Shown one piece after another: positions 1 through 64,000 of a stretch of 64,000 bases of DNA. Numbering within the stretch: position 1 is the stretch's first letter; each line of letters begins with the position of its first letter. The notes beneath the pieces were generated by a model. It was not told where the DNA came from and ran no database searches. It saw only the letters and a list, made by a program, of their open reading frames with translations. The translations under genes and the position numbers were made by a program. Source of the DNA: Cheilinus undulatus (lineage: Eukaryota > Chordata > Actinopteri > Labriformes > Labridae); assembly GCF_018320785.1 (NCBI RefSeq), contig NC_054886.1, positions 35,400,110 to 35,464,109 of the forward strand. The letters run 5' to 3'.

Positions 1-880
1 AACAGGGACCATCATGTGATGACCACATGACCTACAAGCCTGTATTCTGGTTCTCCGTTTGTATAACTACTTCTATGCATTAACTTAAAATGTCACTTCT
101 GAATATGCCAAACAGTTGCACAGTGTTCAGACCTTTCACATTTTCATTACAGTCTTCTATTGGTCCAGCACTTACCTTAATGGTACTTGAATGTGCTGGA
201 CACTATACACAGCAAAATAAAATGAATAACTTTACATTTCTATATTTGATTTTACCAATGTGTACCTGAAACTTCTCTGATGGAAATCAGGCTCATTTAT
301 ACATGCCTATACCTAAACGCATTGGATTTTAACAAGACAGCAGATTAAAGCCAGTAATTTCTATAAGATATCTTCTGAAAAGTAGCCTGAATCCTTCTTC
401 ATTCCAAATGAAGAGTGTTAATGAATGGTATTTAAAAATCTGTTGCTGTCATTTGCAGCTACCAAAAGGACTTCAGATCATACCTTTGATATTATTGATA
501 AATCTCTCTGCAAACCATGGCTTGTCTCTCGCTGACAGAATGTATGAGATTGCATCTTCAACAGGCTTTATCCTGGCCTTCCTTTTGGACATCATGGCTC
601 TGTGAAAATATTTTAATATCATTAAACAGCTGTGCAGCATGAGAAAACACATTGCTCATTAACTAATTTTGTAATTACAAGAACACATTTATGTCCCAAG
701 GTTTATGATATTCGTGGAACTGTAGCTTTGCACGTCATTATTTATTTTCTCAATTATGAGAACATAGCATGTGGTGCGAATATCGCTATCTTGGATTCAT
801 GCTTCAATTTTTGTGACTCACACAGATCGTTAACCCTGAATAATGACATCGGTTGACTATTACTCAACGCTTGTTACACT
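1..880. other. No gene recognised (AT-rich)
   Basis: The open frames here are short (about 60-75 codons), have no recognisable domain and no clear splice framework. The stretch is AT-rich and non-repetitive by eye. It could be intron or UTR of the plus-strand gene whose last exons are proposed at 4985-5211, but nothing in it proves that. Confidence 0.4.
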
Positions 881-1149
881 TTAGGGGGTGGCCCGGACCC
901 CAGAAAGCTTACCTGAGCTAACCGAGCCTACCGCAACACTTTCCCTGACCAAGCCCAAGCCTCAGACCACAGTTAGCTTACCTGACCAGGCCCAGTGTTG
1001 TGCAAAGGTAGTTATCCCTGATAGAAAGTGTTCCCCTGTCTGCGGGAGCGCGCACGTCTTCACAGAGAGGAAGTAGAGTGCTACAAGGCTGGGATTTCAC
1101 ACTACTGAATGGAAAAATACTATCATGAAGATTGTTGTATGTCTCTTTT

Positions 1150-2352
1150 AAGTGTTGTCGTTTTGTCAGTGATGTTTTGTTAAAGAGCACAAAACATATC
1201 TATCAAAATAAATGACTTTCTTCTTTGAAATTCTTAAGGTTGCCAAACTGTCGTACATTATTACACTGTGAAGCACCATTAAAAACGGATCTTAGAACGT
1301 AGTAGTGTTCATGTAATGCTTTATGTCTCTTCGTGCCATGGTCATACACTGAGTTTTGACTGCTCTTGGTGATACTTTTTCATCGACTACTGTAACGTAC
1401 GATCTTCCAGAAGTTGTCTCCACACTTTCAAAACAATAGCACATATCCAAGAAAAATGTGAGAAATTGACCTAGACGTAAGACGGGTAAAACATCCAAAC
1501 AAAAGCTTGTAAACAATTATAATTTTTAGAGACACTATTTGGAAGCTAAGTTTAAGACTCTGTCATCACCATTTGTAAGAATTTCTTAATCTGCATATTC
1601 AGAGCAAAAAAACAGAACATCACCGCTCCATCTTAGCACACTGGTCGCACCATTGAGGTTGCATTATTCACTTGAAATGGAATTCATAATAACCTGAATC
1701 CAGCATTATCAAACGTTATTTGTCAATACCAATGTTTCTTTGCATAATAAGACCTGGCTAAACCAACCCTTGGATATTGATTGTGTATTTTTATTACCCT
1801 TGTAATAAAAACAATTACCTTGATGCAATTTATAATGCAATGAGGGATACACTTTAGAGCAGGCTCAAAAATGAGGTCTGAAATAATTTGTATGCCCCTG
1901 TAACTCAGGATAGAAGTGAGCTAACCTGTTCAAACCAATATTATCAGGCTTGGTCAGAAATGAGCACAAAATAAATCTTATGAATGTTGTTCATGATTTG
2001 AGCATTCTGGAGGGGGGAAACACTTTATAGCAAGCTCAAAAATGAGGTCTGAAATAATTTGTATGCTCTGAATATGCAGATTAAAAAATTCTTACCAACG
2101 ATAATGACAGAGTCTTAAACGTAGCTTCCAAATAGTGCCTCTAAAAAGTATAATTGTTTACAAGCTTTTGTTTGGATGTGTTCCCTGTCTTACGTCTAGG
2201 TCAATTTCTCACGTTTTTATTGTTTTGAAAGTGTGGAGACAACTTCCGGAAGATCGTACGTTACAGTAGTCGATGAAAAATATCCCCAAGAGCAGTCAAA
2301 ACTCAGATAACTTTTGTGCTCTTTAATAAAACACCACTGACAAAACGACTAC
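1150..2352. repeat. Long imperfect inverted repeat (fold-back element)
   Basis: The left arm (about 1150-1610) reappears as its reverse complement at about 2055-2352. Shared landmarks include the stretch containing TACGTTACAGTAGTCGATG in the right arm and its counterpart near 1383-1400, and GTGCTCTTTAA near 2318 versus its complement near 1180. The spacer carries a direct duplication of about 45 bp, at about 1850 and 2021, containing CAAAAATGAGGTCTGAAATA. This is the architecture of a non-autonomous fold-back DNA element. No transposase and no clean target-site duplication were identified, so the family is open. Confidence 0.65.
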
Positions 2353-2369
2353 CTTACTACATTGGCACA

Positions 2370-2530
2370 ACAGGACCACAGTTAGCTTACCTGACCAGGC
2401 CCGCGCCGGGCCCCGGGCGACAGGTAGCTCCCTGACCGGGCCCGAGCCTCTCGCCCCAGGTAGCTTCTCTGACGAGGCCCGGGCCGGGCCCCGGGCGACA
2501 GATAGCTCCCTGACCGGGCCCGTGCCTTCC
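2370..2530. repeat. GC-rich short tandem repeat
   Basis: Imperfect repeats of a GC-rich unit containing CTGACCGGGCCCG, CCCCGGGCGACAG and GTAGCTCCCTGACC. Related, less GC-rich copies with TTAGCTTACCTGACCAGGCC lie at about 888-1000, on the other side of the fold-back element, so the two blocks may be halves of one repeat split by its insertion. CpG content is much higher than in the surroundings. Confidence 0.6.
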
Positions 2531-2893
2531 GCGTCGCATATAACGTAAACCGAAGCACAGAGCTTGTTTTACAATGATTTATCTGGCTGTATGTGAAGTT
2601 TTTGACCACTAAAACATGACGCTACGTGTGATCGGATGCCCCTTTAAGCCTGCGTTGAACCCTGGACGATCGCTCTTAGCACAACAGTTTCTACCGTACA
2701 TCACCTTCTATAGTAAAGTACGAGATGAGCGTTTCCGTAGAAATCGGCAACAACACGTTTATCAAATACCTTATCAGACATCTGTTCACGTAAGACGGCA
2801 AGTTGAAACTCCGCACTTCATGTATTGCAATCGACTCTTCCACCGTCTCCCAGCTCGGCCATCTCATGAATATTCACCGGGTTAATTAGCCAT

Positions 2894-2945
2894 GTGCTCA
2901 GCCGGATATGCGTCATCAGCCGGATGACGCATATCCGCCGAGCAC
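2894..2945. repeat. Near-perfect hairpin, arms about 23 bp
   Basis: GTGCTCAGCCGGATATGCG at the left is mirrored by a segment ending CCGCCGAGCAC at the right. The arms pair over about 23 positions with one or two mismatches around a roughly 5-base loop. The stem is CpG-rich and much stronger than anything nearby. It could be a cruciform-forming element, the core of a small MITE or a regulatory palindrome; its function is unknown. Confidence 0.75.
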
Positions 2946-2949
2946 ATAC

Positions 2950-4080
2950 GCTACCGTCTCCAAAGCTAATGGTTAGCAGCTAACTAGCTTAAGATAACAG
3001 AAACGGTCTTTCATATTGGTATCCTGGGAACAATGCTTTCTATATGCAGATATTCATCTGTTTAATGTAATAAATTAAAAACGTTATTTAAGTTAATTTA
3101 GAAATAAAATAAAAACTAGCAACCTATTGCTAATTCTAGCGCTAACATAAGCGTCTATATCAAATGGCACAGTTTGTAGTAATAGTAATGTTGTAATAGT
3201 TTGTTTCTTGTAGTCCCACAAAACTCTATATAGTCAAAAACATGTAAATTAAAAATAGTATAAAACTGGAAACAAACTTACCTACTTAATTTGAGAAATT
3301 CTTCAGTTGGTACAGCATCGCTCTGTGATGTGATAACAGCATTTCAGCTCTCAAACAAATCCTGTAAAATCCCGCGAGACTATGACACTTAATGTTCAAG
3401 GCGTCTCATTGGCTAATATCACGCACACTTCAGGAAGTGTGTGTGTGGCTGCAGTGGCATCAAAAAACCTCTAGGGGGCCAGAGAGCAAACACACTTCAC
3501 ACACACATTTCCAGTTTTTGTCACTTTGTGGGCCAAGTTAGAAAAAAGCATGAGGAGCATCAGGGAAGGCTCCAGAGCCAGTTTCAAGCAGTAAACGGTC
3601 TGGGGCCCAGCATTTTGGCCCCACAAGGATTCATGGCCCCATACCGTTGGTGGGCTACCGGTGGTATGGCCCCACCAAGTAATAAAAACGAGTGCACCCC
3701 CACACACACACACTCCCTAATGCTTGGTAGACTTCCTCTGTCTTTATCGGAGAGCCATGGAGATGTGTGGACTGGCTCGGCCAATCAGAATGGACCTTTA
3801 TTAAATAACCAAACCTAAAACATGAAAGCCTGTGTAAAGCTGTCTGTTCCTCATTGGGGTTGATTAGAGCAGGACCCCCAAAATAAAGGTGCCAGAGACC
3901 GGGGACCCCCACTGCACCTGAAGGTGGCTGAACAGCCAGGAACATTCTAGAATAGTCATGTGGAGACAAGGACGCCTATCAACAGGGATAAAGAGGAAGG
4001 TTTCTGGGACCCAGCCAGACTGGGGGACCATGGAGGTCAGCAAAACCATGGTCCATTGTGAGGTTATGGTAATATTTTAT
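2950..4080. other. No supported gene
   Basis: Several overlapping frames between 3440 and 4050 are open for 60-125 codons on both strands, but they overlap one another, show no domain and contain CA/GT runs (around 3485-3505 and 3700-3712). I treat them as chance frames. No splice-consistent exon was found. Confidence 0.4.
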
Positions 4081-4139
4081 ATTTAACCTGGCTGATACCC
4101 ACTCTTATCAAAGAAACAAATATCCTTATTTATTCATTT

Positions 4140-4520
4140 AGCCCTCTTCAGATGAAAACACTGTTGTTAAAAACATCATTTAAATGGGTTAAAAATGGCT
4201 AAAATTGGTTAGTATGGCAAAAAATGTTGAAAAGGTGGTGAAACTGGATTTTTAAAGAACATAAATGGGTTGAAAGTGGCAAAAATTAGATGAAAGTGGC
4301 AAAAAATAATCAAAAATGGGTTAAAGTTGCAAAAATTGGCACAAAAAGTGGTAAAAATGGGAATAAAAAGTGGCTGAAATGGCTTTAAAGTGCAAAAGAA
4401 TTGGTGGAAATTAGGTGGAATGGGATGAAAAAAATGATATAAACTGGCAAAAATGGATTAACTGTGGTTAAAATGGACAAAAAGGGGTTAATAGATGCAA
4501 TAATGGACATAACTCAACGT
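4140..4520. repeat. AAAATGG/GGCAAAA-type dispersed low-complexity repeat
   Basis: A run of variants of AAAATGGGTTAAAAGTGGC and GGCAAAAATGG. The same vocabulary, in this or reverse orientation, recurs at 35.7-36.7, 46.1-46.7 and 55.7-57.6 kb, so this is one member of a dispersed family and not a unique simple repeat. This copy lacks the conserved tail seen near 36.70 and 55.76 kb. Confidence 0.7.
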
Positions 4521-4984
4521 TATGTACAGGAGACTTTAATGCTCTGCATTTTCTCCAAGTAATCTCAACGTTAGATTTACAACAGGTGAAAAGATATCAT
4601 AACTGTTTACTAAAGGTGTTTGATGCTTGTATGACATCTAGCCAATCAGATGTTGTTTTGTTGGACTTTAGGGAGACTACAGAGAACAAAATCAGTTAAT
4701 TTAATCATTGATCAAGGAAATTAAAGGCTGACACAGATATCTTAATGCTGAATTTTGATCCTAAAACAGGCCAGGCTGATAATCAGCTGAGCCCTGATTA
4801 TGAAGTGCAATGACAGGGTTTTTCTTGGTGAAGTGGTCTTGTAAAGGTTAGGTAGAGGAGCACGGTCTGCTCACTTTTACAATGTCGACCAAATGAGGGA
4901 TTAAAAAGAACAAATTTAAGAATCCCTGAATCTGTTTTGGTCTCCTAATCTCTGACGTGATCTTTCTTTGTCTCCAACTTTCAG

Positions 4985-5211
4985 AACTGTACGAAGAAAG
5001 GTGGCCGCAGACGCAGATCCTCCAGTTCTAAGGATGATGGAGCCACGGCGTATATCTCCATGTCCTGGACTAGTTAGGTGAGACATCACATGGAATACAG
5101 TCAGATCGCTCTGAGTGGACTCTAACCTCTGACTGATGTTTCTTTAGACCTCTGAAACAGGCAGCCGCCATCATCATCAACCATCTCTATCATGAGGTTT
5201 TACCACTGTGA
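4985..5211 (+). CDS. Candidate last two exons of an unidentified plus-strand gene (partial)
   Basis: Exon a (4985-5077) follows a pyrimidine-rich acceptor ending TTTCAG and ends at a GTGAGA donor. Exon b (5148 onward) follows TTTCTTTAG. The frame entering exon a in phase 2 (first full codon ACT at 4986) is open for all 93 bases and joins exon b in frame across a 70-bp intron. It reads ...RRISPCPGLVR then PLKQAAAIIINHLYHEVLPL and stops at TGA 5209-5211. Upstream exons were not found and the protein is not recognised. A plus-strand AATAAA at 6762 would give a 1.55-kb 3' UTR that includes the repeat at 5359-5640. The support is splice-phase consistency only. A different frame of exon a (NCTKKGG...SWTS, stopping before the donor) is the main alternative. 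Confidence 0.35.
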
Positions 5212-5358
5212 AGAGTAGGGAACAAAAGAAGAAGAAGCTCAGTGTGCATATGTGGAGTGGACAAAAATGATGCTACTAATATTTTATCTACCTGTAAAAC
5301 AAAGCTCCATAAGGCGAGCTAACATGTCAATCCAGGATTCTTCAGCTCTCTCTACTTC

Positions 5359-5640
5359 TCAGCATTGATAGATGTTAGAGTTGCCCACGCCATCGGCACT
5401 GATGCAACCCCATACCATCAGAGATGCAGGCTTTAGACCTGAGCCAGGAGAACAAGCTGGATGCTCCCTCTGCTCTTTAGTCCACAGGACACGGCGTCTG
5501 TGGTTTCCCCTGACCACAGAACAGTTTTCCATGTTTCCTCTGACCACAGAACAGTTTTCCATGTTTCCTCTGACCACAGAACAGTTTTCCATGTTTCCTC
5601 AGTCCATGTTAAATGAGCTTTGGTCCAGAGAAGACGGTGG
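5359..5640 (-). mobile_element. DNA-transposon fragment with internal 30-bp tandem repeat
   Basis: On the minus strand the stretch reads PASLMVWGCISADGVGNSN, which resembles the central region of Tc1/mariner transposases (VMVWGC..S). It is preceded by three in-frame copies of a 10-residue unit (MENCSVVRGN), from a 30-bp tandem repeat at about 5510-5600. A second copy in plus orientation lies at 54200-54500 with a shorter (about 22-bp) version of the repeat. No terminal inverted repeats were seen, so these are 5'- and 3'-truncated fossils. Confidence 0.5.
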
Positions 5641-6761
5641 TGTTTCTGGATCCTGTTCACATATGCCGTCTTCTCTCCATCATCCAGCTGTAACTGTCAT
5701 TTTGTGGATGGCACGGCCAACTGTTTTGACAGATGATTTCTACAATGTTCCTAAGCCCATGCAGTGATTTCAGTACAGAATCATGACTGTTTTAAGGGCC
5801 ACTCCATTAAACATCATTTTGTTGCCCCGTCCCTGTCATACTTATTCCTAATCCTTTCTGGCTTTGTAATCTAATGTATTAAGTTTTCTTTTACATCACT
5901 TTTATTTTGAAAATCCCTCTCAGAAGTGAGGATTATTTTTCTTTTCCTTTAATTTTTTTTTAATAACCAGTTTAAAAAGAGTTTTTTTGCCGTTCCAGAT
6001 GCTGGTTTGAAGTCAAACCTAATCACTCTCATTGTCTTTCAGGTTCTTAACACGGACACTCCGTCTGACCTACAGGCTCCTGACTGACCATATGAATCCT
6101 AACTTTGGCTTGGTCCTGATCCAGAAAGTGGGATGAAATCCTCTGCTTTGTTTGGATCCCTTTGGTTCTCACTGGAACCATAAAACCTCTGACTTTTTTC
6201 CGTAGAAAAGGAACTTAAGTCAGGAAACTTCTCCATAGTTGATTTCCTCTCTTTATATCAGTAATCAGGTTTGGTGGTGGGTTATTAATGATCAGCAATG
6301 ATTGGAGCAGTAGCAAAAGAAAAGAGACAATTCAGAGATCTGAACCTGTTTTTAAAAAGCCATAAGGACAGTCTTCACTGGTTTTTAATGTTAGAACCGT
6401 TAGACCACTGTGAGACCACACAGCTGCTGTTAGCAGTAATGAGGACCACAGTGGAGACTCCACAGAGCTACAGACAGGGCTACAGGGATCTATAATGTAA
6501 ACTAAAGCAGTCCTGAATCTAGCAGCTGAGGCTGCCTGGTCTGTAGGTATCAGTTTCTGTAACAGGGTGTTCAATCTGAGGAAAATGGAGTATAGAAAAT
6601 TAATCTAAAATCTGATATTATGACCAAATCTGTGAATCAGAGATTTAATGACCCCTTGAACGAGAGCCACACTTTGTCAGAAATCTGCTGAAATTGTTCT
6701 CAGTAATCATCGATGATTTTCTCTGACTTTATTTTTTCTCTGTTGGAAGAATTCAAAAGAC

Positions 6762-6767
6762 AATAAA
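6762..6767 (+). terminator. Candidate poly(A) signal for plus-strand gene
   Basis: AATAAA followed by an A-run on the plus strand. It is the first canonical hexamer in a suitable position downstream of the candidate terminal exons at 4985-5211. An unconfirmed inference, because A-rich runs are common here. Confidence 0.35.
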
Positions 6768-6899
6768 AAAAAAATGGCATTTGGGGATTTATGAGTTTGG
6801 TGCATTTTTATTTGAGGACTTTCCTCAGCATCACCACCTCTTTGTAACGTAATCATTGGTTTAAACATAATGTCAGCACCAAAAAAAGCTCTGAAGCCT

Positions 6900-7530
6900 T
6901 AAGCTGGAGATGTATAAGAGAGCATCCGTCTGGTTTCACATGGACTAAAGGGTAGAACTACGACTTTAAAAAGACTAATCTGGTCTTTAAAGAGATAGTC
7001 AGATGAAGCAAAGACATTCTCAAGAGTATATATCTTTCAAGTACTATCATCCATATAGATTAAATCATGACCAGGATCCTGAACTCTTCTAAACAATGTT
7101 TCCCATAGATCAGGATATATCAGACAGTACAAAATGAAATGAATTTATAACTATGACTTTAATGTGTGAGTAAATAAAGCATTGAAGGCTAAAGTTTCAG
7201 ATGTATAAGAAAGCATCCGTGTGGTTTCTCTTGGACTGAAGGGTATAACTAGGACTTTAAGGTACGGGTAAATAAAGCATTGAACGCTACAGTTTGAGAT
7301 GTATAAGAAAGCATCCGTTTGGTTTCTCGTGGACTGAAGGGTATAACTCCGACTTTAAGGTGTGGGTAAATAAAGCATAGAAGGCTACAGTTTCAGATGT
7401 ATAGGAGAGCATCCGTGTGGTTTCTCATAGACTGAAGGGTATAACTAGGACTTTAAGGTATGGGTAAATAAAGCATTGAAGGCTACAGTTTGAGATGTAT
7501 AAGAGAGCATCCGTGTGGTTTCACATGACT
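6900..7530. repeat. Tandem repeat, unit about 98 bp
   Basis: Copies of a unit containing GATGTATAAGA, GCATCCGT, GTGGTTTCTC, GACTGAAGGGTATAACTA and ACTTTAAGG. The landmark GATGTATA occurs at about 7200, 7299, 7396 and 7494 (spacing 97-99), with an outlying, more diverged copy at about 6909. It lies between the convergent ends of the plus-strand candidate gene and gp1ba copy A. Confidence 0.85.
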
Positions 7531-7699
7531 CCTGCAGTGTTTATATTAAGGAGAGATTTAACAGTCTGATCCAGACTTTGTGGCCTTTTAGACATTAAAT
7601 AAGCTCAACAGAGAAATGTTTGGAGGATGATAAACTGACCATGGAGAGTTTGACACCACAGACAAATAAAGAAATACAGATGTTAATTCATCAAGCTTC

Positions 7700-7705
7700 T
7701 TTATT
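7700..7705 (-). terminator. Probable poly(A) signal of gp1ba copy A
   Basis: TTTATT on the plus strand, read as AATAAA on the minus strand, about 0.8 kb downstream of the copy A stop codon at 8514. A nearer alternative lies at 8274-8279. Choosing between them needs transcript ends. Confidence 0.4.
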
Positions 7706-8159
7706 TGGTGATTTTAGTTGAAAGTATTTGTGTGTAACATGTGAAGTGTTCCATTTTTAAGCATTTAAGTGGATCAGTTTCACTAACTTTACTGTCAATT
7801 GTGTCTGTTATCTTTAAAAATATAGAAGAATAAACAGGACTATCAGAAGATGATCCATACTCAATAGTCAGGCCTCTGTTCACATGTGTCATAAAATGTT
7901 AACTTTTTAATTTGAAAAAAGAAAATTCACATTTCTGCCCTCTAGGGAGCCAAAAATGTGAGCAATACGTGGCCCTACACATAAAACAATAATAAAAAAA
8001 AAAACACTGCATAAGAGGTTGTTGGGGATTTTTTGCCCTCCACGCTGGAGGACACTTCATAAAGTAGTGCCATCTGGTGGACAAATATAAAAAATAATAA
8101 AAACTGAAAGCTAGTAGTCCAAAATGAAACCTTAATATAAAGGAATGCATTAGTTTATG

Positions 8160-8420
8160 CTATGATAAATGTAGGATCAAAAATGTCATTTTCAGTGGTT
8201 TTCAACGGGACATTTTTGGTCCTTAAGAACAAATGTGTCGGGGTTTTTTTGTAGCTTAGCCATTTTAGACTAATTTATTGAACTGAGATGACAATTCTAA
8301 AAATATTTAAAAAAATGAATATCCTCTGGCAAAATTGAGCTATATTCATTCAACACAGCCAAAATGGCTTAACAAAACTGAATGGCACAAAAGTCCCTGG
8401 GATCTCTGAAGGGTTAACTG
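8160..8420. mobile_element. Dispersed repeat, likely piggyBac-like MITE fragment
   Basis: The block containing GGGACATTTTTGGTCC and AATGAATATCCTCTGGCAA reappears in reverse orientation at 62925-63115, in kif1c intron 1. Both copies end at an AAGGGTTAA/TTAACCCTT edge, the TTAA-plus-CCC pattern of piggyBac-type ends. No coding capacity. The other end of the element was not defined. Confidence 0.5.
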
Positions 8421-8513
8421 AAGTACCAGCATGTATAATTCTGCACTCAAATCACTGCCTTCATATCAAACGTGACGCCATATTTAGTAAGTGCAGTGTG
8501 AAAGGCCATGACC

Positions 8514-10338
8514 TCACTGAGCGACCTCACCATCAGGAGGCATGGTCACTCCCCAAGGCATTGTGGGTAGATAATGTGCCAGCCACTCGCCCCAGCTGCT
8601 CCTCGGCTCCTCCCTTTCCTCCCCTCCTTGTTTCACCTCCCATCCTCCCACCACCCAGTCCAGCTCCTCCCTCCCTGCCCCCGCCTCCTCCCGCTCCTCC
8701 CTTAGAATCACACTGAAGCGCTTTCTGGAAACTCCTCCGCTCCTCTCTCTGCTCGTATCGCCATCTTTCCCTCCCTTTCTACTCCTTCCATCTTCTGCAG
8801 AGACCCGGCACTCCTCCGCTACATCCCTCCACCCGTCTATCTCCTCCTCTTTCCTTATCAGACGGTACAGGGTCTTCCTGTACACTCCTCTGTCCCCCAT
8901 CCCTCCTCTGTCCTCCATCCTTCCTCTGTCCCCTTCTGCTCCTGTTGGCTCTAGTGTGACCAGGACTGGTTCAGTCCCTTGCTCTCCTTCCTTTGCTCCC
9001 TCCCTTTCTGAAGCGTCTCCTCCGTCTCTGTCGACATACAGAACAGAGCGGTGCAACGCCATCACTCCTCCTTCTCCTGTGACTTCCTTTTCCTCCTTCC
9101 TGCTGTGCACTAACAACCGGATTCCCTCACTACCACCTCTCCTCGCCTGCATCACACCGATCCTCTGGTACAAGGTAATCAGCCTCCAGGCTGTCATTAA
9201 TATGCAGCAAGCCAATGCAATGCACAGCAGTAGGCAACCTGCAAAAAGCCAAAAACAGAACACCTGTTCACCTGTCATGGTGCTGACTTTACGCCGAGAT
9301 GGGGTTGAATTGGTGGAAGATGGCGCAGCAGTGGCTGTCGTGACCGCCCAGGTCGTATCCTGTGGTGTCGGTGATGTCAGGATGGAAGGGAAACCTATGG
9401 TTGTTCTAGCAGGTGTTGGCTGCTCTGTGGATTTTACATCAGGGGATTCAGTAGTGGGTCTAACTGTGGAAAGAGTGGGATCAGTCAGAAACACTGACTC
9501 AGAATTATCCACCCACTCAACGAGACCGGTGTAGGTTTCATACAATAACTCTGTGAAAACTCTTGTGTGGACAGTATAGAGTCCTTCTGTCGGCACAAGT
9601 ACAGCAGGCAAAGTCTCAGCAGGAGTAGGAGGAGGAGGAGTAGGAGGAAGAGTAGCAGCAGGAGTAGTAGGAGGAGGAGTAGGAGGAGGAAGAGTAGCAG
9701 CAGGAGTAGTAGGAGGAAGAGTAGGAGGAGGAAGAGTAGCAGCAGAAGTAGTAGGAGGAGGAGTAGGAGGAGGAGTAGGAGGAGGAAGAGTAGCAGCAGG
9801 AGTAGTAGGAGGAGGAGTAGGAGGAAGAGTAGCAGCAGGAGTAGGAGGAGGAGGAGTAGGAGGAAGAGTAGCAGCAGGAGTAGTAGGAGGAGTAGTAGCA
9901 GGAGGAAGAGTGGTCGGAGGAGGAGGAAGAGTAACAGCAGTGGTGGGAGCAGCAGTAGGTATGGTTGTCTGTAAGAAGTCTCCCCTTCCGTCCCACTCTG
10001 GTGGACACAGATCTGACTCCTCCAGGTTCATCACAGGTTTACCCACGTGCCATGGTGGAGAGCTACACACCTTAGGACAAAAACCATCAGAGTTAGCCAA
10101 GAACTTCTGAGTCTTTACTGAGTCTACACACTGATGTTTTCCTGCTCATTCCACTCACCACCTCTAATGCACCAGACATGATCGTTTCGCCATCCCGAAT
10201 GTAGACATTTAAGTCAAAATCAACCATATATGTTTGTAGGTAAAGATTGGAACAGGTGCAGTCCCAGGGATTGGCTGAGAGGAACAGATAGGGCACCTCC
10301 TCCTTCTTGTTGAACCAACCATCTGGCATCAGCTTGAT
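8514..10338 (-). CDS. gp1ba: gp1ba copy A terminal exon: LRR C-cap, stalk, membrane span, tail
   Basis: This exon starts after TTTCAG with IKLMPDGWFNKKEE. Its opening frame runs to a TAA at 10093, giving only the LRR C-cap plus a novel tail. The downstream frame, open from 10100 to 8514, carries LANSDGFCPKVC, the stalk, the membrane span and the tail. The two frames differ by one nucleotide. The cytoplasmic tail is rich in Glu/Arg/Gly and ends HYLPTMPWGVTMPPDGEVAQ. It has no obvious sequence match to the short human tail, so filamin and 14-3-3 binding cannot be asserted from the sequence alone. Confidence 0.8.
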
Positions 10339-13300
10339 CTGAAATTTAAAGGAACAGTCCAGTGGATTAAGAAACATCTCTGTTAGCACCAAAGGTCATT
10401 TATTTCTGATCAAATACTTCTACAGTTCTGTGTCCTTGTTCTCCAACCTTGTTGTTCTCCATGTACAGAGTCTCTATGGATGTTAGGGGGTGGAGCATGA
10501 GCTGGGGAAGAACCTTGATCTGGTTTGATGACAAGTCCAGGATCTAGACAAGACATCATGATCTTAAAACCCAATTTCTGCCTCATGATCCTTATCCTAA
10601 CATTCCCCTACATGATCTTCATCTTAACATTCTTCTACATAATTTTCATTCTAACATTCCACTACATGATCTACATTCTAACATTCCACTACATGCTCTA
10701 CATATTAAGTTTTTCCTAATTGATCTTCAACCTAACATTCCCTTACATGATCTACATCCTAACATTCTGTTACATGATCTACATATTAAGTTTTTCCTAA
10801 ATGATCTTCAACCTAACATTCCCTTACATGATCTACATTCTAACATTCCACTACATGATCTACATATTAAGTTTTTCCTAAATGATCTTCAACCTAACAT
10901 TCCCTTACATGATCTACATTCTAACATTCCACTACATGCTCTACATATTAAGTTTTTCCTAATTGATCTTCAACCTAACATTCCCTTACATGATCTACAT
11001 CCTAACATTCTGTTACATGATCTACATATTAAGTTTTTCCTAAATGATCTTCAACCTAACATTCCCTTACATGATCTACATCCTAACATTCTGTTACATG
11101 ATCTACATATTAAGTTTTTCCTAATTGATCTTCAACCTAACATTCCACTACATGATCTACATCCCAGAATTTCTTCAACATGATCTTCATCCTAAAATTC
11201 TGCTACATGAACTTCATGTTCACTGTCTGGTTTAAATCCTAATGTATGGCCTCATCATCCTCATCCTAACATTCTGTGACACTATCTACATCCTGACATT
11301 CTGCTGCACGATATTCATTCTAACATTCCGCTACATGATCCTCTTCCTAATATTCCCTGACATTTCCTTCTTGATCTTCAACCTAACATTCCACTACATG
11401 AGTTACATCCTAACATTCTGCTAAATCCTGTACATCCTGAAATTACCTCTGCATAATCTTGGTCCTAATTTTCTGCTTTATGATGTATATGCTAACTTTC
11501 TGCTACATGATCATCTTCCTAACATTCTGCTATAGGATCTACATCCAGAAATTTCTCCTACAAGATCTTCATCCCAATGATCTGCCATGTTATGTACATA
11601 GGTACATTGCGCTATATAATCAACATCCCTTAAACTTCTGCTACACGATCTTCATCCTAACATTATTCTATGCCTTCTTCACCTCACTTTCTGGTATGTG
11701 ATGGACATTCAAACATGCTGCTACATGATCTACATCCTAACATTGTGCTAAAAGATCTACATCCTAACATTCTGCTACATGATCTACATCCTAACATGCT
11801 GCTACATAATCTACATCCTTATTTTTTCTCTACATGATCTACATCCTAACATTCTGCTACATGATCTACATACCAATTTTTCCTCTACATGCTCTACATC
11901 CTTACTCCCTGCTTCAAGATGGACATCTTAGCATTTTTCAAAATGATCTTCACCTTAACATTCCCCTACGTGACACACATCCTAACATTCTACCACATGA
12001 TCTTCATCTGGGCTTTCTTCAACATCATCTTTATTCTGACATTTCCCTTCATGATCCTTATACTGACATTCAACAACATTGTCTTCCTCCTAACATTCTG
12101 CTTCATGATTTTTATCCCAACTTTCCTCTACACATGATTTATTCTAACATTCTGCATGATCTGCAACCTAAAAAATGTGTCCACATGATCAACATGCAAA
12201 CTTTCTCCTTGATGATCCTCATCCTAACATTCTTCTTTATGACCTCTATCCTAACATTCCACTTCATGATCTCCATCCTAACATTCCACTTCATGATCTC
12301 CATCCTAACATTCCACTTCATGATCTCCATCCTAACATTCTGCTTCATGATCCTCATCCTAACATTCTTCTTCATGACCTCTATCCTAACATTCTGCTAC
12401 ATGCCTTTACCCCCAGTAAGCTAGTCCACAGTATCCTCCCACCCTCAGAGCTCATGCTAGCTCCCTGACCTGAAGTCTGTCCAGTCCAGAGAAGGTCTGG
12501 TCAGTCAGAGAGACGATGGTGTTGTTGTCCAGGTAGAGCTCAGTCAGAGCGGGACAGGCGGAGAAGGCGTGGTCAGAGAGGGACGTCAGACGGTTTGATC
12601 CCAGGCGGAGAACACTGAGAGTGGGCAGGAGTGGAGAACCACTGGGGGTCACCTCTGGAACCTGAACAAACACAGAGTCTGATACCAGCGGGATTCTCTT
12701 CATTTATTCAGTAAATATTCACAGTATGCATGTCTGGATCTTAGAGACACCTTGTTTCCTGTGAGGTCAATCTCATATAGGTCTGTGAAGACAGTGAAGG
12801 AGGACCAGGACAGACTGGAGAACAGGTTGTTGGGGAACAAAAGAACCTTAAAGAAGAGAGTAGAGGGAGAAGTGTCAGTTCTTGCCTTCACACTGACATC
12901 TTATCACTCTACACAGGAAGCAGAATTTCCTCCTATCAGACACTCATCCAGTCAGGGTGCAGCTCATCCTGTTACCAGTTTCCGTACTCCTGCCATTGTT
13001 TACTCAATACTCCAAAAAATTGTCCTGACATTATCATTTAGTCCAATGTAGGATTGTGGCATGAAATCTAAACATGCTCTTATTTGTTGCTGCCCAAAAC
13101 CTCAACATTGCTACCATCTGACTTCCTCACAGAAAATGCTAGAGAACTATAGAATAAACCAGAATGGTACATCTAAATCCCCAAATACTGTAGTTAGAAG
13201 AACTTTATCAGCTCTTAGAGAAGGATGAGCACTCAGACAGCCCTAGTGATGGATAACTCACATCCTTCATCAAACCAAAACAGACAAATGATTAGTAATT

Positions 13301-16300
13301 TCAGCCCACTTCATCTATCTAACATTATTAGAACACATATAAACTAACAATCTCTTCCTTATGTTGACTAAACATTGTTGGCATGGAGGGGAAAAAAAAC
13401 AACCAACATCCCCAGCTTCACCAACATTCATTCCTAGCTTTAAATATGATATCATTAAGGTTATAAAACATTATATTCTCTGCCTTTGAAGATGATGTCA
13501 TTAAGCTTATAAAACATTCTATCCTCTGCCTTTGAAGATGATGTCATTAAGGTTATAAAACATTCTATTCTCTGCCTTTGAAGATGATGTCATTAAGCTA
13601 ATAAAACATTCTGTCCTCTGCCTTTGAAGATGATGTCATTAAGCTTATAAAACATTCTATCCTCTGCCTTTGAAGATGATGTCATTAAGCTTATAAAACA
13701 TTCTATCCTCTGCCTTTGAAGATGATGTCATTAAGGTTATAAAACATTCTATCCTCTGCCTTTGAAGATGATGTCATTAAGCTTATAAAACATTCTATCC
13801 TCTGCCTCTGAAGATGATGTCATTAAGCTTATAACACATTCTATTCTCTGCCTTTGAAGATGATGTCATTAAGCTTATAAAACATTCTATTGTCTGCCTT
13901 TGAAGATGATGTCATTAAAGCTAATAAAACATTCCCTCTCTGCCTTTGAACAGATGTCATTAAAGCTAATAAAACATTCCCTCTCTGCCTTTGAAGATGA
14001 TGTCATTAAACTTAATAAAACATTCCCTCTCTGCCTTTGAAGTTGATGTCATTAAACTTTATAAAACATTCCCTCTCTGCCTTTGAAGATGATGTCATCA
14101 AAGCTGATAAAACATTCCCTCTCTGCCTTTGAAGATGTCATTAATGCTAATAAAAGAACATTCCCTCTCTGCCTTTGAAGATGATGTCATTAAAGCTAAT
14201 AAAACATTCCCTCTCTGCCTTTGAAGATGATGTCATTAAAGCTAATAAAACATTCTATCCTCTGCCTTTGAAGATGATGTCATTAAGCTAATAAAACATT
14301 CTATTCCCTGCCTTTGAAGATGATGTCATTAAGCTTATAAAACATTCTATTCTCTGCCTTTGAAGATGATGTCATTAAGCTTATAAAACATTCTATCCTC
14401 TGCCTCTGAAGATGATGTCATTAAGCTAATAAAACATTCTATTCCCTGCCTTTGAAGATGATGTCATTAAGCTAATAAAACATTCTATCCTCTGCCTTTG
14501 AAGATGATGTCATTAAGCTTATAAAACATTCTATTGTCTGCCTTTGAAGATGATGTCATTAAGCTTATAAAACATTCTATCCTCTGCCTTTGAAGATGAT
14601 GTCATTAAGCTTATAAAACATTCTATTGTCTGCCTTTGAAGATGATGTCATTAAGCTTATAAAACATTCTATCCTCTGCCTTTGAAGATGATGTCATTAA
14701 GCTTATAAAACATTCTATTCTCTGCCTTTGAAGATGATGTCATTAAGCTTATAAGACATTCTATTCTCTGCCTTTGAACAGATGTCATTAAAGCTAATAA
14801 AACATTCCCTCTCTGCCTTTGAAGATGATGTCATTAAACTTAATAAAACATTCCCTCTCTGCCTTTGAAGATGATGTCATTCAACTTTATAAAACATTCC
14901 CTCTAGCCTTTGAAGATGATGTCATCAAAGCTGATAAATTATTCCCTCTCTGCCTTTGAAGATGTCATCAAAGCTAATAAAACATTCCCTCTCTGCCTTT
15001 GAAGATGATGTCATTAAAGCTAATAAAACATTCCCTCTCTGCCTTTGAAGATGATGTCATTAAAGCTAATAAAACATTCCCTCTCTGCCTTTGAAGATGA
15101 TGTCATTAAAGCTAATAAAACATTCCCTCTCTGCCTTTGAAGATGATGTCATCAAAGCTAATAAAACATTCCCTCTCTGCCTTTGAAGATGATGTCATTA
15201 AGCTAATAAAACATTCTATTCCCTGCCTTTGAAGATGATGTCATTAAGCTAATAAAACATTCTATCCTCTGCCTTTGAAGATGATGTCATTAAGCTTATA
15301 AAACATTCTATTGTCTGCCTTTGAAGATGATGTCATTAAGCTTATAAAACATTCTATCCTCTGCCTCTGAAGATGATGTCATTAAGCTAATAAAACATTC
15401 TATCCTCTGCCTTTGAAGATGATGTCATTAAGCTAATAAAACATTCTATTCCCTGCCTTTGAAGATGATGTCATTAAGCTAATAAAACATTCTATCCTCT
15501 GCCTTTGAAGATGATGTCATTAAGCTTATAAAACATTCTATTGTCTGCCTTTGAAGATGATGTCATTAAGCTTATAAAACATTCTATCCTCTGCCTTTGA
15601 AGATGATGTCATTAAGCTAATAAAACATTCCCTCTCTGCCTTTGAAGATGATGTCATTAAGCTAATAAAACATTCTATCCTCTGCCTTTGAAGATGATGT
15701 CATTAAGCTTATAAAACATTCTATTGTCTGCCTTTGAAGATGATGTCATTAAGCTTATAAAACATTCTATCCTCTGCCTCTGAAGATGATGTCATTAAGC
15801 TAATAAAACATTCTATCCTCTGCCTTTGAAGATGATGTCATTAAGCTAATAAAACATTCTATCCTCTGCCTTTGAAGATGATGTCATTAAGCTTATAAAA
15901 CATTCTATTGTCTGCCTTTGAAGATGATGTCATTAAGCTTATAAAACATTCTATTGTCTGCCTTTGAAGATGATGTCATTAAGCTTATAAAACATTCTAT
16001 CCTCTGCCTTTGAAGATGATGTCATTAAGCTTATAAAACATTCTATTGTATGCCTTTGAAGATGATGTCATTAAGCTTATAAAACATTCTATCCTCTGCC
16101 TTTGAAGATGATGTCATTAAGCTTATAAAACATTCTATTGTCTGCCTTTGAAGATGATGTCATTAAGCTTATAAAACATTCTATCCTCTGCCTCTGAAGA
16201 TGATGTCATTAAGCTTATAAAACATTCTATTCCCTGCCTTTGAAGATGATGTCATTAAGCTTATAAAACATTCTATCCTCTGCCTTTGAAGATGATGTCA

Positions 16301-18881
16301 TTAAGCTTATAAAACATTCTATTGTCTGCCTTTGAAGATGATGTCATTAAGCTTATAAAACATTCTATCCTCTGCCTCTGAAGATGATGTCATTAAGCTA
16401 ATAAAACATTCTATTCCCTGCCTTTGAAGATGATGTCATTAAGCTTATAAAACATTCTATCCTCTGCCTTTGAAGATGATGTCATTAAGCTTATAAAACA
16501 TTCTATCCTCTGCCTCTGAAGATGATGTCATTAAGCTAATAAAACATTCTATTCCCTGCCTTTGAAGATGATGTCATTAAGCTAATAAAACATTCTATCC
16601 TCTGCCTTTGAAGATGATGTCATTAAGCTTATAAAACATTCTATTGTCTGCCTTTGAAGATGATGTCATTAAGCTTATAAAACATTCTATCCTCTGCCTT
16701 TGAAGATGATGTCATTAAGCTTATAAAACATTCTATCCTCTGCCTCTGAAGATGATGTCATTAAGCTTATAAAACATTCTATTCTCTGCCTTTGAAGATG
16801 ATGTCATTAAGCTAATAAAACATATTATTCTCTGCCTCTGAAGATGATGTCATTAAGCTTATAAAACATTCTATCCTCTGCCTCTGAAGATGATGTCATT
16901 AAGCTTATAAAACATTCTATCCTCTGCCTCTGAAGATGATGTCATTAAGCTAATAAAACATTCTATTCCCTGCCTTTGAAGATGATGTCATTAAGCTTAT
17001 AAAACATTCTATTCTCTGCCTTTGAAGATGATGTCATTAAGCTTATAAAACATTCTATCCTCTGCCTCTGAAGATGATGTCATTAAGCTAATAAAACATT
17101 CTATTCCCTGCCATTGAAGATGATGTCATTAAGCTTATAAAACATTCTATCCTCTGCCTTTGAAGATGATGTCATTAAGCTAATAAAACATTCTATTCTC
17201 TGCCTTTGAAGATGATGTCATTAAGTTTATAAAACATTCTATTCTCTGCCTTTGAAGATGATGTCATTAAGCTTATAAAACATTCTATTCTCTGCCTTTG
17301 AAGATGATGTCATTAAGCTTATAAGACATTCTATCCTCTGCCTCTGAAGATGATGTCATTAAGCTAATAAAACATTCTATTCCCTGCCTTTGAAGATGAT
17401 GTCATTAAGCTTATAAAACATTCTATCCTCTGCCTTTGAAGATGATGTCATTAAGCTAATAAAACATTCTATTCCCTGCCTTTGAAGATGATGTCATTAA
17501 GCTTATAAAACATTCTATTGTCTGCCTTTGAAGATGATGTCATTAAGCTTATAAAACATTCTATCCTCTGCCTCTGAAGATGATGTCATTAAGCTAATAA
17601 AACATTCTATTCCCTGCCTTTGAAGATGATGTCATTAAGCTAATAAAACATTCTATCCTCTGCCTTTGAAGATGATGTCATTAAGCTTATAAAACATTCT
17701 ATTGTCTGCCTTTGAAGATGATGTCATTAAGCTTATAAAACATTCTATCCTCTGCCTCTGAAGATGATGTCATTAAGCTAATAAAACATTCTATCCTCTG
17801 CCTTTGAAGATGATGTCATTAAGCTAATAAAACATTCTATTCCCTGCCTTTGAAGATGATGTCATTAAGCTAATAAAACATTCCCTCTCTGCCTTTGAAG
17901 ATGATGTCATTAAGCTTATAAAACATTCTATTGTCTGCCTTTGAAGATGATGTCATTAAGCTTATAAAACATTCTATCCTCTGCCTCTGAAGATGATGTC
18001 ATTAAGCTAATAAAACATTCTATCCTCTGCCTTTGAAGATGATGTCATCATAGCTAATACAACATTCTATCCCCATACGTATCGGTTTATTGATGCCAAT
18101 GTACCACAGTAATCCACCAGTTCTTTGTCCCAGTCTGTCTATAGGGATATGCCGTACTTTCATTAGACTGATTTGAAGACATCTTTGGGGGGGGGGGGAC
18201 TTTGCTCTCAGGGCCAGGGCTCCTCCCAGGAACTTATTAAAGTTTAAGTTAACTCATTTAAGTTAACTGAATCTATTTGATGCTTTTTGTATTCACTCTT
18301 GGTCTTACTCTCAATCATGTTATCATTGAAAAGAATGTCAGACGTGTAGCTCGTTTGATGCTCACCTATAGTGACTATATCTTGGGGCCTCTTAGAGCTG
18401 GAGGCCTCAGGTAGTTGCCTGTTCTCTCTCTGAAGGTAAAACCACCTACAGTATGCTGGTATGCTGGAGCTCTGCTCCTCAGTAATGCAGTGAAACTGCT
18501 TCATGTTCTTTTCTGCTCACTGCTCTGTTCTTCTTCACTCCAATTTCAATCAGATTTGATGCTCCAGTTTCCACAAATATGAAAAATGATTCTATGACTT
18601 TTATTTCTAATAGCACTGGATCATTAAAGTCTAACAGCTATTTTTCTCTGTTGTTTTTTCTCTTAAATATTTCAATTAACCCTTTCAGATGGAATGTCAT
18701 GTTTGGCCGTCTGTGTTACCCTGATCAGGGGATCCAGTCCTGCTGGGATGTCGCTCAGTCCGGCCCCCTTGCAGTTCGTCAACACTCGGTGGTCCTTGTC
18801 TCTGCCGTCCTGGCATCCAGGTACCCCTGTAACCATGGCGACCTCATCCAGGAGGAAGAGGAGGAGGAAGAAGAGCTGCAT
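8514..18881 (-). CDS. gp1ba: Platelet glycoprotein Ib alpha-like, copy A (long mucin-stalk form)
   Basis: Coding exons (minus): 18881-18720, 12846-12751, 12661-12470, 10543-10448, 10338-8514; the four introns are GT-AG and phase 0. About 789 residues if the frame break near 10137 is resolved. The order is a signal peptide (MQLFFLLLFLL), LRR N-cap with two Cys (TNCKGAGLSDIPAGL), about five leucine-rich repeats split at the Asn of LxxLxLxxN, an LRR C-cap (NPWDCTCSNLY), a Pro/Thr mucin stalk (about residues 307-425), an acidic Tyr-bearing segment (YETYTGLVEW), a membrane span (about 541-566, FCFWLFAGCLLLCIALACC) and a roughly 220-residue charged tail. This is the GP1BA plan: in mammals it binds von Willebrand factor and thrombin on platelets and filamin inside. 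Identity also rests on the kif1c neighbour. The gene is the downstream member of a tandem pair. The frame from exon 5's start stops at 10093; see the finding on the frame break. Confidence 0.85.
9610..9935 (-). repeat. gp1ba: In-frame coding VNTR of the mucin stalk (copy A)
   Basis: The plus strand is almost pure purine (GGAGGAGTAGGAGGAAGAGTAGC-like), so the coding strand is a polypyrimidine tract. It encodes about eight imperfect copies of a unit such as AATLPPPTPPPTTP (11-20 residues). Units differ by multiples of three bases, so length changes keep frame. Human GP1BA also has a length-polymorphic Thr/Pro-rich VNTR in its macroglycopeptide. The unit here differs, so the two look like independent expansions. 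The Thr density predicts heavy O-glycosylation. Confidence 0.85.
10545..12400. repeat. Degenerate 27-bp minisatellite, gp1ba copy A intron 4
   Basis: Repeats of a unit of about 27 bp combining CATGATCTACAT and CCTAACATTCTGCTA, with many substitutions and indels. It fills nearly all of intron 4 (10544-12469). The better-preserved part at 12215-12400 gives a 9-residue periodic minus-strand frame (NVRMEIMKW). The unit is clearly related to the far larger, more uniform array in the same intron of copy B (CCTAACATTCTTCTAACTG), so the repeat predates the duplication. Confidence 0.85.
12846..13440. other. Unique part of gp1ba copy A intron 1
   Basis: Non-repetitive intron sequence between exon 2 and the 46-bp minisatellite. 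The 99-codon plus-strand frame across 12752-13051 overlaps exon 2 antisense and has no domain features. I see no gene or element here. Confidence 0.5.
13440..18065. repeat. 46-bp minisatellite, gp1ba copy A intron 1 (about 100 copies)
   Basis: About 4.6 kb of tandem units built from GATGATGTCATTAAGCTTAT, AAAACATTCTATCCTCTGCC and TTTGAA. Two main subfamilies alternate in blocks: one with AAGCTTATAAAACATTCTATCC and one with AAAGCTAATAAAACATTCCC (around 13900-14240 and 14760-15180). Single-base variants (TTGTCTGCC, TTCCCTGCC) recur in fixed order, so multi-unit blocks have been duplicated. The matching intron of copy B (about 0.8 kb) lacks the array, so it expanded in A or was lost in B. Confidence 0.95.
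18183..18200. repeat. Poly-G tract
   Basis: A run of 12 G in TTTGGGG...GGGGAC in intron 1 of copy A. Such tracts are unstable and often mis-sized in assemblies. Confidence 0.8.
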
Positions 18882-18988
18882 CCTGAGGAGGACCTCACGT
18901 TTGTGTCTGTCTTTGAGGAGAAATAATGAAAATGAAGAAAGAGAAGGAGGTTTAATATCACAGAGAGTCTTTATGGACAGTTACTGAA

Positions 18989-19002
18989 ACAGGAAGTGAT
19001 AA
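18989..19002 (-). promoter_or_regulatory. Composite ETS-GATA site upstream of gp1ba copy A
   Basis: The plus strand reads ACAGGAAGTGATAA: an ETS core (CAGGAAGT) fused to a GATA core (TGATAA), about 108 bp upstream of the copy A start codon. The identical 14-mer lies about 116 bp upstream of the copy B start. From established knowledge, megakaryocyte/thrombocyte genes including GP1BA are driven by GATA-1 plus ETS factors (FLI1/ETS1). An E-box-like CAGCTG follows at about 19015 and is also present in copy B. No clear TATA box was seen. Confidence 0.65.
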
Positions 19003-19284
19003 AAACTCTTTAGTTCAGCTGGTCGTCTCCTGATATCAGACCGCAGCTCCTCATTGGCTGTCTTCATGTTTCTCCTCATGTTTATCTCTCTTAAGCAGTT
19101 TCCTGTTTCTCCTACATGTTCAATAAAAAGTTCTAAAACCCTGAACAGAAACCAGCGCTCCAGCAGATTTCACTGTTTCTGATTAGTCAGACAGATGATC
19201 CTCTGATTAACAGCTTTGACAGACAGGATCTGAGCTAGAGGACAAATATTTCCACATATGTATTTATGTACCTTTGGTCTATTT

Positions 19285-20790
19285 AATATGGATTTCATGT
19301 GAAGCTTATTTTTATTTTCACGTGTATATATGTAAGTTATTTTATTTTCATGTGTATTTATGAAGGTTATGTTTATTTTCATGTGTATTTATGAAGGTTA
19401 TTCTTATTTTCATGTGAATTTATGAAGGTTATGTTTATTTTCATGTGAATTTATGAAGGTTATGTTTATTTTCATGTGTATTTATAAAGGTTATTCTTAT
19501 TTTCATGTGAATTTATGAAGGTTATTTTTATTTTCATGTGTATTTATGAAGGTTATGTTTATTTTCATGTGAATTTATGAAGGTTATGTTTATTTTCATG
19601 TGTATTTATGAAGGTTATGTTTATTTTCATGTGAATTTATGAAGGTTATTCTTATTTTCATGTGTATTTATGAAGGTTATGTTTATTTTCATGTGTATTT
19701 ATGAAGGTTATGTTTATTTTCATGTGTATTTATGAAGGTTATGTTTATTTTCATGTGTATTTATGAAGGTTATTCTTATTTTCATGTGTATTTATGAAGG
19801 TTATGTTTATTTTCATGTGTATTTATGAAGGTTATTCTTATTTTCATGTGTATTTATGAAGGTTATTCTTATTTTCATGTGTATTTATGAAGGTTATTCT
19901 TATTTTCATGTGTATTTATGAAGGTTATGTTTATTTTCATGTGTATTTATGAAGGTTATGTTTATTTTCATGTGTATTTATGAAGGTTATTTTTATTTTC
20001 ATGTGAATTTATGAAGGTTATGTTTATTTTCATGTGTATTTATGAAGGTTATTCTTATTTTCATGTGTATTTATGAAGGTTATTCTTATTTTCATGTGTA
20101 TTTATGAAGGTTATTCTTATTTTCATGTGTATTTATGAAGGTTATGTTTATTTTCATGTGTATTTATGAAGGTTATGTTTATTTTCATGTGTATTTATGA
20201 AGGTTATTTTTATTTTCATGTGAATTTATGTAGGTTATTCTTATTTTCATGTGTATTTATGAAGGTTATTCTTATTTTCATGTGTATTTATGAAGGTTAT
20301 GTTTATTTTCATGTGTATTTATGAAGGTTATGTTTATTTTCATGTGTATTTATGAAGGTTATGTTTATTTTCATGTGTATTTATGAAGGTTATGTTTATT
20401 TTCATGTGTATTTATGAAGGTTATTTTTATTTTCATGTGTATTTATGAAGGTTATGTTTATTTTCATGTGTATATATAAAGGTTATTCTTATTTTCATGT
20501 GAATTTATGAAGGTTATTCTTATTTTCATGTGAATTTATGAAGGTTATGTTTATTTTCATGTGTATTTATGAAGGTTATTCTTATTTTCATGTGAATTTA
20601 TGAAGGTTATTTTTATTTTCATGTGTATTTATGAAGGTTATTTTTATTTTCTTGTGTATTTATGAAAGTTATGTTTATTTTCATGTGTATTTATGAAGGT
20701 TATGTTTATTTTCATGTGTATTTATGAAAGTTATGTTTATTTTCATGTGTATTTATGAAGGTTATGTTTATTTTCATGTGTATTTATGAT
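19285..20790. repeat. 31-bp minisatellite between gp1ba copies (about 48 copies)
   Basis: A tandem array of a 31-bp AT-rich unit: TTTATTTTCATGTG, then T/A-ATTTATGAAGGTTAT. Variation is mostly at three sites (GTTTATT/TCTTATT/TTTTATT, GTGTATTT/GTGAATTT). It lies in the spacer between the 3' end of copy B and the 5' end of copy A, starting about 300 bp upstream of the copy A ETS-GATA site. Confidence 0.95.
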
Positions 20791-20794
20791 GGAT

Positions 20795-21170
20795 TATATT
20801 TGTAACGAAGCTTTATTATGTTTTTTTATTTTATTTTTTGAGGATATTAGTGTTTAATTTCTAGTTAATTTATAAATAACAGCTTTTGTTTTAATTGTAA
20901 GTGGATTTAAGAGGGTTATTTCTGATTTTAAGTCATTTTTTTGGTTTGAATGTATGAATGTTGTTTCTAAAATTAGATGGATTTAAATATCTTATGTCTG
21001 ATTAAATGTTATTTTTATTAGTGTTCCAGACCCTCCATTTAAAAAGCCCTAAATCAGTTTTTCTAATCCTTAAATAAAGTCAACCAGCCAGGAGTCTTGT
21101 GACTAGTAAACATCTGATTTGATGCAGAAAATGGACTTTAAAAAAAGAGAGAAAGGGCAACAGTACAAGA
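20795..21170. other. Spacer, no gene seen
   Basis: AT-rich unique sequence between the 31-bp array and the presumed 3' end of gp1ba copy B. No open frame, repeat or RNA gene was recognised. Confidence 0.5.
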
Positions 21171-21174
21171 CATC

Positions 21175-21180
21175 TTTATT
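21175..21180 (-). terminator. Probable poly(A) signal of gp1ba copy B
   Basis: TTTATT on the plus strand, AATAAA on the minus strand, within CTTTATTTGCAGGAGG. It lies about 0.67 kb downstream of the copy B stop codon at 21854, so the 3' UTR would be about 0.7 kb. Confidence 0.5.
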
Positions 21181-21853
21181 TGCAGGAGGAGGAACTACAT
21201 ATCCCACAATCCCAGCTGTTACTGTACTTTTCCAGCTGTTACTGCATGCATGGGCCTCCTCTCTACAATCATCTCTGATGTAATATTTTTATCGCTTATA
21301 TAGAGGAACATATAACCTCTGCTGAATCTCCACCACACTGATGACTGTTATTTCTGTCGCTGTGTCGCCCCCTGGTGGTGAAATGACACTAATGCAGCAG
21401 GAGGACTACAGGTAAGAAAGAGCAGCTGAGATGAAGGTGGGTGTGTGTAATGCTGAGCCTGTTTAAGAGTTTCATTCTTTTAGAATCTTCTAGAAATATT
21501 TCTACTAACATGTATGTAACACATGGATGTTTTAACATGAATTTAACCCCTAAACTACCACAGTAAACATTAAGGTCATGCTTTTCCCTCCATGAAACGT
21601 CTGTTTACACAGAGAAGCTAGCATAGCTAAAGCACACGTTTAGCTCTGGGCTGACTTTGGGACCTCAGGATCCGTCTGAAGGAGATCCAGCTCATTTAGT
21701 CTGTTACTTCATCTGTAGGGACAAATCCACGCTTGTTTCTTTGTTTTCTTATCAGAGCTTTAATATCATGGGGAATAATGAGCAGACAGCATACTAGCTA
21801 GGTGTATTGGACCAAGAGTTCATCAGTCTGAAGTATTCCTTCTACCGCTGGCT

Positions 21854-24800
21854 CTAGTCTGGTGAGCGCTCGTGCATCTGTAGCATCTCCTCCATCTGTG
21901 CATGTACAGAACAGTCAACAGTTTCATATCCCTCACTACTATCCTCCTCCTCAGGTATGCTCCTCCTCCTGTACCAGGAAACACCCAACATTAACCACAG
22001 AACACAGAGCAGCACAGCTTTGACAACATTAACTATAGCAGTGAAGCTGGTTGGAGTGACCTCCTGGATCTCATCTGTTGGTGTTGATGTCAGGATGGAT
22101 GGGAGAGACTCGGACGTCCCAGCGGGTCTTGGTTGTGTTGTAGGAGATTCAGTGTTGGGTCTGACTGTAGAAAGATGAGGAGAACACAGATCTGACTCCT
22201 CCAGGTTCATCACAGGTTTACCCACGTGCCATGGTGGAGAGCTACACACCTTAGGACAAAAACCATCAGAGTTAGCCAAGAACTTCTGAGTCTTTACTGA
22301 GTCTACACACTGATGTTTTCCTGCTCATTCCACTCACCACCTCTAATGCACCAGACATGATCGTTTCGCCATCCCGAATGTAGACATTTAAGTCAAAATC
22401 AACCATATATGTTTGTAGGTAAAGATTGGAACAGGTGCAGTCCCAGGGATTGGCTGAGAGGAACAGATAGGGCACCTCCTCCTTCTTGTTGAACCAACCA
22501 TCTGGCATCAGCTTGATCTGAAATTTAAAGGAACAGTCCAGTGGATTAAGAAACATCTCTGTTAGCACCAAAGGTCATTTATTTCTGATCAAATACTTCT
22601 ACAGTTCTGTGTCCTTGTTCTCCAACCTTGTTGTTCTCCATGTACAGAATCTCTATGGATGTTAGGGGGTGGAGCATGAGCTGGGGAAGAACCTTGATCT
22701 GGTTTGACGACAAGTCCAGGATCTAGAAAATAGGACATTATGATCTTCATTCTAACATTCTGTTACATTAACTGATTTCAAATGTTATTTCTGATTAGCC
22801 CTTTTAGATAAACCATCTCATTAGGTTTTCAAACTCCATACTCACTTTCCAGATCATGATCTTCGTCCTAACAATCCATACATGCTTTTCAACCTAACAT
22901 TCTGCTCCATGATCACAAACCTTACCTTACTACATGATCCTCATCCTCACTTTCTGCTAAATGATCTTCATACCAGCATTATTCTATATAATCGTCATTA
23001 AAACTTCCTTCTACAAGACTTCCTTACATTCTTCTACATGATCTTCATTCTAACATTCTGATCCATGATCCTTATCCAAACATTCTGCTAAATGATCTTC
23101 ATCACAACAGTCTTCAACATGATCTTGATCCTAACATTCTTCTAACTGATCTGCACCCTAACATTCTTCTAACTGATCTGCGCCCTAACATTCTTCTAAC
23201 TGATCTGCACCCTAACATTCTTCTAACTGATCTGCGCCCTAACATTCTTCTAACTGATCTGCACCCTAACATTCTTCTAACTGATCTACACCCTAACATT
23301 CTTCTAACTGATCTGCACCCTAACATTCTTCTAACTGATCTACACCCTAACATTCTTCTAACTGATCTACACCCTAACATTCTTCTAACTGATCTGCGCC
23401 CTAACATTCTTCTAACTGATCTGCACCCTAACATTCTTCTAACTGATCTACACCCTAACATTCTTCTAACTGATCTACACCCTTACATTCTTCTAACTGA
23501 TCTGCGCCCTAACATTCTTCTAACTGATCTGCACCCTAACATTCTTCTAACTGATCTGCGCCCTAACATTCTTCTAACTGATCTGCACCCTAACATTCTT
23601 CTAACTGATCTACACCCTAACATTCTTCTAACTGATCTGCGCCCTAACATTCTTCTAACTGATCTGCACCCTAACATTCTTCTAACTGATCTGCGCCCTA
23701 ACATTCTTCTAACTGATCTGCACCCTAACATTCTTCTAACTGATCTGCACCCTAACATTCTTCTAACTGATCTGCACCCTAACATTCTTCTAACTGATCT
23801 GCACCCTAACATTCTTCTAACTGATCTACACCCTAACATTCTTCTAACTGATCTACACCCTTACATTCTTCTAACTGATCTGCACCCTAACATTCTTCTA
23901 ACTGATCTACACCCTAACATTCTTCTAACTGATCTGCACCCTAACATTCTTCTAACTGATCTGCACCCTAACATTCTTCTAACTGATCTGCACCCTAACA
24001 TTCTTCTAACTGATCTACACCCTAACATTCTTCTAACTGATCTACACCCTTACATTCTTCTAACTGATCTGCACCCTAACATTCTTCTAACTGATCTACA
24101 CCCTAACATTCTTCTAACTGATCTACACCCTAACATTGTTCTAACTGATCTACACCCTTACAGTGTTCTAACTGATCTACACCCTAACATTCTTCTAACT
24201 GATCTGCACCCTAACATTCTTCTAACTGATCTACACCCTAACATTCTTCTAACTGATCTACACCCTAACATTCTTCTAACTGATCTGCACCCTAACATTC
24301 TTCTAACTGATCTGCACCCTAACATTCTTCTAACTGATCTACACCCTAACATTCTTCTAACTGATCTACACCCTAACATTCTTCTAACTGATCTACACCC
24401 TAACATTCTTCTAACTGATCTACACCCTAACATTCTTCTAACTGATCTGCACCCTAACATTCTTCTAACTGATCTGCGCCCTAACATTCTTCTAACTGAT
24501 CTGCACCCTAACATTCTTCTAACTGATCTGCACCCTAAGATACTTCTCACTGATCTGCACCTAACATTCTTCTAACTGATCTGCACCCTAACATTCTTCT
24601 AACTGATCTACACCTAACATTCTTCTAACTGATCTACACCTAACATTCTTCTAACTGATCTACACCCTAACATTCTTCTAACTGATCTACACCCTAACAT
24701 TCTTCTAACTGATCTACACCCTAACATTCTTCTAACTGATCTAAACCCTAACATTCTTCTAACTGATCTACACCCTAACAATTTTCTAACTGATCTGCAC

Positions 24801-27800
24801 CCTTATATTCTTCTAACTGATCTGCACCCTAACATTCTTCTAACTGATCTGCACCCTAACATTCTTCTAACTGATCTGCACCCTAACATTCTTCTAACTG
24901 ATCTACACCCTAACATTCTTCTAACTGATCTACACCCTAACATTCTTCTAACTGATCTACACCCTAACATTCTTCTAACTGATCTACAACCTAACATTCT
25001 TCTAACTGATCTGCACCCTTATATTCTTCTAACTGATCTACACCCTAACATTCTTCTAACTGATCTGCGCCCTAACATTCTTCTAACTGATCTACACCCT
25101 AACATTCTTCTAACTGATCTGCACCCTAACATTCTTCTAACTGATCTGCACCCTAACATTCTTCTAACTGATCTACACCCTAACATTCTTCTAACTGATC
25201 TACACCCTAACATTCTTCTAACTGATCTACACCCTAACATTCTTCTAACTGATCTACACCCTAACATTCTTCTAACTGATCTACACCCTAACATTCTTCT
25301 AACTGATCTACACCCTAACATTCTTCTAACTGATCTGCGCCCTAACATTCTTCTAACTGATCTACACCCTAACATTCTTCTAACTGATCTACACCCTTAC
25401 ATTCTTCTAACTGATCTACACCCTAACATTCTTCTAACTGATCTACACCCTAACATTCTTCTAACTGATCTACACCCTAACATTCTTCTAACTGATCTAC
25501 ACCCTAACATTCTTCTAACTGATCTACACCCTTACATTCTTCTAACTGATCTACACCCTTACATTCTTCTAACTGATCTACACCCTAACAATTTTCTAAC
25601 TGATCTACACCCTTATATTCTTCTAACTGATCTACACCCTAACATTCTTCTAACTGATCTACACCCTAACATTCTTCTAACTGATCTACACCCTTACATT
25701 GTTCTAACTGATCTGCACCCTTATATTCTTCTAACTGATCTACACCCTAACATTCTTCTAACTGATCTGCACCCTAACATTCTTCTAACTGATCTGCACC
25801 CTAACACTCTTCTAACTGATCTACACCCTAACATTCTTCTAACTGATCTGCACCCTAACATTCTTCTAACTGATCTACACCCTAACATTCTTCTAACTGA
25901 TCTGCACCCTAACACTCTTCTAACTGATCTACACCCTAACATTCTTCTAACTGATCTGCACCCTAACATTCTTCTAACTGATCTGCACCCTAACATTCTT
26001 CTAACTGGTCTGCACCCTAACATTCTTCTAACTGATCTACACCCTAACATTCTTCTAACTGATCTACACCCTAACATTCTTCTAACTGATCTACACCCTA
26101 ACATTCTTCTAACTGATCTACACCCTAACACTCTTCTAACTGATCTACACCCTAACATTCTTCTAACTGATCTGCACCCTAACATTCTTCTAACTGATCT
26201 GCACCCTAACATTCTTCTAACTGATCTGCACCCTTATATTCTTCTAACTGATCTACACCCTAACATTCTTCTAACTGATCTACACCCTAACACTCTTCTA
26301 ACTGATCTACACCCTAACATTCTTCTAACTGATCTACACCCTAACATTCTTCTAACTGATCTGCACCCTAACATTCTTCTAACTGATCTACACCCTAACA
26401 TTCTTCTAACTGATCTACACCCTTACAGTGTTCTAACTGATCTACACCCTAACAATTTTCTAACTGATCTGCACCCTTATATTCTTCTAACTGATCTGCA
26501 CCCTAACATTCTTCTAACTGATCTGCACCCTAACATTCTTCTAACTGATCTGCACCCTAACATTCTTCTAACTGATCTACACCCTAACATTCTTCTAACT
26601 GATCTACACCCTAACATTCTTCTAACTGATCTACACCCTAACATTCTTCTAACTGATCTACAACCTAACATTCTTCTAACTGATCTGCACCCTTATATTC
26701 TTCTAACTGATCTACACCCTAACATTCTTCTAACTGATCTGCACCCTAACATTCTTCTAACTGATCTGCACCCTAACATTCTTCTAACTGATCTGCACCC
26801 TAACATTCTTCTAACTGATCTGCACCCTAACATTCTTCTAACTGATCTACACCCTAACATTCTTCTAACTGATCTGCACCCTAACATTCTTCTAACTGAT
26901 CTACACCCTAACATTCTTCTAACTGATCTACACCCTAACATTCTTCTAACTGATCTACACCCTAACATTCTTCTAACTGATCTACACCCTAACATTCTTC
27001 TAACTGATCTGCGCCCCAACATTCTTCTAACTGATCTGCGCCCTAACATTCTTCTAACTGATCTACACCCTAACATTCTTCTAACTGATCTGCACCCTAA
27101 CATTCTTCTAACTGATCTGCACCCTAACATTCTTCTAACTGATCTGCACCCTAACATTCTTCTAACTGATCTACACCCTAACATTCTTCTAACTGATCTA
27201 CACCCTAACATTCTTCTAACTGATCTGCACCCTAACATTCTTCTAACTGATCTACACCCTAACATTCTTCTAACTGATCTACACCCTAACATTCTTCTAA
27301 CTGATCTAAACCCTAACATTCTTCTAACTGATCTACACCCTAACAATTTTCTAACTGATCTGCACCCTTATATTCTTCTAACTGATCTGCACCCTAACAT
27401 TCTTCTAACTGATCTGCACCCTAACATTCTTCTAACTGATCTGCACCCTAACATTCTTCTAACTGATCTACACCCTAACATTCTTCTAACTGATCTACAC
27501 CCTAACATTCTTCTAACTGATCTACACCCTAACATTCTTCTAACTGATCTACAACCTAACATTCTTCTAACTGATCTGCACCCTTATATTCTTCTAACTG
27601 ATCTACACCCTAACATTCTTCTAACTGATCTGCGCCCTAACATTCTTCTAACTGATCTACACCCTAACATTCTTCTAACTGATCTGCACCCTAACATTCT
27701 TCTAACTGATCTGCACCCTAACATTCTTCTAACTGATCTACACCCTAACATTCTTCTAACTGATCTGCACCCTAACATTCTTCTAACTGATCTACACCCT

Positions 27801-30800
27801 AACATTCTTCTAACTGATCTACACCCTAACATTCTTCTAACTGATCTACACCCTAACATTCTTCTAACTGATCTGCGCCCCAACATTCTTCTAACTGATC
27901 TGCGCCCTAACATTCTTCTAACTGATCTACACCCTAACATTCTTCTAACTGATCTGCACCCTAACATTCTTCTAACTGATCTGCACCCTAACATTCTTCT
28001 AACTGATCTACACCCTAACATTCTTCTAACTGATCTGCACCCTAACATTCTTCTAACTGATCTACACCCTAACATTCTTCTAACTGATCTACACCCTAAC
28101 ATTCTTCTAACTGATCTAAACCCTAACATTCTTCTAACTGATCTACACCCTAACATTCTTCTAACTGATCTACACCCTTACATTCTTCTAACTGATCTAC
28201 ACCCTAACATTCTTCTAACTGATCTACACCCTAACATTCTTCTAACTGATCTACACCCTAACATTCTTCTAACTGATCTACACCCTAACATTCTTCTAAC
28301 TGATCTACACCCTTACATTGTTCTAACTGATCTACACCCTAACATTCTTCTAACTGATCTACACCCTAACATTCTTCTAACTGATCTACACCCTAACATT
28401 CTTCTAACTGATCTACACCCTTACATTCTTCTAACTGATCTACACCCTAACATTCTTCTAACTGATCTGCACCCTAACATTCTTCTAACTGATCTAAACC
28501 CTAACATTCTTCTAACTGATCTACACCCTAACATTCTTCTAACTGATCTACACCCTTACATTCTTCTAACTGATCTACACCCTAACATTCTTCTAACTGA
28601 TCTACACCCTAACATTCTTCTAACTGATCTACACCCTAACATTCTTCTAACTGATCTACACCCTAACATTCTTCTAACTGATCTACACCCTTACATTCTT
28701 CTAACTGATCTACACCCTAACAATTTTCTAACTGATCTACACCCTAACATTCTTCTAACTGATCTACACCCTAACATTCTTCTAACTGATCTACACCCTA
28801 ACATTCTTCTAACTGATCTACACCCTTACATTGTTCTAACTGATCTTTATATACTGACACTAACATTCTTCTAACTGATCTGCACCTAACATTCTTCTAA
28901 CTGATCTGCACCTAACACTCTTCTAACTGATCTACACCTAACATTCTTCTAACTGATCTACACCCTAACATTCTTCTAACTGATCTACACCCTAACATTC
29001 TTCTAACTGATCTACACCCTAACACTCTTCTAACTGATCTACACCCTAACATTCTTCTAACTGATCTGCACCCTAACATTCTTCTAACTGATCTGCACCC
29101 TAACATTCTTCTAACTGATCTGCACCCTTAGATTCTTCTAACTGATCTACACCTAACATTCTTCTAACTGATCTACACCTAACATTCTTCTAACTGATCT
29201 ACACCCTAACATTCTTCTAACTGATCTACACCTAACACTCTTCTAACTGATCTACACCATAACAGTCTTCTAACTGATCTTGACCCTAACATTCTTCTAA
29301 CTGATCTGCACCCTAACATTCTTCTAACTGATCTGCACCCTTATATTCTTCTAACTGATCTACACCCTAACATTCTTCTAACTGATCTACACCCTAACAC
29401 TCTTCTAACTGATCTACACCCTAACATTCTTCTAACTGATCTGCACCCTAACATTCTTCTAACTGGTCTGCACCCTAACATTCTTCTAACTGATCTACAC
29501 CCTAACACTCTTCTAACTGATCTACACCCTAACATTCTTCTAACTGATCTTCACCCTAACATTCTTCTAACTGATCTACACCCTAACATTCTTCTAACTG
29601 ATCTACACCTAACACTCTTCTAACTGATCTACACCTAACATTCTTCTAACTGATCTGCACCTAACATTCTTCTAACTGATCTGCACCTAACATTCTTCTA
29701 ACTGATCTACACCTAACATTCTTCTAACTGATCTACACCCTAACATTCTTCTAACTGATCTGCACCTAACATTCTTCTAACTGATCTGCACCTAACATTC
29801 TTCTAACTGATCTGCACCCTAACATTCTTCTAACTGATCTACACCCTAACATTCTTCTAACTGGTCTGCACCCTAACATTCTTCTAACTGATCTGCACCC
29901 TAACATTCTTCTAACTGATCTACACCCTAACATTCTTCTAACTGATCTGCACCCTAACATTCTTCTAACTGATCTACACCCTAACATTCTTCTAACTGAT
30001 CTACACCCTAACATTCTTCTAACTGATCTACACCCTAACATTCTTCTAACTGGTCTGCACCCTAACATTCTTCTAACTGATCTACACCCTAACATTCTTC
30101 TAACTGATCTGCACCCTAACATTCTTCTAACTGATCTACACCCTAACATTCTTCTAACTGATCTACACCCTAACATTCTTCTAACTGATCTACACCCTAA
30201 CATTCTTCTAACTGATCTACACCCTAACATTCTTCTAACTGATCTACACCCTAACATTCTTCTAACTGATCTGCACCCTAACATTCTTCTAACTGATCTA
30301 CACCCTAACATTCTTCTAACTGGTCTGCACCCTAACATTCTTCTAACTGATCTCCATCCTAACATTCTGCTACATGCCTTTACCCCCAGTAAGCTAGTCC
30401 ACAGTATCCTCCCACCCTCAGAGCTCATGCTAGCTCCCTGACCTGAAGTCTGTCCAGTCCAGAGAAGGTCTGGTCGGTCAGAGAGACGATGGTGTTGTTA
30501 TCCAGGTAGAGCTCAGTCAGAGCGGGACAGGCGGAGAAGGCGTGGTCAGAGAGGGACGTCAGACGGTTTGATCCCAGGCGGAGAACACTGAGAGTGGGCA
30601 GGAGTGGAGAACCACTGGGGGTCACCTCTGGAACCTGAACAAACACAGAGTCTGATACCAGCGGGATTCTCTTCATTTATTCAGTAAATATTTATGCTTG
30701 TCTGGATCTTAGAGACACCTTGTTTCCTGTGAGGTCGATCTCATATAGGTCTGTGAAGACAGTGAAGGAGGACCAGGACAGACTGGAGATCAGGTTGTTG

Positions 30801-31787
30801 GGGAACAGCAGTACCTTTCAAAGGGGAGTAGAAGAAGAGATGTCAGTACTTCCTGTCAAACTGTCATTTATCTAGTATTTAGAAAAAAGAGCTGAAACAG
30901 GTAAATCAAGAGGTAACTGCCTTTTTCAGAGAGATCTGAGAGCTCTGTTTTTTCCCCAGCTTGGAGCCGAAAAACAACAGGAAAGACAGAAACACAAGAA
31001 TGCGCTTGCTGCTGTTCTTCTGAGGTTTTTGTTGGCACAGCAGCAAACTTTCAGCGTTATAGCGCTTCTCTATGAGACTTCCTGTCCTCTGCTGACAGGA
31101 AGGATTCCGGTTTTTGAATTTCGGTCTCCTTTTTTGCTTTCTTGAAGCTAAAGATGAAGTCCAACATGTGAGACATTTCTGTGACAGTGAAGATGTTACT
31201 GATCCGTTCCAGTAGAAAGGAAGGTTTGATCATGTTCCTCAGAGGAATGGATGAGACTTTAGTGGAAACTGGTCCAAACCTTCAGGTAACACTGGGCTGA
31301 CTGGGTGAGGAACAGCTGATCAGTTAATAAGGCTACTGTCAGCGTGAAAGCTAGAATAAAGTAAATCACCTGTGTGTACCCAACACAGCTTACACAAGAG
31401 CAATGTTGTGGTTTCTCCTCTTACTAAAAGTCTTCTTAGCATCAGTCACCAATAATGATGCTGCCCCATGGTTCTGATGGATGGGACAGCATAAAAACAA
31501 GCTGATTCAAACATCAAACTCCTCATATGAACATTTTTACAGGTTTTGCTGCTGTTTTATGTTTAATATAAAAACATTTGTCACATCAAATGTCATGTTT
31601 GGCTGTCTGTGTTTCTCCATTTTACCCTGATCTGGGGATCCAATCCTGCTGGGACGTCGCTCAGTCCGGCCTCCTTGCAGTTTGTGGACCGTCGGTGGTC
31701 CCTGTCCCTGCCGTCCTGGCATCCAGGCACAGCTGTAACCATGATGACCTGATCCAGGAGGAAGAAGAGGAGGAGGAAGAGCTGCAT
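21854..31787 (-). CDS. Platelet glycoprotein Ib alpha-like, copy B (short-stalk form)
   Basis: Coding exons (minus): 31787-31626, 30814-30719, 30634-30443, 22722-22627, 22517-21854, with the same lengths and phases as copy A except the last. About 402 residues with the frame break resolved. Signal peptide, LRR N-cap, LRRs and C-cap match copy A: exon 3 protein is identical, exons 2 and 4 differ by one residue each, and exon 1 differs at 11 of 54. After ESDLC it diverges. The stalk is only about 46 residues (STVRPNTESPTTQPRPAG), followed by a different membrane span (AIVNVVKAVLLCVLWLMLGV) and a roughly 39-residue acidic tail with GYETVDCS. It is therefore predicted to be an LRR receptor sitting close to the membrane without the long mucin stalk. 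It could be a thrombocyte receptor variant, another GPIb/V/IX-like chain or a decaying duplicate. Intron 4 is swollen to 7.7 kb by a minisatellite. Confidence 0.8.
22860..30360. repeat. 27-bp minisatellite, gp1ba copy B intron 4 (about 270 copies)
   Basis: From about 23130 to 30355 the intron is an almost pure tandem array of a 27-bp unit (AACATTCTTCTAACTGATCT plus ACACCCT or GCACCCT). A diverged lead-in lies at 22860-23130. Because 27 is divisible by 3, the minus strand carries a periodic open frame (MLGCRSVRR)n in pieces up to 220 codons. I regard this as a by-product of repeat arithmetic, not a gene. Rare variants recur at fixed distances: the blocks at 26477 and 27368, and those at 26693 and 27584, are each offset by 891 bp (33 units), and 24803/26477 and 25019/26693 by 1674 bp (62 units), showing higher-order duplication. 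Each unit holds one CCCTAA hexamer. One-base deletions (ACACCTAAC) cluster at 28860-29800. Confidence 0.95.
30820..31620. other. gp1ba copy B intron 1, unique sequence
   Basis: This 0.8-kb intron has no tandem repeat, unlike the roughly 5.9-kb intron 1 of copy A. No gene or element was recognised. Confidence 0.5.
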
Positions 31788-31902
31788 CGTGATGAGGACC
31801 TCACATTGGTGTCCGTCTTTGAGGAAGAATGAAGAGAATAATGAAGGAGGTCAAACATTACTGAAGTATCTGCTGGAGCTGTAGTTATGGGCAGTTCCTG
31901 AA

Positions 31903-31916
31903 ACAGGAAGTGATAA
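31903..31916 (-). promoter_or_regulatory. Composite ETS-GATA site upstream of gp1ba copy B
   Basis: ACAGGAAGTGATAA on the plus strand, identical to the copy A site and similarly placed, about 116 bp before the copy B ATG. Flanking CTCTTTAG, CTCAGCTG and TTGATATCA match copy A (CTCTTTAG, TTCAGCTG, CTGATATCA), so the proximal promoter was duplicated with the gene and kept. This predicts the same thrombocyte-lineage expression for both copies. Confidence 0.65.
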
Positions 31917-32589
31917 AACTCTTTAGCTCAGCTGTTTGAGTCTTGATATCAAACCCTGGCTTCTTATTGGCTCTGCTTTGTATGATTTTAAATGTATGAG
32001 AGGTCACAGGAGGGCAGCTCCTGAAGAAGGGGAACTTTCTCAAAGATAGCAGAAGCAAAACCACAAGGACTCTTTGGGTGGACTCGCTAAACTATCAGCT
32101 CGAGGACTTGACCTCATGGCTGGGTTTTTTCTCTGATATCGTAGAGAGGTGTGAGTCTTCCCCAGTTAGGCCAAATTAATTTAAAATAAATAAACTGAGC
32201 AAAACTGGAACTAGCTGTAGCTCAAGAATAGCTTCAAGTAAAAAAACCTTGAGAACACCTTATCAGTGGGTAAATACTGATCAACACTGCGCTATGAAGA
32301 AAGTGACGCAGCACTGACTTAGATCTGAAGTTTAATGCTGGTATAGTAGAGCTGAGTTGGGGGATTACTGGGAGAACTGGGGATGTTTTTTGCTGCTGAC
32401 TAGAGTCTCATAGTCTGGGGTTATGGTAGACAAAGCAGCTCTGAGGTCATGCTCAGTGTCCAGTCTGTGCCTGTGCTTCGTCTTCAGCTGGACCAGAGCT
32501 GAAGCTTCTCTCACAGAGATAGGTGGAGGATTTTACTGCCTTAGTAAGGGAACTGGGAGGAAAGGGTACTCTTTCATCTGAACTGGGAG

Positions 32590-34330
32590 AGGCTTACCTC
32601 CATGAATTTATTTTTCAGTGTGCGGCCACATGACAGCTCCACCAGCTGACTCTCTTTGTTGCTTAGCAACGTGACGCTTTCTGTGTTAATACCAAAGAGG
32701 CCATTAAACCGCTCCTGTAGTTTATTCAGATGTGCCGTGGTCGTTTTTGCTCCTGTGAGTCCTCCTCCCACATGTAAACCAGTAAAACTGCTTTGTTTAA
32801 CCCTTGTGCCCTCCTCGGGCATTTTTGGCCATTTTTCTCAAGTTTTTTTTTTTTTTTTGTACTTGTGATAATTTTGTCAGTTTTACAGCTTGTGTCATGA
32901 ATTTTTGCAGGAAATTTTCTTTCTAGTTAATTTTTTGAAATCCAACATGTTTTACTCTTCAGTGTCATTCATAGTCTCTCAATGAATTTACTACCCTCTG
33001 GACACCTTCAAGGCCAAAAATGCACACGTACAAAAAAACTGCTATATAATCAGCATACATCAATATGTTTTTCTACTTTTTTTCCATAAATCTCTTAAAC
33101 AACTTCAGACCTGCTCAAAACTACCAAACATTCAATCATTTTTTAGATTTTAACCCTTTAAATGCCAGTTTGATTATTTGAAATATTTTATTTTTCACTA
33201 CAAAAAACACAAAAAGTGAATTATTTTCCATAAAATTAATAGTAGAAAGATGGGTCTTTGGTGCTGATGAGCTTCTTGGATGGGTCAAAGGTTAGCAACA
33301 AAAGTGATTTCATTGCCCTTGTATTTTTTAGAATATTTCATAACATAATAGACAAAAATATGAGAATGTGGTGCATGGTCCTACAATGAGTAAATGGTTG
33401 AATCTGGTGGAATACGGTAAAAATGTCAAATCTCTCTAGACTTCTTCACATTGAAATGCTGACATTAAAGAATGCATGATTTTATACTGCAGTGACAGTG
33501 AGATTAAAAAACCTGGTTTTAATGGAAGTCAATGGGGGCATTTTTGCCTCGAAGGTGTCCAGAGGGTATTTCTGACATTACGTAAAAAATGTTAATGCAA
33601 TCACATCAGTTTAGTTGATAATCTTTGACCCATCCAAGACTCTCATCAGCACCAAAGCCCCATCTTTCTACTATTTATCAAATGGAAAATAATTCACTTT
33701 TTGTGTTTTTTTGTAGTGAAAAATAAGATATTTCAAATAATCAAACTGGCATTAAAAGGGTTAAAACTCTGAGAATTATTGATATCTTTTTGTAGTTGTG
33801 AGCAGGTCTGAGGTTGTTAAAGGGATTTATGAAAAAAATATTGACGTATGCTGATTTAATGGTGATTTTTCTGTACGTGTACATTTTTGCCTCGGTGTAA
33901 AGAGGGCAGTGAATTTGAGGAGGGCACAGGGGTTGAGCTGATTCGTCCATTTGTAAAGCAGAATGAGCGCTTGCATTAATACTGTCTGTCATGTCTTCTA
34001 CTGGGCTGCTTACAGTGTCATTTCTAGTTTTGAGTTTTTCTGCGGCAGCTTCGTCTACTCTCTCACTATGTTCAGTGCTGCAGGGAGAATGAGCTCCTCC
34101 GTGGTGGTGTGGAGCTTTTTGACTTAGCAACATGACGTGCCACCCGGTACGAAGCGTGGAGTTCAAGTTTTCAGCATGATGAAGTCAGGCACCTCAGGTC
34201 CTGAAGTGGTCTTCGAAAGTCCTCAACAGGTTTATCTTTGAGAACAGGGTGCTCTGTTTCTAGATGTCGCTTTAGTTTTGACATCTTCGTACTTTCATGA
34301 GTCAGCACCTCGCTGCACTAAACAATGAGG
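32590..34330 (-). pseudogene. Decayed hAT-type (ZBED/SCAND3-like) transposase gene
   Basis: Reading the minus strand, a BED-finger-like end (STKMSKLKRHLETEHPVLKD, plus strand about 34247-34309) starts the remnant. The C-terminal end (LNKLQERFNGLFGI, QLVELSCGRTLKNKFMEVSL, about 32590-32760) matches the conserved dimerisation region of hAT/ZBED5/SCAND3-family proteins. Frameshifts and stops separate the parts, most of the catalytic core is missing, and a TTAA-flanked palindromic element sits inside at 32801-33932. It cannot encode an active transposase. Confidence 0.6.
32801..33932. mobile_element. piggyBac-like palindromic MITE (nested structure)
   Basis: The left end is TTAA (32797-32800) then CCCTTGTGCCCTCCTC. 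The right end, read inward, is CCCCTGTGCCCTCCTC, flanked by TTGA, a probable decayed TTAA. Inside, a second pair of ends is nested: TTAA (33150-33153) with CCCTTTAAATGCCAG, and CTGGCATTAAAAGGG with TTAA (33761-33764). These have about 145-bp arms that match closely (for example TTTGATTATTTGAAATAT in both). Inverted pairing continues outward from about 33150 to 32991 and from 33765 to 33910. There is no transposase. TTAA duplication and CCC ends are piggyBac hallmarks. The left arm has about 170 extra bases. Confidence 0.65.
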
Positions 34331-34439
34331 TTTTTGTCCTCAATGTAAGAAAATATTTCATGTACCTGCGTTTCGCCATGCCGAATTAGCATATGAAAAC
34401 AAACTTTGGTCTTCCTCTGCTGTGAAATGCAGTTTTGTG

Positions 34440-35690
34440 TCAATTATCATTACAATGCATTACCGCCCCCTGCTGGAACGGAATGGGAATAGATAAAACT
34501 GCTGCAAAAACTCCCCTTCAAAAGGTGCTAAAGTACATAACAGCATTTCAACATTCTTCTATGACTTTCTTCTTCTTCTTCTTCTGTACGTTTTTTGGCA
34601 CTTTTCAAAGTCTCCAAAGTTTGTCCAATTTTCACAGTTCAACTTTTATCATGTTCAGCATGTTCAGGAGAAGTGTGCTTGTATTTTTCACATTTCTAAC
34701 CCTTTTACTTTTTACAAAATTTAACATTTTCCACAGTTTTTGGCCCCATTCAAATGAATGGAAGATTTTTACAGTTCTGCCTAAAACTGTTTCATCTTTG
34801 AGATTCAACAGATTCTGCATACTTCCACTTACAGACTTCATTTTTGCTTTAAAACGTAGACAAACTCTTCAGCAATTCAACATGTCTTCAGCTTTTAGCT
34901 ATCTTCTACAGTTTTTGAGATTTCACAGTTTAAGCAACACAAACTTTTGGGGTTTTACACAAAAAAGTCAGACCTTAGAGTGGGTGACATCATCAGTCAG
35001 AGTGGAGCAAGCATGCTGGTCAGACATGGGACATCTCTGAACAAACATCTATAAAATCCACAAACTTCACTCCACAGACATAAAAAATTCATCAAAACGG
35101 AGGAAATCTTGTCCCGCTACTGTCAAACCAAGAACCAAAGCCATATCATGCACGGTTTGGGCGTGAGAGGACCAACTGTCCCAAGTATGGGGAGCTCTCG
35201 CTCCATCTGCTGCAATGTTACAGATTTTGACACTCTGCTCATCAGAGTCAGAAAGAAGCTCTTTTTTATCCTACTCTTGTAGCATGATTTTTGCTTCCCA
35301 GACATAAAAAAACATATCATCGCGTTCGTCAGCTTCTGCTGATTCTCACGATACCTTTGGTTTTCAGCTAGGTTTTACGAGTACATCGTAAATTGAGGTT
35401 GTTTGAGTGCATGTTTTTTTCTGAGCCCACTTTAACTGACACTAACAGATGCAGCTAATTTCCTTTGATCTCAGCTGTGACTTAATTAACGATGATGTAA
35501 TGCAGGCGCTCGTTTCCATAGCAACCTTGGAGCCCTACACAGACACACAAATGAATGCATCAACACTCCCCTTAACTACCAAATACATGTGGCTTTTACT
35601 ATGATGGATTTTAAACTGTAAACCAGTGATATTTAACGTGTGATTCCTGAGGGTCTTTTATGTCTTAATTTCAAATATCATTCCCCCAGA
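34440..35690. other. No gene recognised; probable dispersed-repeat DNA
   Basis: A 201-codon plus-strand frame at 34435-35040 is low-complexity Phe/Leu/Ser-rich translation of T-rich DNA and has no domain. Around 35150-35400 there is sequence such as GGGCGTGAGAGGACCAACTG that looks like decayed interspersed repeat, but I cannot assign a family. Confidence 0.35.
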
Positions 35691-36740
35691 AAACCTTAAA
35701 AAAGAGAAACTTCTTTGCCCCTTGTCACCATTTTTGCCACTTTTCACCCATTTAAGCTACCTTTTGTCATTAAATACCACCTTTTCCTACTTTTGAACCC
35801 TTTTTATTTTAAAGGCTACTTTGAGCTATTTTAGGCTAATTTGAGTTATTCTTATGCTATTTTCAGCTATTTTAGGCTACTCTGAGCTATTCTTATGCTA
35901 TTTTCAGCTATTTTAGGCTACTCTGAGTTATTCTTATGCTATTTGCAGCTATTTTAGGCTACTCTGAGCTATTCTTATGCTATTTTCAGCTATTTTAGGC
36001 TACTCTGAGTTATTCTTATGCTATTTGCAGCTATTTTAGGCTACTCTGAGCTATTCTTATGCTATTTTCAGCTATTTTAGACTACTCTGAGTTATTCTTA
36101 TGCTATTTTCAGCTATTTTAGGCTACTCTGAGCTATTCTTATGCTATTTTCAGCTATTTTAGGCTACTCTGAGTTATTCTTATGCTATTTTCAGCTATTT
36201 TAGGCTACTTTGAGCTATTCTTATGCTATTTTCAGCTATTTTAGGCTACTCTGAGCTATTTTATTCTATTTTCAGCTATTTTAGACTACTCTGAGTTATT
36301 CTTATGGTATTTTTCAGCTATTTTAGGCTAGTCTGAGCTATTCTTATTCTATTTTCAGCTATTTTAGGCTACTTTGAGTTTTTCTTATGCTATTTTCAGC
36401 TATTTTGGGCTACTTTGAGCCTTTTTTAGGATACTTTGAGCCATTCTTATGATATTTTTAGCTATTTTAGGCTACTCTGAGCCATTTTGGGCTACTTTGA
36501 ACTATTCTTACGCTATTTCAGCTATTTCTGTGCTATTTAAATACTGTATGCTATTTTCAGGGATTTCTTATGCTATTTTCAGCTATTTTTATGCAATTAA
36601 GCTATTTTATGCTATTTTACTGGGGTTTTTTATGCTACCTTCAGCTAATTTTTTGCTTTTTCAGCAACTTTCAGCAGTTCTTCAACAATTCAGCTCTCAG
36701 CATCCCCAAGCAATTTCAGCTGAAATTGCAATTTTGATTT
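35690..36740 (+). repeat. Dispersed element with about 41-bp tandem core and conserved tail
   Basis: The head (35720-35800: TTTTTGCCACTTTTCACCC, TTTTGTCATTAAATACC) matches 46100-46180. The core (about 35820-36480) is a tandem repeat of about 41 bp with CTATTTTCAGCTATTTTAGG and CTACTCTGAGCTATTC. The tail (about 36665-36740: TTCAGCAGTTCTTCAACAAT, CAGCTCTCAGCATCC, TTTCAGCTGAAATTG) reappears in reverse orientation at 55725-55795 next to another TTTTCAGCTA-type array. Head, variable core and fixed tail make this a discrete repeat family. Confidence 0.65.
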
Positions 36741-36744
36741 AGTT

Positions 36745-38095
36745 ATACCTTCTTATTTTCAGCTTTGTTTCACTGCTTTTAGCAGTTTTATTTCACATTT
36801 TCTCATTTTCTGCATTCAGCCTCAGCATTTCAATGCATTTGCTGCAAGGAAATGCAATTTCTCTAGTTACATATAATTTAATACAGCAGCTTATGATAGA
36901 TGCTAACTATGAATGACAATTGTTTGAGAGAAATTCACTGCAAATTTGTAAATATTGATGTATTTTTGAAATCACATTTTCACATTGTTTGTTTTGTAAG
37001 CTGTAAGTAAATAAGGAGGAGACTACATTATTCCTGGGGATCTACTGCTATAAGTTGGTTGGAACTCCCTGTACAGTAACAATGATAGCAAAACACGATT
37101 CTTCCAATGGATTACTAAAGTGATTTAGCATCAACAGTGGTTGTTCTGAAATAAATATTTGCTGCAATAAATACTGCTTCATTTTTGTTAACTTAAAGTT
37201 AAATGAGCTGAAAGTTTTAAATTATATTTTCAGTAATATCTGTTGCTTCGGTTGTGGTACTAATTATGTGACAAAGTTAAATATGTCTTTAACAGCAGTG
37301 TTTAAACATGCTGTTCACTGTTTAAATGCATTTGGGATGTAATTCTTTCAAAATTTATTCATCATTAATTCAAAACTTGACATTTACCAAACTAAAGAGC
37401 TGACAACTTCAGTCATGGATAATTTTATTTTATATAATTCCCACATTTTAAGAGGCATTAGTAGGTGGAATAAGGATTTCAACAACCCCACAAACTAGAA
37501 ATGTTATCTGAAGGGTGGTGTCCAAACTCAGTTAACAAAACGTGATATTTATTACTATAATTATATGAAGCTAATAAAGTTAGCTAGATATGCTTGTCTA
37601 GGTTATCCGAGGTAACGTCGTGACTTTGTACTCTTTAGTAGAGGGCGGACAAATAATAATATTGTCCCTATTGAGGTGAAGCTGTCTAAAGTTATATATT
37701 TTAATGTCCAAATTGCTCTAAAAATCGCGTTTCACATCTTGTATTCAATGCAAAGTCCCATTTAGATAGAAGGGACCGGAAGTTGCGTCCATATTTCATG
37801 CAAAGAATCATGGGGGCTAGGAATAAGGAGGATAGATTTTTCTTTCCCATGCCAAGAACCACTGTTCTCTACGATCTTTACCCAAACTTTCTGCTACATG
37901 ATCTTCATCTGAAAATGATTCCTAATTACTAAAGTCTAGCATTCTTCTTCATGATCTAGAGAGCGATGTGATTGTGAGCCTGAATGTTTGTGTGCTGATG
38001 CGTATCTTTATGTCCGCCCTGTGATTGGCCAGCAGGCTCTGCTGCAGTCTATGACCCTTAAATGAACACAAACAAACCGAGAATAAAAATGAAGA
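36745..38095. other. Intergenic, no gene seen
   Basis: AT-rich unique sequence between the repeat element and the 3' end of kif1c. No coding exon, RNA gene or tandem repeat was recognised. The fragment at 37869-37945 (ACATGATCTTCATCTG, CTAGCATTCTTCTTCATGATC) resembles the gp1ba intron 4 repeat unit. Confidence 0.4.
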
Positions 38096-38118
38096 GAGCA
38101 GAGTTCATGTTTTCAGTC

Positions 38119-38124
38119 TTTATT
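38119..38124 (-). terminator. kif1c: Probable poly(A) signal of kif1c
   Basis: TTTATT on the plus strand, AATAAA on the minus strand, in AGTCTTTATTGCC. Unique, non-transcribed-looking sequence follows. It would end a 3' UTR of about 4.1 kb. Confidence 0.5.
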
Positions 38125-40954
38125 GCCTCGTGTTGTCAGGGAGAGCCTGAGATCAGTTCCTCATACAACAACAACCCAACACAGACACAGTCACACCACT
38201 GAGGGGCTCTGAGCCAATAGGAGGAGGGCTGGGCCGTGATGTCATCACGTCCATGTCTGAGTCCTGAAGTGACATCATGCTGTGACATCACAGATTCTGA
38301 GGTTGTGATTGGAGTGAAGGTGGAAGGAAGGAGGGGGATCTTCGAATGTTCTGGAATTCTGCAGAGTCGGTTTGTCATCGCCGTCCACCCCAGGCCCCGC
38401 CCCCTCCTCCTCGAAACCTCCAAATAAACAAAACTATGCAGACACTTAGATGAGAAATAAAACAGTTAAATCAGCTTTAAAACGTTAAACAAACTTAAGA
38501 TAATGATTCTAAACTAACCCCCAAACGCTCGCCACGCGCTCGCCACACTCAGACATCAACAATCAGGCGGTGTGCATGAGGGCGGGAAGCTCTCTTAGCA
38601 GCATCCAAAAGAACCCAACATTAACGTTATCATCCTTATATAAATGAATGTGATGACGGCGCCGTGACATCACAACGCAAACAAGAAGGCGGGGTTAAAT
38701 ACTCGCAAAAGCAGGAAGCAAATGAGTACACAGAGAAAAGAAGAACAGCCAATCAGAACCCAAAGTTTGAAATAAAAAAAATAAACAACAGAAAAAAACA
38801 ATAAAAAAAGAAACAAACTTAAAGGAAACATCGTTTCCCATCATGCCCAGCGGTGGCAGCAGGTTACCAGGATTGTCCTGTGATTGGTCAGATCAGAGAC
38901 CAGATCGTCCAATCACAATCAATTCTCTTACTTTTGTCATCATCATATTTTTAACCATGGCCACTCCCTCTCTGACCCCGAGGCCGGAGGAGCGCTCCCA
39001 TTGGTTTGTTTCGACAGTCACAGAGCACAGAAACGCTCAACTCGTCATCTCCCACAATGCCCTGCTCCGTGTGGGCCGGGCCTATCTCCCAGTTCCTCCT
39101 GACAGTCACGTTTCAGGGCGGAGCAACACACCATGGCTGCGTTCAGTGTGGCGTGGAAAGCTGAGGATTTGTGGCTGGTTAGCTTGTTAGCTTGATGCTA
39201 ACACTTAATGGAAAATGCCATTGACAGGCTAACTGATTTAGCATCCTTTTCTCACTGATTCAAACCAAATCTGTTAATTGAAGGAAAAAGATAATCTCTT
39301 CAGTCATGAGTTTGCTTTTTAGGATTGTCAAAGTCACACTAACACTACAGTCGTCACGTGACACGCATGCCTTCTTCTTCTTTTGTTATTTAATGGTAGT
39401 AAGCGAACAGCATTAAGATGCACTACAGCCATCATCTCACAACAAAAAAGCCAAGTAAATATTCAAATCTGGATAACTAAACAAATATATGAATACTCTA
39501 AACTTAATTGGAGGCAACTTCATTTTCCAGAAGTTTATTGAACACAACTCAGGGGGACTTCCAACATGCATTGACTTAAATTCAATTGAGAATTTACAAT
39601 TCAAGTTAATTAGGATTAATTTCATCTTTAACTGCAGCTTTAAAAAAGAATGAGTGAAAAGAAAAATGCATTAATCAGATGGAAACATCAGCTACAGTGA
39701 AACCAAACGCCTGTCAATGCTAAAATGCCTTTAAAGTAACATCAAATGAGGCAAAGCCACAAATTCCCAGCTTCCTGACGTCAGTGAAGGCAGCAGTAAA
39801 TTCATTCCCGTCACATGTGACGTGAGCAGAAGTTTGAAGTCTCCCAGATTCTTTAAATCCACACCAAACATGTCCTAGTGTCTCTTTTAACTTCCAACAC
39901 CAAGCTTATTTCTTCTCACTTTGCCTTCTCCATCTCGTCTCTTCCTACATTTCCCATGATTCCATGCTAACACGGCTCTACTTATACCACATTCCATCGA
40001 GCTTTCTACGTCTCCAATGTCTATCTCATCAGTTTCTATCTCCCACGAGGCATCACTTCCCACATTTCCCACGATTGCCAGAGACAGTGAAGGTGTCGCA
40101 GCCAGTTTTTAAAATAGTTCATAAAAAAACACTTCAAATATACACACAACGCTTTAAAACGACTCAACATGCCACTTTGTCTCTAAAACCACCACATCTG
40201 AGCCTCCGTCTATCCGCCTGTCTGTACAGCAGCGTGTCCGTCAGCTCTCCTGAAGGAGGCGCCACAGAGCAACTTTCTTTGGTTTTTAGCACTCGGCAAC
40301 AGAGTTGACATCATATCAGTTTTAAACTTCAATATTGAAGCCTGTTCCAACACATGGCAACAAAAACAAAAGTCCTAGACACCCGGCAAAGACTTATTTA
40401 GCATTTTGAATCACCAAACATCTCTAGAAAACTCCTCCACAGCGTATGAACTGCACAAGAACATCGGCAATGTTGACCTTTCAAAGGAGTTTGCATTTTT
40501 GGATGGATTCATTCCTCTCCCATGCTTACATCTTATAAAATAGATGTAGTTTCATGAAGCTCAAGCACTTTTCAGTACTATTGATCATAAAATAACAAAG
40601 ATAGTAACCTTTAAAAATACCAGGGATTGAAAAATCTCACCATCTTGAAAACCTTACTGAGCAACGCAGCATTCAAGTCACACTACAATGTCAGGAAATA
40701 TGAACTTCAAGCTTTAAAAAAAATTCCAACTCAAGAAATAAAAAATTCTAATATAGGGGAAAAAGGTGAATTTTGCTGTTATTTCGAAGCCTTTTATTCT
40801 GGCGGGTATTGAACGAATTATCAAAAAAAACAAAAAAAAACTGTGAGCCCCCTTAAACATGACTGTTGTCCTGGTGGGGATCTAAGAACACCTCATTAAA
40901 TCATTCAAAACAAAAAGAATGGGAGGCAACTTTTTCATTCCAGTTCTGGAACAA

Positions 40955-41310
40955 ATGTAAGAATTTTGACTTTAATCTCAGAATTTAAAGTTCAAAGTCA
41001 GAATTTTGACTTTAATCTCAGAATTTAAAGTTCAAAGTCAGAATTTTGACTTTAATCTCAGAATTTAAAGTTCAAAGGCAGAATTTTGACTTTAATCTCA
41101 GAATTTAAAGATCAAAGGCAGAATTTTGACTTTAATCTAATCTCAGAATTTAAAGTTCAAAGGCAGAATTTTGACTTTAATCTCAGAATTTAAAGATCAA
41201 AGTCAGAATTTTGACTTTAATCTCAGAATTTAAAGATCAAAGTCAGAATTTTGACTTTAATCTCAGAATTTAAAGATCAAAGGCAGAATTTTGACTTTGA
41301 TCTCAGACTC
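40955..41310. repeat. 40-bp tandem repeat in kif1c 3' UTR (about 8-9 copies)
   Basis: Units of 40 bp: TTTTGACTTTAATCTCAGAA followed by TTTAAAGTTCAAAGTCAGAA, with AGATC/AGTTC and AAGTC/AAGGC variants. Each unit holds near-complementary halves (CAGAATTTTGACTTTAA against TTTAAAGTTCAAAGTC), so transcripts could form a series of weak hairpins. A similar motif family (GTCAAAATTATGAGAT) occurs at 48700-49030. Confidence 0.9.
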
Positions 41311-41942
41311 AACATAATCTCAGTGTATTGTTACATCCGTACTGGTAGACACTTTTCAAGTCATTATATATCAATCCTAAATGCTATTTAACCACCCACA
41401 GCGCCCCGCTCAGGTCTAGCTAGCACAGACCTTCTCCGGGTGAACCAGGCTCGTTAGCCTCCTGGGCTAACAGCGGCTAAAACTGGTTAAATTACTAACA
41501 CCATTCAGAAGAAGCAAGCCAACGTACTTCAGCTCTGAGTAAAAAAACACCTGCGACGGGAGACTCAAGAGCTCATGGTAACTAGCTCCTGGAGCTAACA
41601 CCTTTGCATCAAGGCACGTTGTCATAATTGACCAATCAGGAGGAGAATATCAGCAATCATTGGAAAAAAAAAAAAACAACCAAAAAAAAAATTTAAAATA
41701 AACTTCCTGTTTGACACGAAAAAAAAAAAAAAAAAAAATCCACTTGTCCGAAAACAAAAACAGTGTTGCAACGGCTAACCCATGCTAACGTGAAGGCTAG
41801 GAGCTAGCAAACTCACACACACACATTACACACACACATAAACAGCAGGATTGGAGATACAGGAAGTGCTGAGTCAGCATTGTAAAAGTGCTGAATCACA
41901 TTAACACACAAACACGGCCTGTTCTGTACAGCGACAGGACCG

Positions 41943-42238
41943 CCCAGTGTCCTGTGGCCAATTAGAGCGCTCCGTGGCGCCAGGGTCAGAGGTCAGTTGG
42001 GCATATCCTTGTTGTTGTTTAGACCCCCCAGTGTCCTGTAGCCAATCAGAGCACTCCATAGCGCCAGGGTCAGAGGTCAGTTGGGCATATCCTTGTTGTT
42101 TAGATCCCCCAGTGTCCTGTAGCCAATCAGAGCCCTCCATAGCGCCAGGGTCAGAGGTCAGTTGGGCATCTCCTGGTTGTTTTGACCACCCAGTGTCCCT
42201 CAGCCAATCAGAGCGCTCTGTGGCATAGGGGTCAGAAG

Positions 42239-42262
<24 letters not shown>
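41943..42262. repeat. About 80-84-bp tandem repeat spanning the kif1c stop codon (4 copies)
   Basis: Copies begin with CCCAGTGTCC at about 41943, 42027, 42108 and 42188. Each contains GCCAATCAGAGC, GCCAGGGTCAGAGGTCAG and TTGGGCATATCCTTGTTG. The copy nearest the gene runs into the coding region: its GTCAGTTGGGTGTGTCCTTG encodes the last kif1c residues (KDTPN) and the TGA in the minus strand. The other three are UTR duplicates with the same TGA-bearing motif. Confidence 0.9.
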
Positions 42263-63876
<21,614 letters not shown>

Positions 63877-64000
63877 TGCTCAGCTCCGCCCACTCCACCT
63901 GGAAAGAGCCAGTCAGAGAAATAAACAATGACACTGTGCATGACAAACAAGAGCTTTGGTTTTAAAATAGACAGTATGAAGGCTCTAATTAAAGATGGAG

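What the first reader, a model, noticed from the sequence alone, without database searches (positions are those of the whole stretch)
10093..10160. Identical frame break in the LRR C-cap of both gp1ba copies: 52-nt micro-intron or 1-nt indel
In both copies (A 10093-10160, B 22272-22339) the frame from the LRR exon stops at GGC TAA, while the stalk frame is offset by one base. Two explanations restore the frame exactly. (1) A 52-nt GT-AG intron: strong donor GTG|GTGAGT at 10158, acceptor CTCAG ending at 10107; it would delete the Cys in HQC. (2) One extra A in the AAAA run (plus-strand TTTT at 10137-10140, 22316-22319); with that base discounted, Cys spacing in the C-cap fits human GP1BA closely (40 and 16 residues here, 36 and 15 there, from memory). 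If the intron is real, retention gives a soluble LRR-only protein of about 263 residues and splicing gives the membrane receptor.
Basis: partly seen in the sequence, partly recalled or inferred. Interest (0 to 1): 0.75.

Follow-up and report, generated by a model that had tools for sequence, protein, structure and literature searches.

The report
Ordinary short intron in fish gp1ba
The apparent break in both copies of this fish blood-platelet receptor gene is a normal 88-base intron, so the gene is not broken there and no unusual mechanism is needed.

Summary
The frame break is real and at the stated coordinates in both tandem gp1ba copies. It is neither a 52-nt micro-intron nor a 1-nt indel but an ordinary 88-nt GT-AG intron (copy A 10158-10071, copy B 22337-22250, minus strand). 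Splicing gives SGALEV|VCSSPPWHVGKPVMNLEESDLC and keeps the third C-cap cysteine. The intron is phase 0, like the other four introns modelled in each copy. Of 73 stop-free GT-AG joins tested, it fits 71 teleost orthologues best. Of 103 gp1ba-like proteins, 89 show x-Cys exactly at the junction and 4 more do with an alignment offset. A public Cheilinus undulatus protein for copy B is reproduced letter for letter by the model with this intron. The best solved-structure match, GPIb-alpha, aligns through the same Cys. A soluble form made by retention has no direct support. Public annotation instead gives copy B a transmembrane-less isoform through a different 92-nt intron. Verdict: ordinary, already annotated; no RNA reads were available to me.

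The parts
10071..10158 (-). Intron 5 of gp1ba copy A, 88 nt, GTGAGT...CTAAC...TTTTTGTCCTAAG, phase 0
22250..22337 (-). Intron 5 of gp1ba copy B, identical 88 nt
   Evidence: exact agreement with public protein P0121
10159..10338 (-). Copy A exon 5: last LRR and first half of the C-cap (NPWDCTC...SGALEV)
8514..10070 (-). Copy A exon 6: second half of the C-cap, Pro/Thr-rich stalk, transmembrane segment and conserved tail, stop
   Evidence: tail shared with 62 of 71 orthologues
10448..10543 (-). Copy A exon 4 (LRR)
12470..12661 (-). Copy A exon 3 (LRRs)
12751..12846 (-). Copy A exon 2 (LRR)
18720..18881 (-). Copy A exon 1: start codon, signal-peptide-like start, N-cap
22338..22517 (-). Copy B exon 5, identical to copy A exon 5
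21854..22249 (-). Copy B exon 6: second half of the C-cap, short stalk, transmembrane segment, short tail, stop
22627..22722 (-). Copy B exon 4
   Evidence: P0121
30443..30634 (-). Copy B exon 3
   Evidence: P0121
30719..30814 (-). Copy B exon 2
   Evidence: P0121
31626..31787 (-). Copy B exon 1
   Evidence: P0121
21969..22060 (-). Optional 92-nt intron inside copy B exon 6 used by public isoform X2; its removal deletes the transmembrane segment
   Evidence: Model with it equals P0121 over 310 of 310 residues

Best explanation
The frame break is the fifth intron of a six-coding-exon teleost gp1ba gene: a normal phase-0, 88-nt spliceosomal GT-AG intron that splits the LRR C-cap between its CxC pair and its third cysteine. 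The spliceosome removes GTGAGT...CTAAC...TTTTTGTCCTAAG and joins SGALEV to VCSSPPWH, so the mRNA of each copy encodes an uninterrupted GPIb-alpha-like protein. Shown here: the sequence signals, the phase, the fit to orthologues, and exact agreement with a public protein of the species for copy B. Inferred: splicing in vivo (no reads were available), the branch point, and receptor function.
For: Donor top 0.47% of 3843 GTs and acceptor top 2.4% of 5460 AGs on the window's minus strand; CTAAC branch match 23 nt before the intron end with no other AG between it and the acceptor. All five modelled introns of each copy are phase 0, and lengths 84-109 nt recur in the same genes. Best of 73 stop-free GT-AG joins against 71 orthologues: 271.1, runner-up 258.2, 52-nt join 249.4, no intron 196.4. 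73 of 74 proteins prefer it over three alternatives. 89 of 103 gp1ba-like proteins show x-Cys exactly at the junction, 4 more with an alignment offset. Cys spacing 32/19 at 63 of 73 sites, as in both window copies. Public C. undulatus protein P0121 is reproduced letter for letter. The GPIb-alpha structures align across the junction through the third Cys.
Against: No RNA read was seen. Splice scores alone are not decisive: 25 of 2000 random 260-nt sequences of similar composition hold an in-phase 60-150 nt pair as good, and the matrices were recalled. The acceptor is AAG, the rarer kind (recalled). P0078 prefers the colinear reading. Most orthologue sequences, and P0121, are database proteins that may be predicted from genomes.
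Confidence: 0.97

Rival explanations
1. A 52-nt GT-AG micro-intron ending at CTCAG 10107 / 22286 (first reader, option 1); splicing would insert KFLANSDGFCPK before VCSSPP.
For: In frame, with the same strong donor.
Against: Acceptor score -3.6, no pyrimidine tract, other AGs just upstream. Mean orthologue score 249.4 against 271.1. The only 5-residue match of the 12 extra residues among 200 proteins held is P0109, a mammalian toll-like receptor 3 (name).
Confidence: 0.01
2. One extra A in the AAAA run, an assembly error or true indel in a colinear exon (first reader, option 2).
For: Discounting one A opens the frame. P0078's gene model has 42 extra residues at this point.
Against: 73 of 74 proteins fit the 88-nt join better. 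The 29 extra residues have no 5-residue match among 200 proteins held other than P0109. The same run stands in both copies, though these are near-identical.
Confidence: 0.01
3. The intron is real but regulated: its retention makes a soluble 263-residue LRR protein, splicing makes the membrane receptor.
For: Retention reaches TAA after 21 residues. Stop codons this close to the last junction should escape decay (inference). Public gene models P0144, P0145, P0147, P0149 continue with residues that look intron-derived, and the X2 isoforms P0142 and P0143 end soon after the junction.
Against: Retention would lose the third-cysteine region of the cap. None of 200 proteins held shares 5 residues in a row with the window's tail. 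The read-through-like tails differ from each other, as mis-annotation would give.
Confidence: 0.05
4. Both copies are pseudogenes broken before the duplication.
For: The naive frame does stop in both.
Against: All six exons are open in both copies with consistent phase. Copy A keeps a tail shared with 62 of 71 orthologues, and only copy B lacks that tail.
Confidence: 0.01

Closest known systems
Teleost gp1ba (platelet glycoprotein Ib alpha chain), e.g. Labrus bergylta P0002, Semicossyphus pulcher P0003, Halichoeres trimaculatus P0004
   Same: 71-73% identical over the LRR and C-cap part, ungapped across the junction, C-cap Cys in register
   Different: The window has two tandem copies; copy B has a short stalk and lacks the shared tail. 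Exon structure of the relatives was not seen directly.
Cheilinus undulatus public protein P0121, named SLIT and NTRK-like protein 2 isoform X2
   Same: Identical, 310 of 310 residues, to copy B spliced with the 88-nt intron and the 92-nt intron
   Different: Lacks the transmembrane segment of the longer copy B model; its public name points to another LRR family, while the C-cap profile ranks GPIb-alpha first
GPIb-alpha in solved structures (1m10, 1m0z and others; human by recall)
   Same: Best solved-structure match of the joined fish C-cap profile, E 9.1e-12; aligned from the last LRR through the third Cys
   Different: 36 residues between second and third C-cap Cys (counted in the alignment) against 32 here. 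The alignment ends before the fourth Cys. That the human coding region is in one exon is recalled, not checked.

Membership tests
Spliceosomal GT-AG intron | Consensus donor | tested here: met
   GTG|GTGAGT, score 10.0, top 0.47% of 3843 GTs (recalled matrix)
Spliceosomal GT-AG intron | Pyrimidine-rich acceptor with a branch point upstream | tested here: met
   TTTTTGTCCTAAG|G, score 7.3, top 2.4% of 5460 AGs; GGCTAAC 23 nt before the intron end; no other AG between
Spliceosomal GT-AG intron | Removal restores a conserved protein | tested here: met
   Best of 73 joins against 71 orthologues; equals P0121 for copy B
Spliceosomal GT-AG intron | Removed from mRNA in this fish | not testable with these tools
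   No reads available
GP1BA | LRR domain with a GPIb-alpha-type C-cap | tested here: met
   LRR_8 1e-24 for copy B; GPIb-alpha chains are the first 11 rows of the C-cap profile search
GP1BA | Four C-cap cysteines (CxC, then two more) | tested here: met
   Present after the 88-nt splice and invariant in 10 of 10 aligned C-caps; the fourth Cys is outside the alignment to the solved structure
GP1BA | Pro/Thr-rich stalk, transmembrane segment and cytoplasmic tail | tested here: inconclusive
   Copy A sequence shows a stalk and hydrophobic segment and shares its tail with 62 of 71 orthologues; copy B lacks that tail. No transmembrane predictor was run.
GP1BA | Binds von Willebrand factor on thrombocytes | not testable with these tools
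   No functional data

The most novel reading that the evidence does not exclude
Splice choice in the last exons of teleost gp1ba makes soluble as well as membrane GPIb-alpha. In this fish copy B has an optional 92-nt intron whose removal deletes the transmembrane segment, which would make copy B a secreted decoy for the ligand of copy A: its LRR exons 3-5 are nearly identical to those of copy A, while stalk and tail have diverged. In other fish, alternative ends at the intron-5 junction (P0142, P0143) would do the same.
Probability: 0.12. Interest if true: 0.45.

Novelty: already known. Interest (0 to 1): 0.1.

Why it matters
It removes a false alarm: neither copy is frameshifted here, no micro-intron or assembly error need be invoked, and the C-cap keeps its four cysteines. 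It gives exon coordinates for both tandem gp1ba copies and points to the one thing worth checking in RNA data, the transmembrane-skipping intron of copy B.

Tried and rejected
The 52-nt intron, the discounted-A reading and retention were scored against 74 proteins and lost for 73 of them. Every stop-free GT-AG join in the area, and no intron, were scored against 71.

A donor 3 nt upstream (10161, 91 nt) with the same acceptor is in frame and second best (258.2 against 271.1), but its donor is weaker (4.8 against 10.0).

Divergence between the two copies as a test of intron against exon was useless, since the region is identical.

A first mapping of exon 5 by local alignment left 62 of 103 rows unaligned at the exon end and was replaced by an end-to-end mapping. 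The rule labels 14 of 103 rows as not x-Cys. By eye, four (P0008, P0064, P0069, P0151) are the same VVC/LVC shifted by one or two columns; nine (P0078, P0136, P0142-P0147, P0149) change or end at the junction; one (P0039) lacks the second half of the cap. P0121, the window's own product, is among the 103.

Rows dropped: one search used P0001-P0072 without P0039, and not P0078 or P0083. One search used P0001-P0072, P0078 and P0083. One search listed 120 of 263 hits, so the rest were not examined.

A profile of full-length proteins against solved structures ranked other LRR proteins above GPIb-alpha; the C-cap-only profile ranks GPIb-alpha first. P0121 is publicly named SLIT and NTRK-like protein 2; SLITRK1 and SLITRK2 chains also appear, with much weaker scores (E 1.9e-6 and 1.3e-5).

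Paper searches aimed at fish gp1ba or its gene structure listed nothing on point; two of them found no paper at all. Passages and section 6 of PMC4486697 were read; other papers were seen in listings only.

No structure prediction was run: the spliced window protein cannot be read letter for letter from the window, and the sequence evidence sufficed. The third protein search was not used.

Full report
What is there. On the minus strand the window carries two tandem gp1ba-like genes. Copy A is modelled with six coding exons: 18881-18720, 12846-12751, 12661-12470, 10543-10448, 10338-10159 and 10070-8514 (760 residues). Copy B is modelled with 31787-31626, 30814-30719, 30634-30443, 22722-22627, 22517-22338 and 22249-21854 (373 residues). 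All exon lengths are multiples of three, so all five modelled introns of each copy are phase 0. The flagged place lies between exons 5 and 6.

Which intron. Thirty-six bases beyond its CTCAG, exactly 12 codons and so in the same frame, stands GGCTAACTCTGATGGTTTTTGTCCTAAG|GTG: a CTAAC branch-point match, a T-rich tract, and no AG between them and the final one. With recalled vertebrate consensus matrices the donor is in the top 0.47% of 3843 GTs on the window's minus strand, the acceptor at 10071 in the top 2.4% of 5460 AGs, and CTCAG at 10107 only in the top 55%. Two other introns in each copy are of similar length (89 and 109 nt in A; 84 and 109 nt in B). Scores alone are not proof: 25 of 2000 random 260-nt sequences of similar composition hold an in-phase 60-150 nt pair as good.

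Homologues decide it. Two protein searches (one search listed 120 of 263 hits; one search listed all 109) gave 200 different proteins, many of them teleost gp1ba. Four hypotheses were scored against 74 of them: 73 prefer the 88-nt join. P0078 prefers the colinear reading, because its gene model has 42 extra residues at the junction. An unbiased test of every stop-free GT-AG join in the area (73 joins) against 71 orthologues puts the 88-nt join first: 271.1, against 258.2 for the runner-up, 249.4 for the 52-nt join and 196.4 for no intron. Of 103 gp1ba-like proteins mapped end to end over exon 5, 89 continue with x-Cys at the junction and 4 more do so with an alignment offset. Nine change or end at the junction, as expected where an intron boundary was mishandled, a contig ended or an alternative end was annotated. 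One lacks the region. From the CxC pair on, the Cys spacing is 32 and 19 residues at 63 of 73 sites, as in both window copies after the 88-nt splice.

The species' own public protein. P0121, named SLIT and NTRK-like protein 2 isoform X2 of Cheilinus undulatus, is reproduced over 310 of 310 residues by copy B exons 1-5, the 88-nt splice, and one further splice of 92 nt (22060-21969) inside exon 6 that removes the transmembrane segment. The window is therefore very probably from that wrasse. It lies in a 1.17-Gb, 46-contig assembly, and in the tree copies A and B are sisters inside a group of six labrid rows (100/99; the bootstrap had not settled). The intron is thus already implied by public annotation. 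Whether that annotation rests on RNA reads was not visible to me.

Transcript-like evidence in relatives. Four proteins from short unnamed contigs read through the junction with the Cys in place (P0051): P0046 (634 residues, 1905 nt with stop, on a 1971-nt contig), P0050 (684 residues, 2055 nt, on 2428), P0051 (630 residues, 1893 nt, on 2104) and P0151 (628 residues, 1887 nt, on 2401) (lengths). The contigs leave little room for introns and so look like cDNA. That is an inference, as the source label lgn is not explained by the tool. The first residues of P0046 look like the end of an unspliced upstream intron.

Comparison with a solved structure. A profile of ten joined fish C-caps finds GPIb-alpha chains in the first 11 rows (best E 9.1e-12) and aligns aesvvCdsP with ASVQCDNS of that chain, straight across the splice junction and through the third Cys. 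The alignment ends before the fourth Cys. Between second and third Cys that chain has 36 residues, counted in the alignment; the fish have 32. That the chain is human is recalled.

Soluble form. Nothing found shows that it is made: none of the 200 proteins shares five residues in a row with the window's tail. Gene models in other species that seem to read into the intron have tails unlike each other (P0144, P0145, P0147, P0149), and two X2 isoforms stop soon after the junction (P0142, P0143). A soluble product of copy B is better motivated by the 92-nt intron of P0121, whose donor is mediocre (top 8.9%) and acceptor good (top 2.0%).

The two copies. Exons 3, 4 and 5 differ by 2, 2 and 0 nt; exon 2 by 5 of 96 and exon 1 by 19 of 162 nt. 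Copy B lacks the cytoplasmic tail that copy A shares with 62 of 71 orthologues. So the identical break in two copies reflects shared ancestry or recent exchange, not independent support. A paper on vertebrate haemostasis reports that the cytoplasmic domain of GPIb-alpha is also lacking in the archosaur and turtle species it examined (PMC4486697, section 6), a resemblance only.

Verdict: a real observation with an ordinary cause. Interest is low.

Noticed in passing
window 21969-22060 (-): Optional 92-nt intron in copy B exon 6 implied by the public isoform X2 (P0121); its removal deletes the transmembrane segment.
   Followed up: partly
window 21854-22249 (-): Copy B has a short stalk and lacks the conserved cytoplasmic tail that copy A shares with 62 of 71 orthologues; tblastn found no trace of that tail in 19000-22300.
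   Followed up: partly
window 23022-30372 and 10576-12403: 27-nt minisatellites fill most of intron 3 of copy B (about 273 units, 95% matches) and of copy A (about 67 units, 67% matches); they create long spurious ORFs on both strands.
   Followed up: partly
window 13423-18070 and 19307-20801: A 46-nt minisatellite (about 101 units) in intron 1 of copy A and a 31-nt minisatellite (about 48 units) between the two genes.
   Followed up: no
window about 42-58 kb (-): Probable KIF1-family kinesin gene: motor-domain exon at 57766-58065 (Kinesin PF00225; KIF1A best solved match). ORFs at 42.2-44.2 kb look by recall like the KIF1C C-terminal part; no Pfam match there. Human GP1BA and KIF1C being neighbours is recalled.
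   Followed up: partly
window 59468-60227 (+): Tc1/mariner-like transposase fragments, below the Pfam cut-offs (HTH_Tnp_Tc3_2, DDE_3).
   Followed up: no
protein P0001 (Myripristis murdjan): A public gp1ba-like protein with two complete LRR/C-cap units in one chain; possibly tandem copies fused by the gene model.
   Followed up: no
proteins P0061/P0062, P0130/P0135, P0071/P0147: Pairs of gp1ba-like proteins on contigs of the same length in one species (Phyllopteryx, Dissostichus, Muraenolepis). The Dissostichus and Muraenolepis pairs are sisters in the tree, the Phyllopteryx pair groups with Phycodurus unresolved, so duplication or gene conversion seems to recur.
   Followed up: partly
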